Assembly (NCBI GenBank): GCA_003167555.1
Contig: PMSN01000029.1
Coordinates: forward strand, 186,488-237,676
Source: Spartobacteria bacterium
GTDB lineage: Bacteria; Verrucomicrobiota; Verrucomicrobiia; Chthoniobacterales; UBA10450
DNA: 51,189 nucleotides
Reading direction: 5' to 3'
The notes beneath the pieces were generated by a model, which saw only the letters and a program-made list of their open reading frames with translations, searched no databases and had not been told where the DNA came from. Both the position numbers and the translations under genes were made by a program. Positions 1 to 51,189 of the stretch are shown here, one piece after another. The stretch's first letter is position 1, and the number at the start of each line of letters is the position of its first letter.

Positions 1-1493
1 CCTCCGCCGCTCTTGGACGCCGCGTTGAGATAGAAGGTACTGTTAGTGACGGTGAGCTGCCCCAGGTTGAAGATGCCTGCGCCATTGGTTGCCAGGTTAT
101 CGTAGATGCTGCTGTTGCGCACAGTCACGGGCGGGTCGGTACTGCTGCTGGTGCCGCCATCAATATTGATGCCGCCGCCATCGTTGGCCACGTTGGATAG
201 GACGACGGAACGATCGAGCAGCAGATCGGCGTTGTAATAAAATCCGCCAACGCTGATGCCGCCGCCGTAGCCGGCGGGGTTGTTGCCGACGAGCACCGAG
301 TTGCTGACAATGGTGCTGTTGGTAATCTGCGCATGAAAGTTGAAGACCACGCCGCCTCCATGCATCCCCAGAGACTGGTTACTCGCAACGACATTGTTTC
401 CCGTGACCGTGCTGGTGTCCATCGTCAGCGAGCCATTGACATACAGCCCGCCCCCTTCCAGCACCGAGGCGTTGCTGCCGGTGCCCGAGACCGTGTTTTT
501 GCTGATGGTGCTGCCGGTAATGGTGACAGTCCCGCCGGCGTTGATCCCGCCGCCGACAATAAACTGTGCGGCGGACCCGAGGCTCATGCTGTTGTTGGAG
601 ATTGTGCTGTTGCTGATATCGAGCGTGCCGGGGCAGCACTCGACGTCGATGCCCGCGCCGTAGCCTGAGATATTATCCGCCGCCGTGTTTTCGGCGAGGA
701 CGTTGCTGTCGATCGTGCTGTTGTTTACGATTAACTTGCCGGACACGGCGATACCGCCGCCGCACGTCGATCCGTTGTTGCCGCCTTGGGCGCGGTTGCT
801 GCGGACAAGAACACCGTTAAGGGTGAGAGTGCCTCCGCCTCGGAGGTCGATGCCGCCGCCTTCGGCAAATTGACCCGTGGCGGTGTTGGTGAGGACGCTC
901 AGGCCCGTAAGCGTCACGCTGCTGGCGCCGTTCTCGATGAGCATTCCGCCGCCACGATCGGCAACACTGCCGTTCTCGAACCCGACGTTAACGAGTGTCA
1001 CGTTGATGGGACCACTCGCCGGTTGAATGATGTGGAACGCGCGGTCGCCCAACCCACTCGCGTTGACAAGCGCGGCCCTGCCATTCGTGGTATTGAGGCG
1101 CAAGTTGCACTTGATGTCGAGGTCGCCTGTGGCGGCGTTGTCCTCACCGCTGCCTGTGAGCGTGAGTGCGTAAATCCTTGGGCCAGAAAAGAAGGTCACT
1201 GCACCAGGAACGGTAATGGTGTACATCGTTCCGGGATGGGCGGCGTATTGCGCGTTCGCTTCCTGAATGGCGGCGCGCAGTGTGCATTTGCCATTCGTTG
1301 CGAGGCACACCCCGTCGCCGATGTTGTTGTCCACCGCGTCCGTCTGGTCGTTGACGACGAACGTTAAATCCGCAGAAGCAAACTGCGCGAGCGCGCAGAA
1401 CAGCAGAGCCGTTCCAATCCGGAAACCAAATAATAGGCGTCGTTTCGTGTGAGCTCCAATCCGGTCGGGCACGGCCTGTTTATCAAAAGCCAT
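1..1493 (-). CDS. CSLREA-type right-handed beta-helix exoprotein, 3' end cut by window edge
   Basis: The protein is read from an ATG at 1493 to the left edge without a stop (497 codons). Residues 1-42 form a signal peptide: Arg-rich start, hydrophobic LLFCALAQ, then ASA before Asp42. Residues about 44-80 form a CSLREA-type domain (FVVNDQTDAVDNNIGDG, then CTLRAAIQEAN at 70-80). The rest is a long series of short Asn/Ser/Thr/Gly-rich repeats such as NSTISNNS and GGGI with spacing typical of parallel beta-helix coils (polymorphic outer-membrane-protein-like). Families with this layout are secreted and often surface-attached. The anchoring C-terminus lies outside the window. It has no obvious operon partner. 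Overlapping plus-strand frames are by-products of its codon bias. Confidence 0.85.
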   Translation of the reverse strand, partial: MAFDKQAVPDRIGAHTKRRLLFGFRIGTALLFCALAQFASADLTFVVNDQTDAVDNNIGDGVCLATNGKCTLRAAIQEANAQYAAHPGTMYTITVPGAVTFFSGPRIYALTLTGSGEDNAATGDLDIKCNLRLNTTNGRAALVNASGLGDRAFHIIQPASGPINVTLVNVGFENGSVADRGGGMLIENGASSVTLTGLSVLTNTATGQFAEGGGIDLRGGGTLTLNGVLVRSNRAQGGNNGSTCGGGIAVSGKLIVNNSTIDSNVLAENTAADNISGYGAGIDVECCPGTLDISNSTISNNSMSLGSAAQFIVGGGINAGGTVTITGSTISKNTVSGTGSNASVLEGGGLYVNGSLTMDTSTVTGNNVVASNQSLGMHGGGVVFNFHAQITNSTIVSNSVLVGNNPAGYGGGISVGGFYYNADLLLDRSVVLSNVANDGGGINIDGGTSSSTDPPVTVRNSSIYDNLATNGAGIFNLGQLTVTNSTFYLNAASKSGG

Positions 1494-2118
1494 GCGCACC
1501 AGCAAGCCTATTCAACCCTCACCAGATCGCCTGGTAGACGAAAAAACCGGAGGCTGCTGTTAATTCAGCGCGAAGACTTCGACGACGGCCACGCCGATTT
1601 CCTGCCCGGGCTACACCCGATCGAGTCGCAAGGAACGCCGCGCGCTTGGCTTTTATTTAAAGAGAGAAAGGGGGCAGTCTGTTAATCTCTGACAACTTTG
1701 CCTACCGGGAGCTACCCCGCGATCGTGAAAGGCTCCAACGGCGGGACCGGCGTTGGCCGCGTGGAGGTTTACAACCTGAAGTAGCACGACGGGATTGCTC
1801 TGAAGAGGTCTGGACTGCGAGACATTGGGCATCTCGGTTCCCATGCCCTTCTTTTCCGCGTGTGTAAAAAATAAAGGAAATCGCAGATTTCTGAAAACTT
1901 CGTCCGGCAAAAGTCGTATTCACCGATTGAAGACCTCGTGTAATCCCCCACGCGAGCCTGACGAGATCCCGGTCCCGGATCATTTCCCTCCCCCGGGAAA
2001 TCTCGTCGGGGCGCGGCCTCTCATCGGAACTCTTTTCTCCACACGCCCCGCGACCGCCGGGAGAGCGAGGGAAAATTTGAGAGGTGCTTCGGCCAGCGGG
2101 CCGTGACAAACTCGCGGC
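1494..2118. other. Intergenic region with a gene relic
   Basis: This 625-bp stretch separates two divergently read genes. Apart from the C-terminal gene relic at 1686-1784 I see no convincing gene. Short open frames here lack recognisable motifs and overlap each other on both strands. No clear terminator or promoter was identified. Confidence 0.5.
1686..1784 (+). pseudogene. C-terminal relic of a Verrucomicrobia-type secreted protein
   Basis: An open stretch of 32 codons ending in TAG reads TTLPTGSYPAIVKG followed by GTGVGRVEVYNLK. This is the C-terminal signature (TL.PGSYTAIV.G...TG.ALVEVY.L) seen intact at 44246-44485 in this same window and familiar from large secreted proteins of this phylum. 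An in-frame TAA at 1683-1685 lies immediately upstream and there is no start codon, so it is a decayed 3' remnant. Confidence 0.55.
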
Positions 2119-4632
2119 TTGCGCAACGAAACAATCGCTGGCTCCGACAACGTCGTGATCAAGGTCGCCTGCTCTGCGACCGACCTCTTTTTCCATTACC
2201 GTCCACCGACTTCCACCCAAAACGCCCTAATCATCCACCTGGCGCTGCGCACCCATCAGCAGATGGGCGCGGCGATTCTGCCCTTCGCCCAAAACGCCGA
2301 AGGCTCGACCGTCTTCCTTCCGTTCAAATGCGACCTGCTCCTCTCGGCTGAAGCAAGACCCGATCAGATCATCTGTTTCATCCGCAGATGGGAGCGCTGG
2401 CGCTGGAGCGAACGAGCCGAGACACGTGATTTCGAAGCGACGGTCGAGAATGGCGAATTTATCTTTCGCATTCCGCGCGACCTTCTCAGCGGCGCCGGGA
2501 ACGTGGACTTCGCGATTTATGCGAAAGACCCCGACGCGAATGACGGTTGGGGTTGGTTCTGGGGATGCTCCGATCGGAGCGTCGAGAGTGGCATCGGGGA
2601 CAAATACATTCCGCATTACTACCAGGTCGACCTGGATGACGAGAACGGCCCGCTGGTCACGGAGCGTGGCCGTCATGCCTCGGACAAAGAGAGAGTCCGC
2701 ATCTATCAACTATTCGTTAGGCTGTTCGGCAATACGAATGAAACGCGCAAGCAAAACGGCACGCTCGTGGAAAACGGCGTGGGCCGGTTCGCCGATATCA
2801 ACGACGCGGCGCTTAGTTCAATTCAGCAAATGGGATTCACGCACGTCTGGCTCACGGGCGTTTTGCAGCAGGCGACCGCCACGGATTATTCCGAGTTCGG
2901 CCAGCCGGCGGATGACACCGACTTGTTGAAGGGCCTCGCCGGCAGTCCCTACGCCATCAAGGATTATTTCGACGTCTGCCCCGATTACGCGGAAAAGCCG
3001 GCCGAGCGCCTGAAGGAATTCGAGCTCCTGATCGAGCGGCTTCACGCGCACGGCCTGAAAGCGATCATCGATCTCGTCGCGAATCACGTCGCCCGAAGTT
3101 ACGGCTCCTGTGTCAAACCCGATTGCAACTTTGGCAGTTGCGGTTGCGGTGGAACGGGCGACGACGTCACCAAGTTCTTCAACCCGCACAATAATTTCTT
3201 TTATCTCACGGCGGACGGGAACGGTCCGCCGCTCCGGTTGCCGACTTGCAAAGACGGAGTGCCGGTTAGCGCGACCTGCCAGGCTGTAGCGGCGGTCTCT
3301 GACCGCCGAAATCCAACCGCGGACGGCGGTCAGAGACCGCCGCTACAGAAGTGCGACGGATTTTTCGAGGGCGAGAAAACGTTCGGCCGCGTCACGGGCA
3401 ACAACGTCGTGAGTTGGACGCCGCACCTGAACGATTGGTATGAGACGATAAAACTAAATTACGGTTTCGATTTTACCGACCCGGCCAAGTCGGTCCGCGA
3501 ATATCCAAACGCGTGGAGTCCGGACAAACCAATTCCCGACACCTGGAAAAAAATGGATCAGGTGATCGAGCATTGGCAGTCGCTCGGCGTCGATGGGTTC
3601 CGCTGCGATATGTCGCACATGGTGCCGCCGGAAGTGTGGTCGTGGGCGATCGCGCAAGCGCGCACCCGAAAGCCGGAAGTTTTTTTCATCGGTGAAGCCT
3701 ACGACGACGATCCGAGCAAGGTGCCTGGCTGCGATCCGGTCGTTTCCGGTTTGAACTGGGGAAGGGGAAACGTGCTTTTCGATCTGCTCAACGCCGGGTT
3801 CGATGCTGTTTACAACGCTCCGGCCTACCGCGCGCTGAAGCGCATCTACGACGGTTCCGGTTGGGCCAACGATCTCGACAGCGAGATCAAAGACGCTTTC
3901 ATCTGCCACAATTCCGTCCGTTACGCGGAGAATCACGATGAAGTCCGGATGGCCGCGCGATCGGAATGGGGCGGCATCGGGATGAACGTCGGCCGGCCGG
4001 TCTCCGCGATTTTGTACGGCCTGTCGCGCGGTGTCGTCATGCTTTACAACGGCCAGGAAGTGGGCGAGCCGGCTGCCGGCGCGGAAGGTTTCGGTGGCGA
4101 CGACGCGCGCACGAGCATCTTCGATTACTGGTCGATGCCCGAAATAGTGAAGTGGGTAAACGATCATCACTACGATGGCGCGCGTCTCTCGCCCGAGCAA
4201 AAAAACCTGCGAGCGTTTTACAGCCGCCTGATCAATCTCGTGGGCCAGCCGGCATTCCGGGATGGAGAATTCTTTCCGCTCAACCCAGCCAACCGCGACA
4301 ATCCAGGATTCGGGCGTTTGCCCGGCGAACAGGCCAGCGGCCACTGGTTCTACGCTTTCCTTCGTTACGACATCTCGACGCAACAACGTTTTCTCGTCGC
4401 CGCGAACCTGCATCCGAAAGCTGCGCTGCCACACGTTCGTGTCCTCTTGCCAGAAAACGCGCTGCGGTTTCTCGAGCTGCGCGACCAGCCTGCGGACGCA
4501 AAGCTGAAATTGATCGAGTGGCTGTCCGAACAATCGATCGATATCCGCCTGACGATGGCGGAGGCAATCAACGCCGGCATACCGATCCGCGAGATCCCGC
4601 CGCTGTCGGCGTTCTATTTCGAATTCGTCTAG
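2119..4632 (+). CDS. GH13 alpha-amylase-family glycoside hydrolase
   Basis: The product (837 aa) should hydrolyse or rearrange alpha-glucans. The (beta/alpha)8 motifs are in order: DLVANH (Asp318, His323), GFRCD with nucleophile Asp497, IGEAY with acid/base Glu526, and ENHDE with Asp607. The catalytic triad is therefore complete. The N-terminal about 190 residues look like a beta-sandwich domain, and the C-terminus is a short beta domain. No signal peptide is visible, suggesting a cytoplasmic glycogen/maltodextrin enzyme. The start is uncertain: an in-frame TGA at 2104 leaves TTG 2119 or GTG 2155. A 65-bp perfect palindrome (3284-3348) is read in frame as residues about 389-410, in the loop between regions I and II. 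The stop lies 2 bp from the argF stop (convergent). Confidence 0.88.
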   Translation: MRNETIAGSDNVVIKVACSATDLFFHYRPPTSTQNALIIHLALRTHQQMGAAILPFAQNAEGSTVFLPFKCDLLLSAEARPDQIICFIRRWERWRWSERAETRDFEATVENGEFIFRIPRDLLSGAGNVDFAIYAKDPDANDGWGWFWGCSDRSVESGIGDKYIPHYYQVDLDDENGPLVTERGRHASDKERVRIYQLFVRLFGNTNETRKQNGTLVENGVGRFADINDAALSSIQQMGFTHVWLTGVLQQATATDYSEFGQPADDTDLLKGLAGSPYAIKDYFDVCPDYAEKPAERLKEFELLIERLHAHGLKAIIDLVANHVARSYGSCVKPDCNFGSCGCGGTGDDVTKFFNPHNNFFYLTADGNGPPLRLPTCKDGVPVSATCQAVAAVSDRRNPTADGGQRPPLQKCDGFFEGEKTFGRVTGNNVVSWTPHLNDWYETIKLNYGFDFTDPAKSVREYPNAWSPDKPIPDTWKKMDQVIEHWQSLGVDGFRCDMSHMVPPEVWSWAIAQARTRKPEVFFIGEAYDDDPSKVPGCDPVVSGLNWGRGNVLFDLLNAGFDAVYNAPAYRALKRIYDGSGWANDLDSEIKDAFICHNSVRYAENHDEVRMAARSEWGGIGMNVGRPVSAILYGLSRGVVMLYNGQEVGEPAAGAEGFGGDDARTSIFDYWSMPEIVKWVNDHHYDGARLSPEQKNLRAFYSRLINLVGQPAFRDGEFFPLNPANRDNPGFGRLPGEQASGHWFYAFLRYDISTQQRFLVAANLHPKAALPHVRVLLPENALRFLELRDQPADAKLKLIEWLSEQSIDIRLTMAEAINAGIPIREIPPLSAFYFEFV
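3284..3348. repeat. Palindromic repeat inside the amylase gene
   Basis: Two perfect 25-bp inverted arms (3284-3308 and 3324-3348, starting CTGTAGCGGCGGTCTCTGAC) surround a 15-bp loop. The element is translated in frame as a basic, proline-containing stretch (AVSDRRNPTADGGQRPPL) foreign to GH13 enzymes. It looks like a mobile REP/MITE-type palindrome captured in a surface loop. Confidence 0.85.
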
Positions 4633-4634
4633 GT

Positions 4635-5531
4635 TTACGAACCGACCGCCAAAAGAATCGCCTTTTGCACGTGCAGGCGATTTTCCGACTGGTCGAAAAT
4701 CGTCTGGGCGTTCGCCTCCAAAGTCGCGTCGTCGATTTCCTGGCCGCGATGCGCCGGCAGACAATGCATCACGAGCGCGTCCGGCTTCGCCTGCCTAACG
4801 AGTGCTTCGTTGATCCAATACGGACCCAGCTCCGCGTTGCGCCGCGCTTCTTCGCCCTCCTGGCCCATCGAGACCCAGATATCGGTGTAGAGCACGTCCG
4901 CACCGCGCGCGGCTTCCTGGAGATTCGCGTTACAAACCACGTTGCCGCCGGCGCGCTTCAACCATTTGGCTTTCGGCTGATATTTCGGCGGCGACGCGAG
5001 GCGCAACTCAAAATTCAACTTCCCCGCCGCGAACATCCACGACCGCGCCGTGTTCGACGCGCCGTCGCCGACGAACGTGATCGTCTTTCCCTCGATGCTT
5101 CCGCGTTTTTCCTGGATCGTGAAAATGTCCGCCAGAATCTGGCAGGGATGCTCATCATCCGTGAGCGCGTTGATCGTCGGCATGCCGGAGAATTCCGCGA
5201 ACTCCTCGATGTCGCGCTGCGCGAACGTCCGGATGATCGCGCCATGAATCATTCGCCCGAGCACGCGGGCCGTGTCCTTGATCAGCTCGCCGCGCCCGAG
5301 CTGAATATCGTTCGGGTTCAGGAAAATCGTTTCGCCGCCCAGCTCGCGCACGCCCACTTCGAACGAAACGCGCGTCCGCGTAGATGGCTTCGAAAAAATC
5401 AATCCCCAAGTCTGTCCGCGGAGCGGAAACTCCGTCTGCTTGCCGCGGTTCTGCTTCTGCATGGCCGCGACGCGAAAGATTTCCTCGATCTCCGGCCGGT
5501 CGAGCTGCTCGATGCTCAGAAGATTTTTCAT
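4635..5531 (-). CDS. argF: Ornithine carbamoyltransferase
   Basis: ArgF (298 aa) transfers the carbamoyl group from carbamoyl phosphate to ornithine, giving citrulline, in the cytoplasm. The carbamoyl-phosphate site STRTRVSFE (residues about 50-58) and the ornithine-loop signature HCLPAHRG near residue 256 are both intact. Length is normal for a catabolic/anabolic OTCase. It starts MKNLLSIEQL at an ATG at 5531. It is separated from the other arg genes (argCJBD, 6465-11193) by a carbonic anhydrase gene on the opposite strand, so it probably has its own promoter in 5532-5649. The octamer GCCTAACG lies just upstream of the start codon. Confidence 0.95.
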   Translation of the reverse strand: MKNLLSIEQLDRPEIEEIFRVAAMQKQNRGKQTEFPLRGQTWGLIFSKPSTRTRVSFEVGVRELGGETIFLNPNDIQLGRGELIKDTARVLGRMIHGAIIRTFAQRDIEEFAEFSGMPTINALTDDEHPCQILADIFTIQEKRGSIEGKTITFVGDGASNTARSWMFAAGKLNFELRLASPPKYQPKAKWLKRAGGNVVCNANLQEAARGADVLYTDIWVSMGQEGEEARRNAELGPYWINEALVRQAKPDALVMHCLPAHRGQEIDDATLEANAQTIFDQSENRLHVQKAILLAVGS

Positions 5532-5649
5532 TGTTCGTTAGGCGGCCGGCGCGGAGACGACCCGTTCGTGGCCGCCCGAACGATCAGCATACCTTCAGCA
5601 TGCAGACGATCAACCGCGTGGGCCACCGGTGTTTTCTGACACGGCGAAA

Positions 5650-6441
5650 ATGATTGCCAATCCCATCGATCCTGTTCATTTTATTCCTACGCGAGTCCTC
5701 CATCTGTTCACCCTCTCACTGTTCGCTGCGACGGCGGTATTTGCCGACGACGAATGCCCGCCGCGCTACTCCTACTGCGGATACTCCGGTCCGGCGCAGT
5801 GGCCGAATCTTCCGATCGAAAAGAACGAGTGTGGCGGCGAGAAGCAATCACCCATCAATCTGGTGACCCAAACGCGCACGCCGGGCGATGCAATCAGGGT
5901 CGATTACGTCGCGGGCGACGCCATTATCCGGAACACCGGCCACGACATTCTGGTCACGCCGACGGGCGACGCCGGCAAGATCACGATCGGCGGCAAGGTC
6001 TACAAGCTCCTCCAGTTTCATTTCCACATCCCGAGCGAGCATCACATCCACGGCGCCGGGGCGTCGGGCGAGATGCACGTCGTCCATCAACTCGAAGGAG
6101 GCACCGACTACGCGGTCATCGGCGTGTTGCTGACCAGTGGCACGACATATCCAGCTCTGGCGCCCGTGTTCGCGAATCTTCCGGCGAAGGCCTGCACCAA
6201 GTCCGGCCCGATACGGATCGATTTCGCCAAACTTCTGCCGAAAGAGTTGAGCGGTTACTACACCTACGCGGGCTCGCTGACCACGCCGCCGTGCACGCAA
6301 AGTGTGACTTGGTATGTCCTCGAGGCGAGGCGCACAATCCTCGGGCAGGAGCTGGCAAAACTTCGCGCTCTCGGCGAGAACGCCCGTCCCATCCAGCGCA
6401 ATCCGATGCCATTGCCAGCCACGTACGTCCTCCCGAAATAG
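5650..6441 (+). CDS. Alpha-class carbonic anhydrase, secreted
   Basis: The enzyme interconverts CO2 and bicarbonate and would act in the periplasm. An ATG at 5650 gives a signal peptide (hydrophobic HLFTLSLFAATAVFA, cleaved before DDE). A GTG at 5629 would add seven residues. The zinc ligands are in QFHFHIPSEHH and EMHVVHQ, with the alpha-CA signatures KQSPINL and SLTTPPC also present. The length (about 263 aa) fits bacterial alpha-CAs. It lies on the opposite strand between argD and argF. Bicarbonate feeds carbamoyl phosphate, the co-substrate of ArgF, so the position may be meaningful, but no shared transcription is possible. Confidence 0.93.
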   Translation: MIANPIDPVHFIPTRVLHLFTLSLFAATAVFADDECPPRYSYCGYSGPAQWPNLPIEKNECGGEKQSPINLVTQTRTPGDAIRVDYVAGDAIIRNTGHDILVTPTGDAGKITIGGKVYKLLQFHFHIPSEHHIHGAGASGEMHVVHQLEGGTDYAVIGVLLTSGTTYPALAPVFANLPAKACTKSGPIRIDFAKLLPKELSGYYTYAGSLTTPPCTQSVTWYVLEARRTILGQELAKLRALGENARPIQRNPMPLPATYVLPK

Positions 6442-6464
6442 ACCAAACGCGTGTCCGTGTGGAC

Positions 6465-7754
6465 TCAGGCGGCAAGCTCGGCGACGACGGCTTCGATCGC
6501 GCGCAGTCCTTCCATCGCGTCCGGTCGCGTGAGATTGAGAGCAGGAAGTAGCCGGACAACAGAGGTCGCGGCCGGAACAGTCAAGACACCCGCTTCGTGC
6601 AGCCGGTCGACAACCTGAAGCGCGGGCGTTTTTTCCGCGCCGCTGAATCCCGGAGCATCATTTCGAAATTCCAACCCAATCATCAAGCCAAAGCCGCGCA
6701 CTTCTTTCAGGACCGAGGGAAATTTCCGGATCAATCTCTCCAGTTCGCCCTTCATGAAACCGCCCAGCTCGCGGGCGTGCTCGGCCAGTTGATCGCGCTC
6801 GATGATTTCGAGAACCTTCAGAGCCACGGCGCAACCGAGCGGCGTGCCGCCGAAGGTCGTGGCGTGGGTCCCCGGAGAAAGAAGATCGGCGTATTGTTCG
6901 CGCACCCAGAACGCGCCGATCGGAAATCCGCCGCCCAACGATTTCGCCATCGAGACGGCATCCGGCGAAAATTCCTCCGCGGCGGGAATGTTTTCGAGAA
7001 TCCGTTGCCAGCTCTGAAAACACCCGGTCCGAAAATGTCCGGACTGCACTTCATCGAGCAGCAATAGCATTTTCTTTTCGTCGCAAAGTTCCCGCAGGCC
7101 AAGAAGGTAATCCGTCGTCGCGGGCGTGATCCCGCTCTCGCCCTGGATCGCTTCGACCAGGATCGCCGCCGTCTGCGGCGTGATGGCCGCGCGCATCGCG
7201 TCGAGATCGTTGAAGGGAACCTGGCGAAAACCGGCCACCATCGGTTCGAAACCTTTTTTAACTTTTTCCTGCCCCGTGGCCGCGATCCCCGCCAGGGTCC
7301 GGCCATGAAACGAGCCGTCCGTCGTGATGACTTCGTAGCGCCCTTCCTCGTGGCCAAATTTTCGCGCCAGCTTGTAAAGCCCCTCGTTCGCTTCCGCGCC
7401 GCTGTTGCAAAAAAAACAGCGGCCCGGCCCGATCAGCCTAACGAGTGCTTCCGCGAGCTGGGCTTGCGGCTTGGTGAAATAAAGATTGGAAACGTGCAGA
7501 AGCTTTCGCGATTGCTCGAGGAGCGCGTCGGTGATTTCCGGATTGGCGTGGCCCAGGGCGCAAACCGCGATGCCGCCGCCGAGATCGAGATAACGCCGGC
7601 CGGCCACATCCCAGACGTAACTTCCCCCGCCGTGATCGAGCGCCAGATCGAAGCGCGCGTAAGAAGGAACCACATTTTTCTGAAACAGTTTCCTGATGTC
7701 GCTCAGCCGGTCGACCTTGAGCGCTTTCATGTCCCCCGCGATTTCCATTTTCAC
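6465..7754 (-). CDS. argD: Acetylornithine aminotransferase
   Basis: ArgD is a class III PLP aminotransferase (about 429 aa) that converts N-acetylglutamate semialdehyde to N-acetylornithine. Visible signatures are CNSGAEANE, the FHGRT substrate loop, LLLDEVQ and the PLP-lysine region SMAKSLGGGFPIGA. GTG at 7754 overlaps the argB stop by 4 nt (GTGA), so translation is probably coupled. ATG at 7748 is an equally good start. It is the fourth gene of argC-argJ-argB-argD. The family often also handles succinyl-diaminopimelate in lysine synthesis. Confidence 0.95.
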   Translation of the reverse strand: MKMEIAGDMKALKVDRLSDIRKLFQKNVVPSYARFDLALDHGGGSYVWDVAGRRYLDLGGGIAVCALGHANPEITDALLEQSRKLLHVSNLYFTKPQAQLAEALVRLIGPGRCFFCNSGAEANEGLYKLARKFGHEEGRYEVITTDGSFHGRTLAGIAATGQEKVKKGFEPMVAGFRQVPFNDLDAMRAAITPQTAAILVEAIQGESGITPATTDYLLGLRELCDEKKMLLLLDEVQSGHFRTGCFQSWQRILENIPAAEEFSPDAVSMAKSLGGGFPIGAFWVREQYADLLSPGTHATTFGGTPLGCAVALKVLEIIERDQLAEHARELGGFMKGELERLIRKFPSVLKEVRGFGLMIGLEFRNDAPGFSGAEKTPALQVVDRLHEAGVLTVPAATSVVRLLPALNLTRPDAMEGLRAIEAVVAELAA

Positions 7755-8626
7755 AACACCACCTCCGTTCCGACGCCGGCGTCGGTGAAAATTTCCAGCA
7801 ACACCGAGTGCGGCACGCGCCCATCCACGAATTGCACTTTCTCCACGCCACTTTGAATCGCCGCGACCGCGCTGTCGACTTTCGGGATCATCCCCTCGCC
7901 CACCACGCCGCTCGCTTTCAGTTCCGGCACTTCACTCGCGCTCAGATGGCTCATGAGCGATTGCGGATTGGCCGGCTCGCGCAGTAAACCCGGCACGTCG
8001 CTCATGAAGACGAGCCGCCGCGCCTTGAGCGCAATGGCGGTTTGCGCGGCGGCGACATCGGCGTTGCAATTGTAGAGCGCGCCATCATCTCCGCGCGCCG
8101 TGGGACTGATGACCGGCGTGATGCTGCGGCGGATGCATTCGCGCAACGGCTCGACGTTCACTTGGTACACTTCGCCCACGAAACCAAGATTGATCGGCTT
8201 CCCCGACTGGTCGTTAGGCGAGAATTTCCGGCACCGGAAGATCTCCGAGCCGGCGAACCCGCGCGCCTTGCCGCCGAGTTCTTCGATGGCCGCGACGATT
8301 TCCGGGTTGATCTCGCGGGAAAGAACGTCGTCGACCAGTTTGACGGTCGCTTCATCGGTCACGCGCTGGCCTTGCAGGAATGTTGTCGTGAGACCGGCCG
8401 CTTCGACCGCACGCGTCACTGCCTTGCCGCCGCCGTGCACGACGACCGGGTTGATCCCGACCGCCTCAAGGAAAACGATTTCGCGCGCGACGCGATGCCG
8501 CTCCGTCGGATCGAGCGAATCCATGAAGCTGCCGCCATATTTCACCACGAATATCTGGCTGCGAAAGCGCTGAATGTAAGGCAGCGCCTCGAGAAGGGTT
8601 CCCGCTTTTGTGATGATCTCTTGCAT
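7751..8626 (-). CDS. argB: Acetylglutamate kinase
   Basis: ArgB (291 aa) phosphorylates N-acetylglutamate, the second committed step to arginine. The amino-acid-kinase fold is clear: FVVKYGGS (Lys for phosphate) near residue 30, VVHGGGK near residue 62, the NCNADVAAAQ nucleotide segment, and FMSDVPGLL. It starts at an ATG 9 nt after the argJ stop and overlaps argD by 4 nt, so argJ-argB-argD behave as one transcript. No extra N-terminal helix of the strongly arginine-inhibited hexameric type is obvious, though the N-terminal about 25 residues could contribute. Confidence 0.95.
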   Translation of the reverse strand: MQEIITKAGTLLEALPYIQRFRSQIFVVKYGGSFMDSLDPTERHRVAREIVFLEAVGINPVVVHGGGKAVTRAVEAAGLTTTFLQGQRVTDEATVKLVDDVLSREINPEIVAAIEELGGKARGFAGSEIFRCRKFSPNDQSGKPINLGFVGEVYQVNVEPLRECIRRSITPVISPTARGDDGALYNCNADVAAAQTAIALKARRLVFMSDVPGLLREPANPQSLMSHLSASEVPELKASGVVGEGMIPKVDSAVAAIQSGVEKVQFVDGRVPHSVLLEIFTDAGVGTEVVL

Positions 8627-8635
8627 CGGTCTTCG

Positions 8636-10147
8636 TTAGCCGCCGAGCGACTTTGGATCGCTCACGTTGCCCTTGTTGAATTCGACATAATCCTCCGTGA
8701 GATCGCACGTGTAGAGGACGCAATCGTGCGAGCCGGCGTGCAAAAAAATGTGAAGATCGAATTCGGCGGCGTCGACGATTTTCGCCAGAGTCCGCAACGC
8801 GGTCTTTGTCGGTTGCCCGCGGTGCAGCGCAAACGTGATCTCGCGTTTGCCAGCGGGACTGTAACCGACGTCCACTTTGGTTTCATCGACGCGGGCGGAT
8901 GAATAACCAAGCGCGCACAGAACGCGGCCCCAATTTGGATCGCCACCGAAAAAGCTGGTCTTGACGAGCGCGCTGTTGGCGACGGATCGCGCGACGGCTT
9001 CCGCGTCCGCCGCGCTCCGCGCGCCGTGCACGCGCAAGGTGATGAATCGAGTGACGCCCTCGCCGTCGCGCACGATCATTTTCGCAAGCTCGAGCGTGAC
9101 GAAATTGAGAGCGCGCTGAAAAATCTCGTGCTCCTGGTAGGGCGAGACTCTGTCGAGCCGTCCGTGGGGGGTAGCCGAAGATTTTCCGGCTCGACGGAGT
9201 CTCGCCCTACCAATGGGAGAATTTCCGGCCAAGCCATTCGCGAGGATCAACACCGTGTCGTTCGTGCTCATGTCACCGTCGATGGTGATCCGGTTGAAAC
9301 TCTGCGCGACGGCGCGCTCGAGCGCATCCTTCAAGAACTCCGGCTCGATCGCCGCATCCGTCGTGATGAATCCAAGCATCGTCGCATGTAATCCAGCCGC
9401 CGGCCGTTTGCCGCTTCGACTCATCCCTGGCTGAATCATACCGGCGCCTTTGCAAATCCCGCCGAGGCGGACGCGCGCGCCGCCGATTTCAAATTCCACC
9501 GCGATTTCCTTGCGGCGCGTATCCGTGGTCATGATCGCTTCGGCCACTTCGCGAGCGCGCGCCGGTCCACTGGAAAGCAACTGCGACGCACGAACAATCC
9601 CGCGTCTCACATTCGTCATCGGCATCGGCACGCCGATCCGGCCAGTTGAGCACACCAGAACTTCGCCCGCGGAAACGCCGAGTTGCTTCGCCGCGATTTT
9701 CGTCATCAACTCCGCGTCCGCGAGTCCGCGCGCTCCGGTGCAGGCATTCGCATTGCCGGAATTCACCACGATCGCGCGTGCGCGTTTTCCGGCCGCGCGT
9801 TGCGCACTCACTTTCACCGGCGCGGCGCAGACTTGATTCGTCGTGAACATCCCCGCGACCGCAGCGGGAACATCGGAAACAATCAACGCGAGATCGTTCT
9901 TCTCGCCTTTTTCCGAACCCTTGCCCGTGCCGACTCGTTTGATGTCGCAAAAAACGGCGGCGGCTTTGAAACCGCGCGGCGCGGTGATGGAGCCGGCGAT
10001 CTTTGTGAAGTTGCGCGTAGTCTGGGGAGCGCAGGCTGCCAGCCTGCACTCGCCGGCAGCTTGCCGGCGAGAATCGTGTTCGGCAGGCTGCCGAACACCG
10101 CAGGCAAGCTGCCTGCGCTCCCCAGAGATTTGTCGCCGCGCTTTCAA
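8636..10147 (-). CDS. argJ: Bifunctional ornithine acetyltransferase / N-acetylglutamate synthase
   Basis: ArgJ recycles the acetyl group from N-acetylornithine to glutamate and self-cleaves at an Ala-Thr bond. Family signatures are ITAPRGFKAA near the start, VNSGNANACTG, GMIQP...ATMLGFITTDA, and NDTVLILANG. Three oddities stand out. TTG 10147 overlaps the argC stop, and the first residues then read through a 106-bp palindrome (10021-10126). Twelve extra residues (9386-9421) separate PGM from ATML, directly before the self-cleavage Thr. A 76-bp palindrome (9136-9211) is read in frame as an Arg-rich loop. An ATG at 10192 is an alternative start inside argC. The frame stays open throughout, so the enzyme may still work. 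Confidence 0.9.
   Translation of the reverse strand: MKARRQISGERRQLACGVRQPAEHDSRRQAAGECRLAACAPQTTRNFTKIAGSITAPRGFKAAAVFCDIKRVGTGKGSEKGEKNDLALIVSDVPAAVAGMFTTNQVCAAPVKVSAQRAAGKRARAIVVNSGNANACTGARGLADAELMTKIAAKQLGVSAGEVLVCSTGRIGVPMPMTNVRRGIVRASQLLSSGPARAREVAEAIMTTDTRRKEIAVEFEIGGARVRLGGICKGAGMIQPGMSRSGKRPAAGLHATMLGFITTDAAIEPEFLKDALERAVAQSFNRITIDGDMSTNDTVLILANGLAGNSPIGRARLRRAGKSSATPHGRLDRVSPYQEHEIFQRALNFVTLELAKMIVRDGEGVTRFITLRVHGARSAADAEAVARSVANSALVKTSFFGGDPNWGRVLCALGYSSARVDETKVDVGYSPAGKREITFALHRGQPTKTALRTLAKIVDAAEFDLHIFLHAGSHDCVLYTCDLTEDYVEFNKGNVSDPKSLGG
9136..9211. repeat. Palindromic repeat inside argJ
   Basis: Arms of 25 bp (9136-9160 and 9187-9211; outer sequence GGTAGGGCGAGACTC) pair with one mismatch around a 26-bp loop. 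The element is read in frame as GRARLRRAGKSSATPHGRL. The outer GGTAGGG recurs at 11274. It is a different family from the amylase and 10021 elements. Confidence 0.85.
10021..10126. repeat. Palindromic repeat at the argC/argJ junction
   Basis: The outer arms TCTGGGGAGCGCAGGC / GCCTGCGCTCCCCAGA enclose two further hairpins (CGCCGGCAGCTTGCCGGCG and GTTCGGCAGGCTGCCGAAC). It belongs to the same family as the copy at 15757-15891. It lies where the N-terminus of ArgJ must be encoded. Confidence 0.85.
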
Positions 10148-11193
10148 ATCAGCCCCGCGGTCTCCTCGCAACCGCACATCAAATTGAAGCATTGAATCGC
10201 CTGGCCGCTCGCGCCTTTGAGGAGGTTATCTTCCGCGCTCATTACGATCAACCGGCCGGTGCGTGGATCGAAGCGCCAGGCGATCTCGATGACGTTTGAG
10301 CCCACCACATTCTTTGTGTCGGGCAACGTTTTCTCGCCGAGCAAGCGAACGAACGGCTCGTCCGCGTAGCTCGCGCGAAAGGCGGCATCGATTCGTTTCG
10401 GATCTTTTCCAGTCGCCGTCGGCGTAAAGTAAAGCGTCGTCAGGATCCCGCGGTTCACCGGAATGAGATGAGGCGTGAATTGAATCGTGACCTCACCGCC
10501 GGCCGCGACCGATAACTCCTGCTCGATCTCGGCGAGATGGCGATGCTTCGGCACGCCGTAGGGCCGAACGCTTTCGTTGCATTCCACGAACAAATAATCC
10601 AGCTCGGCTTTTCGTCCCGCCCCGCTCACGCCGCTCAAACTATTCGCAATGATGCTGCCGCTTTCGACAAGCCGCGCGCGGAGGAGTGGGATAGCCGGCA
10701 ACAGGATGCTCGTTGGATAACAACCGGGGCAAGCCACCAGCCGCGCATCCCGGATTTTATCGCGATAAATTTCCGGCAAACCATAAATCGCCGTCGGCAA
10801 AAGCTCCGGCGCGGGGTGCGCGTGCGTGTAAAATTCCTTGTAGGTCTCCGCGTTCCTGATGCGAAAGTCGGCGCTGAGATCGATCACTTTCGCCCCCGCT
10901 TCGAGCAAAGGTCCCGCAAACTCGACCGCGACGCCGTGCGGGAGCGCGAGGAAAATTACCTCGGCTGACTCAGCCAACTGAGCGGGTCGAACATCAATGA
11001 ACCGCAGCGTCGTCGCTGTCGCGTGATGAGCGAGACGCGGAAAGATTTCGGCGAGGCTTTTTCCGGCGAACTGCCGCGACGTGATCGCCGCCAACTCGGC
11101 GCCCGGATGACGCAAGAGCAAGCGCACCAGCTCCTCGCCGGTGTAGCCGGAAGCGCCGACGACGGCCACTCTCGTTCTCTCCGTGTTTTTCAC
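10144..11193 (-). CDS. argC: N-acetyl-gamma-glutamyl-phosphate reductase
   Basis: ArgC (349 aa) reduces N-acetylglutamyl phosphate to the semialdehyde using NADPH. The Rossmann motif VVGASGYTGEEL is at residues about 10-21. The catalytic cysteine lies in VACPGCYPTS, and the SGVSGAGRK and HRHLAEIEQ segments are present. Length is typical. The start is GTG 11193. It is the first gene of the argCJBD cluster, and the divergent 188-bp gap to floA (11194-11381) probably holds its promoter, although I cannot identify an ARG box. Confidence 0.95.
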   Translation of the reverse strand: MKNTERTRVAVVGASGYTGEELVRLLLRHPGAELAAITSRQFAGKSLAEIFPRLAHHATATTLRFIDVRPAQLAESAEVIFLALPHGVAVEFAGPLLEAGAKVIDLSADFRIRNAETYKEFYTHAHPAPELLPTAIYGLPEIYRDKIRDARLVACPGCYPTSILLPAIPLLRARLVESGSIIANSLSGVSGAGRKAELDYLFVECNESVRPYGVPKHRHLAEIEQELSVAAGGEVTIQFTPHLIPVNRGILTTLYFTPTATGKDPKRIDAAFRASYADEPFVRLLGEKTLPDTKNVVGSNVIEIAWRFDPRTGRLIVMSAEDNLLKGASGQAIQCFNLMCGCEETAGLI

Positions 11194-11273
11194 CGCGCAA
11201 TGCGTATTCCGTCTCAGTGCGATTGCAACGAAAAGTAATGGGAAACGCAGAGGTTCTCGCTGCCGCGAGCGTT

Positions 11274-11322
11274 GGTAGGGTCATCGCGCTGCGATGACCG
11301 TGGACGCCGCAGCGCGGCGTCC
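11274..11322. repeat. Short double-palindrome repeat between argC and floA
   Basis: GGTAGGG is followed by two tight hairpins, TCATCGC-GCT-GCGATGA and GGACGCCGC-AGC-GCGGCGTCC. The leading GGTAGGG matches the outer end of the repeat inside argJ, so it is probably a short relative. It sits in the divergent promoter region and could form a cruciform or act as a terminator. Confidence 0.55.
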
Positions 11323-11381
11323 CTTCCCGGTGGACAGCGAATAAACTTTCCGCGTCGCACCGCCTTCGCTAACCTCGCCGC

Positions 11382-12398
11382 ATGGAGTCCCTTTATTATG
11401 TCGGTGTCGCAGTCCTCGCGCTCTTAGCCTTCATTGCTTGCATTCTGATTTTTCGATTCTTTGGCTTCTGGCTTCGCGCCCGAGTGGCGAACGCGCCCAT
11501 CGGACTCTTGAAAATGTTCGGCATGAGTCTGCGAAAGGTCCCGGTGGGATTGATCGTCGATAACCGCATCACCGCGGTCAAAGCCGGCATCGATATTTTG
11601 AGCGATCCGCTTGAGGCGCATTATCTCGCGGGCGGCGACGTTTCCCAGGTGATCCTGGCGCTGATCGCGGCGGACAAAGCCGGCATCTCGCTCGATTTCA
11701 ACCGCGCCTGCGCGATCGATCTCGCGACCAAGGGCACCGGCAAGACCGTGCTCGAAGCGGTCCGCACGAGCATTAATCCAAAAGTGATCGACGTGCCCAA
11801 TCCATCGATGGGCCGCACGACCATCGACGGCGTCGCGAAAGACGGCATCGGCGCCAAGGTCAAAGCGCGCGTCACGGTGCGATCGCATTTGGATCGCTTC
11901 GTCGGCGGCGCCACCGAGGAAACAATCATCGCGCGCGTCGGCGAAGGCATCGTGAGCGCGATCGGGTCGGCGGATTCTTACAAGGACGTGCTGGAAAATC
12001 CGGACCGCATTTCGAAGGCGGTGCTGGCGAAAGGACTCGATAGCAACACCGCCTTCGAGATTCTTTCCATCGACATCGCGGACGTCGACGTGGGCGACAA
12101 CATCGGCGCGAAATTGCAGAGCGAACAAGCGGACGCGGACAAGCGCATTGCCCAGGCGAAAGCGGAAGTGCGCCGCGCCGCCGCGGTCGCGGTCGAGCAG
12201 GAGATGCGCGCGAAGACGCAGGAAATGCGCGCGAAAGTGGTCGAGGCCGAAGCGCTCGTGCCCCAGGCGATGGCCGATGCGTTTCGCTCGGGCAATCTCG
12301 GCATCATGGATTATGTGCGAATGAAAAACGTGCAGGCCGACACATCGATGCGTGAATCAATCGCCGGCGGCGATAAACCGCGCACGGAAGGAACGTGA
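11382..12398 (+). CDS. floA: Flotillin-like membrane scaffold protein FloA
   Basis: FloA (338 aa) is a bacterial flotillin that organises membrane microdomains. One N-terminal membrane segment ([21 protein letters not shown]) is followed by the SPFH/flotillin domain, with family signatures [23 protein letters not shown] and [12 protein letters not shown]. An Ala/Glu-rich coiled coil ([19 protein letters not shown]) and a short tail follow. Length and motif order match the YqfA/FloA family closely. It is followed by a proline-rich membrane protein, possibly co-transcribed. The start is ATG 11382. Confidence 0.93.
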
Positions 12399-12437
12399 GT
12401 GACGAGTTAGATTTTTGAAGGCCTAACGCTTTAACAC

Positions 12438-13055
12438 TTGATCGCTGCTTCCACCATATTCGATCACCCGTGGATCCTCCTCATCGCAGTCGGGATCGGA
12501 TTGGTGCGCTGGCTTATTTCGCAAAAAGCCCAGGCCGGGAAAAATGTTTCGCAGCCGCCGAAGACTCCGGCCCAACCGATTCCGCGGAGCGACACGCGAT
12601 CGGAAGAGGAACGCGTCCGTCGTTTTCTCGAGGCGCTTGGCCAACCGCCGGGCGCCAAACCGCCACCGGCCGTGGCGCGGCGATCAACTCCGCGCGAAGC
12701 GGTGTCAGGCGTTCCGCCGCCCATCAGATCGCCGTTGCCTCCACTGACAACCGTTCCTCCGCCGCTGCCGGTTGAAATGGAGTCGCGCGCGGAACCGCCG
12801 CCGATCCCGCAGCGAATCGAGCCGCGAAAATTCACACCGGCGATCGCGGGCGACACGCGTTTCGAAATTCGCGCGTCCGGCGGAGCGGATGATCCGGCAT
12901 CGCTTTCGCGCCGCGCGGATGTTTCGCTCGCCGACAAATCGGGTCTCCTGGCCCGACTCGCGACGAAGCAAACGTTACGCGACGCGATTGTTCTGCGCGA
13001 AATCTTCGGGCCACCGCGCAGCTTGCAGTCGGCCGAAACGATCAGCGGATTCTAA
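12438..13055 (+). CDS. Membrane-anchored proline-rich protein of unknown function
   Basis: I do not recognise a functional family. A TTG start at 12438 gives an N-terminal membrane segment (PWILLIAVGIGLVRWLI) followed by about 120 residues rich in Pro, Arg and Ser (PPPLP runs), which are probably disordered. A conserved-looking C-terminal helix (LLARLATKQTLRDAIVLREIFG) resembles the tail of small Verrucomicrobia membrane proteins. It lies 39 bp after floA, so it may be co-transcribed and act as a partner at the membrane. It could be involved in envelope organisation, but this is inference from position only. Confidence 0.65.
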   Translation: MIAASTIFDHPWILLIAVGIGLVRWLISQKAQAGKNVSQPPKTPAQPIPRSDTRSEEERVRRFLEALGQPPGAKPPPAVARRSTPREAVSGVPPPIRSPLPPLTTVPPPLPVEMESRAEPPPIPQRIEPRKFTPAIAGDTRFEIRASGGADDPASLSRRADVSLADKSGLLARLATKQTLRDAIVLREIFGPPRSLQSAETISGF

Positions 13056-13072
13056 TTGCGGCGTCGCGCCCG

Positions 13073-13447
13073 CTATCGATAAGCCGAAATGCAAATGACG
13101 ACGTGCGCATCAGGATTGTGCGCGAGGCATTCGGCGATGGCGGCGCTGCGTGCGCCCGCCGCGGTTTCGCCCCAGGACGAGCCCCAGCCACCGGCACTGT
13201 CGTTGGAGACTGCCAGCGCGATCCACGCGTTCTTACACCAGTTCGTGCGCGCGTCACGCCGGCCGCATTCGCGCAAGGCGCGCGCGATTGCCTGTGATTT
13301 GGTGGGATAACCGTTGCCGTATCCCCAACGATTCGTGGCCGGCGAATACGCGACCGCCGCATAGACATCTCCGGCTTGCAGCGCCGGAGTAATCACGAGC
13401 GCAAGCGCAATAACGGCGAACAAAATTCCGCGTGTAAGATTCTTCAT
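13073..13447 (-). CDS. Secreted DUF4189-domain protein
   Basis: The product (124 aa) has a signal peptide (MKNLTRGILFAVIALALVI, cleaved near LQA-GDV). A compact domain follows, with AAVAYSPATNRWGYGNG, an ALRECG/NWCKNAW cysteine pair, and AAIAECLAHNP. This pattern matches the small DUF4189 family of periplasmic or secreted proteins, whose function is not established. The conserved cysteines suggest disulfides outside the cytoplasm. It is convergent with 12438-13055 and directly downstream of pbpC on the same strand. Confidence 0.75.
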   Translation of the reverse strand: MKNLTRGILFAVIALALVITPALQAGDVYAAVAYSPATNRWGYGNGYPTKSQAIARALRECGRRDARTNWCKNAWIALAVSNDSAGGWGSSWGETAAGARSAAIAECLAHNPDAHVVICISAYR

Positions 13448-13503
13448 AGGTCTTTTCAGAATGCGTTTTTTTGGAAGCGCCGGTCAAGCTCTTCGCGATG
13501 CCG

Positions 13504-15732
13504 CTACAGAAAACGAATGCGAATCCACGTTTCGGCGCGGCGGCCGCTCTCCAGATCCGTCACGACGATCCGATGCTCGCCCTCCGCAGCCAGCGCGAAA
13601 TCGGCGCCGGGCTCGGAACGGCACGCGAGCGATTCGCTTTCCCATTTCATGTGGCTTCCGCCATTCACGACCAGCGGAATGCGCCGGCTCGACGGCACAT
13701 CGGGATCCACAACGTAAACGCTTCCGGTCAGCGGCGACGTGATGCGCAAATCTCCTCTGCCTAACGCGAGGATTGTCTGTCCGCGCAAACCATTTTCCGC
13801 GCTGTTGAACCAATCGGCATACTCCGGACCGAGCTGCACGTGGCCCGCGGCATCGTAATCGGCCGGCGTCTCCGCGGCCGGGAGGCGATCGGAAAGAAAT
13901 TTTTCGCGCACACCGCGCGGGTCCGAATCCGCGAGCAACTTTCCGGTGAGCGGATGCACGGTCCGCTCCACGATTTGCGACGGAGTCCGATACCAGCTCG
14001 TGCCGTAATTCCCATGCAGATAATCGAAGACCGCGTGGAGGATCGGCCCCGCGCCGGTCACGCCGGAAACCTCGCGCATCGGCGCGCCGTCGAAATTTCC
14101 CACCCAGACGCCGACGGAAAATTCCGGCGTGAACCCGATCGTCCAGTTATCGCGAAAGTCGGTGCTCGTGCCGGTTTTGCAGGCGACCGGATAATCGAAG
14201 CGCAACGCGGAGTTCATGCCGAAGGCGAGGGTGCGCGCGGAATTATCGCTCAGGATATCCGCGATCTGCCAGACCAGCTCGGGCTCCGAATAACGGCGCG
14301 CGGCGGAGGGACTGTCGCTGAGGACGCGCCAGGGGCGAAACTCGCCCAGTCGCGCGAGGCTGGCGTAAGCGTTGGTCATTTCGAGCAATCGCGCTTCGCA
14401 ATTTCCCAGGGTGAGGCCGAGACCGTAAATTTCAGGCGCGCGGTTCAGTGTCGTTAGGCCGCAGACGCGCAAACGCTCGGACAAAGCCGGCGGGCCGCCG
14501 GCCGCCAGTAAAACTTTCACCGCTGGAATGTTGAGCGAACTGGCGAGTGCGGTTCGATAACGGACCGGACCGTAACAGCGCCGGTTGTAATTTTCCGGCC
14601 GGTAAAAACCATCGGCGGATGGGAAACTCGTCCGCACATCCGCGACCATCGTGGCCGGCGTGGCGCCGCGTTCGAGGGCGAGCAAATACGTGAACGGCTT
14701 CAGCGCTGATCCCGCAGAGCGTTGCGCCCAGGCGCCATTAACCTGACCGGTCCCGGGCGCGAAATAATTCTCGGAGCCGACGAGCGCGATCACGTCGCCG
14801 CTCGCGTTGTCGATCACGACGACGGCGCCGTTGCGGACGTTCTGCTCGCGCAATTGCGCCAGCCGTTCGCGCAGAATTTTTTCGACCTGCTCGTTCAGCC
14901 GAAAATCGAGCGTCGTCTTCAACTCGGCGCGCGGCGCCTCAATCGGTTGTTGCAGGACCAGTTCGACGAAATGCGGCGCGCGAAAACGCCGGCCCGGAGC
15001 GCGGAGCGCGAGCGACTCACTGAGCGCGCGCTCGGAGCGCGCGAGGTCGAGCTGGCCATTGTCACGCATGCGGCGCAGCACCGTCTCCTGCCGCTGTCGC
15101 GCCGCGGCCGGCGCCACGTGCGGATTCAGCCGGCGCGGATTTTTCGGCAAGCCCGCGAGGAAGGCGGCCTCGGCATCGCTCAGATCCGAAACCGGCTTGC
15201 CGAAGTAGTAATCCGCCGCGGCGGCCAGACCGATGTTGAGATTTCCGAAGTCGAGGCGATTCAAATACGCGGCGAGGATCCGGTCTTTCGGCCACGCTTG
15301 CTCGAGGCGAAGCGCCGTCGCGCTCTCGATCAACTTCGCGCGCAACGTCCGCGGCCTGCGTTCGGAAATCTTGACGAGCTGTTGCGTGATCGTCGATGCA
15401 CCGGAAACGATCCGGCCATGCCGCAAACCGGTGACGAGGGCGCGTGCGCTCGCGAGCCAATCGATCCCATGATGGCGGTAAAATCGTTTGTCTTCCGCGG
15501 CGAGCACGGCATCGATCACATGCGGCGGCACTTCGTCGAGAGCCAGCTCGCGGCTGAAACGCTCGGCCACGCGCGCTTCCCGCAGCGGAATTCCATTCCG
15601 ATCAAGGAGCGCGATGCTTTGAATCGGCGGACGCAAAAGCGCCGGCGGGATCGGCACAAACTTCAGGCCGAAGTGCGCGACGATCAGCAGCAACGCGGCC
15701 GTGGCGAGCAGCGCGATTATTTTCCGTCTCAT
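13504..15732 (-). CDS. pbpC: Penicillin-binding protein 1C
   Basis: This is a class A PBP: a membrane anchor (MRRKIIALLATAALLLIVA), a glycosyltransferase GT51 domain (AAEDKRFYRHHGIDW, then GASTITQQLVK), a transpeptidase domain with SALK (active Ser in SAGSALKPF), SLN and KTGTS motifs, and a C-terminal BiPBP_C-like beta domain. It polymerises and crosslinks peptidoglycan in the periplasm. The frame is open upstream to 15837, but that part only translates the 15757-15891 palindrome, so ATG 15732 is the better start. It follows an alpha-2-macroglobulin gene, the classic yfhM-pbpC pairing. Confidence 0.93.
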   Translation of the reverse strand: MRRKIIALLATAALLLIVAHFGLKFVPIPPALLRPPIQSIALLDRNGIPLREARVAERFSRELALDEVPPHVIDAVLAAEDKRFYRHHGIDWLASARALVTGLRHGRIVSGASTITQQLVKISERRPRTLRAKLIESATALRLEQAWPKDRILAAYLNRLDFGNLNIGLAAAADYYFGKPVSDLSDAEAAFLAGLPKNPRRLNPHVAPAAARQRQETVLRRMRDNGQLDLARSERALSESLALRAPGRRFRAPHFVELVLQQPIEAPRAELKTTLDFRLNEQVEKILRERLAQLREQNVRNGAVVVIDNASGDVIALVGSENYFAPGTGQVNGAWAQRSAGSALKPFTYLLALERGATPATMVADVRTSFPSADGFYRPENYNRRCYGPVRYRTALASSLNIPAVKVLLAAGGPPALSERLRVCGLTTLNRAPEIYGLGLTLGNCEARLLEMTNAYASLARLGEFRPWRVLSDSPSAARRYSEPELVWQIADILSDNSARTLAFGMNSALRFDYPVACKTGTSTDFRDNWTIGFTPEFSVGVWVGNFDGAPMREVSGVTGAGPILHAVFDYLHGNYGTSWYRTPSQIVERTVHPLTGKLLADSDPRGVREKFLSDRLPAAETPADYDAAGHVQLGPEYADWFNSAENGLRGQTILALGRGDLRITSPLTGSVYVVDPDVPSSRRIPLVVNGGSHMKWESESLACRSEPGADFALAAEGEHRIVVTDLESGRRAETWIRIRFL

Positions 15733-15756
15733 ATGATGAGGCAGCGCGGCCAGCTC

Positions 15757-15891
15757 TGGGGAGCGCAGGCTGCCAGCCTGCATTTGCCGGCAGCTTGCCG
15801 GCGAAATTCCCCGCGTGTTTGCATTGCCAACGCGCACCAGATGCCATCGGCAAGCTGCCGCTGGCTGCAGGCTGGCAGCCTGCGCTCCCCA
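15757..15891. repeat. Palindromic repeat between the A2M gene and pbpC
   Basis: The outer arms TGGGGAGCGCAGGCTGCCAG / CTGGCAGCCTGCGCTCCCCA pair perfectly, with an inner CGGCAGCTTGCCG hairpin. It is the same family as the copy at 10021-10126 but about 29 bp longer in the centre. It lies in the 175-bp gap of the A2M-pbpC operon and its transcript would form a very strong stem, possibly limiting pbpC expression. Confidence 0.85.
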
Positions 15892-15907
15892 AGCAAAACA
15901 GACGCGT

Positions 15908-18900
15908 TCACGGCAATGACTGCGCAGTAACGTGCGTTGTTTCCGTCATGCCGAAGCGTTCGGGATGATACATCTCTTCGATCTTGGCCGAAGGTGCGAT
16001 CGCGTCTCCGGCGCAGATCACGCGCGCGAGGTAACGCAGCGTATAGCGCCCGGGATAAAGCAGGTCCGAGAAAAAGAGTGCGCGCTCGGTGCGAAGCTCG
16101 TGGTAATCGCTCACCCAATCGGTCCCGAGCGTTTCGCCGCCGACTACTTCCTGCGATTTGAATTCGGGATTGATCGCTTCCAACACTCCCGGCAGCGGAT
16201 CGTCCACCGCAAGATAAGTCGCGCGCCGGCGCACCTCGACATCGAGAGTCACGAGCACGCGATCGCCCACGCGCAGATTTTCCGCGGCAGTGAGTTTCCC
16301 GTCATCGCCGAGTTTCGAATAGCGCCGCGTGATCGCATAGCCGCGATCCTGCCGCGGCCGATCGATCAACTTTGGCTTCGCTTCGGCGGTGGATTCGGTG
16401 AAAACCTGGCCGCCGGTTTTCGTGAGCCGGATTGGTTGCGCGGCCGTCGCGGCTGTGATCGGAAACGTGGCGGTCGCGAGCGGTTTCGCTTTGCTCACGG
16501 AAAAGGCGGCGGTCGTTTTCTCCCACGAGATCTCGCCCGTCGCATTGCGGTCGCCTGTTTCGATTTTGCGCAGGTACGTCGAGAGCGCGAGGACCGACCA
16601 CGCATTCCCCTGGGTCGTGCTCCAGTGGCCGTTGCTTCGGCGCGAAAAAAGTTCGGTGGCCAGTTCGTCCACGCGCGGGGACGCGGGATTGTGCTGCGTC
16701 CACGCGAGGAGATGGAGCGCGTTCTCACGCGTCACTGAGCCGAAAAATTGATCGAGATACGTGTCGCTCGCGGCGGGCGCGCGCAATAATTCCTCGATCA
16801 TCGTTTTCGGGCCGTGGCTCTCGATCGCCGCGAGCGCGACAAGCGCGCGATCTTCCGCGCTCAACTTCGCGCGCTTTTGAAAAAGTAAATCGTGATAGGC
16901 CGGCTCGGGCCGGCCTGCGATCGCGAGCGTGTAAACCGCCAGGCAGCGATCGGAAAGTCCGTAGCCCGTCGCGTCAGTCGCCGTGCCACGAAGCTGTTCG
17001 CTCAGATAATTGAAAAGTTTTTTCGATTCCGGCGCGGGCACGGAAAATTTTTGTTTCTGCGCAAGAGCGAGAGCGAGTCCTCCGTAAGCGCTGCCCCAGA
17101 GCGTCGGTTCCCGCCCGCCGGGCCAATAGCTCAAGCCGCCCGAACCGGTCTGCATCGAGAGCAAAAGATTGATGCCGTGATTGACGGCGTCGGCGACTTC
17201 GGCATCCGTCTTGTCCAGCTCGGGCAAGGTCGCGCGCAAATCGCGCACCGTCAGCCACGGCAGCATATTCGACGTGGTTTGCTCGACGCAGCCGTAAGGA
17301 TAATGGAGCAATTGCCGGAGCGCTTCGCGCAATTCGAGCACACGCGTGTTTGCCACGTTCAAATTCACCTCACCGCTTCCTTCCTGGATTTGCGGATCGG
17401 AGATTTTGGCCACTTCGGCGTTGTTGATGTTGCCTTCAATGCGTTTCGTCTGCACCTCGCGCAGCAGCGGCGCGGGATAACCCACCTTCAATTCCGATTG
17501 CACCGCATCGGTCCATTCCGTTTTCTTGTCGGCCGCAACGAAACGCACGCTCCAGCGCCATTGCGCGGGGCCGGTCGCCACCAGCTCCGCCGGAAAATCG
17601 ATCGGCACCGATCCGTGCGCGGCCAGGGCGACGTGGCGCTTCAGCTCGTTCGCCTTCGCGGTCGCATCGAGCTGCAGCTCGACGTCCGCTTCGCCGGCCA
17701 TGTCCGTGGTGTTATGCAGCACGCCGCGCAACACGAGCTTGTCGCCAAGATTGCCAAAGCGCGGCAGCGACGCCTCGATCATGATCGGCTTGTTGATCTC
17801 GACGGCCGACTCGCCGGTGCCGAATTGGTTCAGCTTCGTCGCCGCGATCGCGATGACGCGATAACGCGTGAGGCTATCGGGCGCCACGAATTCCGCGCGG
17901 ACGCGGCCTTGCGCATCCGTGTGGAGCGTCGCGTTCCAGAAAGCGCAGGCGAGGAAATTTTTTCGCAACCCCTCGAGCAACGGAGGGCCGCCTTTGCCAT
18001 CGCCGATGAGATATCCTTTGTTCGCGAAATCCGATTCCTCGGTGTCTTCCTTTAAGAGGGTCGGCAGAGTCAGACTCGTTTGCACGCCGAGCGGGCGCCG
18101 CTGATTGAAAAACGTGAGCGGGTCCGGGGTTTTGTAACCGGTGAGAGAAAGGACGCCTTCGTCGACCGCGTAAAGAACAACTTCGGAATCGGCGGCCGGC
18201 TTTCCGTTCACATCGCGCACTTCAGCTTCGAGCGCGATTTTTTCGCCGGGCTTCGAAACCGCGTTGAGCGGTTTTACCGTGACGGCGAGTTTGTCACCCG
18301 GACGCGCCACTTTGATCTCGCAATATCCGATTCGATATTCCGGCGCTTTGATTTTGCGCGGACTCTCGTTCGCGCCGCGCAGCAGCATGACCGAGACAAA
18401 AATATTCGGCGCGTCCGCTTCCGTCAGCGGCACCTGCACGGAAGGCGCGTTGCCGGTGAGATGCGTGACGAACGAACGCAGGACGCGATCGCGCTCCACG
18501 GTCACGAGCGCATCGCCCGCGATTGGAGTTTTCACCATGATCGTCGCGGTGTCGCCCGGTCCGTAGCTGTCTTTATCGGTGACGAGATCCATCGCGTACG
18601 GGTTGCGATAATTCCAAACGGTCTCGCCGGGTCCCGCCACATCGAAGGTAATCGAGGTGAGAACGTCGTGGCCCTGCGCGTCTTTGCCGGCGGCTTCGAG
18701 CAAATATTCTCCGGCCTTGCCCGCGACGGCATCGCTCAGCGTCGCGACGATCGGTTTCCGGTTCGAGCCGAGGCCAGGCGTCGTCGCCAGCTCGCGTTCC
18801 CAGATCACATCGAGCTGCGCCTTGCTTTCGAATTCGGTCGTGTCGCCCGCGGCGGCGAGGCGGTTCGTCTGCCAGGTAATGCGCTTGAGGCGCAGCGTGG

Positions 18901-21622
18901 ATTTCACCGGCGCGCTCAGCGCTTTGCCGTCAGGCGCGACCGCAATGAGCTCGATCGGCAGCGGGTCGCCTTCCTTGAAGACCGCGTCGAAACGGTGCAG
19001 GCCGAAATAAAAATCCGAACTGTGCTGCACGAACGCGCGCGACTCGGAGACGGTTTGCTGGCTGAGGTCGGTGACTTCGCAGAGTAACTTGGCGGCGCGC
19101 GGCTGCGGCGCTTTTGGATTGATCGGCAACGGCGTCGCGACTTTCGCCACGCCAGCGGCGTCGAGGTCCGCCGTGCCCTGCGCGTTGAACTGCGAGATGC
19201 GATCGAGCGCGCGATTCAACCGGAAATCTTCCACGCCATTGCAGAAAACGAATTCGTCGAGGCCCTCCGGTTTGAACGGATCGTCTCGCGCGATGAGCGA
19301 CCAGGTGAGCTTCGCTTTCACGAGCGGTTTGCCCATGAAGTATTTTGCCGCGACCGCGAGATCGAGCTGGACTGGGCCGGTCGCGGCCGGCGTGGCCGGA
19401 ATGGAAATCTCGAACGCGTTCGGCCGATATTCCTGGACTTGGAAAGTGCAACTGCCGGACATGTGATCCTTCTCCGCACCCGCGACCGAGACGCGATATC
19501 TTCCGAGCGTTCCGGCCGGGAGCGTGATCTCTTCGGCGAACGAACCGAAATCGGAAAGCGCGATCTCCTTGCTGAAGAATTCCCGGTCGCGCGCGTCGGT
19601 CGCGGTGATCTTCAATTTTTTCCCGGCGGGCAGCGTCGCCCGATTATCGTCGAGATTCCGCGCGATGCCTTTGAGGTGAACGGCGTCCCCCGGCTTGTAG
19701 ACTCCGCGCTCGGTGAAAAGAAAAACGGAATTCGCGCCGGGCTCCACGTCGGAGTCGCTGTCGTTAATGCCGAGGCGATAGAGCGGCACCGAGTTGTCGG
19801 CGTTGTGCAGAGCGATGAGATGCGCATCGTCTCCGTGCTCGGCGAAAACCCACCTTGCCTCGTTCGCGATCGGGAGCCGCGCGTCGCCGTGCGCGTCGGT
19901 GGTGGCGTCGCCGAGTTGCTTTCGCTCGGTATCGAGGAGGCGAAGCTTCACGCCGGCCAAACCTTCGCCGCGAGCGAGCGAGAAGAGGTGGAGCGACACG
20001 CTGCCGTCGCGATCGCGCTTCCAGACCGCGCCCAAGTCCGTGAGCTGGACGACGGCTTGCGTGCCGACGCGTTTGCGTTCCGCCGTCACGGGATCAATCG
20101 ATTCCGCCGTGAGCAAGACCGCGCCGGTGCGATGTTCGCCGAGAATTTCATCCCAGCTCAAAGGAAGCGTCTGCTGCTTGTCGACCTCCGCGGCGGCCGT
20201 GAGGTCGCGTTCCCAGATTATTTTGCCCGGGAGTTTTTCGACGTCGACGCGATTGTATTGTTCGTCCGGCGGCATTTCCTCGGAATGATCGTCATAGTGA
20301 TCGTAGGCCTTGATCGCCACCGGAGTCGTGTCGCCGGTGAAGAGCCGGGCGGTGACGTGAATGCGCGGCACGTTGATCGAGAGCAAACGAAAACGCCGGG
20401 TGCCATCGAGATGCTGATGCGTTGCGAAATCTTCGAAGACGAGACGCGGCGCAATCTGGGTGAAGACGACTTCTTTTGTCTCCGCCCGCTCGATCTTGAA
20501 GGGCTGAAGCGCCTCCAGGCCGGGCTTGAGCGTGACGCGATACCGCGGGCCGAGCGCGAACGATCCCTTCAGCGTGACTGCGTTGGTATCGACCACGGCC
20601 GTGAAATTCTCCGGGACCGGCGTGATCGAGATCCAGCGCGAGACAGTCTCGGCGGTGACCTCTTTGGCCAGCTCCTTCGTGAAGAGCACGATGACGCGCC
20701 GGCCCGCGACGCGATTGCTTTCCGCCGCGATGCTGCTGACCGCGAAAGGTTTCACGGTGCCGATCTCGATTTCCTTGCGCGCGGCCAGGCCCACTTTCCA
20801 TTCCGCCGCGGGCAGGCCGGCGTCGATCACCAGCTTCCAGCCGTTACCCGGTGAAAGCGGTTTGACCGGCGCAACGAAGAGAATGTTCTGGCGCGGCGTG
20901 GCGGGGTTGGATTTGTCTTCCCCCTCATCTTCAAGCTCACTCGTTTCCGAAGTGACCGGTGGCGCCTTTTCCGCCCAGACAGCGAGGGAGTGATCGTCGC
21001 TTTGATAAACAGAGAAACTGCGATCGTGATTTTTCGGATCGCCGGCCTGCTCGACGCGCGCGTCGATTTTCGCGCCGCCAGCGTTCGTGAACCGAATAAA
21101 TTTCGCGCACGCGTCCGCCTTCACGTTCGCGTTGAAGAGAATCAGAAAACGCGGCACGGCCGGCGCGTCCTCCGGATCGCTGCCACCGAGCGGCGAAACG
21201 CCTTTCACGCGCACCGGCGGAGTCTCAGCGGTCTCCTTTAGCGTCGCCGCTACGGCGCGGCCAGCGGCGTCCTTCAATCCGGCACGCAAGGAAATTTGGT
21301 ACTTCGTGCCGAGCGGCAAGATTCCTTTCGGCGCGAAAGTGCCGCTCCGCGTGCTCAACCAAACGAACTGGCCTTCCATGGGCGGCGCGAAGACGAGAGG
21401 AGAAACCGGCGCGGGCTTTCCGACCTGGTCCGCCGGCACCATCTCGGCGGCGAAGCGCAGTTCGAAGGTGCTCGTGGCTTCGAGGCGGCGCGAAGGCAGC
21501 AGAAGCTGAACGGTGCGCTCCTCAGCGACCGCGCTCGTGACAACGGAGAAAATCAGCCCAAACCAAAATGATCTTAACATCTTGGAAGCGGAGATTACCA
21601 TGTGGAGCCGTCTCCGCTTCAA
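15908..21622 (-). CDS. Bacterial alpha-2-macroglobulin family protein
   Basis: This large (1904 aa) periplasmic protease-trap homologue consists of a signal peptide, a series of macroglobulin-like beta domains (MG1-MG10, residues about 35-1250), and a thioester domain with GCVEQTT (Cys about 1445). That domain continues as an alpha-toroid (SMQTGSGGLSYWPGG), and a receptor-binding-like C-terminal domain follows. The thioester Cys and Gln are intact, so covalent trapping of attacking proteases is expected. Start candidates are ATG 21622, 21601 or 21580. The last gives the cleanest signal peptide (MLRSFWFGLIFSVVTSAVA). No lipobox Cys is seen, unlike E. coli YfhM. Paired with pbpC downstream, it probably defends peptidoglycan or envelope repair. 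Confidence 0.92.
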   Translation of the reverse strand: MKRRRLHMVISASKMLRSFWFGLIFSVVTSAVAEERTVQLLLPSRRLEATSTFELRFAAEMVPADQVGKPAPVSPLVFAPPMEGQFVWLSTRSGTFAPKGILPLGTKYQISLRAGLKDAAGRAVAATLKETAETPPVRVKGVSPLGGSDPEDAPAVPRFLILFNANVKADACAKFIRFTNAGGAKIDARVEQAGDPKNHDRSFSVYQSDDHSLAVWAEKAPPVTSETSELEDEGEDKSNPATPRQNILFVAPVKPLSPGNGWKLVIDAGLPAAEWKVGLAARKEIEIGTVKPFAVSSIAAESNRVAGRRVIVLFTKELAKEVTAETVSRWISITPVPENFTAVVDTNAVTLKGSFALGPRYRVTLKPGLEALQPFKIERAETKEVVFTQIAPRLVFEDFATHQHLDGTRRFRLLSINVPRIHVTARLFTGDTTPVAIKAYDHYDDHSEEMPPDEQYNRVDVEKLPGKIIWERDLTAAAEVDKQQTLPLSWDEILGEHRTGAVLLTAESIDPVTAERKRVGTQAVVQLTDLGAVWKRDRDGSVSLHLFSLARGEGLAGVKLRLLDTERKQLGDATTDAHGDARLPIANEARWVFAEHGDDAHLIALHNADNSVPLYRLGINDSDSDVEPGANSVFLFTERGVYKPGDAVHLKGIARNLDDNRATLPAGKKLKITATDARDREFFSKEIALSDFGSFAEEITLPAGTLGRYRVSVAGAEKDHMSGSCTFQVQEYRPNAFEISIPATPAATGPVQLDLAVAAKYFMGKPLVKAKLTWSLIARDDPFKPEGLDEFVFCNGVEDFRLNRALDRISQFNAQGTADLDAAGVAKVATPLPINPKAPQPRAAKLLCEVTDLSQQTVSESRAFVQHSSDFYFGLHRFDAVFKEGDPLPIELIAVAPDGKALSAPVKSTLRLKRITWQTNRLAAAGDTTEFESKAQLDVIWERELATTPGLGSNRKPIVATLSDAVAGKAGEYLLEAAGKDAQGHDVLTSITFDVAGPGETVWNYRNPYAMDLVTDKDSYGPGDTATIMVKTPIAGDALVTVERDRVLRSFVTHLTGNAPSVQVPLTEADAPNIFVSVMLLRGANESPRKIKAPEYRIGYCEIKVARPGDKLAVTVKPLNAVSKPGEKIALEAEVRDVNGKPAADSEVVLYAVDEGVLSLTGYKTPDPLTFFNQRRPLGVQTSLTLPTLLKEDTEESDFANKGYLIGDGKGGPPLLEGLRKNFLACAFWNATLHTDAQGRVRAEFVAPDSLTRYRVIAIAATKLNQFGTGESAVEINKPIMIEASLPRFGNLGDKLVLRGVLHNTTDMAGEADVELQLDATAKANELKRHVALAAHGSVPIDFPAELVATGPAQWRWSVRFVAADKKTEWTDAVQSELKVGYPAPLLREVQTKRIEGNINNAEVAKISDPQIQEGSGEVNLNVANTRVLELREALRQLLHYPYGCVEQTTSNMLPWLTVRDLRATLPELDKTDAEVADAVNHGINLLLSMQTGSGGLSYWPGGREPTLWGSAYGGLALALAQKQKFSVPAPESKKLFNYLSEQLRGTATDATGYGLSDRCLAVYTLAIAGRPEPAYHDLLFQKRAKLSAEDRALVALAAIESHGPKTMIEELLRAPAASDTYLDQFFGSVTRENALHLLAWTQHNPASPRVDELATELFSRRSNGHWSTTQGNAWSVLALSTYLRKIETGDRNATGEISWEKTTAAFSVSKAKPLATATFPITAATAAQPIRLTKTGGQVFTESTAEAKPKLIDRPRQDRGYAITRRYSKLGDDGKLTAAENLRVGDRVLVTLDVEVRRRATYLAVDDPLPGVLEAINPEFKSQEVVGGETLGTDWVSDYHELRTERALFFSDLLYPGRYTLRYLARVICAGDAIAPSAKIEEMYHPERFGMTETTHVTAQSLP

Positions 21623-21669
21623 CTCAATTCGCGCTGCTCCAAATTGGTCGGGCGCCCAACTTATTGCCC

Positions 21670-21760
21670 GTCATCTCGAGCAAAGCGAAAGCGGAGTCGA
21701 GAGACCCCGTGGAGAGTCGCTCGACGCCTCACGGGGTCCCTCGACTTCGCTCGGGATGAC
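21670..21760. repeat. Intergenic palindromic repeat
   Basis: An imperfect inverted repeat has arms GTCATCTCGAGCAAAGCGAA... and ...CTTCGCTCGGGATGAC, with a GAGACCCCGTG / CACGGGGTCCC inner pair. This is a fourth palindrome family in the window. It lies between the A2M gene and the tRNA-Leu fragment, at the edge of the accessory island. Confidence 0.75.
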
Positions 21761-21823
21761 CAACAAAAGCTTAGCTTTTCACTTGCACGCCGGGCCTTCG
21801 ATGCGAAACGGTAGCCTTCACCG

Positions 21824-21867
21824 GCCGGCGTGGCGGAACTGGCAGACGCGCTGGACTCAAAATTCAG
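21824..21867 (+). tRNA. tRNA-Leu(CAA), 5' half; gene degenerate after the anticodon arm
   Basis: A 5' acceptor strand GCCGGCG, a D arm (GGCGGAACTGGCAGACGC) and an anticodon stem-loop (CTGGA CTCAAAA TTCAG) with anticodon CAA are clear. A hairpin AAATC-ACC-GATTT could be a variable arm. No TTCGA T-loop follows, and only a poor acceptor match (CGCGGCACC at 21903) is present. The gene therefore looks broken, most likely at an integration junction: everything to the left is core chromosome and everything to the right is accessory. Confidence 0.6.
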
Positions 21868-21914
21868 AAATCACCGATTTAATCTGGTCACTTGTCGTGA
21901 AACGCGGCACCCAT

Positions 21915-21929
21915 TTTTCATAGGTAAAA
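21915..21929. repeat. Left 15-bp inverted repeat bounding a 1.85-kb segment
   Basis: TTTTCATAGGTAAAA here is the exact reverse complement of TTTTACCTATGAAAA at 23750-23764. The pair brackets a single gene (22064-23554). Each copy lies next to a tRNA-like fragment. Confidence 0.7.
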
Positions 21930-22063
21930 TCGTCTAAAATCAGCAATTCAGGCGCGCATCGAATGGCCGGCCTGGAAAGGCCGAAAGTAGAACAAAAAGT
22001 ATAACACGAGCTTGGCAGGCCCCCGCGGCTTGCGGCCGTCCGTACCCCGCTCGTCGCGGTTGA

Positions 22064-23554
22064 TTACGCGCTGTTTCCAATCCGGGAGTCGAAAGCGGGG
22101 TAAGCAGAATCCAGCTCAGAAAGGATCGCATTCAACAGAACGCGAAGGTCTTCTTTTACGGCGGGTAGCGGCGGCGGCTTTTCGCAAACGGGAAACCGAT
22201 GCCCTCGATGAAGCGGATTCAGACATGTCGCGTAGATCGACTCCCTGACCGCCCCCCAATGCGCGTGCCCATATGCTGATGTCCAGCCGTAATAACGATC
22301 ATACAAATCTTTCAGCCCAACTTTTTCGCTCAACTTCCGGAGGTCAGCGCGTGTCCAATGTCCCAAGTCAACCGCAACTAATTCTTCCCAAAGATCCTCG
22401 TTCGCGATTTTCGTCAAGTTATCGGCATCCAAGTAGTGCGGAGGAGACCCGGGTAGCTGGTCCAGCTTCAGTGACGACAATTTCGCCTGGCCCACCCCAT
22501 ACGCTCGCCAGGATCGCCACAATTCCGGCTTATTTTCTTCCAGCAGGTGCCTGAGAGTGATCCGAATTTCGAGCAATATCCTGATGGCGAGCCGGCCCAG
22601 AACAGTGCGCCCATCGGCGAGCGATAGCGCCTCCTCCATGACACGCACAGCATAGAAAGTCATTCCGAAGACAGCATCGTGCTTCGCCTCGACGGCTGTC
22701 GTTGGGTGAGTATTCTCCCAGTGACGCTCAAGCTGCCGGCGGATGTCGCTCAGCGGAGCGATAACGGTGGAGCGACCATCGTCCGGATCGTGGTCGCTCT
22801 CGAGCGGAACTCTTGTCATGCACGGAGTTTTCTCCCAACACTCCAACCAAAACGCTCTTGACCACGTCGGGTCTCTCTCCTGGCCACAATCCATCATCCC
22901 TTCCGCGGCCCGGATGCTCGGGCGAACCGTCCTCTGGTCCCCAAACTTCGGGTACCCATTCAGCTGGAGCAGTTCCTCGGATCGCATGACGATCCGCCTT
23001 CCAAACACGCCACACATTAGTCGCACCCATCGGCAGTCAGTCGCCTCTTGTGTTTGGTGGAATAGCGTCATGCGAACAGCTTCCATCAGCAATATTTCCG
23101 CCCGGTCGCTTTTGTGATTTTGCAGCATCTGCTGCCAGGCAACGCGGGCAGGAAGTCCATCGAACCAAAGCAACGGTGCCAGAGCTTGTCTCGTCTCCTC
23201 AGATCCACAGAGAACACCAATAAGGTCGTTTCTCTTATCGAGATCGAGGTTAGCGAATCCGGTTAACGTTCCGTCCCAGAACAATTCTCGATCCGGACGT
23301 TCGGCAATGAATCTTAAGAACTCTCGGAACGAGCACAACGCGGCGCTGCGGCCTAACGCCGCGATTAGCAGGGCCGCCCATACCATTTCCGGGAGCCTAT
23401 CGTTCATCCACGAGACCAAGCCCTTCCCGACACCGAATTGGACGAAGGGCGGCTTGAGAAGTTTGCCTTCCCTTTTGTGCCCAGCCAGCGATGTGCGGTC
23501 TTGGGATTTGAACTTCTTTTCGGCCGGTTTAGTCATCTCAGTTTTGCGCTGCAA
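22064..23554 (-). CDS. Hypothetical protein with DUF5677-like C-terminus
   Basis: The protein (496 aa, or 490 from the next ATG at 23536) starts with a Lys-rich segment (KKFKSQDRTSLAGHKREGK). It is mostly helical, with no signal peptide. Residues about 420-450 (KDLYDRYYGWTSAYGHAHW) fit the Y...YR..S...H pattern of DUF5677 proteins, a family of unknown function frequent in accessory regions. It is alone inside a segment bounded by 15-bp inverted repeats, so it may be a one-gene cargo, possibly defence-related. That role is inferred from context only. Confidence 0.6.
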   Translation of the reverse strand: MQRKTEMTKPAEKKFKSQDRTSLAGHKREGKLLKPPFVQFGVGKGLVSWMNDRLPEMVWAALLIAALGRSAALCSFREFLRFIAERPDRELFWDGTLTGFANLDLDKRNDLIGVLCGSEETRQALAPLLWFDGLPARVAWQQMLQNHKSDRAEILLMEAVRMTLFHQTQEATDCRWVRLMCGVFGRRIVMRSEELLQLNGYPKFGDQRTVRPSIRAAEGMMDCGQERDPTWSRAFWLECWEKTPCMTRVPLESDHDPDDGRSTVIAPLSDIRRQLERHWENTHPTTAVEAKHDAVFGMTFYAVRVMEEALSLADGRTVLGRLAIRILLEIRITLRHLLEENKPELWRSWRAYGVGQAKLSSLKLDQLPGSPPHYLDADNLTKIANEDLWEELVAVDLGHWTRADLRKLSEKVGLKDLYDRYYGWTSAYGHAHWGAVRESIYATCLNPLHRGHRFPVCEKPPPLPAVKEDLRVLLNAILSELDSAYPAFDSRIGNSA

Positions 23555-23715
23555 ACTCGCTCAGTTGGATCAACCGTGAATATATATTTCTTATCCACCG
23601 ACCCGGTGATCTCAAATTGTCGATCACCCACCAGACAATTTCTCGGAATCCCTTGTCGCAATGGTAAAAGAAACGCGACGGCGGTCATGAAATCGCGCGA
23701 ACGCGATCCGAGCAA

Positions 23716-23748
23716 CTGGACACGAGGGTTCGATTCCCTTCACCCGCT
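23716..23748 (+). pseudogene. tRNA-like 3' end fragment (possible att remnant)
   Basis: CTGGACACGAGGGTTCGATT and the following CCCTTCACCCGC contain a T arm (GAGGG TTCGATT CCCTT) and an acceptor-like CACCCGC. The acceptor does not pair with the GCCGGCG of the tRNA-Leu fragment at 21824, so the two are not halves of one gene. It could be the 3' end of another tRNA, or of tmRNA, carried as an attachment site by an integrated element. Confidence 0.45.
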
Positions 23749-23749
23749 G

Positions 23750-23764
23750 TTTTACCTATGAAAA
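23750..23764. repeat. Right 15-bp inverted repeat bounding a 1.85-kb segment
   Basis: TTTTACCTATGAAAA is the perfect reverse complement of 21915-21929. It directly follows the tRNA-like 3' fragment. Confidence 0.7.
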
Positions 23765-24009
23765 CGCCATTACTTCATATGGTGAGTCATAACAGGAATA
23801 GCTAAAAGTCATAACAGGTCCGGCAAAATCCATCATTGTTCGCCCACAATGCTGCCACGGGCCTGCGGATTGGTAAGGCCCTAAACAGCACGGGTATTTC
23901 AAGGGCGCCCATGCGCTGGTCAGAGGTTTACTAGCTGAACCACCGAACCCGCAAACCGCCCCTGCCCCCGAGGTCGGCCCGCGCGCGCGGGCGCGTAGGG
24001 CGGTGTCAC

Positions 24010-24324
24010 TTATGCCAAGTCTGTAATGCCTGTCTGGCCTCGCCACCACTCCGCAAGCGCTGGGTATCGTTGGAGTGACCGCTGAAAAACCGGATCAGCT
24101 CGCAGCCGCATAACGTGTTCGCGGTAGCGCGTGTTGCGTCCCCGGTCCAGTGCGCGTTCCCACTGCCGCCGAAACACGGGATCTCTGCGGAGATGCGCGT
24201 ACATAGAGTTGCGCGAGATGCCCGCAGCTTTACAGGCGCGGCTGATGTGCGGGCTGCTCCGGAGCGCATCCAGCAGTGGCCGGCGCCAAGCGAATATCTT
24301 TGGGGTTCGTCTCCGCGTGCTCAT
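24010..24324 (-). CDS. Phage-type helix-turn-helix protein (terminase small subunit-like)
   Basis: This small basic protein (104 aa) has a clear HTH: HISRACKAAGISRNSMYAHL (residues about 27-46), followed by RRDPVFRRQWERALD. The arrangement resembles the N-terminal DNA-binding domain of phage terminase small subunits and related phage regulators. It overlaps the upstream zinc-ribbon gene by 4 nt (ATGA), so the two are co-translated. With no capsid, portal or large terminase gene nearby, it is probably a prophage or satellite remnant. Confidence 0.6.
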   Translation of the reverse strand: MSTRRRTPKIFAWRRPLLDALRSSPHISRACKAAGISRNSMYAHLRRDPVFRRQWERALDRGRNTRYREHVMRLRADPVFQRSLQRYPALAEWWRGQTGITDLA

Positions 24325-24545
24325 GCGAACGGCTGGAACTGGTCACCTCCGCATTTCGGGCAAGGCACGGCAGCTTCGTCGGGGACTCGCCTGGTGAACT
24401 TCTTGACGCGCCCGCATTTCACACACGCCCACGCCATTGAGCGCACACGCTCCATCTCCCGAATGCGACCAAGGGCGTACTCTGCCTTTTCCTTGATCGT
24501 CGTCAGGATTTCCCGCAGCGGCTTTAGAGCATTATCATCGTCCAC
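24321..24545 (-). CDS. Small zinc-ribbon protein
   Basis: The product (74 aa) has an N-terminal helix (residues 1-35, EILTTIKEKAEYALGRIREM) and a zinc ribbon CVKCGR...CPKCGG with four cysteines (residues about 41-66). It precedes the HTH gene with a 4-nt overlap. Such small ribbon proteins are common in phage and satellite operons, but no specific role can be assigned. Confidence 0.6.
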   Translation of the reverse strand: MDDDNALKPLREILTTIKEKAEYALGRIREMERVRSMAWACVKCGRVKKFTRRVPDEAAVPCPKCGGDQFQPFA

Positions 24546-24923
24546 GGTGGAACGGAGTCCTTGGGTGTTTCTGCGATCGATGAGGGCCGAATCTACCGTT
24601 CATGTTCATAGGAACATATACAGTCCCGGAGATGCCACCAACTCAAATTTGCGACGCCCGTGGAAGTGGATTCACGGCAATAAGTTTCGTGCAACCCCAC
24701 AGGGGGCACCTGACAGAACTGACGGAATCCACTTGTGTTAGTTCGGGGTCGCAGACATCAGCGCGACGAGTTTGGGGCCATGCGGCCAGGCAGGAAACCT
24801 CAGGCGACACTGCTTTTCGCTCGTGAGAGAGTGCGTTGCCTAATAGTATACGGATTACGCCCTTTGCCGTGGAGGCCCCGGCATCTGTGGCGATGCAATG
24901 CTAAACCCCTCCTCAATCGCTAA
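24546..24923. other. Intergenic region upstream of the type I RM operon
   Basis: This 378-bp stretch lies between divergent units and should hold the hsdM promoter. I see no gene, no clear -35/-10 pair and no convincing repeat. ATGGACCAAGCC at 24924 lacks an obvious strong Shine-Dalgarno sequence. Confidence 0.4.
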
Positions 24924-27257
24924 ATGGACCAAGCCACTCACAACAAAATCGTTTCGTTCATCTGGGGCATTGCGGACGACGTGCTCCGCGACCTGTTCAA
25001 GCGTGGCAAATATCCCGACGTAATTCTGCCCATGTGCGTCCTGCGTCGCATGGACGCTGTGCTGGAACCGAATAAGAAAGCCGTGCTCGAAACCAAGCAG
25101 ATGCTCGATGAGGCGGGCATTACCGAGCAGCGCGCCGCCCTCGCCGCCGCCGCCGGGCAGTCATTCTACAACACTTCCAAATTTACCCTGCGCGACCTGA
25201 AAGCGCGCGGCAACCGGCAGCAGCTTCTCGCCGACTTTGAAGACTATCTGAACGGCTTCTCGCAGAACGTTCTGGACATCGTGGAGAACTTCAAATTCCG
25301 CAACCAGCTCCCTACGCTCTCCAAGTCCGATTCGCTCAGCACGCTCATCGGCAAGTTCCTCGATCCCGAGATCAATCTCAGCCCTAATCCCGTCCTCAAC
25401 GCAGACCGCACCGTGAGACATCCCGGAATGGACAATCACTCCATGGGCACGGTCTTCGAGGAACTCGTCCGCAAGTTCAACGAGGATAACAACGAAGAAG
25501 CCGGTGAACACTGGACGCCCCGCGACGCTATCCGGCTCATGGCCAACGTCATCTTTCTACCGATCGCCGACCGAATTAAGTCCGGTTCCTACCTTCTTTA
25601 CGATGGCGCAATCGGCACCGGCGGCATGCTCACAGTTGCCGAGGAGACTCTAGTCAAGCTCGCCGGCGAACGCGGATACCAAATAACAACCCATCTGTAC
25701 GGTCAGGAGATCAATCCCGAGACATACGCCATTTGCAAAGCGGATATGCTCCTCAAAGGCGAAGGCGAAAACGCCGACCGCATCGTCGGCGGGGCGGAAT
25801 GGTCCACCCTCTCGAACGACGCCTTCCCCGCGCAGGAGTTCGATTTCATGTTCTCCAATCCGCCCTACGGCAAAAGCTGGAAGAAGGACCTCGAACAAAT
25901 GGGCGGCAAGGATGGCATGCGCGACCCGCGCTTCAAGGTCATGCATCAGGGCGAGGATCTTTCCCTCGTCACCCGGTCCAGCGACGGCCAGATGCTCTTT
26001 CTCGCAAATATGGCCTCGAAGATGAACCACGACACGCCCCTTGGCAGCCGCGTCGCCGAGGTCCACAACGGCTCGTCCCTCTTCACTGGAGACGCCGGCC
26101 AGGGCGAGAGCAACATCCGCCGTTGGCTCATCGAAAACGACTGGCTCGAAGCCATCGTCGCCCTGCCTCTAAATCTCTTCTACAACACCGGCATCGCCAC
26201 CTACATCTGGGTGCTCACTAACCGCAAACCCGAGCATCGCCGGGGCAAGGTGCAGCTCATTGACGCCACGCAATGGTTCAAGCCGCTCCGCAAAAACCTC
26301 GGCAAGAAAAACTGCGAACTCGCCCCCGACGACATCCAGCGCATCTGCGACACCTACCTTGCGTTCAAGGAAACGCCGCAGTCGAAGATTTTCCCTAACG
26401 CGGCCTTCGGCTACTGGAAAGTCGTTATTGAACGACCACTCCGCCTGCACAGCCAGCTTTCGGTGAAGGCCATCGAGTCGCTCCGCTTCGCCTCCGGCGA
26501 CGAAGACCTCCGCGCCCCGCTGTACGACGAGTTCGGCGACAAGCTCGTTGAAAACTTCGCCGGCATCGCCGACGCGCTGCAAAAACGCCTCGCCGAATGG
26601 GGCAACGACGAAGAAGAGGAAGAATCCGAGGAAGGAGCGAAGAAGGGCCTACCCGACAAGAAAAAGCGAAAGCTACTCGATCCCAAGACTTGGGAACGCG
26701 ACGCCCGCCTCGTCGAAACAGCCGGCGCCCTACGCCAGGAACTCGGCGGCGACCTCTTTGAAGACCACAACCTTTTCCGCGACCGCGTGGGCGACGCGCT
26801 CAAGAAGCTCGACCTCAAACTCTCCGCCCCCGATCTCAAGCTCATCCTCCGCGCCCTGAGCTGGCGCGTCGAAACCGCCACGCCCGTCATCGCCAAAATC
26901 CACAAGCTGGGCAAGGCCAAGGTCGACACCTTGCGTGGGCTCTACGAGGTCAAGTTGAACGGCAAGCCTGCCGTCTTGGAATACGATCCAGATCCCGATC
27001 TGCGCGACACCGAGCAAGTCCCGCTGCTCGAACCCGGTGGCATCGAAGCCTTCATCCGCCGCGAAGTGCTGCCCTACACGCCGGACGCGTGTATCAAGGC
27101 GGACGCTACCAAGATCGGCTACGAAATCAGTTTCACCCGCAACTTCTACCGGCCGCAACCGCTGCGCACACTGGACGCCATCCGCGCCGACATCCGCGCC
27201 GTGGAAAAGGAAACCGAGGGCCTGCTCGATGAACTGTTCAAGGGAGGAGCGAAATGA
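24924..27257 (+). CDS. hsdM: Type I restriction-modification methyltransferase subunit
   Basis: HsdM (777 aa) is the N6-adenine methyltransferase of a type I RM complex (M2S1 methylase, R2M2S1 nuclease). An N-terminal helical HsdM_N domain (residues about 1-170) precedes the methyltransferase core with GAIGTGGML (SAM binding, about 232) and catalytic NPPYGKSW (Asn312). The roughly 250-residue C-terminal extension is charged and includes an acidic/lysine stretch (EEEEESEEGAKKGLPDKKK), longer than E. coli-type HsdM (about 530 aa) but usual in this subfamily. ATG 24924 starts the operon, and the stop overlaps hsdS by 4 nt. Confidence 0.95.
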   Translation: MDQATHNKIVSFIWGIADDVLRDLFKRGKYPDVILPMCVLRRMDAVLEPNKKAVLETKQMLDEAGITEQRAALAAAAGQSFYNTSKFTLRDLKARGNRQQLLADFEDYLNGFSQNVLDIVENFKFRNQLPTLSKSDSLSTLIGKFLDPEINLSPNPVLNADRTVRHPGMDNHSMGTVFEELVRKFNEDNNEEAGEHWTPRDAIRLMANVIFLPIADRIKSGSYLLYDGAIGTGGMLTVAEETLVKLAGERGYQITTHLYGQEINPETYAICKADMLLKGEGENADRIVGGAEWSTLSNDAFPAQEFDFMFSNPPYGKSWKKDLEQMGGKDGMRDPRFKVMHQGEDLSLVTRSSDGQMLFLANMASKMNHDTPLGSRVAEVHNGSSLFTGDAGQGESNIRRWLIENDWLEAIVALPLNLFYNTGIATYIWVLTNRKPEHRRGKVQLIDATQWFKPLRKNLGKKNCELAPDDIQRICDTYLAFKETPQSKIFPNAAFGYWKVVIERPLRLHSQLSVKAIESLRFASGDEDLRAPLYDEFGDKLVENFAGIADALQKRLAEWGNDEEEEESEEGAKKGLPDKKKRKLLDPKTWERDARLVETAGALRQELGGDLFEDHNLFRDRVGDALKKLDLKLSAPDLKLILRALSWRVETATPVIAKIHKLGKAKVDTLRGLYEVKLNGKPAVLEYDPDPDLRDTEQVPLLEPGGIEAFIRREVLPYTPDACIKADATKIGYEISFTRNFYRPQPLRTLDAIRADIRAVEKETEGLLDELFKGGAK

Positions 27258-28651
27258 TCGCCGACCTTCAGCCTTACTCGGAATACAAGGATTCAGGTGT
27301 TCCGTGGATCGGGAAGATTCCCGCTCAATGGGATGTGCGCCGAATGAAACTGCTTCTGCGTGAAGTTGATTCCCGTTCGTCTACCGGAAAGGAGCAGTTG
27401 CTTCGCGTTTCGCAATACACAGGAGTCACGCAGCGCAAAGCAATTGACGGCTCTGACGTGCCTGACACTCGCGCATCATCGCTCGTCGGTTACAAGCGTG
27501 TCACGACCGATGACCTCGTCATCAACATCATGCTGGCTTGGAATGGAAGCATGGGAGTCTCCCGTTACGAAGGCATCGCCAGTCCGGCCTATTGTGTTTA
27601 CCGTTTCAAAGACGGCGCACGGCCTTGGTATTACCACGAACTCCTCCGCCTGCCGCTTTACAAAGGGCGAATCAAGACCGCGTCAACGGGTGTGGTCGAA
27701 AGCCGGCTTCGACTTTATTCCGATGACCTCGGGCGCATCGAGGCAATTCAGCCCCCGCCCCAGGACCAAGACACCATCGTGCGTTTCATCGACTACGCGA
27801 ACGGGCGGCTGGAGCGGGCGATCCGGGCAAAGCGGAAGGTGATCGCGCTGCTCCACGAGCAGAAGCAGGCCATCATCCACCGCGCCGTCACCCGCGGCCT
27901 CGACCCCACCGTCCCCCTCAAACCTTCGGGTATGCCCTGGCTCGGCGATATCCCAAAGCATTGGGAGATTATTCCGCTAAAGTTCCTATGTGGCCACATT
28001 CAGAACGGCGCAACGCCGTCCACATCGGAGCAGCGATACTATGAAAACGGGACTGTGCCTTGGTTCGGTCCTTCAAGTGTCGGGACGGCCTCCGAACTCG
28101 GAGTGCCTGTGCGTCACCTGACCACGGCGGCGTTCACTGACGGAAAGGCGCGGTTGATAACCGGGCCAGCCATCTTGGTCATCGTGATCGGAGCAACCGC
28201 TGGAAAGATGGGCCTTCTTGTCGGCAAGGGCGCAACGAACCAGCAAATTACCGCGTTCGAGTTGAAGGAAGACACAATCGTTCCGCAGTTCGGCATTCAA
28301 CAGCTCCGAAGCTCAGAGAACTGGCTCAAGTCCACAGCATCAACTGCGACCATTCCGATTCTGGACTCAGGCATCGTGAACCGATTGCCGGTTGCGTTCC
28401 CACCCTGCGACGAACAGCAGGCGATTCTGTCAGCCATTTCTCTGCAAACTCAGCCACTGGTCACCGCCATCAGTCGCCTTGAGCGAGAAATCGAGTTGCT
28501 GCGGGAATACCGGACGCGGCTGGTGGCGGACGTTGTAACAGGCAAGCTGGACGTGCGCCCCGCCGCTCGCCAGTTGCCCGCCGAGCCCCTTGTCCTCGAG
28601 CCCGTGCCCGACCCGGAAGAATTAACCGAACTCGAGGAAGTCGTAGCATGA
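27254..28651 (+). CDS. hsdS: Type I restriction-modification specificity subunit
   Basis: HsdS (465 aa) has two target-recognition domains, each opened by the family signature: YKDSGVPWIGKIPAQWDVRR at residues about 12-32 and PSGMPWLGDIPKHWEIIPL near 225. Each is followed by a long conserved helix (the second ends the protein: AISRLEREIELLREYRTRLV). It defines the bipartite DNA target and bridges HsdM subunits. ATGA overlaps join it to hsdM upstream and to the membrane-protein gene downstream. Both TRDs look complete, so the system is probably active. Confidence 0.93.
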   Translation: MIADLQPYSEYKDSGVPWIGKIPAQWDVRRMKLLLREVDSRSSTGKEQLLRVSQYTGVTQRKAIDGSDVPDTRASSLVGYKRVTTDDLVINIMLAWNGSMGVSRYEGIASPAYCVYRFKDGARPWYYHELLRLPLYKGRIKTASTGVVESRLRLYSDDLGRIEAIQPPPQDQDTIVRFIDYANGRLERAIRAKRKVIALLHEQKQAIIHRAVTRGLDPTVPLKPSGMPWLGDIPKHWEIIPLKFLCGHIQNGATPSTSEQRYYENGTVPWFGPSSVGTASELGVPVRHLTTAAFTDGKARLITGPAILVIVIGATAGKMGLLVGKGATNQQITAFELKEDTIVPQFGIQQLRSSENWLKSTASTATIPILDSGIVNRLPVAFPPCDEQQAILSAISLQTQPLVTAISRLEREIELLREYRTRLVADVVTGKLDVRPAARQLPAEPLVLEPVPDPEELTELEEVVA

Positions 28652-29871
28652 GCGAGACGGCATTGCTGCTGACGGTCTTAATCATTTCCGCACTGACTCT
28701 GCTCTTTCTTGCAGGCATTACGATTGCCCTCTTGCGAAAGCAGTACTCAAAAGACCGTGAGGCACCCGCCCAACTGAGCATCATTCCTGAAGACCAGAGT
28801 AACGAGTCCGAGGCGTTATCCCGAGTTGCCTCCTTCGATGGGCCTCTCGATAATGTGATAACGCGACTGAACTTCGAGGAATCATTGGATTCCGTGCGGT
28901 TCGCAAGTGTCAGCCAAGAATCGGCTCTGAGTTCCATCAATCAAACTCTTGCGGCTAGATCAGGGGATGGGATCGCTGTGACGGTGAGCGGGATCAGCCT
29001 CTGGCAATCAACTGTAACAATGATGGTCTCCGCCTCTGAAAATGGGCAGGCCCTACTTAAAGAGGGCGCTGCAACGATCGCACGGCATGCGTCGGGCAAG
29101 GGACTTCCGTTAGTGCGGGATGTCAAAACAGGTCAGTTGATTGAAGTGATGAAAGGAGCAAAAGGGGCGAAGGCCATGGCCTGCATAGCCTCAATCTCAA
29201 CCGCCATCGTGGGCGCCGCGCACATCATTGCTGGAGCTGACATTGCAAAACGGCTCAAGGAGGTGGACGCCAAAATCAACCTTCTTCTGGCCTACCGACT
29301 CATCGACCAGATGGCGGCATTGGAGCGGATCTACACATCAGCAAGAGAACTCAGTGCAGCTCCCATGAGCCCCGAGAAAAGCTGGGAACTTTGGCGTCTG
29401 CGCGGAGACCTGCGAGAACTTCGGATTCGCTGGAGACGCGAACTGAGGCACCAGCTTGGCCTTATCGAAGATCCAAATTCCGCTGCGTGGTATCAAAAAA
29501 TGTTCAACTGGATAGAGCCCATCGATCGCGGACCTCATAGCGAAATCCACCAAAAAATTACTGAAGGACAGCTCCACATATCGCTAATCGAATACTCAAT
29601 ACGCGTGGATCAGGCGCTAGCCGTTGCGAGCGGAACGGTTCCCGAATTTGAGGTAACGCTCGCTGGGGAGCTTGCTGAGCTTGAGTCGCTGGCAGAATTA
29701 CTCAAGAGCAAGGGCGGACTGATTAGCGGCAAATACCCGGAACTCTCTGTCGAATCGACCCAGAAGGGTTTGTTCGCCATCGTTCAAGAATACAGAAAGC
29801 TGCTGCCGGGAGAGCCTCTTGATGTTCTACAGCTTAACGCCAACACAGCAGTTGAGGAGCCCGAGACGTGA
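28648..29871 (+). CDS. Unknown membrane protein embedded in the type I RM operon
   Basis: I do not recognise the family. The 407-aa product starts with a membrane segment (ALLLTVLIISALTLLFLAGI, residues 5-24). A cytoplasmic part with a Ser-rich linker follows, then a second hydrophobic Ala/Gly stretch (MACIASISTAIVGAAHIIAG, residues about 176-195), then a helical, probably coiled-coil, C-terminal half (EVDAKINLLLAYRLID...). It overlaps hsdS and hsdR by 4 nt (ATGA) on both sides, so translation is coupled across the whole operon and stoichiometric production with the RM subunits is likely. Possible roles are membrane tethering of the restriction complex or an additional effector. Both are inference. 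Confidence 0.8.
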   Translation: MSETALLLTVLIISALTLLFLAGITIALLRKQYSKDREAPAQLSIIPEDQSNESEALSRVASFDGPLDNVITRLNFEESLDSVRFASVSQESALSSINQTLAARSGDGIAVTVSGISLWQSTVTMMVSASENGQALLKEGAATIARHASGKGLPLVRDVKTGQLIEVMKGAKGAKAMACIASISTAIVGAAHIIAGADIAKRLKEVDAKINLLLAYRLIDQMAALERIYTSARELSAAPMSPEKSWELWRLRGDLRELRIRWRRELRHQLGLIEDPNSAAWYQKMFNWIEPIDRGPHSEIHQKITEGQLHISLIEYSIRVDQALAVASGTVPEFEVTLAGELAELESLAELLKSKGGLISGKYPELSVESTQKGLFAIVQEYRKLLPGEPLDVLQLNANTAVEEPET

Positions 29872-32855
29872 GCACCACCGACACTTCCGAAAAAGGCCTT
29901 GAAACGCTAATCATGCGGTACATGACCGGCATGGACGGCCTTGCGCCCGTAGCCGAGGGCAATGTCGCAGAAACGCCCTTGCCGTCCGGTAGCGGCTGGC
30001 ACGCCGGCAATCCCAAGGATTACGACCGGCCCTATGCGATCGACGTACCGCAGCTTTTCCAGTTCCTCTCCGCCACCCAGCCCGAGGCTCTCAAGAAACT
30101 CTCCATCGTCGATTACAAGGACGCCAAGGACATTAACCGCCAGAAGTTTCTCGCCCGACTGTCCAACGAGATCGGCAAGCGCGGCGTCATCGACGTGCTC
30201 CGTAAGGGCGTGGACCATGGTCCGCTGCATTTCGATCTGTTCTACGGCACGCCATCACCGGCCAACGCGAAAGCGGCGGCGCTTTACATGAAGAATCGTT
30301 TCAGCGTCACGCGCCAGTTGCGTTACAGCACCGACGAGACGCGCCGGGCGCTGGACTTGTGCCTGTTTATCAACGGCCTGCCGCTTTCGACGTTTGAACT
30401 CAAGAACAGTCTTACCAAGCAGACGGTCGAGGACGCCATCGAGCAATACCGTCGCGACCGCGATCCTCGCGAGAAGCTGTTCGAGTTTGGGCGCTGCGTG
30501 GTGCATTTCGCCGTGGACGACGCTGAAGTGCGCATGTGCACCCAGCTGCGCGGCAAGGCCTCGTGGTTTCTGCCGTTCAATAAAGGCTGGAACGATGGCG
30601 CAGGCAATCCGCCAAACCCGACTGGTCTGAAACCCGATTATCTTTGGAAGGAAGTTCTCACGCCGGGCGGCTTGACGAACATTCTCGAAAACTACGCGCA
30701 GATCATCGAGTTCAAGAACCAAAAGACCGGTCGGAAGAAGCGGGTGCAGGTGTTCCCGCGCTATCACCAGCTCGATGTGGTCCGCCAAACGCTGGCTCAC
30801 GTCTCCTCTAACGGCGCGGGCGAGCGGTATCTCATCCAACACTCCGCCGGTAGCGGCAAATCCAACTCCATCGCTTGGCTGGCGCATCAAATCATCGCGC
30901 GGAAGAAAGACGAAAAGGAGATTTTCGATTCCGTCATTGTGGTGACCGACCGCAGTATCCTGGACGACCAGATTCAGAAAACCGTAAAGCAGTTTATGCA
31001 GGTGGGCGCGACGGTCGGCCACGCGGAACATTCCGGCGACCTGCGGAAGTTCATCGAGGAAGGGAAGAAGATCATCATCTCCACGGTGCAGAAGTTCCCG
31101 TTCATTCTCAGTGAGATTGAAAAGGATGCGAAGGGCAAGACCTTCGCCCTCATTATTGACGAGGCGCATAGCAGCCAGGGCGGGAAGTCTTCCTCCGCCA
31201 TGAGCGCAGCACTAGCCGACCCGGAAGACACGGTGAACGATGCCTTGGAAAAGCGGATGCAGACGCGGAAGATGTTGACCAACGCAAGCTACTTCGCCTT
31301 CACCGCCACACCCAAGAACAAGACGCTAGAGATGTTCGGCCAGCCGTTGCCACCGGACGCCGAGGGCAAAATTAAACACCTACCTTTCCACAGCTACACG
31401 ATGAAGCAGGCCATCCAGGAAGGCTTCATCCTCGACGTGCTCAAGAGCTACACGCCAGTGCAGAGCTACTACGGGCTAGTGAAGAAGATCGAGGGCGACC
31501 CGGAGTTCGACACCAAGCGTGCGCAGAAGAAACTGCGAAAGTATGTGGAGAGCCACGACCACGCCATCCGCCTCAAAGCGGAAATCATGGTGGATCATTT
31601 CCACGAGCAGGTGATGGCACTCAACAAGATCGGCGGCAAGGCGCGGGCGATGGTGGTGTGCAATGGCATCGAGCGGGCCGTCCAGTATTTTCACGCATTC
31701 AAGTCGTATCTCGCGGAGCGCAAGAGTCCGTATCAGGCCATCGTCGCATTTTCCGGCGAGCACGAGTTCGGTGGGGTGAAGGTCAGTGAGTCATCGTTGA
31801 ACGGTTTCTCCAGCGGTGAAATCGCCGACAAGATTCAGGAAGACCCCTACCGCTTCCTTATCTGCGCGGACAAGTTCCAGACCGGCTATGACGAGCCGTT
31901 GCTCCATACGATGTACGTGGACAAGCCACTCGCTGGCATCAAGGCAGTGCAAACGCTCTCGCGCCTCAACCGCGCCCACCCGGAGAAGCACGATGTCTTC
32001 GTGCTGGATTTCCAGAACAACACCGAGACTATCACGCTGGCCTTTTCCGATTACTATCGCACAACAGTCCTCAGCGAAGAAACCGATCCCAACAAGCTGC
32101 ACGACCTCAAGGCCGCGCTCGATAACGCGCAGGTATATTCGCCCGAGCAGGTGCAAACTCTTGTGGACTTGTTCATGTCCGGCGCGGAGCGAGATAAACT
32201 TGACCCCATTCTCGACACCTGTGTCGCCGTTTACAAGGAACGGCTCGACGAAGATGGTCAGGTGGATTTCAAAGGCAAGGCAAAGACGTTCGCTCGCACC
32301 TACGATTTTCTCGCCTCGGTGATTCCCTACAGTAATCGAGAGTGGGAGCAGCTCTCCATCATCTTGAACCTCCTCATTTCCAAACTGCCCGCGCCGACGG
32401 ACGAAGACCTCTCCAAGGGCATCCTGGAAGCGATCGACATGGACAGCTACCGCGTGGAGAAAAAAGCGGTCATGAGAATTGCCCTGGCCGATGATAACGC
32501 CGAAATTGGTCCTGTCCCCGTCGAAGGTGGCGGCCACAAGCGCGAGCCGGAGCTTGACCGACTGAGCAACATCCTAAAAGCGTTCAACGACAACTTCGGA
32601 ACGTTGTTTACTGACGCAGACCGGGTGGCGCGGCGTATTAAGGAAGACATCGCACCGAAGGTTGCTGCCGATCCGGCCTATCAGAACGCCCAGAAGAACA
32701 CACCGAACGCCGCTCGCATCGAGCACGACAAGGCACTCGCCAAGGTTATGCTCACATTGCTCAAGGACGACACTCAGGTTTACAAGCAGTTCGTCGAGAA
32801 CGAATCCTTCCGCCGCTTCGTAACCGACATGGTGTTTACGATGACCAACAAGTGA
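29868..32855 (+). CDS. hsdR: Type I restriction enzyme endonuclease/translocase subunit
   Basis: HsdR (995 aa) cleaves DNA after ATP-driven translocation. The N-terminal PD-(D/E)xK nuclease shows FELKNSLTKQ (residues about 181-190). The SF2 helicase core has PRYHQLDVV, Walker A HSAGSGKSNS (about 328), DEAHSSQGG, FTATPKNKT and the QTLSRLNRAHP motif VI, followed by a C-terminal helical domain that contacts HsdM. All motifs are intact. It is the last gene of hsdM-hsdS-X-hsdR. The reverse transcriptase gene begins 65 bp downstream on the same strand and may be co-transcribed. Confidence 0.95.
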   Translation: MSTTDTSEKGLETLIMRYMTGMDGLAPVAEGNVAETPLPSGSGWHAGNPKDYDRPYAIDVPQLFQFLSATQPEALKKLSIVDYKDAKDINRQKFLARLSNEIGKRGVIDVLRKGVDHGPLHFDLFYGTPSPANAKAAALYMKNRFSVTRQLRYSTDETRRALDLCLFINGLPLSTFELKNSLTKQTVEDAIEQYRRDRDPREKLFEFGRCVVHFAVDDAEVRMCTQLRGKASWFLPFNKGWNDGAGNPPNPTGLKPDYLWKEVLTPGGLTNILENYAQIIEFKNQKTGRKKRVQVFPRYHQLDVVRQTLAHVSSNGAGERYLIQHSAGSGKSNSIAWLAHQIIARKKDEKEIFDSVIVVTDRSILDDQIQKTVKQFMQVGATVGHAEHSGDLRKFIEEGKKIIISTVQKFPFILSEIEKDAKGKTFALIIDEAHSSQGGKSSSAMSAALADPEDTVNDALEKRMQTRKMLTNASYFAFTATPKNKTLEMFGQPLPPDAEGKIKHLPFHSYTMKQAIQEGFILDVLKSYTPVQSYYGLVKKIEGDPEFDTKRAQKKLRKYVESHDHAIRLKAEIMVDHFHEQVMALNKIGGKARAMVVCNGIERAVQYFHAFKSYLAERKSPYQAIVAFSGEHEFGGVKVSESSLNGFSSGEIADKIQEDPYRFLICADKFQTGYDEPLLHTMYVDKPLAGIKAVQTLSRLNRAHPEKHDVFVLDFQNNTETITLAFSDYYRTTVLSEETDPNKLHDLKAALDNAQVYSPEQVQTLVDLFMSGAERDKLDPILDTCVAVYKERLDEDGQVDFKGKAKTFARTYDFLASVIPYSNREWEQLSIILNLLISKLPAPTDEDLSKGILEAIDMDSYRVEKKAVMRIALADDNAEIGPVPVEGGGHKREPELDRLSNILKAFNDNFGTLFTDADRVARRIKEDIAPKVAADPAYQNAQKNTPNAARIEHDKALAKVMLTLLKDDTQVYKQFVENESFRRFVTDMVFTMTNK

Positions 32856-32920
32856 TCCGTAGCCCGAACTTTAGGTCGCCATTTGGTCGAACAGATATCC
32901 TCTCCAAGGATTAAGATAAC

Positions 32921-34759
32921 GTGAAATTCAACGTTCCCGGAATCTCCCGCTCGACTCTTTGGGCGGCATGGAAGGCCATACGTCAGCAAGTTCGGCACTT
33001 CGAACATCGGGACCCAGCAGACTATCTCGAATACGACATCGATCCGGACGTTTGGATCAATCGGTTGTTGCGGCAAATAGCGAGCGGTGATTACGCGCCT
33101 CATGCTCCGAAGCGGTATTCTGTCGCAAAATCAAACGGATTTAGCCGGACGATCACGTTACCTCATATTCCTGATCTTGTCCTCTACAGAGCAATCGTAG
33201 ATCACCTATTTCGCCGTGGTCACCACCAGCAAAAGAAACACGTTTATTTCCAACAGGCTACCTTGTCCAGAGTGACTATGGAAGCGTCTCAGCAAGCGCG
33301 CGCCGTAGTCCGGCCAATCTATAAAGGAGAGCCGGATTATCCCATAGCTCAACGTAACCGATTCCTAGAATGGCTACGCTTTGATCAATATCGGAAACTG
33401 CTGATTTTCGAGCGGACTTACCCTTTTATTGTTCTAACCGATGTTAGCAACTTCTTCGATAGCATTCTGTATGGGCGAGTCGAGCAAAGTCTTTACGGGC
33501 TACGGGTGTCGCCAAAGTTGGTCGGCCTGTTATTCTTTTTGCTTGAACGGCTTTCGCCACGCGAGTCGTATACTCCGGGTCAACGTATAGGACTACCCGT
33601 AGATCAATGTGACTGCTCAAGGAACTTAGCCCACATGATGCTTTTTCCTCACGACGAACGGATGGTCGATCTCGTAGGTGACGATGCATACGTCCGATGG
33701 ATGGATGATCAAAACATCGGAGTTGCCAGCCGGGCGGAGGGGCTTCGCGTGCTCGCCGAAGTGGGGGAATCTCTTGGACGACTCCATCTGACTCCGAACT
33801 CAAGCAAATCCAAAATCTTGACCTTGGCAGCGGCAAAGCGGCACTTTCATTTCCGAACAAACGCGTTGCTAGATCAAATCGGCAAGATGGCGTTTCACAC
33901 GCGTACGCAGAGGAGCACGTTGCGAAGGCAGCTAATCATGGCCTGGCGCATAGCCTTAACTGAGAAAGAGGTCGGCGAGTGGCCAAAAATTCTCCGGAGA
34001 GTCTATCGATATGCCGCGAGGGCCAGAGCACGCTTCATGCGTAGCAGAGCGCAGCGCGACGTGTTGGATCATCCAAGCCTTACCTCACGCGTCTGCGAGT
34101 ATCTACGCTACAGCTCTTCTGTCAACGAGTGTATCACCTTTGCGCAGCGTCTCTTACTCGCGCCTGATCAAGTCTATCCTGATGTTTCTTATCAACTGCT
34201 TGATTGGCTACTACATCTGGAACCAACGCAGATTGAAGCGCGTATTCTCAGGCGATTATTTCAGTCGATATATCGCGGCAGTATTGATTTTCCAGGTCGC
34301 ATAGCTTGCAGGAGCCTCGTTCCGCTGGCTTTGCTTAGATACGGCGATAAGAGATCAGTAAAATCCCTATCGGGACCAATAGGTCAGAAACTTGATCAAC
34401 TATCGGCTGATGAGGTCCGGTCGATCGCCTTAGTGCTGGCGGGTTTCGGGGATGCAGAATTTCAAATCATTGCTACAGCCGCGAGTCGACTTCTCGTCAA
34501 CCATCTCGCGGAATTTGTTAGGATGGTTCACAGGATTCTAGGATTCGATGCTGTCCCGGACCGACTGAAAAATCGCATTCGACTTCGGAAGGATTCTATT
34601 ACGTTCAAACCCTATTTAGACATGCGAAGTCTGATTGCTCTACGACTTCTCCGCCTTAATCAAAAGGCATTGGTGGCTCAGTGGATCGTCAGTAGGCGAT
34701 CCGTGTTGTCCACACAACTGTCACCGTTTGATCGGCGCCTGTTGGTTCGTACGGTTTGA
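32921..34759 (+). CDS. Reverse transcriptase of the defence (DRT/unknown-group) type
   Basis: The 612-aa protein has a reverse-transcriptase domain in its N-terminal half. Motif A is VLTDVSNFFDSI (Asp174), motif B is GLPVDQCDCSRNLAH, and motif C is RWMDDQN (Asp262-Asp263). The metal-binding Asp residues are intact, but motif C has WMDD instead of the common YADD. The C-terminal about 300 residues are helical with no maturase/X or endonuclease domain, unlike group II intron RTs. That layout matches the 'unknown group' RTs found as DRT antiphage systems. I cannot assign the class. No msr/msd-like retron RNA is evident. It sits between a type I RM operon and a protease/ATPase pair, in line with defence. 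Confidence 0.82.
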   Translation: MKFNVPGISRSTLWAAWKAIRQQVRHFEHRDPADYLEYDIDPDVWINRLLRQIASGDYAPHAPKRYSVAKSNGFSRTITLPHIPDLVLYRAIVDHLFRRGHHQQKKHVYFQQATLSRVTMEASQQARAVVRPIYKGEPDYPIAQRNRFLEWLRFDQYRKLLIFERTYPFIVLTDVSNFFDSILYGRVEQSLYGLRVSPKLVGLLFFLLERLSPRESYTPGQRIGLPVDQCDCSRNLAHMMLFPHDERMVDLVGDDAYVRWMDDQNIGVASRAEGLRVLAEVGESLGRLHLTPNSSKSKILTLAAAKRHFHFRTNALLDQIGKMAFHTRTQRSTLRRQLIMAWRIALTEKEVGEWPKILRRVYRYAARARARFMRSRAQRDVLDHPSLTSRVCEYLRYSSSVNECITFAQRLLLAPDQVYPDVSYQLLDWLLHLEPTQIEARILRRLFQSIYRGSIDFPGRIACRSLVPLALLRYGDKRSVKSLSGPIGQKLDQLSADEVRSIALVLAGFGDAEFQIIATAASRLLVNHLAEFVRMVHRILGFDAVPDRLKNRIRLRKDSITFKPYLDMRSLIALRLLRLNQKALVAQWIVSRRSVLSTQLSPFDRRLLVRTV

Positions 34760-34843
34760 GCGACTTAACCGGCTAGCGCAGCTTAAATCGGCTTACCCGC
34801 AGCAATCCGGTCCAGCCACTTCGATTTCGCCAGACAGCGGCGC

Positions 34844-34872
34844 GATAGATTTGGGGTATCGGGCGCCATCGG
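34844..34872 (+). repeat. Degenerate copy of the island direct repeat (copy E)
   Basis: GATTTGGGGTATCGGGCGCC matches the conserved core (GACTGATTTGGGGCATCGG, then CGCTATTGG) of the repeats at 38619, 39591, 43921, 44045 and 47932, with a handful of mismatches. It lies in the 228-bp gap between the reverse transcriptase and the subtilase, again at a module boundary and in the same orientation. Confidence 0.45.
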
Positions 34873-34987
34873 CTTTGCCCCCACTCTTCGTCTTGCGCGC
34901 AGGACGCATCCGCTCGATTGCTTCATTTGAAGGATTGCTCCTCAGAGGGCGCCACTCACATTAAATCGAGCTGGAGAGCCGAAGCGA

Positions 34988-37345
34988 TCAAAAGTCGGTT
35001 GTGATAGTGAGCGGATGAGGCAAGAACGCCGCAGTGTTACTGAAACGCGAAAGTGTCTGTGCGATTGGAAGCGCCTGGATGAATCGATGCGGATTGACAG
35101 GTCGCTCAGCGGCATCCCAGATCTCAGCTGCAAACGCGATCCGCTGCGAAGGTAGCACAGCCTGACCCGCACCATATGCAGCGATCTGTGAGTAGCTAAA
35201 GCTCGCAACCCACAAATCATCTGTAATGTTCACTCTGTCTCGAGCTTTACCGAGGTCCCAGTGACGTTCGAACAGCGGATAGCCGGGAATTCTGCCGCCG
35301 CGGGAGCCATGAATCGCCGCTGCAACCGCGCCGGGATGTAATTTCGCACTGACGTCACGGCATGCCCACTGAGCTTCTGCCGCAGCGGAGACGGGCGTGT
35401 CCCAAGATACGCACATACGAAGGTGCGGTGCCTTCGCAGATCGCAGCCAATCAACAGGTACTGGAACTTGCACGCGAACCAAGTCGTCGCGGTGAAGAAT
35501 TAGCCCCTGCCAAAAAAACCGAGCTTTGTGGAGTGTCGCGGTTTCGAACGCCCTCGCGTTTGCCCGGCCGAAACCGACGGCACGCTTCGCAAGCGGCTTG
35601 AGAGGCTCACTAAGTTGCGGGACAATGTCCTGCGCCGAGATCGCCAGAGCCGCTTTGGCCATGCATGCAAATGGGCGTGTCTCGTTTGGACAAAAACGCT
35701 GTAGCGCCGCAATAATGAAGGCGGCTTCTCGCGCGAGCAGGGGAGCCGCAAACGATGTCCCGAATACCTCACGCGGTTCGCCCAGTGCGGAATAACCCCA
35801 AACCCCGGATCCATTTAGACGGGTGTAGTTTGCATCAGCATTACCAGCCGACGCACAGAAGTCTGGCTTGGGACTGCGTGCAAAACCAGGGCCAAGTCGT
35901 GAAAACGGACTGGGCGCGTCGATCTCATCGGCCAAGCCGCCGGCGCTGAGCCGCGACACAATTCCGCCACATGTGAGTGCATTGAAGGCCCGCGGAAATG
36001 AGTGCAACGACCACGCCGGCTCGTTAAAGTGATTTGGATATCCGACTGCGGGGATCGTCCCTTCAGGGACATTGCCAGCCGCGATGATCAGGAGCACGTC
36101 TTTTTCGAATGCGAAGGTATCAATCTCTTCGATGTGCCTCACCGTCTCCGCCCGTTGCCGCGGTGGCAGTAAATCCAAGCCAAGCTCGCTGTCGAAGCTC
36201 AGGTTAAAAACCCGAACATCTGGTGCAGCGTTGAGAGCGGCCTGAAGCGCGTTCGCCACGCTTTCGGCTAAAATTACTCCAGATTTGCCTGTTCCAACTC
36301 GAACTTCGACAAACGAGCAGATCGGACCCGGCGGGCGTTCGGCCGCGCCCAAATTGGCATCACCAAAAACCACACGTGAAGCGACTAGCGACCCATGGTT
36401 GTCGTTCTCTGTGTTGGAACAATTTGGGCCAGTGACGGTGGCGCGACGATGCACCTGGAGCCACCGATGACTTTGTGGTATTGCAGTGTCGACGACGGCA
36501 ATGGTTGCTTGCGTACGTCTGTCGACTGTCAACTGCGCAGCGGTCGGTTGGCTGCTGAAACTCGGCGGCAGAGTCTGAGCGAGCGCGATGATCGGCGGAT
36601 GAATCGATTGCACGGAAGTAAATTCGTTCGCTAGATCTTCGACAGCCTGCCGACCAACCAGCGCCCGCAAGAAATAGCGCCCGATGTAACTACGACCTTT
36701 TCCCCGTAACGAGGTCACTGGGCGCGCAGCGAAAAAGCGTTCGAGACTCCGGATCAGGATATCAGCCTCGATCTCTGTAATCATCGGCTGCAGTTTGATG
36801 TACGCTTCAACTGGTTTTAGACCGACCGTGTCGACCCATGCACGATCGAACTTGAGTTCTGCAGGTATCCAATCGAACGAATCGATCGAGACAAACCTTG
36901 CCTGCTCGCGGACCCCCAAACCGGCGAGCTGGCCGGCCCTTGTCCGCAACTGCTCTATCTTTTCCGGAGTACCGTGGACGGTCGCGGCACCACTAGGATG
37001 CACCTCGATCAAGTCGAGGCCGATCCGTTCGAACACCTTAGACTGTTCGCCGCTGAATTGTACCTGCTCCACCTTGCGACCCGACGGGGCGTCTTTCGCC
37101 TTGGATGCCTTAATAAGTTCCCGAACCGGGTCGGCGACCATGTAATAGCGGCGCCGACTTAGCGGATCATGCGATGCACGACTACGTTCCTCAATACGCT
37201 TTAACGATTCGCTTAGCCTTCGGGCTTTCCGAGGCCAGTTCACGTCGAGATACTTCGCTGGCGGGCCCCCGCCACCAAGCTCTTCGACCGAAAGCTCGTG
37301 GCTTTCATTGAGAAAGTAGTTTCGAGGGCGAAGAGGCGGCGGCAT
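34988..37345 (-). CDS. Subtilisin-like (S8) serine protease paired with AAA+ ATPase
   Basis: The protein has about 785 aa from ATG 37345 (TTG 37363 would add six residues). Numbering from the TTG, the S8 triad is Asp292 (VVDTAI), His323 (NDNHGSL) and Ser537 (GTSFAAP), with oxyanion Asn431 (AAGN). The N-terminal about 280 residues carry no signal peptide, so the enzyme is intracellular. The C-terminal about 250 residues hold an extra beta-rich domain. It starts 7 bp after the stop of the AAA+ gene, or overlaps it if TTG is used, so the pair is co-expressed. AAA ATPase/S8 protease pairs recur in accessory islands and are suspected abortive-infection or regulated-proteolysis modules. The target is unknown. 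Confidence 0.88.
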   Translation of the reverse strand: MPPPLRPRNYFLNESHELSVEELGGGGPPAKYLDVNWPRKARRLSESLKRIEERSRASHDPLSRRRYYMVADPVRELIKASKAKDAPSGRKVEQVQFSGEQSKVFERIGLDLIEVHPSGAATVHGTPEKIEQLRTRAGQLAGLGVREQARFVSIDSFDWIPAELKFDRAWVDTVGLKPVEAYIKLQPMITEIEADILIRSLERFFAARPVTSLRGKGRSYIGRYFLRALVGRQAVEDLANEFTSVQSIHPPIIALAQTLPPSFSSQPTAAQLTVDRRTQATIAVVDTAIPQSHRWLQVHRRATVTGPNCSNTENDNHGSLVASRVVFGDANLGAAERPPGPICSFVEVRVGTGKSGVILAESVANALQAALNAAPDVRVFNLSFDSELGLDLLPPRQRAETVRHIEEIDTFAFEKDVLLIIAAGNVPEGTIPAVGYPNHFNEPAWSLHSFPRAFNALTCGGIVSRLSAGGLADEIDAPSPFSRLGPGFARSPKPDFCASAGNADANYTRLNGSGVWGYSALGEPREVFGTSFAAPLLAREAAFIIAALQRFCPNETRPFACMAKAALAISAQDIVPQLSEPLKPLAKRAVGFGRANARAFETATLHKARFFWQGLILHRDDLVRVQVPVPVDWLRSAKAPHLRMCVSWDTPVSAAAEAQWACRDVSAKLHPGAVAAAIHGSRGGRIPGYPLFERHWDLGKARDRVNITDDLWVASFSYSQIAAYGAGQAVLPSQRIAFAAEIWDAAERPVNPHRFIQALPIAQTLSRFSNTAAFLPHPLTITTDF

Positions 37346-37352
37346 ACTTGTG

Positions 37353-38246
37353 CTAGCCAGCAAGCATGCGTCGGCGGGCCTCAGAAATCACCAATTGCTC
37401 CGCATCGGCATATGAGGCAGCCTGACGACAGGCGATAACCAGCGGTCGACTCGGCCGAAGCCCAAACGACTTGCAATGCCGCTGAGCGAATCGGACAAGA
37501 TCAACCTTGCGCGGTTTCGGAAACTGCAGCCGAAGATCGAATCTCCGCCATAAGGCATCGTCCAGCGACTGCGGCAGGTTAGATGTCGCCACGATAAAAC
37601 CATCAGAGTGTGCATGTTCAAGCTCTTGCATGAATGCGATAACAATCCGATCGAGTTCGCCTACTTCCATAGGGCTTCCTCGGCGCTTCGCTAGCGCGTC
37701 CACTTCATCGAACAGGAGAAGACTCGGAGTTTGTTCAGCGAACCGAAAGACTTCGCGCAGTCTAAGCGCAGTCTGGCCGAGATATGCACCGATCAACGAA
37801 TCGAACCGCACCAAAAACGCGGGCAGTCCTGCTTCCCCTGCCATCGCCGCGGCAGCAACGCTTTTCCCACACCCTGAAGGCCCATGAAAAAGGAGCCTCC
37901 ACCGCCGCGGTATTCCTTTAGCAGACAGACGTGCTCTCGCTCGCCATTCTTGTAGCAACTCGTTGACGGTGTTGCGAATCGAAGGCGTCAATTCAAGCTC
38001 GGCTAGCCGCTTCTGCGGACGTAATGGCATAAGGGAACTGTTCATCTGCCACGCATTCGTCGGCGCGGTTGCTCCATTTTGCGGTGACCGTGGTGCGTCC
38101 AATGCACCCAGAAGATCCCGTTCGACGCGGTGATGGCCGCGAGCACCGTGACGGCCTGCGACGGTCCGGGCCAAAATATTAGCACGAACGAGATCGTTCG
38201 ATCCAATCGCGCTGAACAGTTCGGCAAGTTCTCGGGTTTTTGCCAT
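37353..38246 (-). CDS. AAA+ family ATPase (partner of the S8 protease)
   Basis: The AAA+ module has Walker A HGPSGCGKSV, Walker B LLLFDEVDAL, sensor-1 VATSNLP and an arginine-finger region ALWRRFDLRL, so it should hydrolyse ATP and remodel or deliver substrates. ATG 38246 is preceded by AGCGGGA at a good distance and gives MAKTRELAELF. The frame is open to 38462, but the extra part has no domain. The helical N-terminal about 120 residues may bind the protease or the trigger. It is first in a two-gene operon with the S8 protease, analogous in layout to protease-chaperone pairs. Confidence 0.85.
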   Translation of the reverse strand: MAKTRELAELFSAIGSNDLVRANILARTVAGRHGARGHHRVERDLLGALDAPRSPQNGATAPTNAWQMNSSLMPLRPQKRLAELELTPSIRNTVNELLQEWRARARLSAKGIPRRWRLLFHGPSGCGKSVAAAAMAGEAGLPAFLVRFDSLIGAYLGQTALRLREVFRFAEQTPSLLLFDEVDALAKRRGSPMEVGELDRIVIAFMQELEHAHSDGFIVATSNLPQSLDDALWRRFDLRLQFPKPRKVDLVRFAQRHCKSFGLRPSRPLVIACRQAASYADAEQLVISEARRRMLAG

Positions 38247-38777
38247 CGTTCCCGCTAAGATAGACATGACGATGAACAATTGCTCGAAAATTTCACAGTG
38301 CCTGGATGCGCCAGCCAACGAGGATGTTCCCAAGTGTTTTGGGTGGAGTTGCCGTTGACGGGGCGCCGATCTCCGGGTTGAAGACTCGTGAGCTGGATGC
38401 CGGTCTGCCGCCGTGAGATGCAGAGCGCGTTCGCTGGCCACTTCACCGCCGACTGTTAGCACACCGAATTTTGGGCTCTGACGCTATTGGTTTAGATCGA
38501 CACTCGGAAGATCTCTGTTTCAAAATCTGCGTTATCTGCCAAAATCCGACCGGCTGGCGCCCGACTTCGCAGATTTCGCAGGCACCGCGCACATCTTGAA
38601 GAGCGTTAACCCTCCATTGCCCACAAACTTATCCGCGCAATCACAGGCACGCGGCATAAACGGAGCCCGCCGCGGCCCGACTGATTTGGGGCATGGGCGC
38701 TATTGGCTTAACCCAACCTCCCCACGCTGCGGCCCGCCCACGGCTCATCGTGAACAGCGCGGCTCTGCCGCTGACCG
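38247..38777. other. Intergenic region containing island repeat copy A
   Basis: This 531-bp gap between the ATPase gene and the Mrr-like gene holds direct-repeat copy A (38619-38721). The remainder (38247-38618) should include the ATPase promoter. It contains no recognisable gene, and its minus-strand open frame is just an extension of the ATPase frame. Confidence 0.5.
38619..38721 (+). repeat. Island direct repeat, copy A
   Basis: This is a shorter copy lacking the 5' GAATTAGG...CCCAATTC part. It begins CCCACAAACTTATCCGCGC and contains GACTGATTTGGGGCAT and GGCTTAACCCAACC. It is in the same orientation as all other copies and lies between the ATPase/protease pair and the Mrr-like gene. Confidence 0.8.
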
Positions 38778-39537
38778 CTAAATCGCTCTCGTGCCGCGGC
38801 AGCTGGGATATTTGGAGCAACCCCAGAACCGCTGTCCGGCGTTCGCGCCACGATGCGCCTCGCGAACTTTCATCTCGCAGCCACAACGCGGGCAATCAGG
38901 AGCGACGTGATTGCGTTGACTGTCAATCTGCGGCTCGGCGACATTTCCGGAACTCTGCACTCCGCGTAGCAGATTTAGTAGATTCGTCGAGTCGACGAGT
39001 TCGATCGGCTTTCCTCTAGCGAATGTTATCGCATCCGGCGTGAAACTAGTTGTCGCGACGACCTTCGCAGCTGACGCTCGGCGGTCCGCGAGGATGCCAT
39101 AGATCTCTCGCACGACCCGCACGGGCACGGGCTTGCCGCTCCATCGCTTGCACTGAACTAAGGTCACTTCGCTGTCGCGACGAAGAATCAAATCCACGCC
39201 GCCGTCCGCGCCACCGCCGAGCGTTTCCTCCAAGCTGATATCCCTGCCGCCGATAGACTTCGCCCAGCAGATCTTCAAACCGCTTCCACGGAAGCGCCCG
39301 CAATGATTCGATGCCGGTCTGCCGTTTAAGCATGTGCGCAGTTTTCAACGCACGCAACGCAGAGATCGCGGCGATCGCCAGCAGACCGAGACTAACGACT
39401 CCCACAATTCCGCCTTTCACGATGGGCGGCGGAAATATTGCCGGCAGGGCGAGATACGCGATTCCCGCAAGGGCTACGCTCACCCACCACGGCAGGAGCA
39501 CTAGATCATCTACAATCGAAGAGCGACGGCGGGGCAT
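38778..39537 (-). pseudogene. Mrr-like membrane-associated restriction endonuclease, frameshifted
   Basis: ATG 39537 (MPRRRSSIVDD) opens two membrane helices (VSVALAGIAYLALPAIF and VVSLGLLAIAAISAL) and the family entry LPWKRFEDLLGEVYRRQGYQ. The continuation LEETLGGGADGGVDLILRR...VQCKRW (Mrr/PD-(D/E)xK: Asp plus Gln-x-Lys) is in another frame. Removing one base near 39239 (CAGCTTGG) joins them. After the nuclease core comes a topoisomerase-type zinc ribbon (CPRCGCEMKVREA...FWGCSKYPSCRG). All motifs are otherwise preserved, so this is either a very recent inactivation or a sequencing error. The gene is neatly flanked by repeat copies A and B. Confidence 0.75.
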
Positions 39538-39590
39538 GTGGACCCGTAATGGAGCAGCTTTCAGACGAGACAAACAATCCCTGCGCGACC

Positions 39591-39750
39591 GAATCAGGTC
39601 ATGTCCCAATTCGCTGGATCCGCGCACAAGGCTTAACGCTTCGCTCGCCCACAAACCTACCCGCGCAATCGCGGGCACGCGGCATTGACCCAGCCCGCCG
39701 CGGCTCGACTGATTTGGGGCATCGGGGCTATTAACTTAACCCAAACCACC
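39591..39750 (+). repeat. Island direct repeat, copy B (full length)
   Basis: The copy begins GAATCAGGTCATGTCCCAAT, then GGATCCGCGCAC, CCCACAAACCTACCCGCGCA, CCCAGCCCGCCGCGGCTC, and ends GACTGATTTGGGGCATCGG ... TTAACCCAA. It contains small dyads (GAATcAGG/CCcAATTC; CCGCG-CAAT-CGCGG). It separates the Mrr-like gene from the PIN-GNAT gene. Confidence 0.85.
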
Positions 39751-39863
39751 CCAGCTTGCATCACTATCAGCTGGTCCCGACATGGTGATCCTATTTCGCC
39801 ACTGGCGCTCAATCCGTCCTATCGCAGGAGGCCAAAGGCGTCGAGTATAGCGGTGATCATGCG

Positions 39864-41333
39864 ATGAAATACCTTTTGGACACCAACGTCTTGATCGCTC
39901 TAGAGCCCACAGCACCGGCCGAAATCGAAAAGCTTACTCCGAGCGGTATTCGATTCGTCCAAAAAGCTAATACGGCAGGTTTCCCGTTGTTCGTTCATCC
40001 TGCGCAAAGGGCGGATGTCTCTCATGATGTGGATACGGAACGGCGACAACTCCGTCAAGCGCTTCTGCAAAAATACCCCGCGCTACCAAATCCGCCATCT
40101 GCAGTTCGCGTGAACCGCGTGCTCGGCGAACCGGGACGCGAGACGAATGATTGGGTTGACCATCAACTTCTCGCTGCGCTGCACGCGGATGCGGTTGATT
40201 ACCTTGTTACTGAAGATGTTGGCATTCATCGGAAAGCAAAACGACTGCAGTTGCATCATCGCGTTACTTTCACGGCCGAGGCCATAACCACACTCGAAAC
40301 CCTCTGTGACGTCGTACCACCTGCGCTCCCTGCAGTCAGCGCGGTAAAAGCACACAATATCGACGCTGAAGATCCAATCTTCACATCCGTACGCGAAGAA
40401 TATCCCGAATTCGATGGGTGGCTGATCAAGTGTAAACGGGAGCACCGGCAGAGTTGGATCGTTACCGCACCCGATGATAGCTATGCAGGAGTATCGATAG
40501 TGAATCGCGAAAATGGAGCGGAATTAGGAGCGACAGAGAAGACGCTGAAAATCTGCACCTTCAAGATTTCCGAAGCTCATACTGGATTTAAGTACGGTGA
40601 GCTCTTGCTACGCGAGATTCTGCACTACGCGGAGCAAAACGATTTTGGCTTTTTGTTCGTCGAAGTTTGGCCCCGGCACGAGCAGTTGATTTCGTTTCTG
40701 AACGAATTCGGTTTTTCCGATTTGAACCTACCTACAGTGCGCGGAGAACTGCGGCTCAGTAAGCGGCTAAAGCCCACCGAACAGGAACTTGACAAGCTGA
40801 GCTCGCTTGAATTCAACAAGCAGTTCGGACCGACTGCCATCAAATGGTCTGACACCACCGCGTTCATTGTGCCGATTAAACCGAAGTATCATGACACGTT
40901 GTTTCCGGAAGCGACGGTGCAAGCGCATTTCTTTGAGGGCCGCAGCGCGTGTGGCAATGCTCTTCGGAAGGCATATCTGTGCAATTCGGTTTCGCAAGAG
41001 ATCAAACCGGGCGCGATCCTGGCGTTTTACCGGTCCGAAGATTGGCAGGCATTGACCGTGCTCGGCGTTACTGAAGAAACTTTTCGTTCGACGAATCCTA
41101 CACAGATCGCCCGCTTCGTCGGCAAACGAACCGTTTACCCGCTTCAGGAAATCGAACGCCTATGCAAGCAGCCAGTGCTTGCGATTCTGTTCCGCCAAAG
41201 TCGAATCCTCTCGACTCCGATAAAGCTCGACAAGCTTTTGCAGAACAAGATTATCGTCGCGGCTCCTCAGTCGATAACGAAATTAACGCTCGCGGCACGA
41301 AAATGGATTCAGAAACAAACCCTGACTCAGTAG
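39864..41333 (+). CDS. PIN-GNAT-PUA-like three-domain protein
   Basis: The 489-aa product has an N-terminal PIN-like nuclease fold (residues 1-140: MKYLLDTNVLI, DWVDHQLLAAL, LVTEDVGIHRKAKRL) with the acidic residues of a metal-dependent RNase. A GNAT acetyltransferase domain follows (about 210-300: KICTFKISEAHTGFKYGELL, FVEVWPRHEQLISFLNEFGF). The C-terminal about 160 residues resemble PUA/EVE-type RNA- or base-binding domains (GAILAFYRSEDWQALTVLGV). It overlaps the downstream ASCH gene by 31 nt. It may act as an RNA-directed toxin or effector. The fusion is clear but the function is inference. Confidence 0.8.
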   Translation: MKYLLDTNVLIALEPTAPAEIEKLTPSGIRFVQKANTAGFPLFVHPAQRADVSHDVDTERRQLRQALLQKYPALPNPPSAVRVNRVLGEPGRETNDWVDHQLLAALHADAVDYLVTEDVGIHRKAKRLQLHHRVTFTAEAITTLETLCDVVPPALPAVSAVKAHNIDAEDPIFTSVREEYPEFDGWLIKCKREHRQSWIVTAPDDSYAGVSIVNRENGAELGATEKTLKICTFKISEAHTGFKYGELLLREILHYAEQNDFGFLFVEVWPRHEQLISFLNEFGFSDLNLPTVRGELRLSKRLKPTEQELDKLSSLEFNKQFGPTAIKWSDTTAFIVPIKPKYHDTLFPEATVQAHFFEGRSACGNALRKAYLCNSVSQEIKPGAILAFYRSEDWQALTVLGVTEETFRSTNPTQIARFVGKRTVYPLQEIERLCKQPVLAILFRQSRILSTPIKLDKLLQNKIIVAAPQSITKLTLAARKWIQKQTLTQ

Positions 41334-41728
41334 CTCTTCTGGCAATTAAGCCGAAATTCGCTCAAGCGATCATTGAAGGTCGAAAGCGTGTCGAGTTTCG
41401 GAAAACACGATTTAGACAGCGGCCGCGTTTCGTCGTCTTGTATGCAAGCACGCCCGTCAAGCAGGTAGTCGCCTATTTCGAAGTCGCCTACATTAGGGAA
41501 CTGAGTCCCCGGGCACTTTGGAGAGAGTTTAGGAATCTCGGTGGAATCGAATATCGAGACTTTATCGAGTATTATGGTGACCGAACGATAGGCTTCGCGA
41601 TCGTCATCGCAGCCGTATGGAAATTGAATCAACCGGCGCGGTTGAACCACTTGAGTCCGCGGGGCGGCGCTCCGCAAAGCTTTCGGTATTTGCGACGTGA
41701 TTCGATCGATCGCCTTTCGATCCGCTAA
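41303..41728 (+). CDS. ASCH-domain protein, partner of the PIN-GNAT protein
   Basis: ATG 41303 gives about 141 aa. LLAIKPKFAQAIIEGRKRVEFRK is the ASCH signature, with the Gx[K/R]xxExR loop, followed by FVVLYASTPVKQVVAYFEV and a helical tail. ASCH domains are PUA-like and bind RNA or modified bases, and several are antitoxins or deaminate/hydrolyse modified nucleosides. The 31-nt overlap with the PIN-GNAT gene indicates coupled translation, so it probably supplies substrate recognition or neutralises its partner. The frame is open further upstream but that part overlaps the first gene only. Confidence 0.82.
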   Translation: MDSETNPDSVALLAIKPKFAQAIIEGRKRVEFRKTRFRQRPRFVVLYASTPVKQVVAYFEVAYIRELSPRALWREFRNLGGIEYRDFIEYYGDRTIGFAIVIAAVWKLNQPARLNHLSPRGGAPQSFRYLRRDSIDRLSIR

Positions 41729-41756
41729 TAACCGGATTGTCACATCACAACCCCCG

Positions 41757-41993
41757 TCAAGCTAACGCGTGGTTTTTTTCTCCATCATCCGCACCAGCGC
41801 GCAGCAGAACTTCCACTAGACTGTAGACGCCGCGCTGGATCGAAACACGAAGCGGTGAGGTCGTGAAATTGCCTTCGGGCAGACGTTACCGCTTACCGGC
41901 TCCAATCCATTCTTGAACGGCGAAAAGCTTCCCCGCCCTACAGAGCGAGCACAACTCCTTTAGGTCATCCGGCAGTGCTTCTCGCCGAGGCAT
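41757..41993 (-). pseudogene. Ankyrin-repeat-like gene with a premature stop
   Basis: From ATG 41993 the frame reads MPRREALPDDLKELCSLCRA then LFAVQEWIGAGKR and a TAA at 41886-41888. In the same frame it continues RLPEGNFTTSPLRVSIQRGV, then SLVEVLLRAGADDGE, to TGA 41757. This is a textbook ankyrin-type continuation, so the TAA is a recent nonsense mutation. It lies just downstream of the 427-aa gene on the same strand and was probably the last gene of that operon. Confidence 0.65.
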
Positions 41994-42031
41994 TCGTGTG
42001 AACGATTCGGCAGGGATAAGCGTGCAAATCT

Positions 42032-43306
42032 CTACGAATCTCGGCCGGTCTTCTGATCTTCCCCCATAGCGCGAAAATGCGAGTAAGGCTTCTCCCAATC
42101 TATGTCGGGGTACGCTTCTTTGAGCCGGCCGATAAACTCGGGATCATTGAGTGTCTCAAACGTCACATCCTTGAAACTCACGTCCAAGCTCATGTTCGAG
42201 ACCACTTCATCAGCCGAGGGGAAAACGTCGTCGAGTTTATCATCGATCCATTCCCGGAGAAGGTTGTCCGACAGATTTGGGCTTACCGAACGCCCAACCA
42301 GCTCATCCGGCGGCTTAGTTCTTGCGGCCGACAGGTAGTATTCGATCACCTGCTCGCGCGAAGCCTTCAACTTGCCTTCGATTTCTTTTTCAACGGCATT
42401 CTTATGCGATTCTAGCCGAACACGAAATTCTCCGATTCGTTCGTCAAAGCGGCTGCGTGCTGCCTTTAACATCACCCTTCCGAATTTTCCGAGCGGTCGA
42501 GTGAGATCGGTCCGTAGCTGGTAAAGATCCTTCTCCAGTCGCTTGGAGGAAACTTGGCTGTTGCGTTCAATCAGATCGAATGTCGTGCGCAGCCGCCCCT
42601 CTAAGTCCTCACTCGAACCCAAGCGAAGCAATGCGCCCGGAATCCGGATCCGCTGCCGTTGGATAGCTGCCCCGCGCAGGCTGAGATCAACGTATTGGAG
42701 GTACGGTTCAAAAACGCGTACTTGTCGTGCCACGTCGAATTTCACTGCCGGCGCCTGCTCCAAAATATCATCCACCGTCTCGAACTCGGTTTGAGAAACC
42801 AGCTCCATTCCGATTTCGGAAACAATGCGTTCCACCCTCTCTCTGAGTTCCTGTGTTGGCGCTTCCGCCATTGCCGCGTGTTTTTCCTTTGCGGAGATCC
42901 GAAAAACCACTTCATCCACTTGGTCGCGTGTCAGTCGAATTGAATTTGGCGTTTCTTCGCTATGCGGTTCTGGTTCGAGATAAAGAGCCGTTGGGGTAAA
43001 GACCCAACCGGCATCATCGACGATCAGCACCGCAGCGCGAAGGCCCGGCGAGTTCACAACCTCAATTTCGCTCTCCTTCAGTCGTTTCACGGCTTCAAGA
43101 GATCCATAGCCCATTCGAAACGCCGCCTCGCTGAAATCGATGCTAATCGAAATGCGCAACTTTGGGTTCGACGCGACTAACGAGCACAACGCCGTCGCTA
43201 CGGCGGCTTGAATGCCGGGAGCGACATAGCAGATGCGTATGCGGGCGTTGCTAATCAGCTTCGCTATGACTGCACTCGACAGGCATCGAAAGAGTGAGTC
43301 ACGCAT
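42032..43306 (-). CDS. Unknown protein with PLD-like N-terminal fold lacking HKD motifs
   Basis: The product has about 424 aa from ATG 43306 (TTG 43315 possible). Residues about 10-125 (ARIRICYVAPGIQAAVATAL, ISIDFSEAAFRMGYGSLEA, LRAAVLIVDDAGWVFTPTAL) alternate strands and helices like a phospholipase-D-superfamily domain. There is no HxK(x)4D motif, so catalysis of that kind is not expected. The remainder is a long charged helical region (LERVEK-type heptads, residues about 150-380) and an acidic tail. No signal peptide is present. It follows a small secreted protein gene with a 6-nt or smaller gap and is under the same operator. I cannot name a function. Confidence 0.65.
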   Translation of the reverse strand: MRDSLFRCLSSAVIAKLISNARIRICYVAPGIQAAVATALCSLVASNPKLRISISIDFSEAAFRMGYGSLEAVKRLKESEIEVVNSPGLRAAVLIVDDAGWVFTPTALYLEPEPHSEETPNSIRLTRDQVDEVVFRISAKEKHAAMAEAPTQELRERVERIVSEIGMELVSQTEFETVDDILEQAPAVKFDVARQVRVFEPYLQYVDLSLRGAAIQRQRIRIPGALLRLGSSEDLEGRLRTTFDLIERNSQVSSKRLEKDLYQLRTDLTRPLGKFGRVMLKAARSRFDERIGEFRVRLESHKNAVEKEIEGKLKASREQVIEYYLSAARTKPPDELVGRSVSPNLSDNLLREWIDDKLDDVFPSADEVVSNMSLDVSFKDVTFETLNDPEFIGRLKEAYPDIDWEKPYSHFRAMGEDQKTGRDS

Positions 43307-43311
43307 GGATT

Positions 43312-43587
43312 TCAAAAGCCTTTGCGATTCGCCGGTCGGTCCGGCATCTCAGGAGGCGGTTGAGTGGAAACGGAGAACACCCCGTGAATGACCGTTTCGT
43401 TCTTCTGCCCTTGAGGAACGAAGCGACACGTATCGCCGCTCACTTTGGGCTCGGCTCGTGCCACCCACACCTGTACCGGTTTCCCGCCGTCGTACAAGGT
43501 CACCCACCAATAGATCGGGCCATCAGCAAGCACCGCGGCGGAAAGCACAGCTAAAAACACGCCCGCAAGCAAATAACGTTTAATCAT
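43312..43587 (-). CDS. Small secreted protein
   Basis: The product (91 aa) has a clear signal peptide (MIKRYLLAGVFLAVLSAAVLA, cleaved before DGP). The mature part is short, has a single Cys, a Trp-rich start (IYWWVTLYDGGKPVQVWV) and a proline-rich end. I do not recognise the family. It is the first gene of the XRE-controlled unit and directly precedes the 427-aa gene. Its ATG abuts the perfect 10-bp-arm palindrome at 43588-43609. Confidence 0.65.
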   Translation of the reverse strand: MIKRYLLAGVFLAVLSAAVLADGPIYWWVTLYDGGKPVQVWVARAEPKVSGDTCRFVPQGQKNETVIHGVFSVSTQPPPEMPDRPANRKGF

Positions 43588-43609
43588 ATCGTGCTCGTTC
43601 GAGCACGAT
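43588..43609. promoter_or_regulatory. Perfect operator-like palindrome
   Basis: ATCGTGCTCG-TT-CGAGCACGAT is a perfect inverted repeat with 10-bp arms between divergent genes. It ends one base before the ATG of the secreted-protein gene and lies 27 bp upstream of the XRE gene. That is the position and form expected for the binding site of the adjacent XRE regulator. Confidence 0.7.
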
Positions 43610-43636
43610 GGAAGCAGTCGCTCCTCATAAGGTCAA

Positions 43637-43900
43637 GTGCTCAATGGGGCACACCTTGTGAGGACTGGAAGAAACATCGTTGGCGCACAAGTCCGTCGAT
43701 TGCGATCCGAGCGGAATCTCTCGCAACCTGCCTTTGCGGCAAAATGTCAGCGACTCGGATGGGACATCGGCCGCGACACCGTTGCCAAGATCGAAGCCGG
43801 AACTCGATGGGTGGGAGATTTTGAGCTCGTATATCTCGCGCGAGCTTTGGGCGTCACCCTGAATGACTTGTTCTCGGGGCGGGTAAAAAAAACGCTCTGA
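43637..43900 (+). CDS. XRE-family helix-turn-helix regulator
   Basis: This single-domain regulator has up to 87 aa. The HTH spans VGAQVRRLRSERNLSQPAFA through GRDTVAKIEAGTRWV, ending LARALGVTLNDLF. GTG 43637 is the longest start and GTG 43658 is an alternative. There is no extra ligand or toxin domain. It is divergent from the secreted-protein/427-aa operon with a palindromic operator between them, so it probably represses both directions. Confidence 0.85.
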   Translation: MLNGAHLVRTGRNIVGAQVRRLRSERNLSQPAFAAKCQRLGWDIGRDTVAKIEAGTRWVGDFELVYLARALGVTLNDLFSGRVKKTL

Positions 43901-43920
43901 AAACAGCGAACGTGCGCCCC

Positions 43921-44040
43921 GGCCGCAAACCTACCCGCGCAATCGCGGGCACGCAGCATAAGCCCAGCCCGCCGCGGCGCGACTGATTTGGGGCATCGGC
44001 GCTATTGGCTTAACCCTCCCCTCCTTTCGATGAAGCCGCG
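43921..44040 (+). repeat. Island direct repeat, copy C1
   Basis: This copy holds GCAAACCTACCCGCGCAATC, GCCCAGCCCGCCGCGGC, GACTGATTTGGGGCATCGG and GGCTTAACCCTCCC. It continues into CCTTTCGATGAAGCCGCGCG, which recurs after copy D (CCTTTGCTATGAAGCCGCG), showing that the repeat unit extends at least 25 bp past the core. It is in tandem with C2. Confidence 0.85.
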
Positions 44041-44044
44041 CGGG

Positions 44045-44197
44045 CTCGAATTAGGTCATATCCCAATTCGCTGGATCCGCGCACGTGGTTTCACGCTTCA
44101 ACCGCCCATCGAAACCAGCCGCGCAATCGCAAGCACGCAGCATGAGCCCAGCCCGCCGCGGCTCGACTGATTTGGGGTGTCGGCGCTATTTCGGGCT
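44045..44197 (+). repeat. Island direct repeat, copy C2
   Basis: This full-length copy starts CTCGAATTAGGTCATATCCC, then GGATCCGCGCAC, AGCCGCGCAATCGCAAGCAC, CCCGCCGCGGCTCGACTGAT and TTGGGGTGTCGGCGCTATT. It directly follows C1, so the boundary between the XRE module and the niacin module carries a tandem pair. Confidence 0.85.
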
Positions 44198-44245
44198 CAG
44201 CGGCGCGTTTCAGAGACGACGCACACCGACACAGAACGGCTATGC

Positions 44246-44485
44246 TTACGGCAAGCTGTAAACTTCCACGAGGGCATTGCCCGTGGTGTTATTCACTCCG
44301 CGCACGATGGCCGTGTAGCTCCCCGGTTGCAGCGTCGCGATGATGGCTGATTCCGCTGGATTAGTGGGCGCAAGCTGGCTGTTCTGAATCGCCGCTACTT
44401 GGTCGCTCGTAATGATTCCGAATATCTGGGTCGTCTGCCAATCGTCATTCCGGGCAATCAGGCTATTAGCGTCGTGCAACTCCAT
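44246..44485 (-). pseudogene. C-terminal fragment of a large secreted protein
   Basis: About 80 codons read VVQLHDAN-type text: MELHDANSLIARNDDWQ, then ATLQPGSYTAIVRGVNNTTG and ALVEVYSLP at the stop. This is the C-terminal domain of large secreted Verrucomicrobia proteins, but nothing upstream encodes the rest: the adjacent nicotinamidase ends at 44490. It is therefore a transported relic. A shorter relic of the same domain lies at 1686-1784. Confidence 0.65.
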
Positions 44486-44489
44486 GCAG

Positions 44490-45056
44490 CTAGCTGGCCA
44501 GCCACAGATTTGAGACGCTTAGCGCAATTCCTGACCTCACAAGCTCGTCGACAGCGACTCCCGCCGCTTTTGAATCAACGGGACGGATCAAATCGGTTAG
44601 CAGCGTCACTGTAAATCCCGCCCGAGCAGCGTCCAACACCGTTCTGCGGACGCAATATTCTGTCGCGATCCCGCATATCCCAATCGACTTCACTCCCGCC
44701 GAACGAAGGTGTTCTGATAGTCCCGTGAGCTCGAAAGCCGAGTACCCTTCGGTTTCCCTCGTCACACCCTTGTGAACAACCAGATCGCCGGCATTCGGCT
44801 GGAGTTGCGGCATTAGCTCCGAGCCTCGTTCGCCGGCGACGCAGTGAACCGGCCACTTTCCTCCATTTTGCTTAAATGAACTGTGATCGGCCGGATGCCA
44901 ATCCTGCGTGAAGATCACGGCGACTCTGTGCTGGCGCGCGGCTTGGATAAAATTCTGCAAAGGTATTAACAGCGATTCTGTATCTGATGCGGCCAGGGCT
45001 CCGTCGCAAAAGTCTCGTTGGACATCAACGACAATCACGGCCCTTTTACAGTTCAC
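44490..45056 (-). CDS. pncA: Nicotinamidase (pyrazinamidase/isochorismatase fold)
   Basis: PncA (188 aa) hydrolyses nicotinamide to nicotinate for NAD salvage. The catalytic triad is visible: Asp in VVDVQRDFCDG (Asp11), Lys in VVHKGVTRETEGYSAF, and Cys in GIATEYCVRRT. Metal-site residues DWHP and VHC are also present, and length is typical. GTG 45056 overlaps the stop of the upstream gene by 11 nt, so it is translated with the sensor-like protein and the NiaP-like transporter. All three point to niacin uptake and processing. Confidence 0.92.
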   Translation of the reverse strand: MNCKRAVIVVDVQRDFCDGALAASDTESLLIPLQNFIQAARQHRVAVIFTQDWHPADHSSFKQNGGKWPVHCVAGERGSELMPQLQPNAGDLVVHKGVTRETEGYSAFELTGLSEHLRSAGVKSIGICGIATEYCVRRTVLDAARAGFTVTLLTDLIRPVDSKAAGVAVDELVRSGIALSVSNLWLAS

Positions 45057-46296
45057 ACGCGTAAAGGACCTTTAACTGAACCTCAATGTCGCCCTCTTGG
45101 AGGTATATTTGATCGAGCGCATCCGATCCCTCTTCGGCAACGCTTGTCCACTTAGCCAAGAATGTTTTCGAATCTGTATTTCCCGCGGTGAAATTCAGAG
45201 TCCGCAAAAGAGTCTTCCTCGCGAACAAGAATACGACATTGCGATCGTTTTCTGCAAAATGGTCACCCCCCTTTCTTAACCGAGGTCGAACCGTGAAAAT
45301 CTCTGCCTTGGTAGTTTTCAAGAGATCTTGCTGCGGTCGCCATTGCGGGTCCGTAAACGTCGAGGTACACGCGATATAACCAGCATATCCGCTTTGAATC
45401 AGCTCGGTGACCGTGTTCCTGACCATATCGCCGTAACCGACAACGAACACGCCAGGCCAGGTTGATACGGCGCCGGTCTCCGGCCAATCATCGGGTTGCG
45501 CTGAGCATTTGGAAAAAAATGCTTGGACGGCGGCCTTAGCAGTTCTTGCTGTGACGTAGAATTTTAGATCCGACGGTACTTCGCCATCGAAGTAGCGGCA
45601 GAACAGTTCGACACCCTTAGCTCCGTAGGTTGAGTCGCAGCTTCCAGGTGTGTGAGTGATCGCAAAGGTCGCAGCTTTCTGAACATATCTCTCCAAATGA
45701 TTTGCCAAATCTTGGCTTTCCTCTTGGGACCGAATGTACCATCGCACAACACCGTTTTCGGCATCCGCAAGACCAGGAGCGCTCGCAACTGTGACAATTA
45801 ATATAGGTTCCGCTGCCTTCGAATTAACACATTGCCGATGCCAGGCCTTAAAACTGGGGAGAATGTTTTCTACCTTATCGCTCATCGTCATAATGAAATA
45901 CGTAGAGCCTTTTCGGTAGTGCTCCTGCATTGATGCAAGAAGCTCTTGAGCGGACACACTTTCGTGCATTCCATTGTACCCAACGTCCAAGGCGTCAGGA
46001 ATTCCCCTCGCCTCACTTTCTGCTTGGTCGAATCCCTTCTTCTGAATAGCACCGTCTTGATAGAAATCTCCTTCACGAAGGCCCTTCCAGTCAGGTAAAA
46101 ATACCTGGATAGCGCCACGCTTGCGATGGACTTCCCGTGTAGCAAGCCAGACGATTCCCAAACCTAAACCGCCGAGCAGCACATCAACAGTGATTCTCAG
46201 CCATACCGGGTGAATATTCGTTACAGCAGCCAATACTTCACCAAGGACCGAACCAAGAATTACGCCGCCGATTGCGAGTAGAATTTCTCTTTTCAT
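45046..46296 (-). CDS. Membrane-anchored periplasmic-binding-protein-like protein in the niacin operon
   Basis: The product (416 aa) starts with two membrane helices (LLAIGGVILGSVLGEVLAAV; ITVDVLLGGLGLGIVWLA). A single about 350-residue domain follows with alternating strand/helix text (IQVFLPDWKGL, GSTYFIMTMSDKVENILPSF, GVFVVGYGDMVRNTVTELIQ, IACTSTFTDPQWRP). This resembles type-1 periplasmic-binding proteins or bacterial ligand-binding receptors, but I cannot name the family. With a helical hairpin ahead, the domain would face one side of the membrane. It lies 12 bp after the NiaP-like gene and overlaps pncA by 11 nt. A ligand sensor or co-transporter for nicotinamide or a related nucleoside is a reasonable inference. 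Confidence 0.7.
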   Translation of the reverse strand: MKREILLAIGGVILGSVLGEVLAAVTNIHPVWLRITVDVLLGGLGLGIVWLATREVHRKRGAIQVFLPDWKGLREGDFYQDGAIQKKGFDQAESEARGIPDALDVGYNGMHESVSAQELLASMQEHYRKGSTYFIMTMSDKVENILPSFKAWHRQCVNSKAAEPILIVTVASAPGLADAENGVVRWYIRSQEESQDLANHLERYVQKAATFAITHTPGSCDSTYGAKGVELFCRYFDGEVPSDLKFYVTARTAKAAVQAFFSKCSAQPDDWPETGAVSTWPGVFVVGYGDMVRNTVTELIQSGYAGYIACTSTFTDPQWRPQQDLLKTTKAEIFTVRPRLRKGGDHFAENDRNVVFLFARKTLLRTLNFTAGNTDSKTFLAKWTSVAEEGSDALDQIYLQEGDIEVQLKVLYACEL

Positions 46297-46308
46297 CTGC
46301 TGAAAGTG

Positions 46309-47652
46309 CTACCTCGAAATCTCCTCTAAGGTTCGTCCCTGAGTTTCAATTCCTAGAAATGCAACTGAAGCGGCTGCAACGCCCAACAATGCCGCGTTCA
46401 TCGTCAACACGCCGCTACGGCCGAGCATAGGCAACAGAACACCGACAATGATTGGCGCCAAGACTCCCCCAATCCGGCCAATAGCCATTACAAGACCTGT
46501 ACCCGTGGTCCTGGCCCGTGTTGGGAAAAGCTCGGGTGTATACGCATAAACCGCTCCCCAAGCACCTAAATTTGAAAACGCCATCAACGATGCCCACGTC
46601 AGAATCGCAGCCGTGGTTGAAGCTCGTCCAAAAAGGAAAGCAGTGAATGCAGACAACAAGAGATACATGACAATAACTGGCTTGCGTCCGACGCGTTCGA
46701 TAAGATAGGCGGCGCTAAAATAGCCGGGGATTTGCGCAATCGTGATTATGACAACGTATAGAAACGAATTCACTAGTGAATAGCCTGCCTTGACCAGAAG
46801 CGTCGGAAGCCAGACAAAAATCCCGTAGTATCCAAAGACCAGACCAAACCAAAGAACGCAGAGCATGATAGTGCGCTGGCGGTAATTTTGGGACCAAAGT
46901 TCAGTGACGGCAAAACGATTATTCGTTGGAATGGAAGCTTCAATAATCACTTCAATTGGAGGCAGGGACAGACCCGTTTGTCGCTCGCTTTCGCTCTCAA
47001 GTGCCCTAACGACTTCCTCGGCTTCAGCAAAACGCCCTTTGCTCTCGTACCAACGCGGCGATTCCGGCAAAGTTCGCCGAATTATCCAGATGTAAAAGGC
47101 AGGGATTGATCCAATGACAAAGGCAATACGCCAGCCGTGAGTTGGAATAAGAAGGAAGGCGACGATCGCAGCGATCAACCAGCCAAAGGCCCAAAAACTT
47201 TCGAGAAGAACGATGAATCGACCTCGCTGCTTCCCCGGGACGAACTCACTCAAGAGCGAAGAAACGACAGGAAGTTCGCCGCCCAAACCGACACCAACCA
47301 CAAATCGGAAAACCACCATTGAGGTAACATTCCAAGCCATCGCGCACAACAGCGTCGAAATCGAGAACGCGAGTAAAGTTACTTGGAAAACGGTCTTGCG
47401 GCCCCAATAATCAGCAACTAGTCCAGAGATCACGGCGCCAACAAACATTCCGGCTAATCCGGCGCTCCCGATTAGCCCGATCTGGTCAGTTGGTAATCCC
47501 CAATCTTTCGCGAGAGCCGCCAAGACGAACGTGATAATTCCGACATCCATCGCATCGAAAAGCCACCCGAAGCCGTGGATGAAAAGTAATTTGTAGTGTA
47601 ATCGAGACGGCGGAAGCCGTTCGAGCCTTTGTGCGACGTTCGTGGGGTTCAT
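46309..47652 (-). CDS. MFS transporter, NiaP-like (niacin uptake)
   Basis: This 12-helix major facilitator (447 aa) has the family A motif ADYWGRKTVFQ between TM2 and TM3 and PESPRWYESKGRF in the central loop. The start RLHYKLLFIHGFGWLFDAMD and VGIITFVLAAL closely follow the NiaP/YceI niacin transporter pattern, more than the sugar porter one. Together with the downstream nicotinamidase this supports uptake of nicotinate or nicotinamide. It is first in the three-gene operon. No NiaR/NadR site was identified upstream. Confidence 0.88.
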   Translation of the reverse strand: MNPTNVAQRLERLPPSRLHYKLLFIHGFGWLFDAMDVGIITFVLAALAKDWGLPTDQIGLIGSAGLAGMFVGAVISGLVADYWGRKTVFQVTLLAFSISTLLCAMAWNVTSMVVFRFVVGVGLGGELPVVSSLLSEFVPGKQRGRFIVLLESFWAFGWLIAAIVAFLLIPTHGWRIAFVIGSIPAFYIWIIRRTLPESPRWYESKGRFAEAEEVVRALESESERQTGLSLPPIEVIIEASIPTNNRFAVTELWSQNYRQRTIMLCVLWFGLVFGYYGIFVWLPTLLVKAGYSLVNSFLYVVIITIAQIPGYFSAAYLIERVGRKPVIVMYLLLSAFTAFLFGRASTTAAILTWASLMAFSNLGAWGAVYAYTPELFPTRARTTGTGLVMAIGRIGGVLAPIIVGVLLPMLGRSGVLTMNAALLGVAAASVAFLGIETQGRTLEEISR

Positions 47653-48241
47653 AGCTTAAGAGACGGCGGTATCTGGATCTGCGTCGGTATCCGCTCTCTT
47701 TGACTAAAACGAACAAATCCGTCAAGACATAATCTCCTTGGTTTTTACTCATGCGCTTGCTTGGTTTCCGCGCTCTTAAAAGGCGCGACGGAGAGCGGAA
47801 ACTCCCTCGGTTTCTTTTGGAGAATTCCACGCGGAAAACGTGGACCGTTAGGCGCGAACGTGAGCGCCCACGCCAGTCTGCACCGGACCGAGATCAATCG
47901 CGTGACGGCGATTTGCGCGGACTGTCGCGCACTCGAATTAGGTCATATATCCCAATTCGCTAGATTCGCACAGATGGCCTCAAGCCTCGCTTGCTCATCA
48001 AAATCAGCCGCGCAATCGCGGGCGCGCGGCATAATCCTAGCCCGCCACGGCTCGACTGATTTGGGGCATCGGCGCTATTGCGTTAACCCAACCCTCCTTT
48101 GCTATGAAGCCGCGCGGGGCCCGGCGCATCCCGCACAAACGCACTCAACTGAGCTGGCGCATCAGAGCAAAAGCGCCACTTGGCGCATTTGGGAGGGTAT
48201 CGGGCTGACCTCCGCTATGCTGCAACTCGCCTGTTGGAATG
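47653..48241. other. Intergenic region with island repeat copy D
   Basis: This 589-bp gap lies between the niacin operon start and the recombinase stop. It contains CGTTAGGC at 47846 and full-length direct repeat copy D (47932-48118). The rest shows no gene that I can support. Confidence 0.5.
47932..48118 (+). repeat. Island direct repeat, copy D
   Basis: A longer full copy: CTCGAATTAGGTCATATATC, AGCCGCGCAATCGCGGGCGC, CCCGCCACGGCTCGACTGAT, TTGGGGCATCGGCGCTATTG, GTTAACCCAACCCTCC and ATGAAGCCGCGCGGGGC. It separates the niacin module from the serine recombinase. Confidence 0.85.
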
Positions 48242-48889
48242 TTACTTTCCCCCTCGGCGCAGTTCCCGTTTGCGTCGCTCGGCGGGACCTCTGGTTAAGG
48301 CGTGAGCTTTTCCGACCGATACCTCCAGTTCAGCCGCCAGAGAACGGTAGCTTGGCCGCGCAGACTTTTTCCGGGCCTGCACGAAGCGTCTCAGTGTCTT
48401 CGTCGCCTTCGTTGAGAGTTGTAGTGCCGGGCGTCCCAGTTTAATGCCCCGCGCCCGCGCTGCGGCAAGACCGGCGAGCGTTCGTTCTCGAATAATGTCA
48501 CGTTCAAATTCAGCGACAGCCATCAAGATATTCATCTGTAGTTTGGCGGCGGAATTGTCGCTGCTCGTGTCGATACCCTGACCCGGAATGACGAGAGCAA
48601 CCTTATTCGCGAGCATCTCACCGATCAGTTGGGCGACGCTGACCAGACTCCGGCCTAGTCGATCCAGTTTATAGCAAAGCACTACGTCCAGTCGGCCTCG
48701 CCGAACTTCAGTCATCATTTTGTCCAAACCCACTCGGGTGAACTTTGCTCCGCTGATCACATCCTCGTATTCAATAACACCATTCCAACCTCGGCGTTTA
48801 CAGATTCCGCGCAGTTCCTGTCGTTGGGCGCTGGTCGTCTGTTTATCGGTACTCACTCGCAGGTAGATCGCAGCTTTCATTTTGCTCAT
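48242..48889 (-). CDS. Small serine recombinase (resolvase/invertase family)
   Basis: The catalytic N-terminal domain has IYLRVSTDKQ with the nucleophilic Ser, YKLDRLGRS and ERDIIRERTLAGLAAARARG. A hinge and a C-terminal HTH (KKSARPSYRSLAAELEVSVGKAHAL) follow, so both parts are complete. ATG 48889 (MSKMKAAIY) or 48880 fits the family; the frame extends to 48916. The 11-bp-arm dyad at 48924-48949 lies just upstream and could be its binding or crossover site. The gene sits between the repeat-delimited island and the integron-like cassettes. Confidence 0.9.
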   Translation of the reverse strand: MSKMKAAIYLRVSTDKQTTSAQRQELRGICKRRGWNGVIEYEDVISGAKFTRVGLDKMMTEVRRGRLDVVLCYKLDRLGRSLVSVAQLIGEMLANKVALVIPGQGIDTSSDNSAAKLQMNILMAVAEFERDIIRERTLAGLAAARARGIKLGRPALQLSTKATKTLRRFVQARKKSARPSYRSLAAELEVSVGKAHALTRGPAERRKRELRRGGK

Positions 48890-48923
48890 CTCACCACTTT
48901 CACAAAGATGCGTCAAGAGACTT

Positions 48924-48949
48924 GTTCATTAAACGAATGTTTTATGAAC
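48924..48949. promoter_or_regulatory. Recombinase site- or operator-like dyad
   Basis: GTTCATTAAAC-GAAT-GTTTTATGAAC has 11-bp arms with one mismatch and a 4-bp spacer. Size and form fit a serine-recombinase binding site (res/crossover subsite). Its position directly upstream of the recombinase gene also fits autoregulation. Confidence 0.55.
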
Positions 48950-49082
48950 TAGTGGATTATCAAATTTCTGCTCCGGAACAGTTTTGCCCCCTTTTTTGAA
49001 CAGGCTGTCACGACTCTTTACCACATGAACTAATTCCCACCCACCACACCCGCGCATCCACGCTTGACTCCCTACATAGGGG

Positions 49083-49622
49083 TTAGACGTTTCTGGTCTC
49101 ATGTGTTTTGTAGTAGCTGACAATCTCTGCGAGGTCGCCGCCTGCCGAACCAGAAAATGAGCGACCGCCGCGCCGCGACAAGTCGGAAAGCAACTGATGG
49201 AATGGATGGCAAGTGACACCCTCGCGCGTGAACACCTCCAACTCATCCGGGTAACGGACGACTCCATGAACGAGATGAAAAGACCAAGTGACGCCGGGCC
49301 AAAGCCGCGCACGCAACTTATCTTTCTCTGGGGCACGAAACTTGGCGTCCACGTACGCACGGGCGCAAACCTCGACCTGCTCAGGTGTACGCTTTCGCAC
49401 ATAGCTGCCTCGGCGCCCAAACTCTGCGACTGGCTCACGTGCGATGTAACCAATGGGGCGGAAACTCACCGTAACCTCGACATGCCGGCCGACAACGCCA
49501 TCGGGCTGAGCACGCACCGCAAGCAAATCCATCTCGCCGAGACCGTGCTTGACGCCACGAATAGTGAAGTAGCCGTCCCGATTGAGCCACTCCTCAACAA
49601 GACTTTCGGCGAGTAATGCCAT
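49083..49622 (-). CDS. Gene-cassette protein of unknown function, nuclease-like
   Basis: The protein (179 aa) starts MALLAESLVEEWLNRDGYFT. GEMDLLAVRAQ followed by HVEVTVSF resembles the D...ExK strand-strand core of PD-(D/E)xK nucleases, but the Lys position is Thr/Val, so activity is doubtful. Its place is typical of an integron cassette: GTTAGGC (49642-49636 on the minus strand) precedes the start codon by 13 nt, and the TAA stop lies inside GTCTAAC, an attC-type R'' sequence. The overlapping frame 48929-49453 has no family features and is rejected. Confidence 0.7.
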   Translation of the reverse strand: MALLAESLVEEWLNRDGYFTIRGVKHGLGEMDLLAVRAQPDGVVGRHVEVTVSFRPIGYIAREPVAEFGRRGSYVRKRTPEQVEVCARAYVDAKFRAPEKDKLRARLWPGVTWSFHLVHGVVRYPDELEVFTREGVTCHPFHQLLSDLSRRGGRSFSGSAGGDLAEIVSYYKTHETRNV

Positions 49623-49635
49623 AACGCGAGGAAAC

Positions 49636-49901
49636 GCCTAACGAGATGGAGCTGAGCCACCGCTGGCGGGAGCGAGCGTGGCAAACATCGAGAACTGTTT
49701 CATAAAATCAAATCTGGTCATCGCGGCGGCCAGCGGTTGGCTCGAGCGAGAGGCTGTGTGATAAGTCGCCGCGGTGCGCAAAATAGGCCAAAACGGACCA
49801 TCGAAACACTCTCAGAGAAAATAAAAACAACTTATAGGTCATTCTCGTGCGTCCGATTTTTTGGCTTGGGACTTATTACACAGCCTCTCGCATGGTTAGG
49901 C
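49636..49901 (-). other. Integron attC site, interrupted by a MITE
   Basis: On the minus strand the site begins GCCTAAC (49901) and ends CGTTAGGC (49636). Without the insert (49746-49891) the arms read TCGAGCCAACCGCTGGC and GCCAGCGGTGGCTCAGCTC. They pair except for one extra A in the first arm, the extrahelical base expected of attC. The end GCTCAGCTC...GTTAGGC resembles the consensus used for attC primers. It links two minus-strand cassettes. Confidence 0.75.
49746..49891. mobile_element. 146-bp MITE with 22-bp terminal inverted repeats
   Basis: The ends (49746-49767 and 49870-49891) are inverted repeats beginning GCGAGAGGCTGTGT, matching at 21 of 22 positions. An inner pair (GCCAAAACGGAC / GTCCGATTTTTTGGC) lets the whole unit fold into one hairpin. 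It codes for nothing. No clear target duplication is seen. It splits the attC between GCCTAACCAT and TCGAGCC. Confidence 0.8.
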
Positions 49902-49937
49902 CCGGATTGTCCATCGAGTGTCGATGTTATCATTTCG

Positions 49938-50861
49938 CTACGGCGTGGCGCGGCTGCTATCGGCCGTCGGATTGTGCTCTCCAAATCGCTTTCGATGCAG
50001 ATAGACGCGCCATCCGTCGATCGCAGCTTTTCGCTCTCGCTCCGATCCTCCATGCACGATCGTGCCGAAGTCTTCCTGCGTGATCTGACTAAGGATCGCG
50101 GCAATGGCGTCCGCCACGACCTTAGGACCGTAGACGCGAAACGGCTCCAAGCCACCGGGCCCGTTCCGTAGCGAGATCTCCTTCACGGGTAACTCACGCC
50201 GGTCATCCATAGACATGATCATGGCGGGAACTGCTGCTTCGCCAAGGGCTTCTAGCTCGGCAAACGCTCGCTTCTCGCTTCGCCGATGGAGCGTTGCTTC
50301 GATCAATGAGCGTACCTTCACATGGGACGGCTCATCCTCGGGACGGAAATTCCGCGCGAAGTCGTCGATAATTTGTTTTTGCGCCAGGGTCTCCACGCGA
50401 ACCTGGCGGATGAGTTCTTCAGAGTACGGCTGAATGGCTTTCGGCGTGTGACCAGCGAAATAAATTTCCGGAGCCCCTGAGATTGTCTGCGTGTCCACTT
50501 GAATCAGGAAGAGGACAGATTGATTGCCGCTCGACTCAACGAGAGTTCGCGGTGCCGGGCTATACCAGGCTGTACGCGTGAAATAACGAACGACTATTGT
50601 TTTAGGACAGGGATCGCCCTTCAGGCACTCCTTAACCCGCACGGGAACGGCGACGTAGTCATGCTGACCGGAGCGCTCCGAATGTTCTATCTGAGCTGCA
50701 GGGACACTCGGAGTGCCGACTACAATCACATGCGACTGCGCAACGAGCTTCCAAAGCTCGTCTGGAGGGGCTGGTTGCGGGAACGTTATTGCGGATGTCG
50801 CGAGACATACGCCGACAATCGAACAAACGGTCAGAGGGAATCGAAAGCTGCGTGCGCGCAT
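49938..50861 (-). CDS. Secreted cassette protein of unknown function
   Basis: ATG 50861 gives about 307 aa with a signal peptide (FPLTVCSIVGVCLATSAITF). The mature part has a domain with HVIVVGTPSVPAAQIEHSE and VRVKECLKGDPCPKTIVVRY, which reads like a small beta-barrel (OB/TIMP-like) with two Cys. A helical C-terminal half follows (AFAELEALGEAAVPAMIMSM, HEAT-like). I cannot name a function. GTTAGGC ends 3 nt before the ATG and an attC start follows the stop, so this is a complete gene cassette. The frame is open to 50879 but that part lies inside the attC. Confidence 0.75.
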   Translation of the reverse strand: MRARSFRFPLTVCSIVGVCLATSAITFPQPAPPDELWKLVAQSHVIVVGTPSVPAAQIEHSERSGQHDYVAVPVRVKECLKGDPCPKTIVVRYFTRTAWYSPAPRTLVESSGNQSVLFLIQVDTQTISGAPEIYFAGHTPKAIQPYSEELIRQVRVETLAQKQIIDDFARNFRPEDEPSHVKVRSLIEATLHRRSEKRAFAELEALGEAAVPAMIMSMDDRRELPVKEISLRNGPGGLEPFRVYGPKVVADAIAAILSQITQEDFGTIVHGGSERERKAAIDGWRVYLHRKRFGEHNPTADSSRATP

Positions 50862-50864
50862 TGG

Positions 50865-50970
50865 GCCTAACGAGAACAAGATGAGCGACGGCCACCGAGA
50901 GCGAGCGCGGCCCGAAGCGAAAGTGGTTTGATCATCGAAAACGTAAGCGCGCGGCGGGTGGCCGTTAGAT
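50865..50970 (-). other. Integron attC site
   Basis: On the minus strand it begins ATCTAAC (50970) and ends CGTTAGGC (50865), matching RYYYAAC and GTTRRRY. The inner arms CGGCCACCCG and CGGTGGCCG pair with one extra C, again an extrahelical base. Length (106 bp) fits attC. The secreted cassette gene starts 3 nt after it. Confidence 0.75.
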
Positions 50971-50996
50971 GCATCGCAGAGATGACATGTAGGGAG

Positions 50997-51031
50997 TTGT
51001 CGGGTGCGGGTTTGGGACCTACACCCGACAA
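50997..51031. other. Hairpin upstream of the IS110-like gene
   Basis: TTGTCGGGTG and CACCCGACAA are perfect 10-bp arms around a 15-nt loop, ending one base before the transposase start codon. It may belong to the left-end non-coding (bridge) RNA that IS110 elements carry, or to a control stem. Confidence 0.4.
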
Positions 51032-51032
51032 G

Positions 51033-51189
51033 ATGAATAAGTGTTGTTTACACACTGAGTTGTCCTCACGAGAGGGAACCCGCTCGGAGTTTAATCCGGG
51101 CCAGAGAACGATCAAGCTTGGAATCGATGTGCACCAGGAGTTTTACGTGGTGGTGGTGCAAGAAGGGGGGAGCAATCCGAAGCCGGCGC
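51033..51189 (+). CDS. IS110-family transposase, 5' part only
   Basis: From ATG 51033 the frame is open to the right edge. After about 27 leader residues it reads TIKLGIDVHQEFYVVVVQEG, the start of the RuvC-like DEDD domain of IS110 transposases (first catalytic Asp in GIDVH). The rest, including the Tnp20 domain with its Ser, is outside. The element lies directly beside the attC at 50865-50970. Some relatives (IS1111-attC group) target attC sites, so this may be such an insertion. Confidence 0.7.
   Translation, partial: MNKCCLHTELSSREGTRSEFNPGQRTIKLGIDVHQEFYVVVVQEGGSNPKPA

Follow-up and report, generated by a model that had tools for sequence, protein, structure and literature searches.

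Mobile elements in the attC sites of a probable chromosomal integron cassette array in a Chthoniobacterales genome

The right-hand end of a 51,189-nucleotide stretch of a Spartobacteria genome (hereafter the window) carries open reading frames separated by palindromes, and an initial annotation proposed that these are integron gene cassettes with attC sites in a probable verrucomicrobial genome, with no integrase in view. Are these sites attC, and if so, what has become of the array? The attC site is defined more by structure than by sequence; the integrase, IntI, folds its single bottom strand, and recombination of this strand lets cassettes be captured, excised and shuffled. From six attC sites of this genome, all lying outside the window, we built a covariance model, with which we searched the 51-kb window. 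At E up to 1 it returned two sites in total, at 49636–49754 (105.5 bits, E 8.6e-25) and 50865–50983 (66.5 bits, E 7.6e-15), both within the stretch where attC sites had been proposed. Rfam gave no match at the gathering score over the window or at E 5 over 48000–51189. The features of this region are as follows.

48242–48916, minus strand: serine recombinase gene (resolvase domain), adjoining the last cassette (PF00239, 135.8 bits; ORF)
49082–49088, minus strand: R'' box GTCTAAC standing alone where an attC has been lost, and holding the TAA of the 179-aa ORF (sequence)
49083–49622, minus strand: cassette ORF, 179 aa, no family (ORF call)
49636–49749, minus strand: attC body (R', L' and L''), with R' at 49636–49642 (covariance model, 105.5 bits)
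49750–49887, no strand assigned: MITE-like element, 138 bp, with terminal inverted repeats starting GAGGCTGTGT, between R'' and L'' (inverted repeat; copies elsewhere)
49895–49901, minus strand: R'' box GCCTAAC belonging to the attC with the body at 49636–49749 (sequence)
49938–50861, minus strand: cassette ORF, 307 aa, no family (ORF call)
50865–50979, minus strand: attC body without R'', with R' at 50865–50871 (covariance model, 66.5 bits, aligned to 50983; boundary near 50980)
ending at 49636 and 50865, minus strand: the two R' boxes, GTTAGGC (sequence)
50980–51189, plus strand: IS110/IS1111-type end with the beginning of its transposase ORF (from about 51033), truncated where the contig stops (genome copies)

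The geometry first described for this region, with two minus-strand genes starting soon after CGTTAGGC and palindromes of attC type, is borne out by the sequence. The ATGs of the 179-aa and 307-aa ORFs lie 13 and 3 nt past the R' ends, as had been suggested, and both ORFs stand between attC sites in one orientation. Cassette stops had been placed at or near R''; this holds for the 179-aa ORF, whose TAA falls inside GTCTAAC at 49082–49088, but the 307-aa ORF stops 36 nt before R''. Neither cassette protein belongs to a family in Pfam, NCBIfam or PADLOC, and the best PDB match of the 179-aa protein reached only E 0.58. Beyond the lone R'' at 49082–49088, the covariance model found no attC body in the window. 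On the minus strand past this box, the 11 nt at 49067–49077 are ATGTAGGGAGT, letters also present at the end of the IS110-type element (50987–50997); this is perhaps a remnant.

Overall, the attC bodies, the R' boxes and the ORF spacing of the initial annotation stood, but one R'' had been misplaced and the inserted elements had been missed. The misplaced box is ATCTAAC at 50964–50970, taken for the start of an attC, which we dropped as an R'' once the model had aligned it into the L'' part; where R'' should stand, the alignment has the IS end. By itself, 50865–50970 folds without an R'-R'' helix, and its stability does not exceed that of its shuffles (z of -0.48 and -0.30). The other attC is discontinuous, its R'' at 49895–49901 being separated from the body by the element at 49750–49887. 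In cassette orientation it reads GCCTAACCATGCGA, next the 138-bp element with its GAGGCTGTGT ends, and after that TCGCTCGAGCC and the body.

The same model recognized at least 22 attC sites across the genome at E up to 0.01, a count that includes the two of the window and the six behind the model and for which 150 of 1076 candidates were scored; a further weak site on contig C25 reached 24.9 bits. In an alignment of 23 distinct attC rows from the genome, pairing holds in 94.2% of the cells, two-sided changes affect 71 cells (26.0 in shuffles) and 13 of the 26 pairs show them, although the alignment was fitted to the model and thereby favors the structure in these figures. Slid structures, the control for the fold, pair in only 20–46% of cells. 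The idea that these sites are dispersed palindromic repeats would suit their being palindromic and multicopy. Against it stand the conserved R boxes, the ORFs starting just past R', the covariation, and the presence of the same sites beside intI genes on contigs C14 and C18. The palindromes behave as attC sites next to ORFs, and we regard the dispersed-repeat explanation as extremely improbable. The claim of an integron cassette array is therefore upheld by two attC sites found by the covariance model, by the cassette ORFs beside them and by covariation.

The integrase itself had been expected to the right of the cassettes or to be absent. Two complete intI genes are encoded in the same genome, on C18 and C14 (472.2 and 465.3 bits, cut-off 265), which supports the integron reading in the way that had been anticipated. 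The two are 68% identical, and on both contigs the cassettes sit between intI and the contig end. Contig C4 has the window at its right end and stops at position 51189 inside the IS110/IS1111-type element; because the contig ends there, an integrase belonging to this array would not be visible. The minus-strand orientation of the cassettes would place the integrase side to the right, beyond that end, where attI and a cassette promoter would be expected as well. With chromosomal (sedentary) integrons the piece shares the attC structure, the ORFs just after R' and a complete IntI in the genome, but it differs in having no intI before the contig end and interrupted attC sites. By analogy, IntI would capture, excise and shuffle the cassettes of this array.

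An attC cluster that lacks an integrase is known as a CALIN, and the window could be a dead remnant of this kind that no longer recombines, a reading that overlaps with a cut-off array and differs from it only in whether the array is alive. In keeping with this, an IS has taken the R'' of one attC, a second holds a MITE, just the R'' remains of the last, and a third intI at the left end of the same contig (C4:1195–1863, minus strand) is a truncated and interrupted C-terminal piece. The two complete intI genes could nevertheless act in trans, and the contig end accounts for the missing integrase. We consider a dead remnant a reasonable possibility, though not a probable one. The third intI is broken inside the conserved GH/KDVSTTMIYTH motif by an insert of about 300 bp through which the frame stays open; the insert carries an 87-aa GIY-YIG nuclease ORF (PF01541, 54 bits), and blastn found no second place for it in the sequences compared.

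Genes for IntI scored above the cut-off in 23 of 39 genomes, this one included, so integrons are ordinary in this order. The guess that the DNA is verrucomicrobial also fits: among the 80 loci listed, the IntI of highest identity (77%) is that of a Candidatus Udaeobacter MAG, followed by Verrucomicrobia and Chthoniobacterales MAGs at 64–71% mixed with other phyla, an assignment that depends on IntI, a transferable gene. The stretch is thus a real integron piece of a known kind with ordinary cassettes. We read it, with considerable confidence, as the truncated end of a chromosomal array of integron cassettes, an array that is being eroded by elements picking attC. These are an element of IS110/IS1111 type lying between R'' and L'', a MITE where the L stem begins, and an IS30-family element that sits inside R'' at other places of the genome.

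The IS110/IS1111-type end in the window, which sits between R'' and the attC body, has stretches of 91, 88, 83 and 92% identity elsewhere in the genome, and its boundary was located by lining up five copies. The copy on C25 encodes a DEDD transposase (PF01548, 40.1 bits, cut-off 29), and its 226-aa ORF matches NF033542 with 94 bits, under the cut-off of 140. Four of the five copies continue with NNNCGATG, as attC sites do, and only two, that of the window and C25:73250, border an attC confirmed by the model. Excerpts of PMC11187229 and PMC12444791 describe the targeting of attC by IS1111 elements as established, and name ISKpn4 and ISPst6 within this group with reference to Tetu and Holmes 2008 and Post and Hall 2009. 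The element resembles them in its DEDD transposase and, in the window and at C25:73250, in its place at one end of attC. It differs in its Verrucomicrobiota-type host and in the small share of copies (2/5) at model-confirmed attC.

The element inside the other attC of the window has the character of a MITE, being short, bounded by terminal inverted repeats, present in several copies and without room for a transposase. Within one mismatch, the terminal repeats are carried by two elements of this genome, each inserted at the same position of an attC; at two to three mismatches there are 14 other matches, to compare with 17 for the reversed control. Searched for exactly, the terminal repeat turns up 12 times among 213 genomes of the order, in 5 of them (0 in the reversed control), and these occurrences make up seven elements, of which the six read whole are 138–149 bp long. 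Five of the seven, from four genomes, share one junction on the R'' side: those of the window, C25, the related genomes G016 and G008, and one of two in G001. Each of the five is directly preceded by R'', then CNN and NCGN. For four of them (window, C25, G016 and G008; weak in C25, at 24.9 bits) the attC model matches immediately past the element, and in G001 the right flank resembles the L'' side and the model gives no confirmation. The second G001 element lies at a contig edge, where its placement with respect to attC cannot be judged, and the seventh element, in G036, is outside attC.

Perfect 4-nt direct repeats flank three of the five elements preceded by R'' (GCGA in G008 and G001, GCGC in C25), and the flanks are imperfect in G016 (ACGA/GCGA) and in the window (GCGA/TCGC). 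At the corresponding place, 15 intact attC sites read GCGA, TCGC, GCGC, TCGA or CCGA. The four attC-sited elements scored for orientation are split, with the window and G016 one way and C25 and G001 reversed, and this occurrence in both orientations favors separate insertions. In the 213 genomes the exact terminal repeat led to no transposase-bearing partner, occurring in the seven elements only, a result compatible with a partner whose ends have changed. The element had no plasmid match (query 49754–49891, 4 bases off the element). MITE-like structures that flank a class 1 integron were described by Gillings 2009, as cited in an excerpt of PMC8618304. Those too are short, end in inverted repeats and are associated with an integron, but they flank it, whereas here the MITE lies inside attC itself at one fixed position.

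When the bottom strand of the MITE-carrying attC of the window is folded, all seven R pairs form and the MITE makes a separate hairpin (z of -5.80). We considered this three-armed fold as evidence for a working MITE-carrying attC and rejected it, since controls in which the MITE letters were shuffled undercut it; the fold is compatible with such a site. In 100 shuffles each, at least six of the seven R pairs were kept 90 times for the window, 87 for C25, 0 for G016 and 69 for G008, the G008 control having been run at a length one base short. At its correct length, 14 of the 18 terminal-repeat pairs form in G008; in the G016 site no R pairs form with or without the MITE.

A third kind of element belongs by its transposase to the IS30 family (NF033563, 285.7 bits, cut-off 80, in the copy of the related genome G003, which has both ends and a complete transposase ORF). 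At the DNA level it was found in 8 of 197 genomes, including this one. Unlike the family at large, its left ends follow the RCC of an R''-like box, and five of eight right ends fall in attC. All nine left ends in this genome come after RCC, as in the R'' box, the last C having been part of the left-end search pattern, in which two mismatches were allowed. Five of the eight right ends continue as NN, R'' and a model-confirmed attC body; the other three (C2, C3 and C21) lie outside a recognized attC, and four of the nine left-end loci (C3, C17, C20 and C21) hold no other model attC. Nine left ends were present in ten loci examined from relatives, seven of them after RYY (exceptions G003, TCC, and G123, GCG), and the model recognized attC in seven of the nine loci. 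CT replaces CC in one of these left ends, which assigns these bases to the target.

The complete G003 copy, flanked by GATCC on both sides, is among those not preceded by RYY, and the model recognized no attC in its locus. In this genome, a simple duplication would demand a 5-mer shared between left and right flanks; the 5-nt flanks of the nine left and eight right ends have none in common, and hence no target duplication is seen there. Eight left and eight right ends at contig ends ought to pair, yet their flanks share no 5-mer; six of nine left flanks end in ACC and none of the eight right flanks does. The unmatched flanks could come from recombination between copies or from a donor flank carried along. 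Within 300 nt of a contig end lie 16 of the 17 IS30 ends of the genome, and 16 of its 58 contig ends fall in the element or no more than 300 nt from one of its ends. IS30-type ORFs were further found twice on one contig of G201 (81 and 69% identity), where a left end follows GCC, and once in G123 (65%), where the right end leads into R'' and a 26-nt partial model match at the contig end, with unequal flanks. On C23 (L033:1499–1613) a shortened copy, reduced to roughly the first 40 bases, lies in an attC-like site that keeps the R' half (21.9 bits with the model). Among plasmids, all 804 matched records were under 60% identity.

Cassette arrays tolerate insertions, and elements might accumulate in attC simply through weak selection on the arrays, with no choice of target. 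The three IS30 right ends outside recognized attC would agree with this, but the same position relative to R'' of five MITEs in four genomes and the RCC before nine of nine IS30 left ends would not, and we think the explanation improbable. Insertion directed to a target, which we infer instead, would probably operate through the conserved R''-spacer-L'' sequence or its hairpin. In the titles and abstract openings of open-licence papers, we found no description of an IS30 element or of a MITE that targets attC; of the three kinds of mobile DNA in attC, two are thus without an earlier description found, and IS1111 is already known. What rises above the ordinary here is the fixed-position insertion of a MITE in the attC sites of this lineage and, probably, that of the IS30 element.

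Taken further, these observations raise the tentative and rather doubtful picture of Chthoniobacterales integrons as hosts of a guild specialized on attC and made up of at least three unrelated kinds, the IS110/IS1111-type element, the IS30 element in R'' and the MITE where the L stem begins, in which a MITE-carrying attC may still recombine, the MITE forming a third hairpin arm and travelling with cassettes. If independent elements converge on the same few attC bases, they would show what enzymes from outside can read in attC. The insertions also show how integron arrays get cut up, and explain why the assembly lost arrays, with contig ends falling in the IS30 element and, for the window, in the IS110-type element. 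Should attC sites with a MITE inside them still recombine, non-coding elements could ride on cassettes and so spread.
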